A stretch of DNA of 35,079 nucleotides from a virus. The position numbers and the translations under genes are program-made. The first letter of the stretch is position 1. The number at the start of each line of letters is the position of its first letter. The stretch spans positions 28,130 through 63,208 of the IMG/VR virus record IMGVR_UViG_3300003322_000642. The stretch is one strand, 5' to 3'. Shown here one piece after another: positions 1-35,079 of this stretch. The notes beneath the pieces are model-generated. The model was given only the letters and a program-made list of their open reading frames with translations, was not told where the DNA came from and searched no databases.

Positions 1-36
1 GCCAGAAAGCCGCTGCCCGAGCCGCAAGGTCCGGAG

Positions 37-1488
37 ATGCCCGAGATCGACAGCTTCGGCTACGACCCGCGCTACGACTACCAGCCGGAGGTGGTCAAGC
101 GGCTCCGCAAGCACGGCCAGATCATTGCTCAGATCGCCACCGGCGGCGGCAAAAGTCGCATCGCCCGTCTGTGCTTCGCCTCGATCAATCTGCCGACCCT
201 GTTCCTGACCACGCGCGGCATTCTGATGTACCAGATGAAGGATGCGTTCGAGGGCATGGGCATCCCGGTATCGGTGCTGGGCGACGGCCAATTCGGGCAT
301 ACCTTCGTCGACGAGCAGGGAGTCGAACGGCAAGCGATCAAGAAGATGTGCGTGGGCATGGTCCAGACCCTGATCGCCCGCCTTGAGGAAAAGACCGTCG
401 ACGGCGAGCTGGAGAAGATGATGGACGCGCGCATCAAGAAGGAGCTGAAGGACTACAAGGCGTACGAAACGCGGCTGGTGGCACTGGGCGGCCCGGTCGC
501 CACGCGCAAGGCCCAGCTGAAGGCGTTCGAAGCGCAGCAGGAGGCCGAGCGCAAGAAGTTGGTCGGTTCCATGAAGGCTGACGCCGCCGCCAAGGTCTCG
601 GCCCACATGCGCGAGCGCGCGCGAACGATCGCCTTGCTCGAGCGATTCGGCCTCGTCATTCTGGAGGAGGCGCACGAGGCGTCAGGCAACAGCTACTACG
701 AGATCCTGCGCCACTGCAAAAATGCCCACTACCGCCTGGCGCTGACGGCGACGCCGTTCATGAAGGATAACGAAGAATCGAACATGCGGCTGATGGCATG
801 TTCTGGTCCGATCGCCATCAAGGTATCGGAGCAAATGCTGATCGACCGCGGCATCCTGGCCCAGCCGCACTTCAAATTCATTCAGCTCAAGCACAAACCG
901 GAGAAGCTCTTTCGCGGTACGGGCTGGCAGTCAGCATATCGCATGGGGATCGTCGAAAACGAGTACCGCAATGGCCTCATCGTCTCCGAGTGCAGGAAGA
1001 TGGCTGACCACGGTCTCACATCGATGGTCCTCATTCAGCAGACGCGCCACGGTGAGATCCTGGAGCAGGAAATGCGCGACGTGGGGCTGCGCGTGGAGTT
1101 CATCAAGGGTGAAGATGATCAGGAGGGCCGTAAGCGCGCGCTCAAGAAGCTGGCCGGCGGGCTGCTCGATGTCCTGATCGGCACCACGATCCTCGACGTA
1201 GGCGTCGACGTGCCGGCGGTGGGTCACGTTTGCTTGGCAGGCGGCGGCAAGGCTGAGGTGGCGCTGCGTCAGCGGATCGGCCGCGGACTGCGCGCCAAGA
1301 AGACTGGCCCGAACATCTGCTTCGTCACGGATTTTGCCGATGCCTTCAATGAGCACCTGGCCACGCACGCGGCGCAGCGTCAGGCGATCATTAAGGGCAC
1401 GCCGGGGTTCGAGCGCTTCGTGTACGAGCACGGGCGCGACTTCGGCCTTCCGGCGTTGGGCTTTCCGCAGATGAGAATTGCAGCCTGA
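37..1488 (+). CDS. SF2 DEAD/DEAH-like helicase
   Basis: ATP-dependent superfamily 2 DNA/RNA helicase, similar in plan to phage UvsW-type and type III restriction-like helicases. Walker A ATGGGKS lies at residues 34-40, the Walker B variant EEAH at 210-213, motif III LTATP at 236-240, and a C-terminal RecA domain carries GTTILDVGVDVP and the arginine-finger motif RQRIGRGLR. A charged, probably coiled-coil insert (about 115-200) separates motifs Ib and II. Likely roles are fork or recombination-intermediate remodelling. The frame is open to base 1 and the ATG at 37 has a poorly spaced GGAG, so the true start may lie upstream of the window. Family is certain; the UvsW-like role is inferred. Confidence 0.9.
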   Translation: MPEIDSFGYDPRYDYQPEVVKRLRKHGQIIAQIATGGGKSRIARLCFASINLPTLFLTTRGILMYQMKDAFEGMGIPVSVLGDGQFGHTFVDEQGVERQAIKKMCVGMVQTLIARLEEKTVDGELEKMMDARIKKELKDYKAYETRLVALGGPVATRKAQLKAFEAQQEAERKKLVGSMKADAAAKVSAHMRERARTIALLERFGLVILEEAHEASGNSYYEILRHCKNAHYRLALTATPFMKDNEESNMRLMACSGPIAIKVSEQMLIDRGILAQPHFKFIQLKHKPEKLFRGTGWQSAYRMGIVENEYRNGLIVSECRKMADHGLTSMVLIQQTRHGEILEQEMRDVGLRVEFIKGEDDQEGRKRALKKLAGGLLDVLIGTTILDVGVDVPAVGHVCLAGGGKAEVALRQRIGRGLRAKKTGPNICFVTDFADAFNEHLATHAAQRQAIIKGTPGFERFVYEHGRDFGLPALGFPQMRIAA

Positions 1489-1501
1489 GTCTTCAGGCGC
1501 A

Positions 1502-1723
1502 TTACTGGTAGAACGCGGATTCGTTGCCGGCCGCGTCCATCTCCCACACGCAGAGCATTTCGCGGCCCTGCTTGGCGTAGAGGTCCGACAGGATATCCGT
1601 AATCTTTTGCGCGAAGATCGCTTCGTTGGCTGCAGTAAGGGAGGTTTTGACTTTGATGTATTCCGCCTCGCAGTTCAGCGAGTTTTGAGCGGAGGTCAGG
1701 ACGATTTTGTATTCGGTGTTCAT
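1502..1723 (-). CDS. Small hypothetical protein (73 aa)
   Basis: Unrecognised 73-residue protein, convergent with the helicase (13-base gap). An AAGGGA ribosome binding site sits 7 bases before the ATG. The sequence is mixed alpha/beta with no signal peptide or membrane segment. A central stretch reads like an amphipathic helix (residues 30-50) and the end is Trp/Met/Glu rich (CVWEMDAAGNE). The 5' side faces the long AT-rich gap, so its promoter probably lies in 1740-1840. Function unknown. Confidence 0.7.
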   Translation of the reverse strand: MNTEYKIVLTSAQNSLNCEAEYIKVKTSLTAANEAIFAQKITDILSDLYAKQGREMLCVWEMDAAGNESAFYQ

Positions 1724-1841
1724 AGTAGTTCCCTTTTTAAGTTATGACGACACAGTATTCCCACGATTGAGAACACATAAATGCATCCTTGTTTATCAAC
1801 CGTGAGGACCACGGCATAGCGCGATAAAACAAGCAGCAACA

Positions 1842-1948
1842 ACACAAACAATTAGTTTCTAGTTAGGCCCAATTGGTATTGAAGTCCAAATGGGTGACAA
1901 GACCTGTCAAGGTCTGCCTATAAGCCCTAGTCTTCTAATTAGTTGTGT
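1842..1948. ncRNA. Candidate structured RNA (three-way junction)
   Basis: This 107-base element lies in the 1724-2240 gap and folds by eye into a three-way junction. The closing helix pairs 1842-1847 with 1943-1948, 1850-1855 with 1935-1940, and 1859-1862 with 1927-1930, separated by small internal loops. It encloses hairpin 1 (1868-1876 with 1886-1894, one mismatch, 9-base loop) and hairpin 2 (1900-1905 with 1910-1915, loop GTCA). No tRNA anticodon arm or hammerhead core is seen. The strand is undetermined. It could be a small RNA, a leader of the 1502-1723 gene, or a protein-binding or replication structure. Confidence 0.35.
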
Positions 1949-2190
1949 ATTAGCTGGCCACATAAAGGGATCAACCACCAAATTATCAAAAACGCAAGAG
2001 AATCTGCCTCTTACTTCTTTTTAAATCCTAGCTGAAAATTCCCTGCCGTGCAACAACTATTTGCTAAAGTGCATCTATGTGCAGAAACCACTGTATGTCT
2101 GTACAGTATATCTCCGAGATTACCGACAAGCAAGGTTTAGAAGACTAAACTACTCAACTATTTTATTGCTCCTCTGACACTCGGAACGAC

Positions 2191-2238
2191 TTGCGAATGC
2201 GGCGTAATCATGCTAGATTCTTAGTCATTGCTGACTTA
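2191..2238 (+). promoter_or_regulatory. Promoter with AAGTCA-type operator
   Basis: TTGCGA (2191-2196), 17-base spacer, TAGATT (2214-2219), then the palindrome TAGTCA-TTGC-TGACTTA (2222-2238) just upstream of the ATG at 2241. The operator covers the expected transcription start and leaves almost no leader, so the mRNA may be nearly leaderless. Confidence 0.6.
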
Positions 2239-2240
2239 AT

Positions 2241-2459
2241 ATGATGAACATCATGCTACCAACCCTATTCCTCAATCTCATGATCGTCCTCGCCGTGTGC
2301 TTCGTGGTCTATCTGGAGCACAATTCGCTTGCCCTCCTTGCGTTGACGCTCATGCTACCGCTGCCGATCGGCGCAGCGTCGCCACGTTTTCTTGAAACGC
2401 CCCATGGCGGCGATGAAGACGACTCCAAGCCGATCGGCTTTACCGCCAACATCAGCTGA
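2241..2459 (+). CDS. Small membrane protein (72 aa)
   Basis: Not recognised by name. Two hydrophobic stretches (about residues 5-23 and 28-46) separated by YLEHNS predict a two-helix inner-membrane hairpin with a hydrophilic, acidic C-terminal tail (about 50-72). There is no Shine-Dalgarno before the ATGATG start; the operator ends three bases upstream, which suggests leaderless translation or a slightly later start at the ATG at 2253. A strong intrinsic terminator follows, so it is monocistronic. Confidence 0.65.
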   Translation: MMNIMLPTLFLNLMIVLAVCFVVYLEHNSLALLALTLMLPLPIGAASPRFLETPHGGDEDDSKPIGFTANIS

Positions 2460-2490
2460 CCCTTTCCATCTTCCAAAGTGGGACTCTCCA

Positions 2491-2516
2491 AGTGCTCTTA
2501 TGAGCGCTTTTTTTTT
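2491..2516 (+). terminator. Intrinsic terminator
   Basis: Seven-base stem AGTGCTC/GAGCGCT with a TTAT loop, followed by eight T residues, 31 bases after the small membrane protein gene. Confidence 0.85.
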
Positions 2517-2567
2517 GCGTGAGTTTTTCACGCGCGCGCCACAATACACTTAGTCATCACTGAGTTA
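2515..2567 (+). promoter_or_regulatory. Promoter with AAGTCA-type operator
   Basis: TTGCGT at 2515-2520 overlaps the T-run of the preceding terminator. A weak -10 CACAAT (2540-2545) follows after 19 bases, then the operator TTAGTCA-TCAC-TGAGTTA (2551-2567). The same order of elements is seen at 2191-2238. The -10 assignment is uncertain; the operator is clear. Confidence 0.45.
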
Positions 2568-2579
2568 TTAAATAATATC

Positions 2580-2702
2580 ATGAGCATCCACACGAAGCGG
2601 CGCACCATCGACATCACGCCAGCCGCCCACAAGGCCGTGGCCAAGCTGAATAACCTGCCGGCGGACAAGCTGGCCGCCCTTCTTGACCGGACCGAGCAAT
2701 GA
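2580..2702 (+). CDS. Tiny hypothetical protein (40 aa)
   Basis: Forty-residue basic protein, first gene of a three-gene run behind an AAGTCA-type operator. Its stop overlaps the next start (ATGA), indicating translational coupling. The N-terminal part (TKRRTIDIT) followed by helical segments resembles the start of small ribbon-helix-helix or similar DNA-binding proteins, but it is too short to assign. No clear Shine-Dalgarno is visible. Confidence 0.55.
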   Translation: MSIHTKRRTIDITPAAHKAVAKLNNLPADKLAALLDRTEQ

Positions 2703-3009
2703 AGCGCTGGTTCATGAAGCCGGGTCCCGCACCAATCAACGATCTGGTCCACCACGTCGAGTTTGAATTCGACGAGGACTCTGGCAGCGTCGCACGCCGC
2801 GCGATTCGGCACGACTGCAACCAGGCATCGCTCTGTCCTTGGAACTTCAGGGACGCGATGAGCTTGGTTGGATCCGGCAATTGGGTTGAGGTGATCAAGG
2901 ACGAGGAAACGGGCGAGTGGGCCGCACCTGACCAAGCCGAACTGCGGCAATCGCAAAGAAGCGCGCCCACGATCCGGACACGCCGGACACGACGGGGATG
3001 GTCTGGTGA
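2699..3009 (+). CDS. Hypothetical protein interrupted by a -1 indel
   Basis: Starts in an ATGA overlap with the previous gene. The reading frame looks genuine from MKRWFMKPG to about AELR near 2949 (EFEFDEDSG, VIKDEETGEWAA). It then becomes an arginine-rich shadow running to 3106. Adding one base in the CTGCGGCAATC stretch restores a sensible tail (AIAKKRAHDPD...GMVW) that stops at 3007-3009, exactly overlapping the next gene's GTG start. So the true product is about 103 residues, and the sequence has either a one-base loss in a G-run or a real lesion. Function unknown. Confidence 0.55.
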
Positions 3010-3194
3010 GCACCTACGACCAATACCGACAGCTGCGGCGCGAGTGCGGCTACAGCGACGACTTTGGCTACTTGGGCAAAAACGTATGGGAAGGCTGCGA
3101 GTCTGACAGTCAAGCGAATATGCTGGAGCAGCTGCGCGTGGTCGCACGGGCGCGCCAGGCCGATCTGGACAAGTACGAAGGGGATCACTGGTGA
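3006..3194 (+). CDS. Small hypothetical protein (62 aa)
   Basis: Third gene of the small plus-strand operon; GTG start overlapping the repaired stop of its neighbour (GTGA). The product is acidic and helical with many Tyr, Gln and Arg residues (STYDQYRQLRRECGY), has no signal or membrane segment, and is not recognised. The 150 bases that follow hold no gene. They contain a TTGCGA at 3246 that could serve as a -35 for the toxin module downstream. Confidence 0.6.
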   Translation: MSTYDQYRQLRRECGYSDDFGYLGKNVWEGCESDSQANMLEQLRVVARARQADLDKYEGDHW

Positions 3195-3343
3195 ACATGT
3201 TCTAATGCCAACTATCTGGAGGTGTGAAGTGACCTTGCCAGTCGTTGCGATTTCCTAGATATAGCCTCGATGCAATGACGACAGTCCGAAGCGTTTAAGC
3301 TAAACTGGTTGCATTGATCGAATTCGAGCAAGGGAGGTGCGAA

Positions 3344-3538
3344 ATGAACACCGTGACTAAGGATATTGATACTCGAGTAGAGCCGTCGCCGGTTTTGACA
3401 ACGGAAGACCCGCTGGTGCAGGCCCGCGCGCGCCGCCTGGCTGCCCTGAAAGCGGCTGAAGGGCTTTGGAAAGACCGCACCGACATACCGAAAGACGGCG
3501 TCAAGGCCCAGGAGCAACTGAGGGCTGAATGGCACTGA
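3344..3538 (+). CDS. Putative antitoxin of the PIN module (64 aa)
   Basis: A small, charged protein immediately upstream of a PIN-domain toxin, overlapping its start by 10 bases, which is the usual order for VapBC-type modules. GGGAGG sits 6 bases before the ATG, favouring this start over an in-frame ATG at 3314. The middle (DPLVQARARRLAALKAAEG) is a basic helix and the C-terminus is charged. No classic AbrB or RHH fold is obvious, so the antitoxin call rests mainly on position. Confidence 0.6.
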   Translation: MNTVTKDIDTRVEPSPVLTTEDPLVQARARRLAALKAAEGLWKDRTDIPKDGVKAQEQLRAEWH

Positions 3539-3996
3539 TCCTATTCGACACCAATATCTTCATTGACATGCTCGGTGGCTGCAAGCAGGCGACCATCGAG
3601 CTTTCCAGCTACGATTTCCCCGCCATTAGTGCAGTCACCTATATGGAGCTACGCGCCGGCCAGATGCTCCGCCCGCACGAAAAGCCGATCCTGGACGTGC
3701 TGCTCGCCGAGTTCCAGGTGATCCAGATTGACCAGATGGTGATGGAACGCGCAATCGAAATCCGCGGTACGAGCCTAGCTACCGGCCCCAAGGTAAAGCT
3801 GCCCGACGCAATCATCGGTGCGACCGCCGCAGCGTACAGAATTCCGATCGTCACGCGCAACCCGAAGGACTTCCAGTGGGAGGGGATCGACGTTCACGTC
3901 CCCTATGACTATGACTCGGCCACCGGCGCGGTCACGAACGTGCGCCCGACCTTCACCGCCTTCCAGCCGCGCCCGCCCATCATCCGCATCAAGTAG
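3529..3996 (+). CDS. PIN-domain ribonuclease toxin (VapC-like)
   Basis: PIN-domain Mg-dependent RNase. The acidic quartet is visible: D7 in LFDTNIFID, E40 in YMELRAG, D93 in KLPDAIIGATA, and D114 in VTRNPKDF. The PIN core is about 120 residues. A C-terminal extension of about 35 residues rich in Pro and Tyr (VPYDYDSATGAV...) is longer than usual for VapC. Coupling with the upstream gene supports a type II toxin-antitoxin pair, which would fit plasmid-like or lysogenic maintenance. The extension could interact with the antitoxin or a target RNA (inference). Confidence 0.85.
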   Translation: MALILFDTNIFIDMLGGCKQATIELSSYDFPAISAVTYMELRAGQMLRPHEKPILDVLLAEFQVIQIDQMVMERAIEIRGTSLATGPKVKLPDAIIGATAAAYRIPIVTRNPKDFQWEGIDVHVPYDYDSATGAVTNVRPTFTAFQPRPPIIRIK

Positions 3997-4150
3997 GCGC
4001 GTGGGAGGCAGCTGGTGATAATCTCTATCATTGGCGCGCACCCAAGCAGAGCTTTCATCTGGAAATACTAGACAAGATTCACGCCCGGCTATAGCGGGAG
4101 ACGCAGCGACTAACCCGACTGATGCCACCAAATTGGCGCTTTTATTCCTC

Positions 4151-4179
4151 TTGCGCAATATTGTCTAAGAAACTATGAT
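4151..4179 (+). promoter_or_regulatory. Promoter of ASCH gene
   Basis: TTGCGC (4151-4156), exact 17-base spacer, TATGAT (4174-4179), matching the TTGCGA/C-type promoters elsewhere in the window. Here no AAGTCA operator follows. Instead the leader has the small palindrome GCAGCAGGTGCTGC just downstream. The rest of 3997-4217 shows no gene. Confidence 0.6.
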
Positions 4180-4217
4180 CCTTGCAAGGCAGCAGGTGCT
4201 GCAAAGCAGGGACTCTC

Positions 4218-5000
4218 ATGACGAGCAAGCTAAGTGGATTGCTTATCCGTGCGCCACACATCGACCGCATTCTACGCGGTGAAAAAACGTGGGAAATGCG
4301 CTCGACCCAAACCACGAGGCGTGGAACTATTGCGCTAATCGAGAGCGGGACAGGAACCGTTGTGGGCTTGGCGGACCTGATCGATTGCTGCGGACCACTG
4401 CCGCTTCAAGAGCGCAAGGATGCATCTGGCAAACATGGCCTGTCCGCCATTGACTGGGAAAATCCAGACTATGCGAAATACAGCTTTGCTTGGGTCTTGG
4501 ATAATGTACGGGCGCTCGAAGTACCAGTTCCATACACGCACAGGAGCGGGGCCGTAATATGGGCAAATCTTGACGAGGCAGTTAGCGAACGCGTTTTCTT
4601 GGCGGCGTGCGCAAGACGTCGGCAAGTTGATGAGTATTCGTCAAAAAACATTGACGTGTCATTATCATACTCGCAATCGAGTGCCAAATCTTCGACGAGC
4701 GGCAGACATCCCAATTTGACTGATACCTGCGTGCCGTTCGCAAGGGACGGCACCTGCTTTCATTTTGGCTTGGCTGTTGGCGGCGTATTCACAGTCGGAG
4801 AGAAGATGGCTGAACAGAAATTTAGCAGCTATGCGGAGGCACTCGCGCACCTGAGGAAAATGAAGGTTGCGAAATGGCGCCGGCCGAACTCAATAACAGG
4901 TAAGAGAGGAATAGTTTCAGCGGTCGAATGGCGGGATGGGGGTAGTGCGAGTGACGCAACTTCCCTCCGAACTCAGCGGCCTGCCGACAACAAAAAGTGA
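4218..5000 (+). CDS. ASCH-domain protein
   Basis: Residues about 5-120 form an ASCH (PUA-like beta-barrel) domain: GLLIRAPHIDRILRGEKTWE, then a beta-rich segment with VVGLADLIDC. ASCH domains bind RNA or modified nucleotides and some cleave N4-acetylcytidine. The C-terminal part (about 195-245: KFSSYAEALAHLRKMKVAKWRRPN) is a separate basic segment, so the protein may be bipartite. The start is chosen for its CAGGGA site; an upstream in-frame ATG (4182) lies almost on the promoter. It overlaps the next gene (GTGA). Exact activity unknown. Confidence 0.75.
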   Translation: MTSKLSGLLIRAPHIDRILRGEKTWEMRSTQTTRRGTIALIESGTGTVVGLADLIDCCGPLPLQERKDASGKHGLSAIDWENPDYAKYSFAWVLDNVRALEVPVPYTHRSGAVIWANLDEAVSERVFLAACARRRQVDEYSSKNIDVSLSYSQSSAKSSTSGRHPNLTDTCVPFARDGTCFHFGLAVGGVFTVGEKMAEQKFSSYAEALAHLRKMKVAKWRRPNSITGKRGIVSAVEWRDGGSASDATSLRTQRPADNKK

Positions 5001-5413
5001 TATCTGTGACAAAATCCACGTACCTCGCCCTCGTGGGCGCACTCGTCTCGCTCGTTGGCTGCGCGTCGACCCCGTCTGACGTGCGCAGCAGCGCTTATCG
5101 GTCGTCGTTCGTCGTCGAGCGAAACTACCAGGCCACGTATCGCTCGCTCCTGGAGCGTCAGCAAGCTTGCGAGCAAGCGAACTTCATCGCGTCTCAGACC
5201 CTTGTCGAGGGCCAGCTATACACGGATATCCAGTCGGGCACGATCACCTCGGCAATCCACGTGCCCTTGTACACCCAGACCACGGCGGTCCTGGATATCA
5301 AGGCGATGGGCGAAAAGTCCTCGGAGGTAACGCTCACCACCCAGTACGACGTGGTCGCCAAGTATGTGTCCAGACTTCAGAAATGGCTCGCCGGCAGCCG
5401 AGAGTGCTCCTGA
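4997..5413 (+). CDS. Lipoprotein 1 of a triplicated family
   Basis: Secreted lipoprotein: a short N-region, a hydrophobic core, and lipobox LVGC with the acylated Cys near residue 22, so it is predicted to be membrane-anchored. The mature part (about 115 residues) holds a Cys pair (ACEQ near 55 and the terminal ECS), which could form a disulfide. It is clearly paralogous to the genes at 5548-5955 and 6979-7230 (shared YQATY, GQLYTDIQSGTIT, KWLAGSRECS). The start is GTG in a GTGA overlap with the ASCH gene, or a second GTG at 5006. Possible surface or exclusion role by context only. Confidence 0.75.
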   Translation: MISVTKSTYLALVGALVSLVGCASTPSDVRSSAYRSSFVVERNYQATYRSLLERQQACEQANFIASQTLVEGQLYTDIQSGTITSAIHVPLYTQTTAVLDIKAMGEKSSEVTLTTQYDVVAKYVSRLQKWLAGSRECS

Positions 5414-5472
5414 CACCGCGACGTGTGACATCTTAAAGCCACTGCCTCAACAACAGACTGTCGCAGCATAAG

Positions 5473-5495
5473 ACTCACATAATTTTCATGTGAGT
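5473..5495 (+). promoter_or_regulatory. RHH-type operator, copy 1
   Basis: Inverted repeat ACTCACAT-N7-ATGTGAGT, followed by the remnant start of a ribbon-helix-helix gene. The -10 seen in the other two copies (TATAAT) has decayed here to CATAAG. Confidence 0.7.
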
Positions 5496-5501
5496 TAAAC
5501 C

Positions 5502-5540
5502 ATGACTGAAACTGTACCATATACAATTGCTAACGAAAAT
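5502..5540 (+). pseudogene. Truncated ribbon-helix-helix regulator
   Basis: The first 13 codons (MTETVPYTIANEN) match the start of the regulator genes at 6062 and 7282. The homology then ends and the frame runs on as a shadow inside the following lipoprotein gene to a stop at 5663. The operator and start are kept but the DNA-binding helices are gone, so this is the scar of a deletion that fused a regulator leader to lipoprotein 2. Confidence 0.7.
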
Positions 5541-5547
5541 AATATCC

Positions 5548-5955
5548 ATGAAGAAATTCACCTACCTGATTCTCGTGGGCACACTCGTCTCGCTCGTTGG
5601 CTGCGCTACGGCGCCGGCCGAGATCCGCACGCCGGCCCGCCAGTACGCTTTCATCGTGCCTGAAGGCTACCAGGCCGTCTACCAGAAAGCCTACGACCGG
5701 GCGCGTGCCTGCTACCAGATCAACGCCGTCGGTGCCGACATCACGGTCCAAGGCGACCTGCACGCCGACACGAAAACCGGCGAGATCGTCATGGCCTGGC
5801 ACAACGGGCTGGGCGGCGACGCACAGCGCGTGATCGACGTTCAGGCTATCGACGCCACGCATACGAAGGTAGTCGGATCGTTCAAGAGCGGCCCGGTCGA
5901 TCGCCTGGGCGCGGTCCTTCAGCGCTGGTTCACGGAAGACTCCAAGGCTTGCTGA
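5548..5955 (+). CDS. Lipoprotein 2 of a triplicated family
   Basis: Lipoprotein with signal MKKFTYLILVGTLVSLVGC (lipobox LVGC, Cys19) and a mature domain of about 116 residues. Spaced identities with lipoprotein 1 include YQAVYQKAYDRARACYQ, VQGDLHADTKTGEI and the C-terminal Trp and Cys (RWFTEDSKAC). The two conserved Cys (after RA and at the end) again suggest a disulfide. The start is taken from the signal peptide; a longer in-frame ATG at 5527 is upstream. Expression is probably driven from the operator at 5473-5495, left by the truncated regulator. Function unknown. Confidence 0.75.
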   Translation: MKKFTYLILVGTLVSLVGCATAPAEIRTPARQYAFIVPEGYQAVYQKAYDRARACYQINAVGADITVQGDLHADTKTGEIVMAWHNGLGGDAQRVIDVQAIDATHTKVVGSFKSGPVDRLGAVLQRWFTEDSKAC

Positions 5956-6026
5956 TGATCATCCTCGCGACGGGCGTCCACTGTGCTCGTAATTGCCGCA
6001 GCCTCGCTGAGGGTGCGCAATCGCAG

Positions 6027-6056
6027 TATAATACTCACATGATTTTTCATGTGAGA
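6027..6056 (+). promoter_or_regulatory. RHH promoter and operator, copy 2
   Basis: TATAAT (6027-6032) is followed directly by ACTCACATGA-N4-TCATGTGAGA (6033-6056), placing the palindrome over the transcription start and next to the regulator ATG at 6062. No good -35 is seen. This layout is typical of autorepression. Confidence 0.75.
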
Positions 6057-6061
6057 TAAAT

Positions 6062-6343
6062 ATGACTGATACTGTCCGTTATACGATCGAGGTCGCAACA
6101 GATGTGCGTGAGGCGCTTATTGCTGTATCCAAGGAGTTCAAGCTCACCCAAGGTGAGATCATTGATGAGCTGCTAAATCACCTGGATCGAGAGAAAATGA
6201 TCCCAATATTCATTGCCCGCCGTCAGGCTAAGGTGTCAGCGCGTGAGGACAAGAAGGAAGACAAGAAGAAGCTGACGAATCTGCTCCGCTCCCTGACGCC
6301 TGAGCAAATCGCCGAACTGCAGCGGCGAGCGAACGAGAAATAA
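6062..6343 (+). CDS. Ribbon-helix-helix regulator 1 (93 aa)
   Basis: The N-terminal half fits an Arc/MetJ/CopG-type ribbon-helix-helix: strand VRYTIEV (residues 5-11), helix A about 14-27 (VREALIAVSKEFKL), turn TQGE, helix B to about 41. The C-terminal half is basic with a Lys/Glu-rich segment (about 62-72) and ends in a helix with PEQIAEL. As a dimer it would insert the beta-strand into the major groove; the palindrome at its own promoter is the obvious target (inference). It is paralogous to the gene at 7282-7560. The GTGAGA of the operator is the only Shine-Dalgarno-like sequence. Confidence 0.75.
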   Translation: MTDTVRYTIEVATDVREALIAVSKEFKLTQGEIIDELLNHLDREKMIPIFIARRQAKVSAREDKKEDKKKLTNLLRSLTPEQIAELQRRANEK

Positions 6344-6365
6344 CTCGTTTAGTTCAATCACAATT

Positions 6366-6917
6366 ATGATGCATCGACTTTACTTATTTTCCGCCCTGGC
6401 ATTCTCTATTTCTGTCGTCTCTCTGGCTCACAGCCAGGAATTGGAAGACGATCAAACGGATGACTCACTCTACGCAGGCGCTAGCATTGATGCTGAGAAA
6501 TGTTATGACATGAAATGGCTTCGGAGAGAAATGTGGGTAGCAAAGCGCGACGCCGGCATGCTGACAAGATACCCACCTCTCGATGAATACGACAGCGAGT
6601 GGACAAGGCGGTATAAACGTGAGGTAGCGAGAACAAAGTTAGAATCTTTGGAAGCGAAGATTCCGGCAGTGAAAGTCGCCTGTCAGGCACATGAGGAGAA
6701 GGCCGCGGCAGAAGCAGCGGAAAAAGCGCGGGTAGCAAAACTTCCTAGTGTCCGTATCGGCATGACCGAAAAACAAGTACTTACGAGGACAAGCTGGGGT
6801 AAGCCTGATTCTATCAATAGGACGACTACAGCTCAGGGCACTACCGAACAGTGGGTTTACGGCGATGGGCAGTACCTCTATTTCACTAACGGTAAGCTTA
6901 CTGTAATCCAAAATTAA
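6366..6917 (+). CDS. Secreted protein with BamE/SmpA-like C-terminal domain
   Basis: Signal peptide (residues 1-23, cleavage near AHS-QE), then a Lys/Arg/Glu-rich helical region with two Cys (about 46 and 105) and an Ala/Glu-rich coiled segment. The C-terminal 55 residues contain IGMTEKQV, a Trp-Gly-Lys-Pro loop and the paired strands EQWVYGDGQYLYF / GKLTVIQ. That is the signature of the small BamE/OmlA-like beta domain found in periplasmic proteins. It follows the RHH gene by 22 bases, likely the same transcript. A localisation to the periplasm is expected; the precise role is unknown. Confidence 0.65.
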   Translation: MMHRLYLFSALAFSISVVSLAHSQELEDDQTDDSLYAGASIDAEKCYDMKWLRREMWVAKRDAGMLTRYPPLDEYDSEWTRRYKREVARTKLESLEAKIPAVKVACQAHEEKAAAEAAEKARVAKLPSVRIGMTEKQVLTRTSWGKPDSINRTTTAQGTTEQWVYGDGQYLYFTNGKLTVIQN

Positions 6918-6956
6918 CTCTTAACTATCTAATGAGTCCTATCTATAAGGATAGGC
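6918..6956 (+). repeat. R repeat, copy 1 (hairpin-containing)
   Basis: A 39-base element that begins CTCTTAACTATCTAATG and ends in the hairpin CCTATC-TATAAG-GATAGG. It is one base different from the copy at 8835-8873. It follows the stop codon directly and may act as a weak terminator. A second inverted repeat (GCATTCCT...AGGAATGC) follows at 6956-6980, at the junction with the dead lipoprotein copy. Confidence 0.8.
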
Positions 6957-6978
6957 ATTCCTAGGCGGTCCAGGAATG

Positions 6979-7230
6979 CGCGACTGCTCGGAAACGGGCC
7001 TAATCACGGCCTCGATCGTCGTGCACGGCGACCTGTTTCATGACATCAAATCTGGCACGATCACGACGTAGCTTCACGGTGCCCTTGGCGTGCAGACCTT
7101 GGCGGTCGTGGATCTAAAGTTCATCGACGACCAATCCACGGAAATTATCGCTACATCCAGCTCGGGCAAGCCTGGCGAGTATGCGAACGTGATCCGGAAG
7201 TGGCTCGCCGGCAGTAAAGAATGCTCTTGA
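6979..7230 (+). pseudogene. Dead lipoprotein 3 (5'-truncated, internal stop)
   Basis: In one frame this region matches the C-terminal two thirds of lipoproteins 1 and 2 (VVHGDLFHDIKSGTITT, AVVDLKFID, RKWLAGSKECS). The signal peptide is missing and an in-frame TAG interrupts it straight after GTITT. The upstream border coincides with the R repeat and its adjoining inverted repeat, suggesting a recombination junction. Confidence 0.85.
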
Positions 7231-7245
7231 TTAGTGCAGGAGCGC

Positions 7246-7275
7246 TATAATACTCACATGATTTTTCATGTGGGA
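7246..7275 (+). promoter_or_regulatory. RHH promoter and operator, copy 3
   Basis: TATAAT (7246-7251) directly followed by ACTCACATGA-N4-TCATGTGGGA (7252-7275), seven bases before the regulator ATG. Nearly identical to copy 2. Confidence 0.75.
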
Positions 7276-7281
7276 TAAATC

Positions 7282-7560
7282 ATGACCGAAACCGTTCGCT
7301 ACACTATTGAGACTACTCCAGATGAGCGTGATGATTTGGCAGTGATTGCCAAGCAATACAAGCTATCCCAAGGTGAAATTATTGGATGCTTGTTAAGACA
7401 CTTCGATCGCGAAGCAATGGCGCCAGTTTTCACGGCACAACGCGAGGCAAAAGTAGCTGTACGCGAAGACAACAAAAAGATAAAAAAACTGGTCAACTCT
7501 CTTCGCTCACTGGACCCTGAGCAGATTGCAGAACTGCACCGCTTGGCTAACGAGAAGTGA
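7282..7560 (+). CDS. Ribbon-helix-helix regulator 2 (92 aa)
   Basis: Paralog of the 6062 gene along its whole length: strand VRYTIET, helix A DERDDLAVIAKQYKL, turn SQGE, helix B to about residue 41, then the basic linker and C-terminal PEQIAEL. Most differences lie in helices A and B (for example LLRHFDRE for LLNHLDRE), while the DNA-contacting strand is nearly unchanged, so both copies probably read the same operator. GGGATAAATC before the ATG provides a weak ribosome site inside the operator. Confidence 0.75.
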   Translation: MTETVRYTIETTPDERDDLAVIAKQYKLSQGEIIGCLLRHFDREAMAPVFTAQREAKVAVREDNKKIKKLVNSLRSLDPEQIAELHRLANEK

Positions 7561-7707
7561 TACTTATGAAGAAGCCTAATGAACTTTGCTGTCACTTTCG
7601 CTCTGCCATTAGCGCATGGGCAATACAGAATTATTTCTTGCCTCGGCATTACAAAACGATAATATTAAATACCAAGTTGACAATCAACCATTTAAGGAAA
7701 ACTTGCA

Positions 7708-8253
7708 GTGTTCTATCGAGCAAAAATCGTTTTTATTTCCGCTCTAGTATGTGGCGCCTCACTTCAGGGTTGTGCAACATATACTCCACCTCCCCCACCC
7801 ACATTCTCCTGGGGCCAATCTATTGATTTTGAAGGACTTTCATTTAGCTTCAAATCTGTAGAAAATAGCACCTATTATAAAAATTGGATCGGTCATGTTA
7901 CGTACGCAGGCGATAATTTTGTTACCATCGAATTAACTATGGTCAACAGAACGGGTATGCCGTTACCCACACACTTGCAACCAATCTTTCGCTTGATTGA
8001 CAAATCGGGCGCTGTCTACGAATCAAGTCTTTCCCATACAATTGCGATCAACATGGGCAAACCTGGACGCCCCAGCCCCGGCATGAACATGAACCCCAAT
8101 ATAACTGTTACGCAAGAAATTGTGTTCGAGGCTCCACGACAATCCACATATCAGGTACAAGCTATAATCCCAAACCGCGCCCGCATGGGGTTTGACGGAA
8201 GCGTTACTTCATCTGGTCCATACTTCCTTATGGACATCTCATCTCAGCTCTAA
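7708..8253 (+). CDS. Lipoprotein with DUF4352-like domain
   Basis: Signal peptide with lipobox LQGC (Cys22) followed by a Pro-rich linker (TPPPPPTF). The rest is an immunoglobulin-like beta-sandwich with the pattern of DUF4352/Mpr-type extracytoplasmic domains: FSFKSVENS, DNFVTIELTMVNRTG, FRLIDKSGAVYESS, then VTQEIVFEAP. It starts at GTG with AAGGA about 9 bases upstream. The 147 bases before it (7561-7707) look like a degenerate remnant (an ATGAAGAAG start at 7566 in poor sequence) and contain TTGACA at 7678. Composition is AT-richer than the right half, consistent with later acquisition. Confidence 0.7.
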   Translation: MFYRAKIVFISALVCGASLQGCATYTPPPPPTFSWGQSIDFEGLSFSFKSVENSTYYKNWIGHVTYAGDNFVTIELTMVNRTGMPLPTHLQPIFRLIDKSGAVYESSLSHTIAINMGKPGRPSPGMNMNPNITVTQEIVFEAPRQSTYQVQAIIPNRARMGFDGSVTSSGPYFLMDISSQL

Positions 8254-8318
8254 AGTACCGTGCGCTCACTTGGTCTCAGATTCAAATGTGCGCAAGAATT
8301 TTTACGAACAAGATACAT

Positions 8319-8822
8319 ATGAAACGTGAATTTCTGGCAGTAGTGCTGGCCTCCCTTGCTATAAGTGCCAACTGTGCAGACAAATCAACAGTCAAGCGCC
8401 AAATGCAGGCGGATTTTATTTCCGATGCGAGAAATACAATAAATCTCTGCAGTCAAAAATACCGTGAATATGTCGAGGTAAAGCGCATGAACCAATACGC
8501 CTACGAGCAGGGACTCAGAGCTGACGAAGCAATGGCCCGGCTTGAAACGGCGACTGGGAAAGACACTCGCGACTTGCCTTCGACAAAGCTTGAGAAGACT
8601 GTCGAATACCATGTTCTGTGCATGGAGAAGTCAAAGGAACTTTTGCTTCCTCGATCAAAAGGTTTTATTTCTTCGTTCAAGACGGCACGTGAACAGAGCG
8701 ACGCGAAGACAATGATCGCACAGTGGATGACCGCAATTGACTCCGTTGGCAAGCCCATAGGTCAGAGCGAGGCGGCAAAATTTGAAACGCTCGCGAATGG
8801 GTTAGAGATTGATATGCAGTAA
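8319..8822 (+). CDS. Secreted hypothetical protein (167 aa)
   Basis: N-terminal signal peptide MKREFLAVVLASLAISANC; the Cys at 19 could be a weak lipobox or a disulfide partner. The mature part is helical and charged, with Cys near 45 and 108 (NLCSQKY, HVLCMEK), and ends in acidic residues. No family recognised. It lies 65 bases after the DUF4352-like lipoprotein and is followed by R repeat copy 2, so it closes the cell-envelope gene block. The start is chosen from the signal peptide over an in-frame ATG 11 codons upstream. Confidence 0.65.
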   Translation: MKREFLAVVLASLAISANCADKSTVKRQMQADFISDARNTINLCSQKYREYVEVKRMNQYAYEQGLRADEAMARLETATGKDTRDLPSTKLEKTVEYHVLCMEKSKELLLPRSKGFISSFKTAREQSDAKTMIAQWMTAIDSVGKPIGQSEAAKFETLANGLEIDMQ

Positions 8823-8834
8823 CGCCGTCGAGCG

Positions 8835-8873
8835 CTCTTAACTATCTAATGGGTCCTATCTATAAGGATAGGC
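8835..8873 (+). repeat. R repeat, copy 2
   Basis: Near-identical copy of the 6918-6956 element (CTCTTAACTATCTAATGG... plus hairpin CCTATC/GATAGG), again just after a plus-strand gene. GTTTT follows the hairpin, so it may terminate transcription. R1 and R2 are direct repeats bounding a 1.9-kb block. Confidence 0.8.
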
Positions 8874-8986
8874 GTTTTCGGCAGTTCCCGGAAATATAAG
8901 GATGGGTTCTCGGAGATCGGAAGTTGAGGAAGGCAGGGCCATCAGCGGGTCGAAATTTTTCTAGGACTTCGACCTTTCGCGCTCGG

Positions 8987-9103
8987 TCAACCCAAAGCGC
9001 GCACGATCAATGCGACATCGACCGCACCGACGACGAGCGCGAACCAGATCACGAGCGCGCTACCCTTGCCCGCGCGCTCTTGCTTGAGGTATTCAGATTG
9101 CAT
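8987..9103 (-). CDS. Single-span membrane peptide (38 aa)
   Basis: A very short gene with AAGGGGG 5 bases before its ATG. The product has a charged N-terminus (QSEYLKQERAGKG) and one transmembrane helix (about residues 16-34, ALVIWFALVVGAVDVALIV). Downstream is a hairpin (GGTCGAA/TTCGACC, 8948-8974). Upstream are a terminator-like stem and an AAGTCA-type palindrome. Phage single-span peptides often act on host membranes or lysis; that is only a possibility here. Confidence 0.65.
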   Translation of the reverse strand: MQSEYLKQERAGKGSALVIWFALVVGAVDVALIVRALG

Positions 9104-9128
9104 GTTTCCCCCTTGTGTGATGCAGCAA

Positions 9129-9148
9129 GCAAGGGCGGGCGCCCTTGC
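9129..9148 (-). terminator. Hairpin after 9167 gene
   Basis: Perfect 8-base stem GCAAGGGC/GCCCTTGC with a four-base loop, between the stop at 9167 and the 38-aa gene. No T-run, so probably an attenuator or 3'-end structure. Confidence 0.5.
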
Positions 9149-9150
9149 TC

Positions 9151-9168
9151 ACTCACATGTGACTTATC
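9151..9168 (-). promoter_or_regulatory. AAGTCA-type operator variant
   Basis: GATAAGTCACATGTGAGT on the minus strand, overlapping the stop of the 9167 gene. TTTGAT just upstream could be a -10 for the 38-aa membrane gene. The right half (GTGAGT) also resembles the RHH operator half-site. Confidence 0.4.
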
Positions 9169-9835
9169 AAACTTGATTGAGTTCATCTTCGATCTGTTCA
9201 GCGGTCGTTACCAATGCTGCAATCTTATCGAACCGCTCACAGAACAGCGATTTACCCTCGTCGGTAAAAGTAAAGTCTGCATTTTTCGTACCCTTCGAGT
9301 TATCGCTCAACCCGAGAATGCGCATTGCTTCTTTCGTGCTAGACAGTTGCGTACTGCCCGTACCTGCTGTGTAGTTATTACGCTCGCGCAGCAGTTCGCT
9401 AATATCTTCCCCCCATTCGACCTTAACGAGGGTTGCAAACGCTGCTTTGCTTGACAGTTTCCCGTTAAGCATCGCGTTAACCGTCAGCGATGCAGTGTGA
9501 CGATCTAATGCGCGCATGTCTTTGTTTGCGAGTGCGAAAATCAGTTTGTTAATTTTCTCGATGACTTTTGCTTGCACATAGTTGCTATCGTTCGCACCGT
9601 CTTGTTTCGCTTTCCCGATGATGCGAAGTAAGAAAGCGAAGTCGATTTGATCTTTAACCGCTTCGACCGCACGTTCAAACGATGTACGGTGCTTCCCATC
9701 GGGCTGATACAGTTCGTTGATCTTCTTAAACTCACTAGCGACGTGTTCGCCCGCGTCTAATAAAGCTTGCACGCGGGTTGTTACCGATGTGCCCAGCTTG
9801 TTAATGATCGTCGATGCTTTCATTGCTTTACCCAT
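9167..9835 (-). CDS. Hypothetical phage protein (222 aa)
   Basis: Unrecognised soluble protein. The N-terminal half is helical (KASTIINKLGTSVTTRVQALL, VKDQIDFAFLLRIIGKAKQDG). The middle has alternating basic and hydrophobic helices (KVIEKINKLIFALANKDMRAL). The C-terminal third may be a small winged or helical domain ending in an acidic helix (QIEDELNQV). No catalytic motif or signal is visible. GGGAG lies 7 bases before the ATG, inside the third copy of the R-repeat core. Its own promoter and a structured leader of about 130 bases are visible upstream. Confidence 0.7.
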   Translation of the reverse strand: MGKAMKASTIINKLGTSVTTRVQALLDAGEHVASEFKKINELYQPDGKHRTSFERAVEAVKDQIDFAFLLRIIGKAKQDGANDSNYVQAKVIEKINKLIFALANKDMRALDRHTASLTVNAMLNGKLSSKAAFATLVKVEWGEDISELLRERNNYTAGTGSTQLSSTKEAMRILGLSDNSKGTKNADFTFTDEGKSLFCERFDKIAALVTTAEQIEDELNQV

Positions 9836-9844
9836 TTTGTTACT

Positions 9845-9861
9845 CCCATTAGATAGTTAAG
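9845..9861 (-). repeat. R repeat core, copy 3 (inverted, in a leader)
   Basis: CTTAACTATCTAATGGG on the minus strand, identical to the first part of R1/R2 but without the hairpin, and here forming the ribosome-binding region of the 9835 gene. Confidence 0.7.
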
Positions 9862-9973
9862 AAATATGCTTTGTTGCCCGGTCAGTACCTGCGCGATCTG
9901 AACCACAGTACCGGGCGCGCGGTTATGTAACCTGCGCATCACAGCAAATCGTTTTGTTTGCTGCGATGTGGTT

Positions 9974-10002
9974 ATATTAAAGAGAAAACGACACTGCATC
10001 AA
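9974..10002 (-). promoter_or_regulatory. Promoter of 9167-9835 gene
   Basis: On the minus strand TTGATG (10002-9997), 17-base spacer, TAATAT (9979-9974). The leader contains the inverted repeat CAGCAAA/TTTGCTG and a GC-rich stem. Confidence 0.5.
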
Positions 10003-10099
10003 GTATTTTTGATGAGTTTTTTACCGGATTCTTTTTTCTGTTTTCTAACGGAACCGTTGACAGACATAAACAGACCTGTTAACCGTGCGGGCGCCCGCC

Positions 10100-10341
10100 T
10101 GCCCGCTCGACGAGGCGAAATCCTGGGTAAATGAAACGCTTAGGCGATAGAGTGGCTTTCCTAGGCATCGCCATGGCGCAGCCGACTGAGCGCATATTCC
10201 AAGGCTGAAGAAACCTCCAATACACGTCGCCGAGGCTAACATTCCATGAAACCTCCAATGACTGTCGCCTTGGCTGCCGTTCCGCTATGTCTTGTAGACG
10301 TCGCCATAGCTGATCCTAGGCGCATCCTAGGCATAGGTAGA
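10100..10341 (-). repeat. Type B intergenic module, copy 3
   Basis: No gene is visible in 10003-10396. The region holds degenerate 38-base units (10210-10240, 10248-10279, and a weaker one near 10286-10318) reading GGTTTC...GCGACAGTCATTGG on the minus strand, plus clustered CCTAGG and CCATGG palindromes. Related units occur at 11719-11788 and 12986-13019. A perfect 12-base palindrome AACGGAACCGTT lies nearby at 10047-10058. Confidence 0.6.
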
Positions 10342-10347
10342 GGCGTC

Positions 10348-10373
10348 AAGAAAAGGCGTTACACGCGCCCTTT
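10348..10373 (-). terminator. Intrinsic terminator
   Basis: On the minus strand, stem GGCG/CGCC with a 7-base loop, then TTTTCTT, 24 bases after the 47-aa gene. Confidence 0.6.
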
Positions 10374-10396
10374 CTTATTGGACGTCACACTATGTA

Positions 10397-10540
10397 TTAC
10401 ACCGAGTATGGTTCCTGTCCGAACATGATGAAGTAGGTCTGTTCAAATGGAATGTCGCGGTTACGCATGTAACGCGGAAACATCCAACGTCCCATGCGGC
10501 GCATCTTCTTGCGATAGAAGGCGATCAGGTCTTGGCTCAT
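10397..10540 (-). CDS. Small basic protein (47 aa)
   Basis: Well-marked tiny gene: AAAGGAGAG 6 bases before ATG. The product is rich in Arg, Lys, Met and aromatic residues (FYRKKMRRMGRWMFPRYMRN), then IPFEQTYFIMFGQE. Net charge is strongly positive at the N-terminus, suggesting nucleic-acid or membrane-surface binding. It is followed by a terminator. Not recognised. Confidence 0.65.
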   Translation of the reverse strand: MSQDLIAFYRKKMRRMGRWMFPRYMRNRDIPFEQTYFIMFGQEPYSV

Positions 10541-10745
10541 GACGCTCTCTCCTTTCCGGTCCGTGTTCGCTACCGCAGGCGGCGTACATCATCGTTTCCG
10601 CACAGGGCGCTTCGATGAAGTTGCCGAAGTCGTCGGTGATGAACACGAGCGCAGTGCCAAGGGCTGGGCATCGCACAATGTTCGCACCAAGCAAGTGGAG
10701 CGGTTCTACGGTCATTGCGAAGGCGCGTAAGGTGATTCCGGTCAT
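10461..10745 (-). CDS. Hypothetical protein (about 94 aa, tail doubtful)
   Basis: The start is placed by analogy with the 12256 gene: both follow the same type A leader repeat and begin MT right after it. The first 57 residues (LGANIVRCPALGTALVFITDDFGNFIEAP) look like a genuine beta-rich domain. The last 27 or so are a shadow of the downstream 47-aa gene. An 80-base overlap is unusual, and a stop in another frame (TAG just after the MMYAACG codons) suggests a one-base indel may have removed the true end. Function unknown. Confidence 0.5.
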   Translation of the reverse strand: MTGITLRAFAMTVEPLHLLGANIVRCPALGTALVFITDDFGNFIEAPCAETMMYAACGSEHGPERRERHEPRPDRLLSQEDAPHGTLDVSALHA

Positions 10746-10924
10746 GGCGTTCTCGCTGGTTGCTGTGTTGTTGAAAGCATCATCATCGCGACCAGAAGCA
10801 GGCATGTGGTTGGACCTGGATGGCTGGGTGAAGTCTTCCTTATGTGGGTGAAAGCGTCCTCACCGGCTGGCCTGGCGCCTGGCCTGACGGCCTCGGCGTG
10901 GCCTACGGCCGGTGTAACGCCTGA

Positions 10925-10990
10925 CGGCCTGCATATGGCCTGTGGATGGCCTGCGTACGGCCTGTGGATGGCCTGCGTACGGCCTGTGGA
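10925..10990. repeat. Tandem 22-base repeat, three units
   Basis: Units at 10925-10946, 10947-10968 and 10969-10990; the last two are identical (TGGCCTGCGTAC then GGCCTGTGGA). It lies inside the type A module and is absent from copy 2. Confidence 0.8.
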
Positions 10991-11027
10991 TGGCCTCGGC
11001 AACGCCTTGGCTTGGCCTGGGAGGGTC

Positions 11028-11052
11028 AGAGGGCACAGCCTGCGTGCCCTCT
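11028..11052 (-). terminator. Terminator-like hairpin
   Basis: Perfect 9-base stem AGAGGGCAC/GTGCCCTCT with a 7-base loop, 36 bases after the stop of the 11088 gene. No long T-run. An equivalent hairpin ends the gene at 12536. Confidence 0.55.
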
Positions 11053-11087
11053 TGTTACGCTTGAATCAAGTGCACCCGATGAACTCG

Positions 11088-11456
11088 TCAGGCGCACCGT
11101 ACTCGCTGGTCTTGCCCGTACTCCGGGAACTCGGTCAGACGATGTTGGATCAGCTCGACGAACTTCGCGTTGGCGGAGCGCTCAGTGTCGTCTTTCCAAA
11201 CATACACTTCGATCAGGTCTCCATCGTTCAGTTCGTCACCGTTCTCAGGACCGTAGACCTCCAGCACGGTTTTAACCAAGAGAACGTCGTAATGAGAACC
11301 GTCGGAGCAGCAGTCGTAGGAGATGACCTCAAACAATCGCTCAGAAATCACCGCGAACCGGTGGTCTAATAATTCTTGTGCGCTCGCCAACGTCTCTGCG
11401 AACCCAGTGTCGTTTTCCCATTCGATTGGATAATAGTAGCGGTCTGCTCGTTTCAT
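11088..11456 (-). CDS. Hypothetical protein (122 aa)
   Basis: Acidic soluble protein with many Asp, Glu and Tyr (RADRYYYPIEWENDTGF, GPENGDELNDGDLIEVYVWKDD). Predicted beta strands around FEVISYDCCSDGSHYDVLLVKTV and a C-terminal helix. No known motif. The start is chosen because AAGGG lies 7 bases upstream, just below a long leader hairpin; an in-frame ATG 16 codons earlier falls inside that hairpin. It is a stand-alone gene with its own leader and terminator. Confidence 0.65.
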   Translation of the reverse strand: MKRADRYYYPIEWENDTGFAETLASAQELLDHRFAVISERLFEVISYDCCSDGSHYDVLLVKTVLEVYGPENGDELNDGDLIEVYVWKDDTERSANAKFVELIQHRLTEFPEYGQDQRVRCA

Positions 11457-11470
11457 CTGCTGCCCTTGAT

Positions 11471-11506
11471 GTGTGGTTGAAAGAGATTGCATCTTCTCAA
11501 CCACAC
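11471..11506 (-). promoter_or_regulatory. Long leader hairpin before the 11456 gene
   Basis: Perfect 10-base arms (GTGTGGTTGA / TCAACCACAC), with further pairing inside (GAAGAT against ATCTC), giving a stem of about 16 pairs around a GCA loop. It ends 5 bases before the ribosome site, so it may stabilise the mRNA or affect initiation. Confidence 0.65.
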
Positions 11507-11826
11507 ACCGGCATGTGACCGGACGGCTGAATCCCGCCTAGCCACCTTCTCCCGGCAAATGCCGCTTCCTTGGCTGCTCCTAGTGCCGCGTGCCACCGCC
11601 ATGGCTCGTCCAAGGCGCGCCGAGGAAGATTCCCTGCCCACGCGAGCGTCAGGCTGTCAAGGCAAGTCCATGGCGCACATATGGAACAAGCCTGCCTTGC
11701 GCCTGTACGCGCACACGTGAAACCCCCAATGACTGTCGCAATGGTTGCCGTTCGGAGAAACCTTGGAATCATGTCGCCATGGCTGCCGTTCCTTGGACGG
11801 TCCAAGGCAACCATGAAGGCGTAAAG
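11507..11826 (-). repeat. Type B intergenic module, copy 2
   Basis: Gene-free GC-rich stretch with two 38-base-spaced units (11719-11750, 11757-11788) and a block (CGCCGAGGAAGAT, TCCAAGGCGCG, CATGGCGCACA) that is also present near 12890-12955. Several CCATGG/CCTAGG-like palindromes are present. Confidence 0.6.
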
Positions 11827-11847
11827 AAAAGGCACCCGAAGGCGCCC
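11827..11847 (-). terminator. Intrinsic terminator
   Basis: Minus strand: GGGCGCC-TTCG-GGTGCC followed by TTTTCTTT, a stable tetraloop stem right after the 11856 gene. Confidence 0.85.
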
Positions 11848-11855
11848 TGAAATTA

Positions 11856-12044
11856 TTATTCCAAGCTGGAGATTAGGTTGAACATCATTTCCCGCTGGGT
11901 AGTAACTTCATGCAATGCGCGGAGGTATATTTCGCACAGGAATGCACGATCTTCAGTGGCGATCCGCTCAAGAGTTCCTTCAATATGGTCTTTGGCGTCG
12001 TCAAGTTCATTCAACCTAGCATCCAGTGATTTATAGTTAGACAT
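11856..12044 (-). CDS. Small coiled-coil protein (62 aa)
   Basis: Highly helical, acidic protein (SLDARLNELDDAKDHIEGTL, then RIATEDRAFLCEIYLRALHE) with heptad-like Leu/Ile spacing, probably a dimerising coiled coil. AGGGAG precedes the ATG by 7 bases. Second gene of a two-gene operon with the 60-aa gene at 12074 and closed by a strong terminator. Not recognised. Confidence 0.65.
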   Translation of the reverse strand: MSNYKSLDARLNELDDAKDHIEGTLERIATEDRAFLCEIYLRALHEVTTQREMMFNLISSLE

Positions 12045-12073
12045 GGTTTTCTCCCTATAGACATGTAAGGTGT

Positions 12074-12256
12074 TTAATAAAAACCCAGAGCATCAGCTCC
12101 GCGACCAACGATGTTTTCCCATTGGCTGAATGTAATGTCGCCTATGTTCACCGCATCGGTAGCAGCATTGCAGATCCTTTCGATGAATAAGCTGCTCGGG
12201 CGCGCACAGCTCTCAATGGCGTGCATTAAACGGTCTAATTTTGCGTACATGGTCAT
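12074..12256 (-). CDS. Small hypothetical protein (60 aa)
   Basis: First gene of the two-gene operon, directly behind a type A leader module. Starts MTMYAKLDRL, with GAGAG 6 bases upstream. Predicted helices (LDRLMHAIESC, SLFIERICNAATDAVN) and an aromatic C-terminus (SQWENIVGRGADALGFY). No known family. The 29-base gap to the next gene and the shared terminator support co-transcription. Confidence 0.65.
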   Translation of the reverse strand: MTMYAKLDRLMHAIESCARPSSLFIERICNAATDAVNIGDITFSQWENIVGRGADALGFY

Positions 12257-12535
12257 GACGATCTCTCAGGTTGGTTGCTGCGTCGTGCTGCAGTACCGTC
12301 ATGATCGCGACCAGAAGCAGGCATGTGGCTGGCCCAACATGGCTGGGTGAAGTCTTCCTTATGTGGGCGAAAGCGCCCTCCTCGGCTGGCCTGGTGCCTG
12401 GCCTAGTGGCCTAGGATTTGCCTTGGCCTGGCCTACGGCCGGTGTAACGCCTGATGGCCTGACGGATGGCCGAGGAAAAGCCTAGGCGTGGCCTGGGAGG
12501 GAAGGACAACGGGCACCGCCTGGGTGCCCTCGGTC
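12254..12535 (-). repeat. Type A intergenic module, copy 2
   Basis: Homologous to 10743-11055 from the start codon of the downstream gene to the upstream gene's hairpin, but lacking the tandem 22-base units. Contains TGGCCTAGG and GGCCTACGGCC repeats and no supported gene. Confidence 0.75.
12511..12529 (-). terminator. Terminator-like hairpin
   Basis: GGGCACC/GGTGCCC stem with a 5-base loop, immediately after the stop of the 12536 gene; on the minus strand GTTGTCC follows. Confidence 0.55.
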
Positions 12536-12787
12536 TTACAGTTCGATGGATTTCTCGTCGTAGGTCTCGGCGTCGTCGTTAAAGCGCGAATCGAGGAGCT
12601 GCGCTGCTTCATCGGCGACTGCGGTCTGCACGTAGTACGGTTCGGACGGGAGGTCGATTTCGACCGTGTGCAGATCGGCGAAACCGAACTTGACACAGCC
12701 CAGGCGCACACCGATCTCGTCGTAGATGGCGATGGTCGCGCTGGTGTCGGCGTCGATGTCAAAGTTTTCGAGCTTTAAGGTTTTCAT
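12536..12787 (-). CDS. Hypothetical protein (83 aa)
   Basis: Very acidic protein beginning MKTLKLENFDIDADTSATIA, with beta strands (IAIYDEIGVRLGCVKFGF) then VEIDLPSEPYYVQTAV and a helical acidic tail (DAETYDEKSIEL). AAAGGG lies 8 bases before this ATG, preferred over an in-frame ATG 35 codons upstream in repeat DNA. Small acidic phage proteins of this type often inhibit host DNA-binding enzymes, but nothing here proves that. Confidence 0.65.
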   Translation of the reverse strand: MKTLKLENFDIDADTSATIAIYDEIGVRLGCVKFGFADLHTVEIDLPSEPYYVQTAVADEAAQLLDSRFNDDAETYDEKSIEL

Positions 12788-12829
12788 GGTGTTTGCCCTT
12801 TCAATGTGCGTTGTCGATATGTGTATGGT

Positions 12830-13030
12830 AGAGAGCGCATACCGGCGATAGATCGGCTGGTTCGCACCCGCCTGGGCCATGCGCCTGGTCACGCCGAGGA
12901 AGATCCTTCACCCATGCACGCACCAATCCGTCCAAGGCGAGTCCACGGCGCACACCAGGACCAAGCCGCCCTCCCCGCTCACGTGTAAAACCTCGGATAC
13001 TTCGTCGCCGCAGTTGCCGTTCCGAGGACT
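12830..13030 (-). repeat. Type B intergenic module, copy 1
   Basis: Gene-free stretch (12788-13364 holds no supported gene). Contains one 38-base-type unit (12986-13019) and the CGCCGAGGAAGATC / TCCAAGGCGAG block shared with 11600-11700. Near the gene it carries CATATCGACAACGCAC, a motif also found in the leaders of the 16053 and 20627 genes. Confidence 0.55.
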
Positions 13031-13050
13031 GTTTTCCTGTAGGCGTGACG

Positions 13051-13096
13051 ATGTATAAGATGAAGTTCCTATAGGCAGAACGCCGGTCTTATACAT
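13051..13096. repeat. 10-base perfect inverted repeat
   Basis: ATGTATAAGA (13051-13060) and TCTTATACAT (13087-13096) separated by 26 bases containing CCTATAGG. It could be a protein-binding site or a relic of a small mobile element; no transposase is nearby. Confidence 0.6.
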
Positions 13097-13194
13097 TTCC
13101 GGGGTATATTTAGGATGTGACCTTATTAGATTGACCGGAATGTGTAAGGTCGGACCGCGAGGTCCAAGGCGCGCTTCTTATACGTGCCGGCTTC

Positions 13195-13222
13195 CGTCAG
13201 GCGGTGTGAAAACTGCCTGACG
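13195..13222 (-). terminator. Hairpin downstream of 13365 gene
   Basis: CGTCAGGC/GCCTGACG with a 12-base loop. It is 140 bases after the stop codon and lacks a T-run, so the termination role is uncertain. Confidence 0.35.
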
Positions 13223-13364
13223 CGTGGTTTCTCCCTCTGTAGCGCCTGGGAGCTGGGCTGGATGTGGAAGGATGGCCAGGCGAGTGCGTAGATTGATGAG
13301 TGCAATACGTCGCCACGCAAACCTTACACGTACGCCGTGTGCGCCTCTCCTCTATGTGACGTGT

Positions 13365-13601
13365 CTATTCTCCTGTGTATCGACGCCGGTACTCGTAGTT
13401 GTTCATCCTGTTGATGTGATGGGCGCGCAGTTCCGTTCTGTGAAAGCCAATCCAAAGCCTTCTCACGAGCTGCATTGTCTTGTTCGGATCGTCTTCCTCA
13501 ACTGCCTTCTTAACGAGCGGGTCGAGCAGTTTGTCCTGCTGTTTGTACAGTGCGTCGATCTGCCTTTGCAGCTCCATTGCGCGTTGCAGTTCTTCTTCCA
13601 T
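13365..13601 (-). CDS. Small coiled-coil protein (78 aa)
   Basis: The N-terminal 45 residues are a near-continuous amphipathic helix (EEELQRAMELQRQIDALYKQ then QDKLLDPLVKKAVEEDD), typical of a coiled coil. The C-terminal part is basic and aromatic (LVRRLWIGFHRTELRAHH, YEYRRRYTGE), suggesting nucleic-acid contact. CGGAG lies about 6 bases before the ATG. Last gene of the 14736-13365 run. Function unknown. Confidence 0.65.
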   Translation of the reverse strand: MEEELQRAMELQRQIDALYKQQDKLLDPLVKKAVEEDDPNKTMQLVRRLWIGFHRTELRAHHINRMNNYEYRRRYTGE

Positions 13602-13751
13602 GTGTTCTCCGATGTCTTTCCTCTATACGGTTTTGAGGAAATGCGGTTCGTCGTGTTTGTGGGTTTCCTGCTTTACGGTTCACCACGCCTCTGGGTAGCT
13701 GCTTGCCTGTGGCCTGTGCTCTCGTATGGGTGCGCCGAGGATGGCCGGGTT

Positions 13752-13922
13752 TCAGGTACGCTCGTCTTGCCTGATCCTGAGTGCTTGGTGCTGGTTTACC
13801 GCGATCACGCAGATGGCATTTATGTAGTCGTTCGGGTGTTGCTGCATCAGGTCCTCCCACTCGTGTCCGGGAAGCCACATGCCGTTGTTTCGCCACACGA
13901 CGTAGTGGGCCGGCTCGCTCAC
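13752..13922 (-). CDS. Shortened paralog of the 13919 gene (56 aa)
   Basis: GTG start in a GTGA overlap with its upstream neighbour. The start HYVVWRNNGMWLPGHEWEDL and the middle AICVIAVNQHQAL match HYIVWRE...EWDAL and ACVLEATLNADQAE of the 13919-14218 product, so the two are tandem duplicates. After its TGA the same frame continues for 17 codons and ends SSYPEAW-TGA, echoing the HYPEAW end of the paralog. The original gene was therefore longer and has probably been cut by a nonsense change. Confidence 0.6.
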   Translation of the reverse strand: MSEPAHYVVWRNNGMWLPGHEWEDLMQQHPNDYINAICVIAVNQHQALRIRQDERT

Positions 13923-14218
13923 CACGCCTCCGGGTAGTGACCGCGCAGCATTGCCTTCTCCTGGTTCAAGGTTGCCTGATTGTGCTTGATCGTCTCAGGT
14001 TCGATCGGTTGCCAGAAGCTGTCCAGCAGAGCAATCTCCTCCGCCTGGTCAGCATTCAGTGTTGCTTCGAGCACGCAGGCGCCGCCGTACAGTTGGTCTT
14101 CGTTGAGGTTCTTTCCGAGCGCGTCCCATTCTTCGCCTTTGCAATGCGACGTGCTGTATCTCCCGTTGGAGTAGCGTTCTCTCCAGACAATGTAGTGTTT
14201 TGGCGTTGGCTTCTCCAT
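13919..14218 (-). CDS. Hypothetical protein (99 aa), tandem-duplicated family
   Basis: AGGAG 7 bases before the ATG. A small domain with conserved Trp positions (KHYIVWRERYSNG, GEEWDALGKN) followed by a helical C-terminal part (DQAEEIALLDSFWQPIEPE) and the end HYPEAW. It overlaps the start of a shorter paralog downstream. The Trp/Tyr-rich beginning resembles a small SH3-like or beta-barrel module, but no family is recognised. Confidence 0.65.
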   Translation of the reverse strand: MEKPTPKHYIVWRERYSNGRYSTSHCKGEEWDALGKNLNEDQLYGGACVLEATLNADQAEEIALLDSFWQPIEPETIKHNQATLNQEKAMLRGHYPEAW

Positions 14219-14251
14219 TCCGCGGCTCCTCTTGGGGATTGCCTCCCCTTT

Positions 14252-14416
14252 CTATAGATTCTTTACTTCTGTAAAACCGTAACGTTTTAAATACGCTCGA
14301 CGCTGCCGGCAGTGATAAGTCTTGTCAGCGGTATAATCCCGGTGCGCCAGTAGGTCGCGTTCTTTGTCCATCTGTTCTCGTGAGGCGCCTTCACCCCGCA
14401 CGGAGCGCCGGTGCAT
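14252..14416 (-). CDS. Small basic protein (54 aa)
   Basis: ATG overlaps the upstream stop (TGATG), showing coupling to the 14416-14736 gene. The product is very basic (MHRRSVRGEGASREQ, CRQRRAYLKRYG) with a central charged helix (DKERDLLAHRDYTADKTYH), so it may bind nucleic acid. The short length and single Cys give no family. A second stop-to-start gap of 33 bases leads to the next gene of the operon. Confidence 0.6.
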   Translation of the reverse strand: MHRRSVRGEGASREQMDKERDLLAHRDYTADKTYHCRQRRAYLKRYGFTEVKNL

Positions 14417-14736
14417 CAAATCCGTTTCAGCAGTTCCTCGTACTCCTTAAGTGCGATAGCGGCGAGTTCGGCGTTCTCGTTGAGGATGTCCGGCTCGTCG
14501 CGAATCATCAACCCAGCCGTGGTCATCACGAAGCCGATGTGTTCGATCTTCGTCCGAGCCTTGTTCACCAGCCTAATCAGCTCTGCCGGCATTGGCTGCT
14601 CCGCTTCGATTGCGTCGTCGATCGCCAGCTGGTTTTGGTTGGCCCAGTCGACAGCGGGTTTGGTGAAGCTGCGGTACAGCTGGAACTCCAGGTCGTTGAT
14701 GGGCCGCAGCCTGATACTCAGTTCCGGGGTTCGCAT
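14416..14736 (-). CDS. Hypothetical helical protein (106 aa)
   Basis: First gene of a five-gene minus-strand run. The ATG at 14736 has a perfect AAAGGAG 6 bases upstream, better than in-frame ATGs at 14763 and 14778. Mostly helical: INDLEFQLYRSFTKPAVDWA, AIEAEQPMPAELIRLVNKAR, ENAELAAIALKEYEELLKR. TATAAT just upstream (near 14779) is a likely -10. Not recognised. Confidence 0.65.
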   Translation of the reverse strand: MRTPELSIRLRPINDLEFQLYRSFTKPAVDWANQNQLAIDDAIEAEQPMPAELIRLVNKARTKIEHIGFVMTTAGLMIRDEPDILNENAELAAIALKEYEELLKRI

Positions 14737-15012
14737 GTCGCTCCTTTTAATTAGGTCAGTCATGACGTATCTTCTCAATTATAGCCAGGCGCGTCACAGG
14801 CAATGCATAAGTCGCCTGGGTCAAAACGGGCTTCTGGGGCGTCGGAGTTGCGAGTGTTGCGCGAGTATCAACCGGCTCAATCTGAGCGCGTATGCGTCGA
14901 TCTGATGCGTTTTCCGATGGGTTCTTGCGGGTTGGTATGCTGTGCTGACATAGCTCATCAGGAGATCAGCATTTGATCAGCACTTATTCCGCATTAAAGG
15001 ATATGTATGTCA

Positions 15013-15040
15013 TTGAAAATAAAAGGATTTTATTTATAGA
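15013..15040 (+). promoter_or_regulatory. Promoter of the secreted Cys-rich protein
   Basis: TTGAAA (15013-15018), 16-base spacer, TATAGA (15035-15040) in strongly AT-rich DNA (about 14960-15110) that contrasts with the GC-rich neighbours. The rest of 14779-15157 holds no gene; a direct repeat GATCAGCA-TTT-GATCAGCA lies at about 14965. Confidence 0.5.
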
Positions 15041-15157
15041 TATGCATAACTCCTAAATGTAAACAATCCATGGCAAATAGTTTATTTGTTATTACGGTTT
15101 TATGGTAAGTTTCCCCTGTCCAAGCTGGACATGTCGATAACAAACCGGAGGTTCAAA

Positions 15158-15538
15158 ATGCGCAAGATCTACCTTGTTGCCTCATTGAGCGCGGTGTTAA
15201 TGGTCCCCAACTTGCCTGCTACTGCAGATCCCGGCGATTCATGTACCAGAAACGCCGACTGTGATAACGGCGAGCACTGTCGAGATCAGGTTTGTGTTGC
15301 AAGAAAAACTAGGCCCGTCGTAGAAAGAGAGGAGACAAATACGTCTTCGACGACGACTCTGCCTTCTCCTCCGCCGCCTCCGAAGTGCCCCGGTTTGGCT
15401 AATGGATATACCTTGACATGTCAGCTAAGTAACGGGCAGGTTTACAATTTGTGTGGCATTTATGGTGCCATCCCGACAACCGTTGGATCGCCATGTCATA
15501 TAGGTATGGCTTGGGGTGTTGCTATACCTCAACAATAA
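15158..15538 (+). CDS. Secreted Cys-rich protein (126 aa)
   Basis: GGAGG 6 bases before ATG; signal peptide (residues 1-23, cleavage after PATA). The mature start has a compact knot-like Cys cluster (DSCTRNADCDNGEHC then RDQVC), a pattern seen in EB/WAP-like and Myxococcus-type Cys-rich modules. A Thr/Ser/Pro linker (STTTLPSPPPPP) leads to a second domain with four Cys (PGLANGYTLTCQL, CGIYGA, SPCHIG). Several disulfides are expected, so it is exported. Lone plus-strand gene in AT-rich DNA, probably a lysogenic-conversion type or recently acquired gene (inference). Confidence 0.7.
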   Translation: MRKIYLVASLSAVLMVPNLPATADPGDSCTRNADCDNGEHCRDQVCVARKTRPVVEREETNTSSTTTLPSPPPPPKCPGLANGYTLTCQLSNGQVYNLCGIYGAIPTTVGSPCHIGMAWGVAIPQQ

Positions 15539-15777
15539 ACGTCGTTGTTCGCTTGGATAATTTCCAATGCACGCCAATGCACGAGCATCGCCAGTCGGGC
15601 GTGGTAGCCAACGATCGGCCAGGGCTGCTCCTGGTCGCCGGCGAGCACGGCGCTCGCCTCGGTCTCGTCGTCAACGCCGGCCCGACTCATGATGTCCTTA
15701 ATCGCGACCTGGAGGTTGTCGATCCGGGCGGCCGAGCACAGCATGTCCTCGGTGATCATCTTGGCGATATTCATCAT
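15529..15777 (-). CDS. Small hypothetical protein (82 aa)
   Basis: Tail-to-tail 10-base overlap with the plus-strand secreted protein. GAGGGG lies 3-5 bases before the ATGATG start, so the second ATG is possible. Helical, with VAIKDIMSRAGVDDETEASA and HARLAMLVHWRALEIIQ. It follows the 15784 gene by six bases in one operon. No family recognised. Confidence 0.65.
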   Translation of the reverse strand: MMNIAKMITEDMLCSAARIDNLQVAIKDIMSRAGVDDETEASAVLAGDQEQPWPIVGYHARLAMLVHWRALEIIQANNDVYC

Positions 15778-15783
15778 CGCCCC

Positions 15784-16053
15784 TCAGTCGATGTAGTAAT
15801 TACCGCAGTATTCGATGACGCCGACGACCTGCTCCTTCGTCAGGGAGGATTGCGTGAACATGATGCGCTTAGCGAAGTCGGTCGAGTAATCGCGCCAGGC
15901 GGTCTCGAGGACCGTGCCGTCAATGTCGATCACGAACAGGCGTTCGCGCACCTTGCCGTCTTCGATCCGGGTTTGCACGAAGCCTTTCAGCAGCGGTTTG
16001 GATTTGTTCTGCTCGGCGCGAATGGCGAGCAAGGCGCGTGGTGGTCGTGTCAT
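15784..16053 (-). CDS. Small hypothetical protein (89 aa)
   Basis: GAAGGG 5 bases before the ATG. A basic N-terminus (TRPPRALLAIRAEQNKSKP) is followed by a beta-rich centre (LFVIDIDGTVLETAWRDY). VIDIDGTVLET superficially recalls HAD-family motif I (DxDGT) but the rest of a HAD fold is absent at this length, so no phosphatase activity is claimed. The leader carries ACCATATCGACA, similar to the 12787 leader. First gene of a two-gene operon. Confidence 0.65.
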   Translation of the reverse strand: MTRPPRALLAIRAEQNKSKPLLKGFVQTRIEDGKVRERLFVIDIDGTVLETAWRDYSTDFAKRIMFTQSSLTKEQVVGVIEYCGNYYID

Positions 16054-16188
16054 GGTTTCCCTTCTATGCGCTGGGCGCTGTGTCGATATGGTTATTTTCT
16101 CAACACGAGACAGGCGATAGAGACAGGCGGACCGGCGCCCTAGAAGCAGCCAAAGTCCGCGTATTCCGTCTGCGTCATCGGCAGTTGT

Positions 16189-16344
16189 TCAGCGCCAGTC
16201 AAGCTCATGGTTTTCTCCTGGTGGGTATTCGACCAGCAGGCGCCGGTATGCCTGCGGGTGCATTCGAATTGTGGTTTCTTCGCGCCGGCCATCCTCATGC
16301 TCGAGGATTACCGGCACGTCGATCAGCTCGGGTCGCGAATCCAT
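16189..16344 (-). CDS. Small hypothetical protein (51 aa)
   Basis: Starts inside the end of the 16323 gene (22-base overlap), with beta-strand sequence DVPVILEHEDGRREETTIRM and a short C-terminal helix. A GTG nine codons later is an alternative start. Just downstream an apparent 12-codon reading frame (16151-16189) exists but is not supported by a ribosome site. Function unknown. Confidence 0.5.
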   Translation of the reverse strand: MDSRPELIDVPVILEHEDGRREETTIRMHPQAYRRLLVEYPPGENHELDWR

Positions 16345-16517
16345 TGCGCCTGGTACATTGTGTCGCCGACGGTCAGCACGTCCTCGCCGGTCTCCTCCAG
16401 CGTGGTGATCCAAGCGCGGTCCGCGGGCGACCAACGCGGGTCGTCAGCGGGCATCGAGCGGACCGCATGCCAGCCCTTAAAGTCGCATTTGCGGTGTTCC
16501 GTAATTAAGGTTTTCAT
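16323..16517 (-). CDS. Small hypothetical protein (64 aa)
   Basis: GAGGGA is 4 bases before the second of two adjacent ATGs, favouring MKTLITEHRKCDFKG. Trp/Asp-rich compact sequence (GWHAVRSMPADDPRW, DRAWITTLEETGED, GDTMYQAQWIRDPS), probably a small beta protein. It is the first gene behind the operator promoter at 16578-16599 and overlaps the next gene. Not recognised. Confidence 0.6.
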   Translation of the reverse strand: MKTLITEHRKCDFKGWHAVRSMPADDPRWSPADRAWITTLEETGEDVLTVGDTMYQAQWIRDPS

Positions 16518-16577
16518 CATTCCCTCATTTGTTGTCGATGCGCTCATTGTCGCGTCCAAGCGTAGGCAACACAATGC

Positions 16578-16599
16578 TCACTGATGACTTATTATCATA
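16578..16599 (-). promoter_or_regulatory. -10 box and AAGTCA-type operator
   Basis: Minus strand TATGAT (16599-16594), two bases, then AAGTCA-TCAG-TGA. The -10 overlaps the stop codon of the upstream kinase-like gene. The -35 is weak. Confidence 0.55.
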
Positions 16600-17212
16600 A
16601 GCGCCAGCCGCGTGCTTCATTGAACTTACCTAACGCCACCTCGCCCACGATCACATCGTTCAGGACAATCGTGTCGTCGCGCAGCATCAGGTTGGCCTTG
16701 TGGAAGTCCAGCACGCCCTCGTGGTCGCCGGCGAACAGGGCCAACTCGCCCAACCCCTCACGCATGCGCTCGGACAGATCGTCGCCGGCGGCCAGCTCCT
16801 GCAGCGCGCGGTAGCTCGCCACATGGCCCTCGGTCGTGCGCCAGCGGTGCCGCGACCACGTCGCGTCCACGAGGTTGACCAGCACTTCCGCATCCCGCTT
16901 CACCTCGCACGGCGAACCACGCAGGATCGGCTGCAGCTTTTCCACCTCGAACAGGTACAGCGCATCGCCACCGCTGGTTTCCCCGATGTCGCGCCAGTCG
17001 TTGACCAGACATGGGAAGTGCTCGCCTTGCGGACGCAGATGGCCGGCAGCGTATTCATAGGACACGGGGTCGCAGGTCAGCTTGAGGACCGTGCCGCCAT
17101 TGTCGTACACGGCGCAGAAGGCGCCGCGACCCAAGCGCGGTAGCCCTACCAATGCTGGATGGTGTAATGCCGCACGCACGCCGGGATCCTTCAGCTTCAG
17201 GTAGGTACTCAC
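16595..17212 (-). CDS. Protein-kinase/APH-fold protein (205 aa)
   Basis: Small kinase-like fold: Gly-rich loop LGRGAFCAVYDN (27-38), candidate ATP lysine K44 in TVLKLT, candidate partner Glu E53, and the catalytic loop LDFHKANLML, where D169 and N174 keep the D-x4-N spacing and H171 matches the DLHPGN form of aminoglycoside/Kdo kinases. LND (D186) would be the metal-binding DFG equivalent. At 205 residues it is shorter than usual, mainly in the C-lobe. GTG start in a GTGA overlap with the upstream gene. It may phosphorylate a host protein or small molecule during infection (inference). Confidence 0.65.
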   Translation of the reverse strand: MSTYLKLKDPGVRAALHHPALVGLPRLGRGAFCAVYDNGGTVLKLTCDPVSYEYAAGHLRPQGEHFPCLVNDWRDIGETSGGDALYLFEVEKLQPILRGSPCEVKRDAEVLVNLVDATWSRHRWRTTEGHVASYRALQELAAGDDLSERMREGLGELALFAGDHEGVLDFHKANLMLRDDTIVLNDVIVGEVALGKFNEARGWRL

Positions 17213-17463
17213 GCCACGACCCTGCGAATGTCGCCAACGTGAATCCGCATGCAATTCTCGCGACTGTTGATGTCCAGCGTATCGAGATGAAAGGCTTCGC
17301 GCACCTTGTCGGCGTCAGCCCGGTCACGCTGGTCTGCTTTCTCCACGTCAGCGTTGCACTCGGCTGTATTCCAGAGGTGGTCACGCTCACCGCGGCCGGC
17401 GTCGAACTCGGCCAGGGCCTGCTTAGTGCGCGTGAAATCGCGCTTCTTGATCGACATATCCAT
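17209..17463 (-). CDS. Small charged protein (84 aa)
   Basis: GAGGAG 5 bases before the ATG at 17463; an earlier GTG at 17469 overlaps the previous stop. Highly charged helical sequence (KKRDFTRTKQALAEFDAGRG, then ECNADVEKADQRDRADADKV) suggests a coiled or extended protein, ending IHVGDIRRVVA. Middle gene between a beta-rich protein and the kinase-like protein in one operon. Function unknown. Confidence 0.65.
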   Translation of the reverse strand: MDMSIKKRDFTRTKQALAEFDAGRGERDHLWNTAECNADVEKADQRDRADADKVREAFHLDTLDINSRENCMRIHVGDIRRVVA

Positions 17464-17465
17464 GC

Positions 17466-17693
17466 TCACTCCTCGCCGAGGTTAATGTTCGTGGTGGCGC
17501 TCCAAGTACCATCCACGTACAGATTGACGAACATACCAACCGGCAGGGAGTCGGCGGTGATCTCATAGGCTTGCCCGTCGTCCAGCTTCGTTTCGCGCGT
17601 CTGCATGCCGATACGCTTGCCCTTGTTGATCTCGTCCAGCGCGCGCAGCGCATCCTTTTCCGACAGATCGACCTCGATCGTTTTCCTTGTCAT
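17466..17693 (-). CDS. Small hypothetical protein (75 aa)
   Basis: First gene of the operon that ends with the kinase-like protein. AGGGAAA precedes the ATG, at the end of a leader hairpin. Sequence begins TRKTIEVDLSEKDALRALD, then beta strands (AYEITADSLPVGMFVNLYVD) and GTWSATTNINLGEE. The compact beta protein is not recognised. An in-frame upstream ATG (17720) falls in the leader and is unlikely. Confidence 0.65.
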   Translation of the reverse strand: MTRKTIEVDLSEKDALRALDEINKGKRIGMQTRETKLDDGQAYEITADSLPVGMFVNLYVDGTWSATTNINLGEE

Positions 17694-17701
17694 TTTGTTT
17701 T

Positions 17702-17732
17702 CCCTGTGTGATGGTCGCACATCGCGACAGGG
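17702..17732 (-). promoter_or_regulatory. Leader hairpin that can hide the RBS
   Basis: CCCTGT can pair with ACAGGG, and ACAGGG contains the ribosome site of the 17693 gene. A competing inner stem GTCGC/GCGAC uses part of the same strand. Two mutually exclusive folds are therefore possible. Confidence 0.45.
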
Positions 17733-17740
17733 AGATAGTA

Positions 17741-17777
17741 AGTCATTCGTGATCTATAATCAAGTCATCGATGACTT
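17741..17777 (-). promoter_or_regulatory. Double operator promoter
   Basis: A perfect 16-base palindrome AAGTCATCGATGACTT (17762-17777) lies upstream of the -10 TATAGA, and a second imperfect copy (17741-17754) just downstream, so the -10 is sandwiched between two sites. It faces the 17693 operon. The plus-strand gene at 17988 is about 210 bases away with no gene between. Confidence 0.6.
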
Positions 17778-17987
17778 ATCTTCATGGATCCGCTCACATT
17801 AGCCAAGGACGCGGCCAGAAGCGATCACAGCTGTCGGAACTCGGGCTGGTGCGCAGATATGCACTCCCCTGATCCAGTCGCTCACAGCATGTTTTAAGGG
17901 TTGGACGGTAGACGCATCACGATACCGCTTGCAGCGAACCGACGACCTGAGCCAAGATGACGCTTCTATCAACATTGTGGAGATTAC

Positions 17988-18224
17988 ATGGCAAAACCAG
18001 TCTATGACGTAGCGCGCGAAGCGCTGGCAACTCTCGAGTTCTTCCAAACGACCTATTCGAGCGGTGAGGAGTTCCAGCGTGTTCACGCACACGTCGTCGG
18101 TGTTCTGCGCGCCCAGGCCCAGAACTACAACAGCAACATCGGAGACAAGAAGTTCCTGCTCGGCCTTGCCGACACGCTTGTGGAAGCGAATAAACCAGGC
18201 GAATACGTTTCGCGCCAAGGATAA
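17988..18224 (+). CDS. Small hypothetical protein (78 aa)
   Basis: Isolated plus-strand gene with GGAG 6 bases before the ATG. Helical (YDVAREALATLEFFQTTYSS, EEFQRVHAHVVGVLRAQAQN) with a basic middle and C-terminus; no Cys or signal. It shares a bidirectional terminator with the minus-strand 18265 gene. Resembles the many small unannotated early phage proteins in form only. Confidence 0.65.
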   Translation: MAKPVYDVAREALATLEFFQTTYSSGEEFQRVHAHVVGVLRAQAQNYNSNIGDKKFLLGLADTLVEANKPGEYVSRQG

Positions 18225-18241
18225 GTCCAGCTAGGGCAAAA

Positions 18242-18258
18242 GGCGCCCTTCGGGCGCC
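18242..18258. terminator. Bidirectional terminator
   Basis: GGCGCCC-TTC-GGGCGCC, with TTTT on the minus-strand side, between the convergent 17988 and 18265 genes. Confidence 0.85.
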
Positions 18259-18264
18259 AAACGA

Positions 18265-18609
18265 TCACCACGCCGCTAAGGGTGCTGCTGCAGGACGATC
18301 CTTGCCCACACCGATTGGTGCCACGACGGGCTTCTGCTTGGGCAGCACCGGCATCAAAAAGCCGGGATGAATACGCCACTGACCACGCCCGATCGGATTG
18401 CCATACTCGTCGCACTCGTGCGCCAGGTAGTTCTTCGGCCCCTTGCCAGTAATCTTCAAGAGAATGTCACGGTCGTGCTTCTCCGAATAGAAGCTCGCCA
18501 GCTTGCCTGGGGCGAAGATGCGGCCGCGCCGCAGCTTAAATTCCTCATCGACCTGCATCTTGAGGCGCACCAGCGCGTCGTCGGGTAAGGCTTTCAGTTT
18601 GTCGTTCAT
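18265..18609 (-). CDS. Hypothetical protein (114 aa)
   Basis: ATGA overlap with the GIY-YIG gene and AAAGGAAAG upstream. A helical start (NDKLKALPDDALVRLKMQVD) is followed by a beta-rich centre (GKLASFYSEKHDRDILLKIT), then HECDEYGNPIGRGQWRIHPG and a Pro-rich tail. The central GRIFAPGKLASF and ILLKITGKG pattern suggests a small barrel that might bind nucleic acid, but no family is recognised. It may have been the original gene beside which the endonuclease inserted. Confidence 0.65.
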   Translation of the reverse strand: MNDKLKALPDDALVRLKMQVDEEFKLRRGRIFAPGKLASFYSEKHDRDILLKITGKGPKNYLAHECDEYGNPIGRGQWRIHPGFLMPVLPKQKPVVAPIGVGKDRPAAAPLAAW

Positions 18610-19505
18610 GCGGCTTTCCTTTCTTGCGAGGCAGTCGCCTCGTTGTAGATTTTGATGACGATGGCGGGGAACCACTGGTAGCTCGGCTCCGCGCCTTCTT
18701 TCCTGCTACTGAGCGTCGGCACCTTGTCCTCGGTAAGACGCTTCGCGATCTTGGAGAACGACAGCCCCTCCTCTTTGAGGGCAACGATCCGATCAGCGAC
18801 CTCCTTGCGTCGGGCGGCCAGGGTCGCCTTGCGGGACTCGACCATCTTGGCCCGAATGTCCGGGGTGATGACGTTCGTCGTTCGGCTGCGCTCCAAGAGC
18901 CGCTGGTAGTTCTCGTCGGAGAGCGGCTTGCCCTTCAAGGCAGCGCGCAGCTTCTCCTTTGTCGCTTCAGTGGTCACGCGCTTACGGCCGGCGGCGCCGA
19001 TCTTCGCGCGAGTCTCCTCACTGACCACCTTGCCGATCTGCGACTGTGCGATCTTGCGGCGGTGCTCCTCGGTGAAGATCCGACCCTCTGCCCTTGCCTT
19101 GCGCAGCGCGTCGGACAGCGCCTTGCGGTGCTCAGGACTCATGGGTGCGCGCGCCTTTGCCTTCGCGCTCATCTTGGCTCGCACCTCCGGCGGGTGCGGG
19201 ACACCGCAGCGGGAACCAGCGACCGGCGCAGTGTTGTAGCCATAGTCGCCGTTAGTGGCACGACGCTCGTCCATGATCCGCTGCTCCTCGCGCAGCAGAT
19301 CGTCCACGCTGCACTCGACCAGGATCTTGAAAACGAAGGCGTCCTCGCCATCCAGATTCCAGGCACGCTGCAGGTGTTGGCTGTGGTGCTTGCCGGCCCG
19401 CAGGTCGTTGCGGTGGATTCGCCAGCGCAGCGCGATGTTCTGCGAGCTGCCGATGTACTCCTTACCGTCAACCGTGTTCTGAATGGAATAAACGCCGCTT
19501 GTCAT
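18606..19505 (-). CDS. GIY-YIG homing endonuclease
   Basis: Free-standing homing endonuclease of the Seg/I-TevI type. The GIY-YIG nuclease fills residues 1-95: GVYSIQN at 4-10, YIGSSQNI at 17-24, catalytic Arg27, and Glu73/74 in LLREEQR. Then come repeated NUMOD3-like basic helices (SPEHRKALSDALRKAR, TEEHRRKIAQSQIGK, SEETRAKIGAAGRK) that would grip DNA. A C-terminal helix-turn-helix-like segment (VALKEEGLSFSKIAKRLTED) resembles recombinase DNA-binding ends. It probably spreads itself between related phages by cutting a nearby site. Its own operator lies upstream. Confidence 0.9.
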   Translation of the reverse strand: MTSGVYSIQNTVDGKEYIGSSQNIALRWRIHRNDLRAGKHHSQHLQRAWNLDGEDAFVFKILVECSVDDLLREEQRIMDERRATNGDYGYNTAPVAGSRCGVPHPPEVRAKMSAKAKARAPMSPEHRKALSDALRKARAEGRIFTEEHRRKIAQSQIGKVVSEETRAKIGAAGRKRVTTEATKEKLRAALKGKPLSDENYQRLLERSRTTNVITPDIRAKMVESRKATLAARRKEVADRIVALKEEGLSFSKIAKRLTEDKVPTLSSRKEGAEPSYQWFPAIVIKIYNEATASQERKAA

Positions 19506-19562
19506 CGTAGGGTTCCCAAAGAGTAAAACTTGATCTTAGGATGCCGCCGGGGCCGCATCAAT

Positions 19563-19578
19563 AAGTCACCGATGACTG
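19563..19578 (-). promoter_or_regulatory. AAGTCA-type operator of GIY-YIG gene
   Basis: CAGTCA-TCGG-TGACTT on the minus strand, 58 bases before the endonuclease ATG, with CTATAGG directly upstream as a possible -10. Confidence 0.55.
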
Positions 19579-19584
19579 CCTATA

Positions 19585-19603
19585 GTGAGCGCAAAGCGCC
19601 CAC
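19585..19603 (-). terminator. Hairpin after 19614 gene
   Basis: GTGGGCGC-TTT-GCGCTCAC on the minus strand, 11 bases after the stop; one G-T pair, no T-run. Confidence 0.5.
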
Positions 19604-19613
19604 CTTTCGGTCC

Positions 19614-20627
19614 TTACACCAGTCCGAGTTGTGCGTTCACCGCCTGGAGCATGATCGAGTTCGGATTGGGAACCATTTGGCCCTTGGTCTTGATCACCAT
19701 CCCGAGTTCAGGCAAAGCCATGAACATTTGCGAAGCCTGAGACCGCGCGGTGCCCATGCTGTACGGCTTGGCCAGGAGATCCAGTTGCAGGTTACCCTTG
19801 TCGCCGGAAGTCAGCGCGCCATCCTTCGCGAGCACCGTGAACGTGCGGCGCAGCACTTCGTTCAGGCCGTCGGCATCCTTTCCGCTTGCGAGCCAGGTGA
19901 CCAGCATGGTGATCTTGTCCTTCACCTTGTCGGCGATCGCCTCGCGGTCATTCATACGCTCGACGAAGGCGTCACGCTTGATCTCGTTGGCGACCGAATC
20001 CAGGTCGAAGATCAAGTAGTCGTTCGCCTTCGCGCCCAGCTTGGCGATCAAGAGATCACCTGGCTTGTGCGTCACCGAGGTCGGACGCGGTTCCTTCGGT
20101 GCCTTCGGCTCTTTCTCTTTCTTTGCCCGCGCTTTCTTCGGCTTCTCCTGGTCGGTCACCGCGGCAGCGTCGGTCTGCGGCGCATCGCCCTCGCCGGCCG
20201 CTTCCGGTGCTTCTTGCTCGGCGTACAACTGTTGCTTGGCCTCGATGCGCGCGGCGGCGCTGGCGACATCCTCGAGCAGGTCATCCAGCGGGTCAGCGTC
20301 GGCTACTTTCGCGACCGGGTCGTCTGCGGCTGCGGGCGGGACGCTCACTTCTTCGAGCAGGCTGTCGAGCGGATCGGCATCAGCCGCTTCCGCGTTCATC
20401 GACGCGACGGTGTCGGCAGCTTGCGCGCTGATGTCATCGATCAGATCGTCGGCTGCGCTGACCACTTCCGGCTCGATGATCTCGCCGGTGGTGTCGCCGA
20501 TGGTCGGGTCGTTGCCCTCCAGTTCTTCGAGTAGCCCAGCCAGCACGGTGTCTTCCGGGGCCGCGACCACACCGATGTCGACTGCGGTCGTCATGTTGAA
20601 AGTAATGTCTTCGATATTCTTCGCCAT
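19614..20627 (-). CDS. Acidic two-part phage protein (337 aa)
   Basis: Residues 1-150 are very acidic and low in complexity, with the repeated motif ADPLDSLLEEV / ADPLDDLLEDV (near 85 and 110). Residues 160-185 form a Lys/Pro-rich basic linker (KPKKARAKKEKEPKAPKEPR). Residues 190-337 form a folded domain (GDLLIAKLGAKANDYLIFDL, LNEVLRRTFTVLAKDGALTS). An AGGGAG site supports this ATG over a longer frame. The repeated LDxLLE helices look like short linear binding motifs, for example for a clamp or polymerase (speculative). A scaffold or replication accessory is possible; no family recognised. Confidence 0.75.
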   Translation of the reverse strand: MAKNIEDITFNMTTAVDIGVVAAPEDTVLAGLLEELEGNDPTIGDTTGEIIEPEVVSAADDLIDDISAQAADTVASMNAEAADADPLDSLLEEVSVPPAAADDPVAKVADADPLDDLLEDVASAAARIEAKQQLYAEQEAPEAAGEGDAPQTDAAAVTDQEKPKKARAKKEKEPKAPKEPRPTSVTHKPGDLLIAKLGAKANDYLIFDLDSVANEIKRDAFVERMNDREAIADKVKDKITMLVTWLASGKDADGLNEVLRRTFTVLAKDGALTSGDKGNLQLDLLAKPYSMGTARSQASQMFMALPELGMVIKTKGQMVPNPNSIMLQAVNAQLGLV

Positions 20628-20930
20628 TTGATGCTCCCTAAAGGTCGGTTTTCGATCAATCGCACGTCGCGATAACCATAGTTTGCAGGTTGGTTTGTGG
20701 CGTCGGTAGCTCGTTCGGTAGGACCGATTCACTGTTCCTTGCTGCGTCGATTTCGCAATCTGTGCGTCGTCGATGTATGTACTTTAGGGATCGAGGCCAG
20801 GCACGAAAAGCGCGCAACCAGGCAAAGCCAGTTCGGCACCAGGAAGGATGAGCTTCTGCAGGCACCTAATGAACGATAGGCACGTGGCCGGCGCGGCGCA
20901 TCTATCCGAGGCTGGGCTGCGGTCGAACGA
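20628..20930 (-). other. Long leader region without a gene
   Basis: About 300 bases between the terminator at 20930-20950 and the 20627 start codon. It holds no ribosome-site-backed gene. Notable sequences on the minus strand are TTGCGA near 20757, ACATACATCGACGACGCACAG (matching the 12787 leader motif) and CTATGGTTATCG near 20680 as a weak -10. Confidence 0.4.
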
Positions 20931-20950
20931 AAAGGCGCCAACAGGGCGCC
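20930..20950 (-). terminator. Intrinsic terminator
   Basis: GGCGCC/GGCGCC stem with a 5-base loop, followed on the minus strand by TTTT. It ends the run of six overlapping genes. Confidence 0.85.
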
Positions 20951-20954
20951 TTGG

Positions 20955-21059
20955 TTAGCTTGCGTAGTGCTCTGGAACAAGGACAATGTCGCCCAGTTCC
21001 GCAACGATATTTGACAGGATGTGGGTCCAGGCCCGGTCACTCGGTGGCGCTATCGTCAT
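20955..21059 (-). CDS. Tiny protein (34 aa)
   Basis: Last of six overlapping genes. ATG overlaps the previous stop (TGATG) and the stop lies 4 bases before the terminator. The product starts TIAPPSDRAWTHILSNIVAE and ends in an acidic hydrophobic stretch. It exists as a gene by virtue of coupling and terminator position; function unknown. Confidence 0.5.
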   Translation of the reverse strand: MTIAPPSDRAWTHILSNIVAELGDIVLVPEHYAS

Positions 21060-21166
21060 CAAGCTTGGTCTTGCGGATTGTATCCGTCGCAGACCCACAA
21101 CGCGTATATCCAGTTTCGGTCTTGTCCTGCAGCTTCCGACACGCGGACAGGGATTCGTTCGCTCAT
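21059..21166 (-). CDS. Tiny protein (35 aa)
   Basis: ATGA overlap with the HicA-like gene above and TGATG overlap with the tiny gene below. The sequence (SERIPVRVSEAAGQDRNWIY then WVCDGYNPQDQA) is compact and polar. No family. The perfect stop/start stitching on both sides argues that it is translated. Confidence 0.5.
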   Translation of the reverse strand: MSERIPVRVSEAAGQDRNWIYALWVCDGYNPQDQA

Positions 21167-21384
21167 ACCGGCACCACCACGCCCTGCCGTCGAATCTGGC
21201 TGATCCAATTTATTTCTGCACGGTGGTCACTCGGCGTGAACGGGACGGTCAAATTGGTCTTGCCGTCCGGGGAGCGCAGACGCGGGTGCCGCTTATGGCG
21301 AATCAGCTCCCACCCCGCCTTGATCAGTGCACGAACGATCCCGTTGATGCGCTCCGAGGTGGAGTAGCGGTCTTTCTTAGCCAT
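21163..21384 (-). CDS. HicA-like small protein (73 aa)
   Basis: Pattern of a HicA/YcfA double-stranded-RNA-binding-like fold: helix SERINGIVRALIKAGWEL, strand IRHKRHPRLRSPDGK, strand TNLTVPFTPSD, helix RAEINWISQIRRQGV. In HicA toxins the GSH histidine is catalytic; here the site reads HKRHPR, so activity is uncertain. GGAGG lies 7 bases before the ATG. No HicB antitoxin is recognised next to it; the neighbours are tiny unknown genes. It might be an inactive or repurposed RNA-binding protein. Confidence 0.5.
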   Translation of the reverse strand: MAKKDRYSTSERINGIVRALIKAGWELIRHKRHPRLRSPDGKTNLTVPFTPSDHRAEINWISQIRRQGVVVPV

Positions 21385-21652
21385 GAACGACCTCCGCATT
21401 CTTTTGAATCGAGAACTTGAGCGTCGTGATGTCGTAGCTGCGGGCTTCCATCTCCTTCATCAAAGTGCGCCCAGTTTCAGGCAGCGTGACCAGGCTGAAG
21501 AAGTACATCAGCATGTTGTTATCGCGCCGGTTTGCGCCGTCGCCGCCGAAACAAAAGACAGCTTCGGGCGGTTCGCCCGGATCAGGGCGGCCGTAAGCAA
21601 CCTTGAGCTGACCGGGCTTGGCGTGCGGGATATGCCAACGCTTCTTAGCCAT
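21377..21652 (-). CDS. Small hypothetical protein (91 aa)
   Basis: Overlaps both neighbours (8 bases with each), GGAGG before the ATG. Starts AKKRWHIPHAKPGQLKVAYG, has FCFGGDGANRRDNNM and a helical C-terminal half (LPETGRTLMKEMEARSYDI). The N-terminal MAKK is shared with several neighbours in this cluster. Not recognised. Confidence 0.65.
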   Translation of the reverse strand: MAKKRWHIPHAKPGQLKVAYGRPDPGEPPEAVFCFGGDGANRRDNNMLMYFFSLVTLPETGRTLMKEMEARSYDITTLKFSIQKNAEVVHG

Positions 21653-21983
21653 GTGCAGCCTCCGCCCTCTGGCACTCAGCGATCATCCAGTCCAGCCAGG
21701 CGAGCCGGCCCTGCTTCCAGAGCGAACCACGGCGGCCGGTCATCTGCCAGCTCTCGTACGCCTCGCGGTACTTTGCAGGGTGATAAGCGGCCAGCCAGGT
21801 CGAGTAGAAAGAGAGGCCGTTTAGCATCCTCATCACCCAACTGGCGAGTCTGTTCCCAAGCACGACGTTGCGGCGCTTGGCCGCCTTGCCGATTGCGTTG
21901 CACAGACAGTTCTCCTTATCCTGTTCCAGCAACTTGCGCGCTGCCTTCAGGATGTCGCTTTCCTTGGCGACCTTCTTCACCAT
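21645..21983 (-). CDS. Hypothetical protein (112 aa)
   Basis: Helical basic protein: AKESDILKAARKLLEQDKEN, AIGKAAKRRNVVLGNRLASW, then a Trp/Tyr-rich segment (STWLAAYHPAKYREAYESWQ) and RLAWLDWMIAECQRAEAA. Seven-base overlap with the gene above. High Trp content and basic helices suggest nucleic-acid or protein contacts; no family recognised. Third gene from the 5' end of the overlapping cluster. Confidence 0.65.
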   Translation of the reverse strand: MVKKVAKESDILKAARKLLEQDKENCLCNAIGKAAKRRNVVLGNRLASWVMRMLNGLSFYSTWLAAYHPAKYREAYESWQMTGRRGSLWKQGRLAWLDWMIAECQRAEAAHG

Positions 21984-22424
21984 GCTCCTACCCCACTTAC
22001 ATCGTCATCCGCCGGGGCCGACGCAGGTGCATCCGGGTTCGGCGGTGGCGGCGGAACCAGCGCATTACCGACTTCCAGCAGCACGCCTTCGTCGTCGCGC
22101 TCGGCTTCCGTCCATTTCAAAAGAAACGCCTCGTAGGCGTTGACCGCTTCTTCCTCGTTACTGAAGAAGGTCGGCGTCGAAGGATCGTGCGCCAACTGGC
22201 TGCCCTCCATGTAGTTCCAGACATCGAACCGAAAGACCTTGTAGTAGTCCAGAAACGTGTTCTGTGGGTTCTCGACGCGGCCGATCCACTCGACCACGGC
22301 GCGAACCTTGTTGTTGTCGTAGGCGCGCACCTGCATGTATTCCGGGTCGAGACGATAAGCCTCGTACTGCTCCCTGCTGATCCGCGTGCCTTCGCGATCC
22401 TGATATAGAGAGAGCTTTTGCCAT
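21977..22424 (-). CDS. Hypothetical protein with an early +1 indel
   Basis: The clear body (RAYDNNKVRAVVEWIGRVEN, TFLDYYKVFRFDVWNYMEGS, Pro-rich tail) is in one frame from 22336 or earlier. In that frame the reading is sensible back to LSLYQDREGTRISREQYEA with no start codon. The only well-placed ATG (22424, next to an operator) is one base out of frame. Removing one A from the AAAA run gives MAKLSLYQDREG, so the real gene is probably 22424-21977 (about 148 aa). If the sequence is right, translation would have to begin at 22336. Confidence 0.55.
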
Positions 22425-22426
22425 TA

Positions 22427-22440
22427 GCTCACCGGTGACC
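22427..22440 (-). promoter_or_regulatory. AAGTCA-type operator variant over an RBS
   Basis: GGTCACCGGTGAGC, ending three bases before the ATG at 22424 of the six-gene cluster. The GGTGAG half doubles as the ribosome site. Confidence 0.45.
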
Positions 22441-22445
22441 AATCT

Positions 22446-22652
22446 TTACAGGCGTACCGAATCCAGCGCGTCAAGGTCGGCATCGTTGTCGATCTGGTTG
22501 AGCAGGCGCTTCATCGCACGCTGCTTGTTGCGGTCTGGAGCGGTCCAACCGTTGCGCTTGAACGTGCGGGTCACGTCGGTGTTGGCGCTCGGGACGTACG
22601 GGAAAGCCGGGTTCGTCAGGAGCATGGCCGGTACTGCTTGCAGTTGTTGCAT
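22446..22652 (-). CDS. Small hypothetical protein (68 aa)
   Basis: AAAGGGA 7 bases before ATG. Begins QQLQAVPAMLLTNPAFPYVP, then a basic helical segment (TRTFKRNGWTAPDRNKQRAM) and an acidic end (DNDADLDALDSV). GATAAT about 25 bases upstream is a plausible -10. Monocistronic or first gene before the 22424 cluster (21-base gap). Unknown function. Confidence 0.65.
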   Translation of the reverse strand: MQQLQAVPAMLLTNPAFPYVPSANTDVTRTFKRNGWTAPDRNKQRAMKRLLNQIDNDADLDALDSVRL

Positions 22653-22745
22653 TTTTCATCCCTTTGGGTGTTTGATTAGTGAAAGTATTATCGCGATCAG
22701 GTCGCGGAGTCGGGCGCTTCTAGCAGCATCCGCCGCGCATCTGTC

Positions 22746-23077
22746 CTACTCGTTGGTGTCGCCGTCGAGCCAGTTGATGATGTGCTCGCGCGTCGTAACG
22801 CGAATGTGACCATACGGATCAATTTCCATGCGCAGACCACCGCGCAGATACCAGTCGATCAGCTTGTCCAGGCGCGCCTGCAGCTTCTCGATGCGGTCAG
22901 CCGCCTCCAGTTCGATCGATGGCGGGTTGATATTCGGACTAGGCTTGGAGCGCTGCCCCCTGCGTCTTGTATTGGCCGTCACAGGGAATAGCTGCCCCTT
23001 GGGTGGCGGCGGGGGCGGGACACCGGAGCGCCGGTCACGGTCAACTTGCCAAACTTATCACCGATCTTCGGGTCCAT
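22746..23077 (-). CDS. Hypothetical protein with a -1 indel near the start
   Basis: Behind a clear promoter the ATG at 23077 opens MDPKIGDKFGKLTV, then runs into a stop at 22981. One base away in frame, an unbroken sequence (DRDRRSGVPPPPPPKGQLF, RRRGQRSKPS, then the helix RIEKLQARLDKLIDWYL) runs to 22746 but has no good start except a GTG at 22982. A single missing base in the AAGTTGACC stretch would join them into about 110 residues. GDKFGKLTV recalls the beginning of the phage HNH proteins in this window, but the rest does not. Confidence 0.5.
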
Positions 23078-23090
23078 CATTATCATTATT

Positions 23091-23138
23091 TAGTCATTAG
23101 TGACCTATATTGTAGCGGATCAGAAAAATTGTTCGCAA
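23091..23138 (-). promoter_or_regulatory. Promoter with AAGTCA-type operator
   Basis: Minus strand: TTGCGA (23138-23133), 18-base spacer, TACAAT (23114-23109), then TAGGTCACTAATGACTA (23107-23091). One of the cleanest examples of the shared promoter form. Confidence 0.65.
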
Positions 23139-23143
23139 CGTGC

Positions 23144-23716
23144 TCAGGCGGCAGCGAGCAATGTTGCCTTCACGCTAGTAGGAAGCACGTAGAAGCCCCT
23201 GTCGAATCCTTTGAAGAAGCACTCCATCATGATCGCGGTATCGTAGTCGGCAGCGTGCGCTTTGGCGTCGTCATAATCAACACCAAGGGCAAAGCAAAGC
23301 TCCTTCAGCTTGGGCGACTTCCCGTCGAACGTCGCCCAGCGTCCGTTCTGCATGGTGCAGAAAGGTTGGATGTTCGGCACCGGCAGGCCCAGGCGCACCA
23401 GTTCGCCGGCGATGAACGGGCCGTCGAAGTCCATGTTGTGCGCCACCGCCAGCGGGGCCATCTGCAGCCTGCGCGCTACCTCGGGCGCCACCGCGTCCCA
23501 CTTCGGACTGCCGACCAGATCGCTGTAGGCGATGCCGTGAACCGCCTGGGCCGCTGCGGCGATTGGACGCTCGGGGTCGATGCGCTGGACGTACTTGTCG
23601 ACCATCTTGCGGGTGGCGAAGTCGTAGGTGAGGATGGCGACCTCGATGATGCGGTCGCCCTTCGCCTGGTCGACGCCGGTGGTTTCCAAATCCAAGCCAT
23701 TAAGCAAAAAAGTCAT
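23144..23716 (-). CDS. DEDDh 3'-5' exonuclease
   Basis: DnaQ/RNase T-type exonuclease. Motif I DLET gives D9 and E11; motif II HNMDFD gives D96; motif III is H154-A-A-D157-Y-D159, matching the DEDDh class. Length (190 aa) is that of a stand-alone catalytic domain. It removes nucleotides from DNA or RNA 3' ends, as a proofreading partner or a nucleotide-salvage enzyme. It overlaps the 61-aa gene by four bases (ATGA). The C-terminal AAA tail is only 40 bases from the next operator. Confidence 0.9.
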   Translation of the reverse strand: MTFLLNGLDLETTGVDQAKGDRIIEVAILTYDFATRKMVDKYVQRIDPERPIAAAAQAVHGIAYSDLVGSPKWDAVAPEVARRLQMAPLAVAHNMDFDGPFIAGELVRLGLPVPNIQPFCTMQNGRWATFDGKSPKLKELCFALGVDYDDAKAHAADYDTAIMMECFFKGFDRGFYVLPTSVKATLLAAA

Positions 23717-23898
23717 ACTCGTTTCTCCTTGACTGCATATTCAGCGATGATGTCGATCATTTCCTTAAACGAATCCTCCGGCACCAACACGTAGCCGTTG
23801 CGCAGGTTGAATTGAAATGGCGACAGTAGAAATCCTTTGAACCGTTCCGGGACAGACTTAATCTGTTCCATGGTCAATGCGCAGTAGTCGTTCTTCAT
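23713..23898 (-). CDS. Small hypothetical protein (61 aa)
   Basis: AGGAGAG just before ATG; ATGA overlap with the exonuclease gene, so the two are co-translated and may act together. Sequence KNDYCALTMEQIKSVPERFK then LSPFQFNLRNGYVLVPEDSF and an acidic helix. No family. An operator sits about 35 bases upstream. Confidence 0.65.
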   Translation of the reverse strand: MKNDYCALTMEQIKSVPERFKGFLLSPFQFNLRNGYVLVPEDSFKEMIDIIAEYAVKEKRV

Positions 23899-23934
23899 GC
23901 TGCTCTCCTGTATTAAACCCTTACTCATACGCAC

Positions 23935-23950
23935 AAGTCACAAGTGATTG
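23935..23950 (-). promoter_or_regulatory. AAGTCA-type operator
   Basis: AATCAC-TTGT-GACTT on the minus strand, upstream of the exonuclease operon. The -10 is unclear. Confidence 0.45.
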
Positions 23951-23978
23951 ATGCGCATGGTAAAAGCTCAACCCAGGA

Positions 23979-24776
23979 TTAGCGAGCGACGTTCAGCATC
24001 TTGCCGCTGGTGCTTCCGTCGAGAATCACGGTGGCGTTCTTGCTGTCGGCGAAACGAAGCAAAGCCTGGTTGTACTCGTGCTGCAGGAACGCCGGCGTCA
24101 GGGTGTTGGCCGTCTTGGCGACCGCTTCGGCATTCTTCTCGGCGACTTGCACCTGCAGCGTGGCGGCTTCCAGTTCCTTGCCCTTGGCGACGACGTTGCG
24201 GATCGACTGCTCGACGGTCGGATCGGTACGGACTTGACGTACGACGACACGGGTGATCTGGAACATGCCGGGGTCGGACGCATCGAGGCTTACCTGCAGG
24301 GCAGACATGACTTCCGATTCCAAGGTGTTGCGCTGGGTGTGGATGGTCAGGCTGTCGTGCTTGGACACTGCGTCGGCGATCTCGCTGCGGGCCAGCGACT
24401 CGATGAACCGGAACTGAGGCGCCCAGACGTGGCTGTCGCCAATCAGGACCGATTGTCCGGTGCGCTTGAGCTGCAGCCGGCGCACAGCGTCGCCGCTGGT
24501 GACGCGGTAGTAGACGCTCACATCCAGTTCGGCCAGCGACAGGTTGTCCTTCGCCTTCGGGGTCAGGTTTTCCAGCGTGACCGGCACTTCCTTGAGCGTG
24601 TACTCGTCGACGTGGCCGACCACGGCGGTGTACAGGCCCTCGCTCTCGACCTTCTCGGACACGGTGCCGTTGAAATCGGTACGCAGGCCGACGTTGCCGG
24701 TCTCGATTCGACCGTAGCAGCCGGTCAGGCCCATTGCGGTTGCGGCGAAAGCCAGGATGGTGAGGAACTTCTTCAT
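23979..24776 (-). CDS. Band-7/SPFH-like lipoprotein
   Basis: Signal peptide with lipobox LTGC (Cys20), then a prohibitin/stomatin (SPFH) pattern: GNVGLRTDFNGTVSEKVESE, GLYTAV, LDVSVYYRVTSGDAV, SEIADAVSKHDSLTIHTQRN, then a helical C-terminal coil (EAATLQVQVAEKNAEAVAKT) and FLQHEYNQALLRFADSKNAT. SPFH proteins form ring-like membrane scaffolds. Here lipidation rather than a transmembrane helix anchors it, presumably at the periplasmic face. Operon with a two-helix membrane protein (24-base gap). It might protect the membrane or block superinfection (inference). Confidence 0.85.
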   Translation of the reverse strand: MKKFLTILAFAATAMGLTGCYGRIETGNVGLRTDFNGTVSEKVESEGLYTAVVGHVDEYTLKEVPVTLENLTPKAKDNLSLAELDVSVYYRVTSGDAVRRLQLKRTGQSVLIGDSHVWAPQFRFIESLARSEIADAVSKHDSLTIHTQRNTLESEVMSALQVSLDASDPGMFQITRVVVRQVRTDPTVEQSIRNVVAKGKELEAATLQVQVAEKNAEAVAKTANTLTPAFLQHEYNQALLRFADSKNATVILDGSTSGKMLNVAR

Positions 24777-24800
24777 GGGGTGGATCCCTTCAGGTTGTTG

Positions 24801-25001
24801 TTAAACGGTGTGGTCGAACGCGAAGATCAGGATGAAGGTGAAAGTCGTCAGCGCAAATGCGCCGGCGCCCATCGCGATCCACTTCATAATCTCCTTGATG
24901 CGTTCCTTGTTGAAAAACGGTGTGCAGCTGGCGCCCCAGATGAGGATCAGGAACATCGCAAACAGCACAGTAAGCAGGGACGTGACGCGAGCAAGCGCCA
25001 T
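24801..25001 (-). CDS. Two-helix membrane protein (66 aa)
   Basis: Two transmembrane helices (about residues 5-24, VTSLLTVLFAMFLILIWGAS, and 43-63, MGAGAFALTTFTFILIFAFD) joined by a basic loop (FFNKERIKEIMKW). First gene of the operon with the SPFH-like lipoprotein, so the two probably work together in the inner membrane. GGAAG about 9 bases before the ATG. Confidence 0.75.
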   Translation of the reverse strand: MALARVTSLLTVLFAMFLILIWGASCTPFFNKERIKEIMKWIAMGAGAFALTTFTFILIFAFDHTV

Positions 25002-25019
25002 ATCGTTTTCTTCCGTTGA

Positions 25020-25066
25020 TAAATCACTGATGACTTAATCATACCGTCACTCGTGTGGATGCGCAA
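25020..25066 (-). promoter_or_regulatory. Promoter with AAGTCA-type operator
   Basis: Minus strand TTGCGC (25066-25061), 17 bases, TATGAT (25043-25038), then TAAGTCA-TCAG-TGATTTA. It drives the SPFH membrane operon. Confidence 0.65.
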
Positions 25067-25080
25067 CGGTATGTTCAAGC

Positions 25081-25257
25081 TTATTCGTCGAGCCGGTGCA
25101 GATCGAAGGGCCAAGTGCGGGCCTGTGCCTGGGGCTTGGGCTGCGGCACTGGCTGCGGCTTCTTGCTCCAGTCGATCTTGTCGTGGTTATGACGGTAGGC
25201 GTCGCCGTTCTCGTGACGGCGATCACTGCCCTTACCGCCATCGCTCGGGCGGGCCAT
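25081..25257 (-). CDS. Small His/Pro-rich protein (58 aa)
   Basis: TGATG overlap with the gene above; last gene of the 26473-25081 operon. Polar, with a His/Arg/Asp-rich N-terminal half (DRRHENGDAYRHNHDKIDW), then a PxP repeat (QPVPQPKPQAQAR) and a hydrophobic end. Probably disordered. Unknown. Confidence 0.6.
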   Translation of the reverse strand: MARPSDGGKGSDRRHENGDAYRHNHDKIDWSKKPQPVPQPKPQAQARTWPFDLHRLDE

Positions 25258-25571
25258 CACGCTGCAGCTGCCTGGGCGTCGTTGGCCGCCGGCGCTTCGG
25301 ACTTCTTCGCCTTGCGCGACTTGCGAACGATCAGCGCGTTGGCGATGTACGCCTGCAGCAGCTCGGCGTGCTCCGCCAGGAACTTCGCCAGGCTTTCCAG
25401 GGCGATCGCCGGACGGCCGTCGATGCTGGACAGGCCCGGTGCGTCGTTGGTCAGGCCGTTGACGAACTTTTCCATCGCCGGCGCCAGCTTGAGCTTGCGG
25501 TCGTGGGCCTCGCATGCGCGGGCGGTGTCGTGAAGAGAGCCGTCTTTGGCTTGGTGTTTCGTGACTTTCAT
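25257..25571 (-). CDS. Hypothetical protein (104 aa)
   Basis: TAGGAG 6 bases before ATG. Sequence KVTKHQAKDGSLHDTARACE is typical of small phage zinc-free helical proteins; a central helix (LESLAKFLAEHAELLQAYIA) and a basic Lys/Ala-rich C-terminus (RKSRKAKKSEAPAA) follow. It could bind nucleic acid via the tail. Fourth gene of its operon. Not recognised. Confidence 0.65.
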   Translation of the reverse strand: MKVTKHQAKDGSLHDTARACEAHDRKLKLAPAMEKFVNGLTNDAPGLSSIDGRPAIALESLAKFLAEHAELLQAYIANALIVRKSRKAKKSEAPAANDAQAAAA

Positions 25572-25620
25572 GATGTACTCCTAGTCGTGGTTGGTGATAA
25601 GTGACGGCGTCTTGCCGTGA

Positions 25621-25785
25621 TTATTCCGGCTTAGCTTCGATCTTGACGACGATGTCGTTGCCTTGTTGGTCGGTCGAATTCAGCAAAGCCATGTTGTCGC
25701 CAGATGCGATTCCGACGAAACCGTACGCCTGCTGCAGACGTTGGGCTGCGTACTTTTTAATGTCTTCCAATACAGTGTTGTTCAC
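25621..25785 (-). CDS. Small hypothetical protein (54 aa)
   Basis: GTG start with AAGGAG 6 bases upstream. Compact sequence NNTVLEDIKKYAAQRLQQAY followed by beta strands GFVGIASGDNMALLN and DIVVKIEAKPE. An alpha-beta-beta layout, perhaps a small accessory subunit. Position between 25834 and 25571 genes in the same direction supports it. Confidence 0.6.
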   Translation of the reverse strand: MNNTVLEDIKKYAAQRLQQAYGFVGIASGDNMALLNSTDQQGNDIVVKIEAKPE

Positions 25786-25833
25786 GCCCTTCTCCTTAAA
25801 TGAGTAGTAGTAAATCTGTAAATCCGTAATGCC

Positions 25834-26139
25834 TTACTGCATCGTGCAGCCGTAGTTCTCGCCGCGCTTCACGAAGGCGAAAGTGCCGGTGATCTGCCCG
25901 TTGACCAGGCGCGGGATCATCTCCGACATCTCCTTCAAGAACACAGTGACGCTGGTGCCGTCGGCGCGTTTGAACAAGAAGTACGCCGCGCTACGGCCCC
26001 GGCTGAACGTGTCGTAAGTCAGCGTGTCCTCGAAGGGCTTGTTGTCGCGCCATTCCGGCTGCTTCCAGCTCTCCGGGTAGTGCATCTGGTTGCCGTTCTT
26101 GTCGAACGGGATTTGGTAGTCGCCGACCTTCTTAGCCAT
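25834..26139 (-). CDS. Hypothetical protein (101 aa)
   Basis: GAGGTGG before the ATG, seven-base overlap with the 26132 gene. Starts AKKVGDYQIPFDKNGNQMHY, with aromatic-rich beta segments (DTFSRGRSAAYFLFKRADGT, SVTVFLKEM) and ITGTFAFVKRGENYG at the end. Likely a small beta-barrel protein. Second gene of its operon; unknown role. Confidence 0.65.
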   Translation of the reverse strand: MAKKVGDYQIPFDKNGNQMHYPESWKQPEWRDNKPFEDTLTYDTFSRGRSAAYFLFKRADGTSVTVFLKEMSEMIPRLVNGQITGTFAFVKRGENYGCTMQ

Positions 26140-26473
26140 TTGCCACCTCATCAATCAGCTGGAGGCGGTTCACGTCGACGAGCTTGGCCCAGAAGCGGTT
26201 CGACCGGTTGCCGATCTTGACGCTGAACGTCACACTGTCATACGGCGCATTGCCTTGTCGGATGTAGTAGCGGCGCACGGTCAGTTCGATGCCGGCAGGC
26301 AGCGTCACCGGCTTGCTCAGGCGCTCGTTGTACATGCCACGCGCGTCGGTCGGCTTGTCCAGCTTGAGCGGGCGCCACGTGCCGTCGTTGCGGTATTCGG
26401 CGAACAGGTCGAACGTCCAGTCGGCGGCCAGGACCAGCGCGGTGCCGAGCGGCGGGATGAACAGGCTTTTCAT
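26132..26473 (-). CDS. Hypothetical protein (113 aa)
   Basis: AAGGGAG about 9 bases before the ATG, first gene of a five-gene operon behind a strong promoter. Mainly beta strands (GTALVLAADWTFDLFAEYRN, TLPAGIELTVRRYYIRQGNA, SVTFSVKIGNRSNRFWAKLV), ending in an acidic helix. Not recognised; the beta-sandwich pattern would fit a binding domain. Confidence 0.65.
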   Translation of the reverse strand: MKSLFIPPLGTALVLAADWTFDLFAEYRNDGTWRPLKLDKPTDARGMYNERLSKPVTLPAGIELTVRRYYIRQGNAPYDSVTFSVKIGNRSNRFWAKLVDVNRLQLIDEVANG

Positions 26474-26502
26474 TCGGTATTGCTCCCTTGTTTTGCGCTG
26501 TG

Positions 26503-26529
26503 AAAGTCACCGCTGACTTACATATTATA
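26503..26529 (-). promoter_or_regulatory. -10 box with AAGTCA-type operator
   Basis: Minus strand TATAAT (26529-26524) followed after three bases by TAAGTCA-GCGG-TGACTTT (26520-26503). The -35 is weak. Between here and 26826 no gene is seen. Confidence 0.65.
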
Positions 26530-26826
26530 GCCCGATTTACGCGGGGAACATCAGGACTTATGCATCAGAAAGAACCCCATCCTGCTGCCTCGCGCTGAGC
26601 TTGAATCTGTGCCTGGGTTTGGTGCCCAGCGCGCCGCATTGACACCGGAACGCCCGCCCTCGCGACGCTTTGCCTCGACCGGTACGCACCGCTTCTGGAT
26701 GTGCTTCGCTTGGTTTGCGTCCCGGTCTTTTGGCCGAGCACGATTGTCAGATCAAGCGTTTGGCAAGACGAACTTTCGACAATGCGGTGCAGTCAAATGG
26801 GCCTAACAACACGAAGGAGGTGGACT

Positions 26827-27153
26827 ATGGCTCGCTCAATTCGCATTCTTTATAGAGATGTACCGGACGGATTTCGTCCGAATTTCAATTGGGATGCTAT
26901 CCATTTGGACACGCCAGTCATCATTACTGCGGTCGAATTTAAGCCTCAGGTGGGTGGCGTTCCCGGTTCAAAAACCGCTGGACGCCCGTGGCGTGGGGAC
27001 GCGAACAACGTGTACGTCTCAAATGTTGGACCGCATAACCCGGAAGGTGAAACAGGAGGCGTCGAGTTCTGCCTCCACACCAACTGGGGCAATCCTATAA
27101 ACGTCATTGTGACCATTACGGCGCTTGATGATATTGAGGATTTCATTCAATAG
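26827..27153 (+). CDS. Hypothetical protein (108 aa)
   Basis: Lone plus-strand gene in a minus-strand region, with GGAGG 5-6 bases before the ATG. Beta-rich soluble protein: ARSIRILYRDVPDGF, HLDTPVIITAVEF, DANNVYVSNVGPHN, then HTNWGNPINVIVTITALDDI. No signal peptide. The lone orientation and moderate composition suggest an independently acquired gene. Not recognised. Confidence 0.65.
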   Translation: MARSIRILYRDVPDGFRPNFNWDAIHLDTPVIITAVEFKPQVGGVPGSKTAGRPWRGDANNVYVSNVGPHNPEGETGGVEFCLHTNWGNPINVIVTITALDDIEDFIQ

Positions 27154-27239
27154 CGTAAGCCGAAAGGTTGCGACGTAAATCCGACAGCCTAAGCGGGAAG
27201 GTAGGTGCGAGGTTAGGGCAGTTGGTATGCGCTCTCCTG

Positions 27240-27662
27240 TTATTTTCCCGCTACCTTGAGCAGCTCCTTGCGCAATGCCTTCTTCGCCGAGACGAAGTCA
27301 GGCTCGTTGATGATGATCTTGGTGGCGTACATGAGTCCCTTGAGGAACCCGCTCCGCTTTTTCGTCGGCGCCGGCGGGTTCACCTTCGGCACTGCCGACG
27401 AATACGACGCCATGCGCATGACCAGCTGCTGGCGGCCGGACTTGCCCGAACGGGTGTCGCCGGCCCGGTAGATCGCCCCCTTGTTCTCCAGCGACGCGAA
27501 CCGCGCCGTGACCGACGAGTAGGACAGCTCCGGGTACGTGCCCCGGACCTCGTCCGATATGCAGCCCGTTGCACCAGCCGCCTCGATCACGTCCAGCACG
27601 CGCTGCTCCAGGTCGGTCAGGTCCAGCGATCGATGCGCCGCGGTTGATGTGGCAGGTTTCAT
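27240..27662 (-). CDS. Winged-helix DNA-binding protein
   Basis: Residues about 12-85 form a winged helix-turn-helix: LDLTDLEQRVLDVIEAAGAT, CISDEVRGTYPELSYSSVTA (recognition helix), RFASLENKGAIYRAG (wing). The C-terminal part is basic (APTKKRSGFLKGLMYATKII, ALRKELLKVAG). Such proteins act as phage transcription regulators or replication-site binders. It is the last gene of the HD-hydrolase operon. It is a candidate, among others, for the protein that binds the repeated palindromes, but there is no direct evidence. Confidence 0.7.
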   Translation of the reverse strand: MKPATSTAAHRSLDLTDLEQRVLDVIEAAGATGCISDEVRGTYPELSYSSVTARFASLENKGAIYRAGDTRSGKSGRQQLVMRMASYSSAVPKVNPPAPTKKRSGFLKGLMYATKIIINEPDFVSAKKALRKELLKVAGK

Positions 27663-27670
27663 GCCCTCTC

Positions 27671-28096
27671 CTACAGCTCGGCGTACCCGCCCGCGATCAG
27701 GCGCGTCGCCATGCTGTCCATCGCGTCGCTCGCCTGCTTGGCCAGGACGTACTCTTTCACCTCCTGCTTGATGCGCTTGCCGGCCCGGTAGATGTCGACC
27801 AGGAAGGAATCAGCGCCCAGCTTGCGAGTCAGGACCACGACAGTGCCGTCGGCGCCGTACAGCGCGCGCTTATCGACCAGGAGGGTCTTGTTGTTGTCGA
27901 CAAAGGCGCTGCCGGCCGAGACCAGATCCACGACGCCCGCGTCGACCAGGCCCGCGGTCACCATGAACAGCGTGTCCAGGCCCGCGGAGAACTGCGGTAT
28001 CGTCAGCTTGCCGCTGTCCAGCCCGTTGTAGAGAAATTCAGCGGCCTCGAACGACTTGCGGTCGAGTTCGTTCTTGAGGATTGGGATCGCGCTCAA
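27671..28096 (-). CDS. Hypothetical protein (141 aa)
   Basis: ATGA overlap with the HD gene upstream, nine-base gap to the winged-helix gene downstream. Helical, with a hydrophobic core region (DTLFMVTAGLVDAGVVDLVS) and beta segments (KTLLVDKRALYGADGTVVVL, GADSFLVDIYRAGKRIKQEV). No known motif. It could be a partner of the HD hydrolase given the tight coupling. Confidence 0.65.
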   Translation of the reverse strand: MSAIPILKNELDRKSFEAAEFLYNGLDSGKLTIPQFSAGLDTLFMVTAGLVDAGVVDLVSAGSAFVDNNKTLLVDKRALYGADGTVVVLTRKLGADSFLVDIYRAGKRIKQEVKEYVLAKQASDAMDSMATRLIAGGYAEL

Positions 28097-28629
28097 GGTT
28101 GGCTCCCGGCTTCACTGGTGGGAGTGCATGCCTGCTCCATCGCCACGTTCCAAAGCCGCCTGTCGGCTTTCGTCATCACCGCCAGCAATTCGCGCTTTTC
28201 CTGAAGGTAGGTTTTGGCAAACTTGGGATCGTGTCGCACGATGCTGGACGTGTTACTGATCAGATCCGCACACTTGATGGTTTGAATCCACGCCGGCGCT
28301 TCGGATAGCCGTGCGCGCGACGCGGCTTTACGCTCGGCGCGGTTGCCGACCTCGAGGTCGGACAGCAGCATGACTCCATTCGCGACCAGGGCGCCAAACT
28401 GTGCGAACAGCTCGTCCTTGGTAACACCCCGATCCTCGACGCAGTCGTGCAGCCAGCATACGGCCATGAACTCGTTCGGGCGGACCAGAGGGGCGCTCCA
28501 GCCGACGGACATAGCGATGCCGGCGACCTCGGCCAAGTGGTCCGTGTACGGGTTTCCGGTGTACTTGCGTACATGCCCGTCATGCACGCGGCGAGCGAAG
28601 GCCATCGCATCAAATGCCAAATCATTCAT
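28093..28629 (-). CDS. HD-domain hydrolase (SpoT/MESH1-like)
   Basis: HD metal-dependent phosphohydrolase. The alarmone-hydrolase pattern is clear: RKYTGNPYTDHLAEVA (H31), WLHDCVEDRGVT (H61-D62, E65-D66), then IKCADLISNT near 125. In RelA/SpoT and MESH1 these bind Mn and cleave the 3' pyrophosphate of (p)ppGpp. At 178 residues it corresponds to a stand-alone small alarmone hydrolase. In an infected cell it could lower (p)ppGpp and keep host synthesis active (inference). AAGGGAG before this ATG sets the start. First gene of a three-gene operon. Confidence 0.8.
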   Translation of the reverse strand: MNDLAFDAMAFARRVHDGHVRKYTGNPYTDHLAEVAGIAMSVGWSAPLVRPNEFMAVCWLHDCVEDRGVTKDELFAQFGALVANGVMLLSDLEVGNRAERKAASRARLSEAPAWIQTIKCADLISNTSSIVRHDPKFAKTYLQEKRELLAVMTKADRRLWNVAMEQACTPTSEAGSQP

Positions 28630-28664
28630 TCTTGTTTTCTCCCTTGCGCACTCGTGCATCATAG

Positions 28665-28716
28665 ATAAGTCACAGATTACATAATATCATCATGGCTTAC
28701 AAGTCAGTAATGACTT
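28665..28716 (-). promoter_or_regulatory. Double operator upstream of HD hydrolase operon
   Basis: A perfect AAGTCA-GTAA-TGACTT palindrome (28701-28716) and a second, partial site (28665-28680) flank a TATTAT-like -10 (about 28684). The sandwich layout resembles 17741-17777. Confidence 0.55.
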
Positions 28717-28731
28717 AGCCTGACACTATTC

Positions 28732-29358
28732 CTAGTGGATGAATCCACCCGTTGCCAGATAGGCACCGACCTGTTCGTGGGCGACGCGCTCCGCCTTGCC
28801 AACGGCGTTTTCCAGCGCTGCGACGCGTTCGTCCATGTCGATCATGGAACGCCGGATGTAGTAGTGGGCGCACTTGGTCCGTTCGTCCATCACCAAACCG
28901 AGGCAGAGCGACGAGATGTGTTCGATGTGAGCCTTGCTCGTTCCGGCCTTGCCTAGTGCTTTCACCAACGGAATACCAGGCTGAACCAAGATCACGGTAG
29001 AGAAATACCTGTTCAGTACGTCGAAGCAATCCAATATGTATTTTTCAAGTCTAGGCTCAAGCGACGGCGAAACATTGTCATTAAGGCATTCCGACAGCGT
29101 GTATGCCATAAGATCGATTGGCGTTCGATCAGTTATTGATCCAAAAGGAGCTGCAGCATAGGCGGCAGCAAACTCTTTAAGAATCTCTCCCTGAATGGCG
29201 AGTCTTATGTCGAAACCGTACGTTTTGGCCGGATCGAGTCCAGCTCTTTTGAAAACAGAACTTGCGGACGTTTCGACAAATTGAACCCCATGCTTGTCGG
29301 CGTAAGCCTTCGCAAGGGTTGTTTTCCCGCACCTTTGCGGCCCGAACAGCCCTATCAT
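28732..29358 (-). CDS. P-loop nucleotide-kinase-like protein
   Basis: Walker A GPQRCGKTTLAK at residues 6-17, an acid-rich switch region DRTPIDLMAYT (near 77-87), and an FSTVILVQPG strand. This pattern matches thymidylate/deoxynucleoside kinase and NadR-like P-loop kinases. Expected reaction: phosphate transfer from ATP to a deoxynucleotide or nucleoside, fitting the RNR/ThyX cluster. A lid Arg segment is not certain (RRSMIDMDERVAALENAVGK). ATGA overlap with the HNH gene above. A short stem (GTGGAT/ATCCAC) spans the stop region. Substrate not assigned. Confidence 0.7.
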   Translation of the reverse strand: MIGLFGPQRCGKTTLAKAYADKHGVQFVETSASSVFKRAGLDPAKTYGFDIRLAIQGEILKEFAAAYAAAPFGSITDRTPIDLMAYTLSECLNDNVSPSLEPRLEKYILDCFDVLNRYFSTVILVQPGIPLVKALGKAGTSKAHIEHISSLCLGLVMDERTKCAHYYIRRSMIDMDERVAALENAVGKAERVAHEQVGAYLATGGFIH

Positions 29359-30038
29359 GATTTCTCCAAGAAGTTAGATCGGCGATTTCCTCGTTTGGGC
29401 TTCACCGTGAGTGCTGCCTCGAGAGGAAGTCCGGATACGAGCCTGCTACGAAGTGTTGCTGGATTAATGTCGAACTCGTCAGCAAGCTGTTGGAGCGTTT
29501 TATGTGCGCCGTTGTGGTGAACAAACATATTGTCACGCCTATTATTATTTTGCTCTTTGGGCGTCGCCCAGCGGCAGTTTCCGGGTTCATAGTTGCCGTC
29601 GTTGTTTGGATAACGATCGAGCGTCTTACCTTCAGGCCGTTCGCCCATGTCAGCAAGGAAGTTCTCGAATTTCAGCCAGCGTTCGCAAACTCGAATGCCG
29701 CGCCCGCCGTAGTTCTTGTACGCCTTGCATTTTTCGTTTGTACAACGCTTTATCATTCCCGACCAAATCCGATACTCTGCGGTTTGGATTCTTCCCTTGG
29801 TGCATCCATGCGTTTCCGCATTTGGCGCCAATCTCGCCCTGCCTCTTGCCATCTCAGCGGCGAGGCAGCCGCAGGATTGAGATTTCCCTTTACGCAATGG
29901 GTTGCCGCGAATAAGTCCGACCGCTCCGCAGTCACAGAGGCATTTCCAGATAGATTGCCCGTCTTTGTCGGGCTGGTCGGCCTTTTCCACAACAAGCCAT
30001 CGACCAAACCTTTGTCCAGTGAGGTCGATGAGCTTCAT
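29355..30038 (-). CDS. HNH homing endonuclease with zinc-ribbon N-terminus
   Basis: Free-standing phage HNH endonuclease. N-terminal zinc-ribbon-like part with DLTGQRFGRWLVVEKA, Cys33/35/37 and Cys56/58; nuclease core YGGRGIRVCERW, FLADMGERPEGKTLDRYPNN and GNYEPGNCRW; a C-terminal helix-turn-helix (KTLQQLADEFDINPATLRSR) for DNA recognition. It is clearly related to the 33928 gene. Inserted between the MazG-like and kinase-like genes with overlapping ends (single-base and ATGA). Cuts intron-less alleles to spread (known for the family). Confidence 0.9.
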   Translation of the reverse strand: MKLIDLTGQRFGRWLVVEKADQPDKDGQSIWKCLCDCGAVGLIRGNPLRKGKSQSCGCLAAEMARGRARLAPNAETHGCTKGRIQTAEYRIWSGMIKRCTNEKCKAYKNYGGRGIRVCERWLKFENFLADMGERPEGKTLDRYPNNDGNYEPGNCRWATPKEQNNNRRDNMFVHHNGAHKTLQQLADEFDINPATLRSRLVSGLPLEAALTVKPKRGNRRSNFLEKS

Positions 30039-30688
30039 TACACAGCTGCCTTTTCCAGCACTGCGCGTTCCGCAATCAGGTCGCGTGTCACGGCGTTTTC
30101 GGACGAAAACTTGTTCGGGAACCGGACTTTCAGCTTACCAATGTTCTTGGCGCGTTCTTCGTCCAGGTTCAGCCCAGCGGCATCAATGCCGATGGCCTGA
30201 TACCAGGAGATGTCGCCACCGATCTCCTCGCCGAAGTTCACCTTGTCGATGATGCCGGTCTCGTACTGCGCCTTGACCGCTTCCAACAACTCGCCGGATT
30301 CGGTGAAGCAACCCAGCGCGGCGTGGTTCAGGCGCACGTTCAGCTTGTCCAGCTGGAAGTCACGCACCGCTTCCGGCAGCTCGCGGGTCATGGCAGCCAG
30401 ATCGGCCGGGTCCGTGCGGTTGTTGAAGTCTACGCCCTGCTCCAGCGATGCGCCCAGGAACTGCGACAGCCCGTACATTGTGCGCAGATTTTCGAGGCAG
30501 ACGTCGTTGTCGATCAGCACGTCCCTTTCCGGGGTCGGGTAGTACAGGCGGCGCTTGAACTGGTCGGCCAGCTTGGCAGCGGCGATAGCGATTTCCAGCA
30601 CGGCGTGGTAGGCGACTTCGTTGACGTTCAGCTGGGTCGGCACGCTTTCGGTGCGGGTGGCGTTGGTGATGTAGGTGTTCGAATCCAT
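30038..30688 (-). CDS. MazG-like NTP pyrophosphohydrolase
   Basis: MazG/all-alpha NTP-PPase motif: LGCFTESGELLEAVKAQYE (E-x2-E pair) followed by NFGEEIGGDISWYQAIG (E-E-x2-D), which coordinates Mg. The family hydrolyses (d)NTPs to NMP and pyrophosphate. Phage MazG proteins may adjust nucleotide pools. An N-terminal domain of about 100 residues of helices (EIAIAAAKLADQFKRRLYYP) precedes the catalytic helices. AGGAC lies about 7 bases before ATG. Downstream is an inserted HNH gene. Confidence 0.75.
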   Translation of the reverse strand: MDSNTYITNATRTESVPTQLNVNEVAYHAVLEIAIAAAKLADQFKRRLYYPTPERDVLIDNDVCLENLRTMYGLSQFLGASLEQGVDFNNRTDPADLAAMTRELPEAVRDFQLDKLNVRLNHAALGCFTESGELLEAVKAQYETGIIDKVNFGEEIGGDISWYQAIGIDAAGLNLDEERAKNIGKLKVRFPNKFSSENAVTRDLIAERAVLEKAAV

Positions 30689-30718
30689 GGTGAGTCCTGT
30701 TGAGTTGGTGACGGGTTT

Positions 30719-30738
30719 GCCGCACCGTCAGGTGCGGC
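30719..30738 (-). terminator. Hairpin between thyX operon genes
   Basis: Perfect 8-base stem GCCGCACC/GGTGCGGC with a four-base loop, in the gap between 30786 and 30688. No T-run, so probably an attenuator or processing site. Confidence 0.5.
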
Positions 30739-30785
30739 GTTGTGGGTTAAGTTAACTGGCTCGTGCGTTAGTTGCAAAACTCCTA

Positions 30786-31058
30786 TTAGCCGTTGACCAC
30801 GCGCAGCGGTGCGGCATCGTCGCTACCTTCGTCAGCAGCCGAGCCGGTGGTGTCCAGCAACGCCTGAATGCAGCCGGCGACGGTGCGTGCGGTAGCGGCT
30901 TCGGTCAGGGCCGCCTGCTGGGCGGCAGCCGCCTGTTCAGCTTCGATGCGACGCTGCTCGGCTTCTTCGCTGTGAACGCGCTCGACTTCCTGCAGATCGG
31001 TCAGGGTTTGCCGGAACGACGCCAGAACGGTTTCGGTATTTTTCTTGGCAAAGAACAT
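30786..31058 (-). CDS. Small coiled-coil protein (90 aa)
   Basis: AAGGAG 6 bases before ATG. A long helical, heptad-like segment (SFRQTLTDLQEVERVHSEEA, RRIEAEQAAAAQQAALTEAA) followed by a short hydrophobic helix (AGCIQALLDTTGSA) and an acidic end. Similar short coiled-coil proteins lie in phage nucleotide operons, but no family is recognised. Its 5' end is overlapped by the long tail of thyX. Confidence 0.65.
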   Translation of the reverse strand: MFFAKKNTETVLASFRQTLTDLQEVERVHSEEAEQRRIEAEQAAAAQQAALTEAATARTVAGCIQALLDTTGSAADEGSDDAAPLRVVNG

Positions 31059-31920
31059 TGTTTTCTCCTTCAGGTAGATCAGTGTTGTAGATGTCGTGCT
31101 CGACAAGTTCGCGGTGCTGGCGCCAGCCGAAGAAGTTCTTCGACGATTGGGTGGCCAACGGCAGCGGGTAAGCCTGGTGCTCGACCGGCGAAGCGTGCAG
31201 CGGGCGGCCACCGACCAGATCGGTGTAGAGCTTGATGTCCTTCTCGATCGATGGCTCGCTGCCGTCGTGGTTCAGGTAGGACACGCGAGCGCAGCGGGCC
31301 GCCGACAGCTTGGCCAGGAACCGCGGCTGGTCGTGGTACTGGTCGCGCTCGGCGTCCGTCACGTAAGGCAGGTGCCACGCTGCAGCGATTTGGCGATCGC
31401 GCGGGCGCAGGACCGGTTCGGAGTCGGAGAGCGCGCGCTGCATTTGCAAAGCGAGTTCGTGGATCTCGGGCTGGGCATCCGGATGGGCACGCAGTTCGTT
31501 CCAGTTGGCGAACTCGGTGGCGGTCACGATGACGCTGATGTGCAGGAACGGCTCCAGGATGCGGTTGGTGACCTGCTTGTGGACGCCGATCTCAGCCATC
31601 GCCTCTGCCTGGTTCGCTGCGACTTCGGCCGCCAGCATCCAGCGGGCTTTGGCGCGGAACAGTTCTTCGCCGGTCAGCTCGAGGCGGGCCTGCATACCAG
31701 CCTGATTCTTGCCCCAGTGGATCGGCATGGCGGGCGCGGTGCGCACCTCCGCGATCATCTTGGCGACCGGGATCGCACGGCTGCTGCTGGCGTTGCGGCT
31801 GAAAACGCGGTGTGTCATCAACTCTGCGTGGATGAAGCGCGGGTAGCGCAGCTGGTATGTGGCGAGTGGCTTGCCGTGATGGGCAACGCTATGCTCGACA
31901 ACTTTTGCGGTAATGCTCAT
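30937..31920 (-). CDS. thyX: Flavin-dependent thymidylate synthase ThyX
   Basis: ThyX makes dTMP from dUMP using CH2-tetrahydrofolate, FAD and NADPH. The signature is MTHRVFSRNASSSRAIP near residue 35-50 (HR-x2-S-x5-S-R form), with the dUMP and folate contact segments SPVEHQA and FFGWRQHRELVEHD later. About 265 residues of normal fold end near HDIYNTDLP. The frame then continues about 60 residues through the ribosome site of the next gene as an Arg/Ser-rich shadow, overlapping it by 122 bases, so the C-terminal end is doubtful (possible indel). It pairs functionally with the RNR genes to supply dTTP. Confidence 0.9.
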   Translation of the reverse strand: MSITAKVVEHSVAHHGKPLATYQLRYPRFIHAELMTHRVFSRNASSSRAIPVAKMIAEVRTAPAMPIHWGKNQAGMQARLELTGEELFRAKARWMLAAEVAANQAEAMAEIGVHKQVTNRILEPFLHISVIVTATEFANWNELRAHPDAQPEIHELALQMQRALSDSEPVLRPRDRQIAAAWHLPYVTDAERDQYHDQPRFLAKLSAARCARVSYLNHDGSEPSIEKDIKLYTDLVGGRPLHASPVEHQAYPLPLATQSSKNFFGWRQHRELVEHDIYNTDLPEGENNVLCQEKYRNRSGVVPANPDRSAGSRARSQRRSRAASHRS

Positions 31921-31951
31921 TTCTGTGTTTGTGGAAAAACTTATTTACGGA

Positions 31952-32470
31952 TCAGCGGCGACCGAAGCTGCGGCTGGACGAGAACGAACTGGTGCTGCGC
32001 GCCGAGCTGTAGCTGCCGTACAACGAGCGGGTCGGCGTCGACGGCTTGGCGGCGTTGTATGCGGCGGCGTACGAGGTCGGCGCGTTGCCGAAGCGGCTGG
32101 TTGGTGCCGGGATCGGCTTTGCGATCGGCGCGGCGACCGGCGCCGGATGGTTGTTCTGGACGATCACGGTCTTATTGACGACGGTCTTGTTCACGGTCGT
32201 CCGGTTGTACTCGCCGCCGTGATAGCCCGCGGCCGGTGCCGGTGCGCTGGTGCTACGACCGAGCATGTAGCCGAGTGCGCCACCCATCAGCATGTCGCTG
32301 GCGCCCGAATGGTGTTCTTGCACGACCACCGGTGCCGGTGCTGCCATGACTGCGGGCGCCTGCTGCACGACCTGCGGCTGCTGATACTGCGTGGTGTAGG
32401 CGGGCTGATGGTTGTCGTAGCAGCCTGCAAGGCTCGCCATCAGCGCCACTGCCAAGAGGGTCTTCTTCAT
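31952..32470 (-). CDS. Gln/Ala/Pro-rich lipoprotein
   Basis: Signal MKKTLLAVALMASLAGC with lipobox LAGC (Cys17), then a low-complexity part (QPQVVQQAPAVMAAPAPVVV), a Gly-rich helix MLMGGALGYMLGR that resembles glycine-zipper segments, and a Ser/Arg-rich C-terminus (SSARSTSSFSSSRSFG). AAGGGA before ATG. Lipidated, likely outer- or inner-membrane linked. Glycine-zipper lipoproteins in phages have been proposed to affect the envelope; role here unknown. Confidence 0.75.
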   Translation of the reverse strand: MKKTLLAVALMASLAGCYDNHQPAYTTQYQQPQVVQQAPAVMAAPAPVVVQEHHSGASDMLMGGALGYMLGRSTSAPAPAAGYHGGEYNRTTVNKTVVNKTVIVQNNHPAPVAAPIAKPIPAPTSRFGNAPTSYAAAYNAAKPSTPTRSLYGSYSSARSTSSFSSSRSFGRR

Positions 32471-32521
32471 GGTTTCCCTTGTTGAGTGAATGATGAATCT
32501 TAGAAAACAGAGACCGGCGCT

Positions 32522-32839
32522 TTAAGCGACTTCCGGTGCTCCAGTCAGCAACTCCTGCATCGCGACCACTGCGCGCCTGGCGCGCTTGCCGTCGTCTTGG
32601 CCCTGATGTGCGTAGAACAGCAGCGCCGACAGAACCGCCATCGCGGCGCCCTGCTCCTCCAGGTGATTCAAGCCTTCGACGCCACCCTGCGCCAGCAGCG
32701 TCAGGGCGTTCGCCTTGATAGCCGGACCTTCAGGTTCGCGTACATCACGCGCGCCGTTGCCAGGTGCAGCAGAACGGCCGGCGCCCGATGGAGCCGGCGC
32801 TTTAGTGCGCGCCGCGAACAGATCAATGACATTTCCCAC
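32522..32839 (-). CDS. Hypothetical protein (105 aa)
   Basis: GTG start with AAGGAG 8 bases upstream. Begins GNVIDLFAARTKAPAPSGAG, a short motif seen at the start of various phage/plasmid proteins, then a Pro/Gly/Ala-rich linker and a helical domain (LTLLAQGGVEGLNHLEEQGA, MAVLSALLFYAHQGQ). Sits behind its own operator promoter. Not recognised. Confidence 0.65.
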   Translation of the reverse strand: MGNVIDLFAARTKAPAPSGAGRSAAPGNGARDVREPEGPAIKANALTLLAQGGVEGLNHLEEQGAAMAVLSALLFYAHQGQDDGKRARRAVVAMQELLTGAPEVA

Positions 32840-32887
32840 TTCCTTAACTCCTTCGATTGCGGGAGCATGTAGCCCCCGCTTGCTTAT

Positions 32888-32910
32888 ATTATAGCTCAGT
32901 TATGACTTAC
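32888..32910 (-). promoter_or_regulatory. -10 box with operator in the spacer
   Basis: Minus strand GTAAGTCATAACTGAGC (32910-32894) directly precedes TATAAT (32893-32888). Here the palindrome lies between the -35 and -10 positions instead of after the -10. Confidence 0.6.
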
Positions 32911-32920
32911 TTTTCAGGGT

Positions 32921-33931
32921 TCAAAAGTCGTCAAAAGTCAGTGCTCCACCAGTCTGGTAATCGGTCGGCTTCCCCTCGAAGAAGTTCGTCTCGACGCCAT
33001 TGATGGCACTGATCTTCTCAACCCACGGTGTAGGGTTGGCCACGCCAGGGTACAGCGGCGCCCAGCCCAGACGGTCGGTGCGCTTGTTCGCAAGCCACTT
33101 GATGCGGTTCTCAACGATGGTATCGGTCGCGCCCAGAACGCCCCCACTGATGATGTGCTTGCCCCATGCGGTTTCCAGCTCGACCGCAGCGCTCACCATC
33201 GCGCGCGCTTTGAAATAGAACTCGGGCGTGAAAATCTCCGGCCGCTCGATCTTCAGGCAGTGGTACATGTCGATGAAGAAGTCCAGGTGGGCCTCCTCGT
33301 CGCGGTTGATGTACTTGATCTGGTCCGCAGACTTCAGCATCTTGCCGTTCTTGGCCAGGAGGTAGAAGCCGAAGAAGCCGCTGTAGAAGTAGATGCCTTC
33401 CAGGCAAATGTTGCCGACGATCGCCAGGGCGAACTTCTCGGGCGTGAAACCGCCCCGCAGCTCGTCATTCTGTGCCAGGATCAGCTTGTTCTTGGCTGCC
33501 AGCACCGGGTCGCTCTCGTACATGCCGTAGATTTCCAGCGGGTTCGCGGAGACTGCCTCGGCCATCAGGGAATACGCGGTGACGTGGTTCGCTTCCTCGT
33601 ACGCCTGGCGCGAGATCGCCATCGAGGCTTCCGGACTGGTGATGTACGCGCCGATGTTTGTGATCAGGTTGGCGAACTGGAAGCCGTCCAGGTTGGACAC
33701 GAAGGCCAAGGCTTTGTCGTACACTCGGCGCTCACCCGGCTCCAGGCGGTTGCGGTAGCACGCCACGTCGTCGCCCATCGCAATGGACTCCGGATACCAG
33801 TCGTTGCGTCGAAATTTCTTGAATGCGTCCATCGCCCACTTATGCTTGAGCGGCGAAATGCACATGACCCTATCTTCTGGTCCCTGGATAAGACGACGGT
33901 TGTTGACCTTGTCGATCAGGGAATTGCTCAT
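32921..33931 (-). CDS. nrdB: Class Ia ribonucleotide reductase, beta subunit
   Basis: Small (radical) subunit that makes the tyrosyl radical needed by NrdA to reduce ribonucleotides to deoxyribonucleotides. Di-iron ligands: D82 (NLDGFQF), E113 and H116 (EEANHV), E179 (LEGIYF), E212 and H215 (DEEAHL). The radical tyrosine is Y120, four residues after H116 as in E. coli Y122. The C-terminal tail (ALTFDDF) is the part that docks to NrdA. Length 336 is normal. AAAGGA inside the preceding HNH gene serves as its ribosome site, and its ATG overlaps the HNH stop (ATGA). Confidence 0.95.
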   Translation of the reverse strand: MSNSLIDKVNNRRLIQGPEDRVMCISPLKHKWAMDAFKKFRRNDWYPESIAMGDDVACYRNRLEPGERRVYDKALAFVSNLDGFQFANLITNIGAYITSPEASMAISRQAYEEANHVTAYSLMAEAVSANPLEIYGMYESDPVLAAKNKLILAQNDELRGGFTPEKFALAIVGNICLEGIYFYSGFFGFYLLAKNGKMLKSADQIKYINRDEEAHLDFFIDMYHCLKIERPEIFTPEFYFKARAMVSAAVELETAWGKHIISGGVLGATDTIVENRIKWLANKRTDRLGWAPLYPGVANPTPWVEKISAINGVETNFFEGKPTDYQTGGALTFDDF

Positions 33932-34551
33932 TTGGTGCTTCCTTTCAGATGTTCGATTGCCGCTTCCGACGGCATCTTCTTGGTGTGGATCAGGTAGTGC
34001 AGTGCCTTGTACTTCACGCCGGCGGTGCGAGCCGCTTCCGCGATGGTCACGCGCTTGCCGTCGACTTCGACGTGGACGTTCTTGCGGGTGTTATTCGCCT
34101 GCTCGACCGGATTCGACCACCGACAATTACCTGGCTGGTAGCCTTTGTCGTTCTCGATGCGGTCGATGGAAGCGGCCTTCGGGCGTACACCCATGTCCTC
34201 AATGAAGTTCTTTACGTCATGCCAGCGTTCGCACACTGTAATGCCGCGACCGCCATACTCCGGGTAGTCTTCCGAGTTCGGGTTGTAGCAGCGAGTCATC
34301 ATGCGGCGCCAGGTCTGATAGGACGAGTGGTAGTACATGCCGTGCTTGGTCAAAGATTTCTTGCCCTTGTCGGCGTTGTAGCACCCGCAAGATTTGGTGG
34401 TCCCAGAAGTCAGGGAGGTGCAGCGAAGTTCAATCACGTTGCCGCAATCGCACTTGCAGCGCCACCTGGCGTGCTTACCAACCTCATGCGGCGCCTCGCC
34501 AATTACTACGAGGCGTTCGAAGCGTTGACCGGTCAAGTCCAATTTCTTCAT
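33928..34551 (-). CDS. HNH homing endonuclease between nrdA and nrdB
   Basis: Same plan as the 29355 gene: N-terminal LDLTGQRFERLVVIGEAP with Cys32/34/36 and Cys55/57, HNH core YGGRGITVCERWHDVKNFIE, DMGVRPKAASIDRIENDKGY, GNCRWSNPVEQANN, and a C-terminal helix-turn-helix (KRVTIAEAARTAGVKYKALH). Insertion is exactly in the nrdA-nrdB interval, ending in ATGA overlap with nrdB. Its start lies below a 15-base-pair hairpin that includes part of the ribosome site. RNR genes are frequent homes for homing elements in phages. Confidence 0.9.
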   Translation of the reverse strand: MKKLDLTGQRFERLVVIGEAPHEVGKHARWRCKCDCGNVIELRCTSLTSGTTKSCGCYNADKGKKSLTKHGMYYHSSYQTWRRMMTRCYNPNSEDYPEYGGRGITVCERWHDVKNFIEDMGVRPKAASIDRIENDKGYQPGNCRWSNPVEQANNTRKNVHVEVDGKRVTIAEAARTAGVKYKALHYLIHTKKMPSEAAIEHLKGSTK

Positions 34552-34558
34552 CGTTTGT

Positions 34559-34594
34559 CCTATATTGAGGGAATTTCACTTCCCTCAATATAGG
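34559..34594 (-). promoter_or_regulatory. 15-bp hairpin hiding the HNH ribosome site
   Basis: Perfect inverted repeat: arms 34559-34573 and 34580-34594 (CCTATATTGAGGGAA and its complement) around a 6-base loop. The AGG of the HNH gene's AGGA ribosome site is inside the distal arm, 7 bases from the ATG. No T-run, so control of translation or processing is more likely than termination. Confidence 0.75.
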
Positions 34595-34641
34595 TGTCAC
34601 CGCTTACTTACTATAAAGGCTCTCAGGTGCAAGATTCGCAA
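34595..34641 (-). promoter_or_regulatory. Promoter with AAGTCA-type operator at the nrdA end
   Basis: Minus strand TTGCGA (34641-34636, inside the last codons of nrdA), 18-base spacer, TTTATA (34617-34612), then GTAAGTAAGCGGTGACAC (34611-34595). The operator has one altered half (AAGTAA). Confidence 0.55.
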
Positions 34642-35079
34642 TCAGGATTATCGAGCGAGCACAGCTTATTGGACGTATCCTCGTCGGCCGACTCCGGCAC
34701 CGGTGCCGCGACAGGCATCTCCTCCTTCTTCACCGCGCTTTGTCCGCGCAGGTAGTAGGTGGTTTTCAGCTTGCGGCGCCAGGCGCGCAGGTAGATTTCG
34801 GACAAGTCCTTGCCCTTGATACCAAACGGCACGAAGATGTTCAGCGACTGGGCCTGGTCGAGCCAGAACTGGCGCACGCTGCCGGCGTCGATCATCCAGA
34901 ACGGATGGATTTCGAACGACTCCTTGCACAGCTCCGGACGCCCGTAACGTAGGCACGGATCGACCACGATGAAGGAGCCGGACTGGTTCTTCTTCGTGTA
35001 CTCGCGCTGGAAGATCGGCTCGATGGTCGGGGTGGTGCCGACGATGTTGCTGATCGTCGCGGTCGGCGCGATCGCCATC
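34623..35079 (-). CDS. nrdA: Class I ribonucleotide reductase, alpha subunit (C-terminal part)
   Basis: The 3' end of the large RNR subunit; the gene continues beyond the window. The segment MAIAPTATISNIVGTTP is the conserved NrdA substrate-site stretch. TTYYLRGQS holds the radical-transfer tyrosine pair (YY), and the C-terminal end has the mobile Cys pair CESCT that re-reduces the active site via thioredoxin or glutaredoxin. A linker of Pro/Ala/Glu lies between. Followed by a promoter and the HNH gene, then nrdB. Confidence 0.95.
   Translation of the reverse strand, partial: MAIAPTATISNIVGTTPTIEPIFQREYTKKNQSGSFIVVDPCLRYGRPELCKESFEIHPFWMIDAGSVRQFWLDQAQSLNIFVPFGIKGKDLSEIYLRAWRRKLKTTYYLRGQSAVKKEEMPVAAPVPESADEDTSNKLCSLDNPDCESCT

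Follow-up and report, generated by a model that had tools for sequence, protein, structure and literature searches.

Autorepressors of the CopG/Arc kind (MetJ/Arc superfamily) are small proteins with an N-terminal strand-helix-helix that act at a palindrome in their own promoter. Toxin-antitoxin modules typically have a small RHH protein, a palindrome at the promoter, and a stop/start overlap. Phage morons (lysogenic-conversion genes) are accessory, carry their own promoter, are patchily distributed among relatives, and encode envelope-directed products. Among small phage lipoproteins, superinfection exclusion is well established for Llp of T5 (PMC9586334) and for Ltp (PMC3952083).

Here, we describe an array of RHH regulators and small exported-protein genes in a 35,079-nucleotide stretch of viral DNA (the window), which forms the right-hand end (35 kb) of a phage contig of 63,208 bases. 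A first-pass annotation had described a triplicated unit running from lipoprotein to operator to RHH regulator. From the anatomy and polarity of the array, its relatives, and the constraint on its operators, we consider it likely that the array is instead a series of accessory operons, arranged in tandem in a probable phage-plasmid and each consisting of a TATAAT box with a 9-4-9 palindrome, an RHH regulator, and exported cargo, and that the regulators repress their own promoter.

RESULTS

The source is probably a large phage-plasmid

The left part of the contig carries lambda-type tail genes, including a J-like fiber, on the minus strand. The helicase at window positions 37 to 1488 is closest to those of nickie-group Pseudomonas phages, followed by Rhizobium, Stenotrophomonas, and Klebsiella phages (44 to 52% identity to the nickie-group, Stenotrophomonas, and Klebsiella proteins), and the phages matched are mostly 108 to 120 kb in size. 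Gene-order comparison showed that ABC-type and ParB-like genes precede the helicase, as they do in Nican01, the annotation of which refers to SSU5; both core genes and gene order resemble those of nickie/SSU5-type phage-plasmids. A sibling contig of 111,592 bases (L012), whose convergent gene is 85% identical to that at window 9167 to 9835, has a ParA gene adjoining its lipoprotein gene; no ParA was found anywhere in the 63-kb record. Together, the helicase relatives, the Nican01-like gene order, and the ParA of the sibling suggest that the source is probably a large siphophage and a phage-plasmid of the nickie/SSU5 kind, the plasmid lifestyle being argued from its relatives.

The window also encodes a GIY-YIG homing endonuclease with a NUMOD3 motif (18606 to 19505). 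A non-coding region (10200 to 13100), in which 11-bp units (GGCCTGCGTAC/GGCCTGTGGAT) are repeated in tandem and a 142-nt block is duplicated, may serve in replication or partition. Scans with Rfam, for tRNAs, and with PADLOC all came back empty.

The regulator precedes its cargo

All parts listed in the first-pass annotation are present (two lipoproteins, two full regulators, a dead lipoprotein, a truncated regulator, and the palindromes), and the array additionally holds three genes, orf4, orf6, and orf7, and a duplicated intergenic element. On the plus strand, a probable 3'-end remnant of an RHH regulator, recognized by alignment to the tail of regulator 1 and now the tail of an ASCH-domain ORF (4967 to 5000), is followed by lipoprotein 1 (5006 to 5413; lipobox LVGC). 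Operator 0 (5467 to 5494), a palindrome with a 3-nt spacer behind a decayed −10 box, stands before an internally deleted RHH regulator (5502 to 5542; 0/20,000 shuffles as good) and lipoprotein 2 (5548 to 5955; LVGC). Operator 1 (6027 to 6055), with TATAAT and a perfect 9-4-9 palindrome, leads regulator 1 (6062 to 6343; 93 aa) and the exported protein orf4 (6366 to 6917), the C-terminal region of which matches phrog_11546. After the first copy of the intergenic element (6918 to 6976; CTCTTAACTATCTAATG..TATAAGGATAGG) comes the dead lipoprotein (6978 to 7231), of which the 5' part is missing and the remaining 3' part carries one in-frame TAG; its nearest relative is the lipoprotein of sibling L012 (46/82). 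Operator 2 (7246 to 7274), with TATAAT and a 9-4-9 palindrome containing one mismatch, leads regulator 2 (7282 to 7560; 92 aa), directly after which lies a possible leftover of a lipoprotein start (ATGAAGAAG; 7567 to 7575). The cargo here consists of orf6 (7708 to 8253), which is lipoprotein-like (LQGC; phrog_806, DUF4352-like below the cut-off), and orf7 (8319 to 8822), an exported protein with no assigned family. The second copy of the intergenic element (8835 to 8893) adjoins a gene common to the relatives, the convergent phrog_4202 gene on the minus strand (9167 to 9835), which serves as a synteny anchor in related contigs L005, L012, and L034.

Gapped alignments against 20,000 shuffles established the order of the unit. 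Immediately upstream of lipoprotein 2, the sequence GCTAACGAAAATAATATCCATGAAGAA matches the end of regulator 2 (GCTAACGAGAAGTGATACTTATGAAGAAG; 0/20,000 shuffles as good), and the stretch abutting lipoprotein 1 matches the tail of regulator 1 (7/20,000); the lipoprotein start junctions differ by a 1-nt indel. A regulator 3' tail thus precedes lipoprotein 2 and probably also lipoprotein 1. Given the tail before lipoprotein 2, the supposedly truncated gene is a regulator without its middle, and lipoprotein 2 is its downstream partner. It is indeed reduced to 13 codons, as had been noted; however, the loss is an internal deletion that left the first 9 and last 4 codons with the stop region, not a 3' truncation. 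The tails, together with the relatives described below, reverse the order first proposed: promoter and operator come first, then the RHH regulator, then the exported cargo. The array is probably a set of autoregulated accessory operons, some units of which are broken, and the repeated duplication and decay that had been proposed are borne out.

The intergenic element (59 nt) closes both the orf4 block and the orf6/orf7 block. That the cargo behind each intact regulator ends in this element suggests that these blocks were inserted or swapped as pieces. Its 17-nt start, CTCTTAACTATCTAATG, lies after orf4 (6918 to 6934) and after orf7 (8835 to 8851) and recurs with one mismatch on the other strand at 9847 to 9863, where it forms the leader of the convergent gene; none of the relatives examined has this sequence. 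A short intergenic motif, TATAAGGAT(N)GG, is repeated ahead of the conserved convergent gene in this phage and three relatives (window positions 6944 to 6955, 8861 to 8872, and 8895 to 8906; L005 at 5667, 5756, and 5791; L012 at 8947 and 8981 on the minus strand; L034 at 6591, 7007, and 7040). Our guesses for its role are a promoter, a partition site, or a recombination site.

Two diverged regulators retain one operator

Both window regulators match phrog_3203, a phage family without assigned function (regulator 1, E = 9e-7; regulator 2, E = 1.2e-6), as do the regulators of related contigs L005, L006, and L012 (E = 5e-5 to 9e-7 across all five). The L005 regulator also matches CopG-like/Arc-like PHROGs (phrog_7325, E = 3.8e-4; phrog_582, E = 4.9e-3), and a MatP_C trace was seen in that of L012. 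A profile search at Pfam cut-offs gave no RHH match for the window regulators. The predicted structure (pLDDT 73) has helices at residues 13 to 26 and 30 to 39 after an extended N terminus, and Foldseek returned CopG and several other RHH proteins, all non-significant (E about 1), with CopG at rank 2 (probability score 0.66; E = 1.2; root mean square deviation 1.3 over 36 columns). We assign these proteins to the RHH group from the PHROG matches of the relatives, the conserved residues, and this non-significant but consistent fold list.

Regulators 1 and 2 are 63% identical. Only 36% of third codon positions and 8 of 25 four-fold sites agree between them, and dS is saturated with a dN of 0.28, indicating that the proteins are under purifying selection. 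The palindromes before them (CTCACATGA-TTTT-TCATGTGAG; 6034 to 6055 and 7253 to 7274; shuffle P = 0.001 to 0.002) sit with the −10 box in a block that is identical at 34 of 35 positions between the two intact copies (binomial chance 2e-14 at a background of 0.36), and identity drops to about 0.3, the background level, just upstream of the −10 box. Set against regulator genes this diverged, such a block marks a constrained footprint rather than the trace of a recent copy. Both paralogous regulators probably bind one operator type, judging from this block, and the idea of an RHH switch with its own operator appears sound.

Allowing up to 6 mismatches, the 22-bp palindrome has no copies in the 63-kb record besides those in front of the two intact regulators and operator 0, which is 1 bp shorter, so control looks local. 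A search of viral contigs for the operator pattern returned only two unrelated hairpins, one of them terminator-like, with no regulator behind. Operators 1 and 2 are nearly perfect, as had been claimed of all three; operator 0 is less intact, with one arm change, a spacer of 3 instead of 4 nt, and CATAAG for TATAAT, its arms being largely kept. TATAAT ends 1 nt before the palindrome, so transcription is expected to start within the left arm; a search for −35 boxes at these promoters gave no good candidate. Every intact regulator, in the window and in the relatives, keeps TATAAT in front, and the −10 box is damaged at both loci with a deleted regulator (CATAAG and CACAAT).

Relatives carry single regulator-led loci

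Such a regulator, preceded by its own TATAAT, occurs once in each of four related phage contigs (L005, L006, L012, and L034), where it overlaps the downstream gene by ATGA. This gene encodes an exported protein in L005 and small non-exported proteins in L006, L012, and L034. In L034, five tandem small genes stand behind the regulator (5273 to 6564); four of the five end in a D-(A/H)-W type C terminus (tryptophan motif), and they are apparently diverged copies. No clear 9-4-9 palindrome was found in L005, L006, or L034, though TATAAT is present, and the operator type is therefore not conserved across the group.

The regulator copies listed by the first-pass annotation were confirmed, and a further remnant lies outside the range it covered. 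On the plus strand, behind a gene for a small membrane or exported protein (2241 to 2459; 72 aa), which is syntenic in L012 and L034, alignment identified the ortholog of the L012 regulator (2580 to 2702), which has lost about 55 internal residues in frame, leaving 40 aa. This remnant still overlaps its cargo gene (2699 to 3106) by ATGA; relative to the sibling, the cargo is frameshifted near its 3' end.

The lipoprotein is distributed differently. L012 has one lipoprotein with no RHH in front, no lipoprotein was found in L034, and a 51.6-kb virus record has a 36% identical relative beside tail genes. This distribution points to a moron-like gene that joined the regulator in this phage, and the window lipoproteins are old, divergent paralogs of it. 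As relatives show regulator without lipoprotein and lipoprotein without regulator, the units are in part unrelated insertions where cargo is concerned. Searches of annotated phages and plasmids, at both the DNA and the protein level, gave no match to the cassette, the regulators, lipoprotein 2, or the convergent gene, and regulator and lipoprotein profiles gave none in the GTDB genomes scanned.

The lipoproteins are old copies

Lipoproteins 1 and 2 are 34 to 36% identical; given this and the saturated dS of the regulators, the repeats described as a triplication are real, but they are not recent copies. Both resemble the BPTD_2524 family (NF046053) over about 100 residues, with scores of 38.2 bits (lipoprotein 1, E = 1.6e-9) and 40.5 bits (lipoprotein 2, E = 3.1e-10) that lie below the family cut-off of 50 bits. 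Lipoprotein 1, not lipoprotein 2, is nearer the single copy of sibling L012 (53% identity for lipoprotein 1). Between the two window genes the leader is identical at 49 of 60 nt and the mature alignment at only 161 of 339 nt, hinting, from small counts, at an exchange in lipoprotein 2 behind a shared leader. Selection for surface variation, as first proposed, is only suggested by this mismatch and by the closeness of lipoprotein 1 to the sibling copy. Lipoprotein 2 is an intact ORF with a dN of 0.58 below a dS of 1.20 relative to the lipoprotein of the sibling.

The best fold matches of the lipoprotein were Flpp3-type lipoproteins (E = 0.017), and in a PDB search up to E = 10 none of the solved Llp chains matched in sequence. 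By analogy, the cargo lipoproteins could act in superinfection exclusion, a role that we regard as possible but doubtful; another change to the host envelope is just as likely.

DISCUSSION

The unit would be built as TATAAT and a 9-4-9 palindrome, then an RHH regulator, with a small exported-protein gene immediately downstream. Regulators 1 and 2 would bind the palindrome and repress; because the palindrome starts a single base past the −10 box, an RHH oligomer sitting on it would lie over the start site and block its own promoter, setting the levels of regulator and cargo together. The cargo may then alter the envelope, perhaps excluding other phages. As to history, the regulator-plus-cargo locus, single copy in each of the four relatives, would be ancestral. 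In this phage, a diverged version of it may have been copied next to a lipoprotein moron, after which units would have duplicated, cargo would have been lost or replaced (orf4; orf6 with orf7), and the middle of two regulators would have been deleted.

In the reading first proposed, the unit runs from lipoprotein to operator to RHH regulator, the paralogs act in trans on lipoprotein 2 through operator 0, and duplication is driven by surface variation or exclusion. Operator 0 does keep most of both arms, the lipoprotein 2 ORF is intact and has a dN below its dS, and the leader/mature mismatch between the lipoproteins would fit surface variation. However, regulator tails precede the lipoproteins and the regulator comes first in the relatives, both contrary to a lipoprotein-first unit, and trans control is made doubtful by the decayed −10 box and the spacer that is 1 bp short. 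Damage to the −10 box at both deleted-regulator loci favors decay over trans control, and we consider this reading unlikely.

The small RHH protein, the promoter palindrome, and the stop/start overlap would also suit a toxin-antitoxin module, with an autorepressing RHH antitoxin and a toxin downstream, and a separate PIN-domain gene lies nearby (3529 to 3996). Yet at two loci the RHH gene is internally deleted and a cargo ORF still stands downstream, a combination incompatible with a lethal toxin; the cargo moreover differs between phages, amounts to five tandem small genes in L034, and matched no toxin family in profile searches. For the missing toxin match and the loss of RHH with the cargo ORF present, we set the type II toxin-antitoxin reading low, as highly improbable. 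The PIN-domain (VapC-like) gene, also found in the sibling (L012 reverse complement, 5099 to 5491), is possibly part of an addiction module in its own right. It is also very unlikely that the palindrome acts as a leader RNA hairpin in translational control instead of as a DNA operator. Transcribed in full, the palindrome folds into a 9-bp hairpin near the start codon (−15.9 kcal/mol including flank), but a transcript starting where expected, within the left arm, would retain no more than a weak stem (−4.1 and −6.7 kcal/mol).

Autoregulated, regulator-first operons show one way for a phage to accumulate accessory envelope genes under a switch that limits itself, a point of relevance to how phage-plasmids alter the host surface. 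They also give a concrete, testable regulatory unit for the unannotated phage family phrog_3203, and with two diverged paralogs and one operator kept almost letter for letter, binding, cross-regulation, and loss are directly testable. More speculatively, and with considerable doubt, RHH-led operons may serve as a loading platform, in which a fixed promoter-operator-regulator front end stays while envelope or small genes are swapped, duplicated, and lost behind it; if true, this would give fast-changing lysogen surfaces under one shared switch.

Compared with known systems, the window regulators resemble CopG/Arc autorepressors in a putative small N-terminal strand-helix-helix and in the palindrome at their own promoter, but differ in having a long helical C-terminal extension and in leading exported or small cargo genes. 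Like T5 Llp, the lipoproteins are small and phage encoded, in a different genetic context. The array cargo resembles phage morons in being accessory, patchy, promoter equipped, and envelope directed; unlike morons, it stands behind an RHH regulator of its own and has been multiplied in tandem.

Follow-up and report, generated by a model that had tools for sequence, protein, structure and literature searches.

A hairpin over the ribosome-binding site of an HNH endonuclease gene inserted in the nrdA/nrdB gap of a phage read as T5-like

In the 63,208-base IMG/VR contig IMGVR_UViG_3300003322_000642, an HNH endonuclease gene sits between the RNR genes nrdA and nrdB, and a perfect 15-bp hairpin in its leader pairs the AGG of its own Shine-Dalgarno sequence. 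The arrangement is best read as a switch of the I-TevI/Aeh1 mobE type, a reading that we hold to be moderately probable. The HNH gene would be silent on RNA that reads through from nrdA and open on RNA that starts within the 5' arm of the hairpin. The whole stretch analysed, which comprises the 35,079 nucleotides at the right-hand end of the contig, is referred to as the window.

An HNH gene inserted in the RNR operon

The kin of the window phage have genomes of ~112 kb and are labelled T5-like here on the basis of size and gene content. By the RNR genes, the nearest named phages are Pseudomonas phages nickie and hairong, with an NrdB identity of only ~40%. On the minus strand, the order is the C-terminus of nrdA, a 71-nt gap, the HNH gene, and nrdB:

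34623..35078, minus strand: nrdA, last 151 aa of the large subunit of class I RNR, truncated at the contig end (PF02867, phrog_84)
33928..34551, minus strand: inserted gene for an HNH endonuclease, intact, 207 aa, with a stop codon that overlaps the start of nrdB (ATGA) (phrog_374, E 3e-71)
33929..33945, minus strand: nrdB ribosome site and start, AAAGGAAGCACCAAATG, kept within the 3' end of the HNH gene (compare AGGAAGCCAAATG in L117)
32921..33931, minus strand: nrdB, class I RNR small subunit (PF00268, phrog_86)

The gap (34552-34622) extends exactly from the nrdA stop codon (34625-34623, minus strand) to the HNH ATG (34551-34549).

The phrog_374 profile spans residues 1-186 of the HNH protein, which keeps the invariant columns of a 13-sequence alignment. 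The N-terminus, MKKLDLTGQRF, is common to the homologues; therefore, the start codon is sound. Pfam and NCBIfam hold no family for the protein. Its AlphaFold model (pLDDT 80.6) has no match below E 0.35 in a PDB fold search, and thus the nuclease identity rests on sequence families.

Comparison with relatives identifies the HNH gene as an insertion between nrdA and nrdB. As expected of a mobile element, close relatives lack it at this site. In L045/L054 (contig of 112,422 bases) and L053/L117 (111,592 bases), whose NrdA and NrdB are 83-86% identical to those of the window, nrdA is followed by nrdB after 55-81 nt. The sequence-only reading, which had placed a homing endonuclease in the RNR operon, is supported in that a phage-type HNH gene is inserted there. 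The nrdA gene ends in CESCT* in the window and in CESCQ* or CEACQ*, with a C-terminal Gln, in all 28 readable relatives. Therefore, the replaced tract begins in the last nrdA codon and takes in the whole leader, which suggests that the leader arrived together with the insert. At the other end, AAAGGAAGCACCAAATG of the window matches AGGAAGCCAAATG of L117; the nrdB ribosome site has been retained and also codes for the last HNH residues.

A different HNH gene occupies the same nrdA/nrdB gap in L046 (genome G003). Its product is 40% identical to that of the gap HNH gene of the window and nearer (48%) to that of a second HNH gene of the window at 29355-30038. Therefore, the gap has been colonised recurrently, at least twice. 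The L046 gene also belongs to phrog_374, its stop overlaps nrdB, and an operator and a hairpin lie upstream of it; in contrast to the window, 17 nt separate the hairpin from the start codon, its tail is TTTC, and the ribosome site is not part of the stem. The second phrog_374 gene of the window (29355-30038, minus strand) overlaps its upstream MazG-like neighbour and its downstream neighbour by 1-4 nt. In G001 and G002, ~320-330 nt of other sequence lie between the corresponding neighbours, with no phrog_374 gene there.

A perfect hairpin covers the HNH ribosome site

Most of the gap is occupied by a perfect 15-bp hairpin with a 6-nt loop (34559-34594, minus strand), evident in the sequence:

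34580..34594, minus strand: hairpin 5' arm, CCTATATTGAGGGAA (sequence and ranking of hairpins in the window)
34574..34579, minus strand: hairpin loop, GTGAAA (sequence)
34559..34573, minus strand: hairpin 3' arm, TTCCCTCAATATAGG, which includes the AGG of the HNH Shine-Dalgarno sequence (sequence and folding)
34558..34561, minus strand: HNH Shine-Dalgarno sequence, AGGA, 6 nt before the ATG (best Shine-Dalgarno match)

The AGG forms the end of the 3' arm and is paired, just as had been proposed from the sequence (arms 34594-34580 and 34573-34559). The 60-nt leader of the read-through RNA folds at a predicted -26 kcal/mol (z = -8.1; 0 of 200 shuffled sequences are equally stable), whereas RNA begun at 34580 has a weak predicted fold of -5.5 kcal/mol. 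The hairpin is the longest perfect one of the window, the runner-up having 9 bp, and a perfect 15-bp hairpin occurs anywhere in 1 of 40 Markov-simulated windows. Among 350 ORF starts preceded by a Shine-Dalgarno sequence in six related genomes, the HNH leader ranks second in stability. Coincidence is still less likely because the hairpin ends exactly within the ribosome site of an inserted gene.

The 7 nt between the stem and the ATG contain no T. A terminator reading is rejected because no U tract follows the stem: the combination of a G+C-rich stem and a U tract that marks an intrinsic terminator is missing, and the terminator scan gave no report at this hairpin. Translational coupling to nrdA as the main route is rejected as well, because the stop and start codons are 71 nt apart and the stem begins 28 nt past the stop. 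Ribosomes that end at a stop this far from the stem would leave it closed. Silence of the HNH gene on read-through RNA is strongly expected.

The inverted repeat could instead act as DNA, serving as a protein-binding palindrome, for example one through which the endonuclease represses its own gene, as has been reported for I-TevI. The dyad is perfect and adjoins a candidate promoter. However, 15-bp arms and a 6-nt loop placed exactly on the Shine-Dalgarno sequence are a better fit to RNA pairing, and no similar dyad occurs elsewhere in the window, so that a role as DNA appears highly improbable.

The exact hairpin was found in no genome contig. Its arms gave 25 matches in viral contigs, each to one arm and none to a hairpin, Rfam gave no match, and 19 other loci with homologous HNH genes hold no such hairpin. 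Compensatory changes cannot be counted, because the hairpin is known from one contig and no relative was found to carry the same one.

A degenerate operator and a candidate promoter in the gap

A palindromic operator, AAGTCANNNNTGACTT, is dispersed through the genomes of this phage clade, with 28-50 AAGTCA-type sites per genome compared with 0.6-3.6 in shuffled sequences. The operator class is real, six genomes together holding 209 sites. The distance from the operator to a TATAAT-like element peaks at 15 (37 of the 209 sites); a distance of 17 occurs once, and some others fall at 14 and 18-19. The window has 25 operator sites at no more than one mismatch, compared with 0-4 in shuffled sequences; copies lie at 17740-17777, 26504-26519, 28701-28716, 32908 (minus strand), and 19563 (plus strand), among others. 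The elements in the gap are as follows:

34610..34615, minus strand: TATAGT, a second, alternative -10-like hexamer, upstream of the hairpin (sequence)
34596..34609, minus strand: degenerate operator, AAGTAAGCGGTGAC, with one mismatch to AAGTCANNNNTGAC (counterparts in the nrdA/nrdB gaps of L046, L047, L048, and L121)
34587..34592, minus strand: TATATT, candidate -10 inside the hairpin 5' arm, with a predicted start at ~34582-34579 (sequence)

The sequence-only reading had placed an AAGTCA operator promoter next to the hairpin. An exact AAGTCA is absent from the 71-nt gap, the nearest being one within the HNH gene (34407, plus strand) and others at 32903-32940; the part of the claim that stands is the one-mismatch copy AAGTAAGCGGTGAC (34609-34596). 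Where the operator promoters of the clade have an intact AAGTCA half-site and TATAAT at 14-15, the gap has AAGTAA and a -10 at 17. The gap operator is at best a derived or decayed copy of AAGTCANNNNTGACTT. In L046, L047, L048, and L121, nrdA is followed at this position by an exact operator; the two closest relatives have none there.

The same reading had proposed that TATATT acts as a -10 and yields RNA without the 5' arm, and this proposal stands in part. TATATT does lie within the 5' arm (34592-34587), but it begins 17 nt after the first base of AAGTAAGCGGTGAC rather than at the clade peak of 15, and a consensus scan finds no -35, either for TATATT or for TATAGT. TATAGT (34615-34610) could itself be the real -10, and RNA from it, with a start at ~34603, would retain the hairpin. 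The operator at 23091 (plus strand) also has TATATT as its -10, there at the usual distance. Judged from these elements, a promoter with a TATATT -10 in the 5' arm is plausible.

If there is no internal promoter, the hairpin would silence the HNH gene on all transcripts, with rare opening by breathing or RNA processing, and TATATT would be fortuitous, its letters being forced by the AATATA in the 3' arm. Such simple occlusion would account for the missing -35 and for an operator that is degenerate and off-spaced, and the chance of a TATATT match is a few per cent (from 0.0039 -10-like hexamers per leader position). It fits less well with the near-match operator and -10 found at the same gap position in several relatives, or with the recurrence of the operator/TATATT pair at 23091 (plus strand). 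We regard it as rather unlikely.

Hairpins in the nrdA/nrdB gaps of T5-like phages

We compared 27 gaps between nrdA and the next gene in T5-like phages, including that of the window. All 27 contain a hairpin. We had first taken the hairpin to be peculiar to the HNH gene and gave up that view on this result. A point that the sequence-only reading did not contain is that leader hairpins are general in these gaps; what is special here is the cover over the ribosome site and the lack of a U tract. In the 26 other gaps, 14-38 nt separate the hairpin from the following start codon and the first 8 nt past the stem include 1-7 T, and many of these T-tailed hairpins are terminator-like. The hairpin of the window is the only one that enters the ribosome site, with a longer stem that ends 7 nt before the ATG and no T after it.

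The hairpin might accordingly be an ordinary intergenic hairpin of T5-like nrdA/nrdB gaps, i.e. a weak terminator, a stabiliser of RNA ends, or a processing site, whose contact with the ribosome site is incidental. Its slot is filled in every gap examined, mostly by hairpins with T-rich tails, and hairpin leaders are common for other genes in the T5-like genomes read, which counts against a special meaning here. Against this explanation, the T tail is absent and the 15-bp stem runs through the Shine-Dalgarno sequence to 7 nt before the ATG, unlike all 26 others; moreover, the replaced tract begins in the last nrdA codon, suggesting that the leader came with the insert. An ordinary gap hairpin is distinctly unlikely.

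In L124, L128, L131, L132, L139, L145, and L146, the RNA start predicted from a -10-like hexamer falls inside the hairpin 5' arm. Starts in the 5' arm are also predicted at leaders of other genes, for example at the TAGAAT-AGGCGGG leaders of four genomes. A start point within a hairpin arm may be an old habit of the T5-like relatives. A clade-wide form of the switch is a tentative possibility: operator-linked promoters would start inside the 5' arm, so that only RNA from upstream folds the intergenic hairpin; the folded hairpin would usually be a terminator, and the HNH locus would have changed its output to masking of a ribosome site.

Several related leaders were seen. At L087:2895 (minus strand), L092:15234 (plus strand), L098:8810 (plus strand), and L103:7698 (minus strand), a TAGAAT -10 abuts a terminator-like, T-tailed hairpin, with the predicted start in the 5' arm. 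In the nrdA/nrdB gaps of L131-L135, L148, and L159, a different palindrome, TAGTAAGCGCTTACTA, overlaps TATAAT at the same place; in this lineage the operator sequence differs and the layout is kept. Downstream of nrdB in the window (genome G000; 32860-32908, minus strand), an operator and TATAAT lie ahead of a G+C-rich hairpin that has no T tail, and a ribosome site comes next; similar leaders occur in three relatives (L096:975, L090:6956, and L105:11116). These are possibly 5'-end hairpin leaders, with the hairpin at the expected 5' end of the RNA. In G004, operator copies lie inside perfect 15-bp (L106:14052-14087) and 11-bp (L108:18086-18118) hairpins directly before a -10, which joins operator, hairpin, and promoter in a further manner.

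Comparison with known systems

A hairpin that masks a ribosome site, combined with a promoter whose RNA drops the 5' arm, has been described for I-TevI, segB, and Aeh1 mobE (PMC2988022), and the T4 I-TevI hairpin also in PMC3014915. The likeness to I-TevI that had been noticed from the sequence is supported in its geometry, which is that of the published cases: as in I-TevI and Aeh1 mobE, read-through RNA folds into a stable hairpin that takes up the ribosome site, and here a candidate -10 lies in the 5' arm.

With T4 I-TevI, and also I-TevII and I-TevIII, the HNH locus shares a very stable ribosome-site hairpin on read-through RNA; RNA from their own promoters lacks the 5' arm (PMC2988022, PMC3014915), as would RNA from the candidate promoter here. 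The I-TevI group are T4 intron genes with late promoters, whereas the gene in the window is free-standing, in a T5-like phage, and has a sigma-70-type -10 beside a phage operator. Aeromonas phage Aeh1 mobE, according to the work of Gibb and Edgell (2007, 2009) as recounted in PMC2988022, is likewise a free-standing HNH gene in the RNR region with a hairpin-sequestered ribosome site, and has a late promoter. It splits nrdA, however, and the promoter class differs, while the window HNH gene lies between nrdA and nrdB; the two are likened by layout, not by protein sequence. T4 mobE, like the gene in the window, is free-standing, codes for an HNH endonuclease, and lies between nrdA and nrdB, but it overlaps the nrdA stop (UAAUGA) and has an internal terminator, and the review describes no ribosome-site hairpin for it (PMC2988022), in contrast to the 71-nt leader with a hairpin seen here. 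No earlier report of such an arrangement outside T4 and its relatives, T5-like phages included, was found in open-access papers, and one may exist in a subscription journal.

Discussion

A phrog_374-type HNH gene has entered the nrdA/nrdB gap, clipping the last nrdA codon alone and sparing the nrdB ribosome site. RNA that reads through from nrdA carries both arms of the hairpin in which the HNH Shine-Dalgarno sequence is buried; in the switch that we propose, no endonuclease would be produced from the RNR transcripts. The TATATT -10 by the degenerate operator would give RNA that starts in the 5' arm and lacks it. On RNA from ~34580, the HNH site would be largely accessible, because the 5' arm is missing and the predicted fold is weak. 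Production of the endonuclease would then depend wholly on the firing of the operator-linked promoter, and nrdB would be translated throughout from its own site. This promoter switch, and with it the regulatory use of the hairpin, we infer from the layout of the leader.

If the proposed switch is true, the hairpin control of homing endonucleases seen in T4 and its relatives would have evolved in a T5-like phage as well, here with a different HNH family and a different class of promoter, and once more in the RNR operon. It would point to convergence, in which a gene whose product nicks or cuts the genome and which lies in an early operon comes under a control that keeps it silent unless its own promoter is used. 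A wider pattern among T5-like phages also emerges from the comparison, namely hairpins with a predicted start point in the 5' arm.
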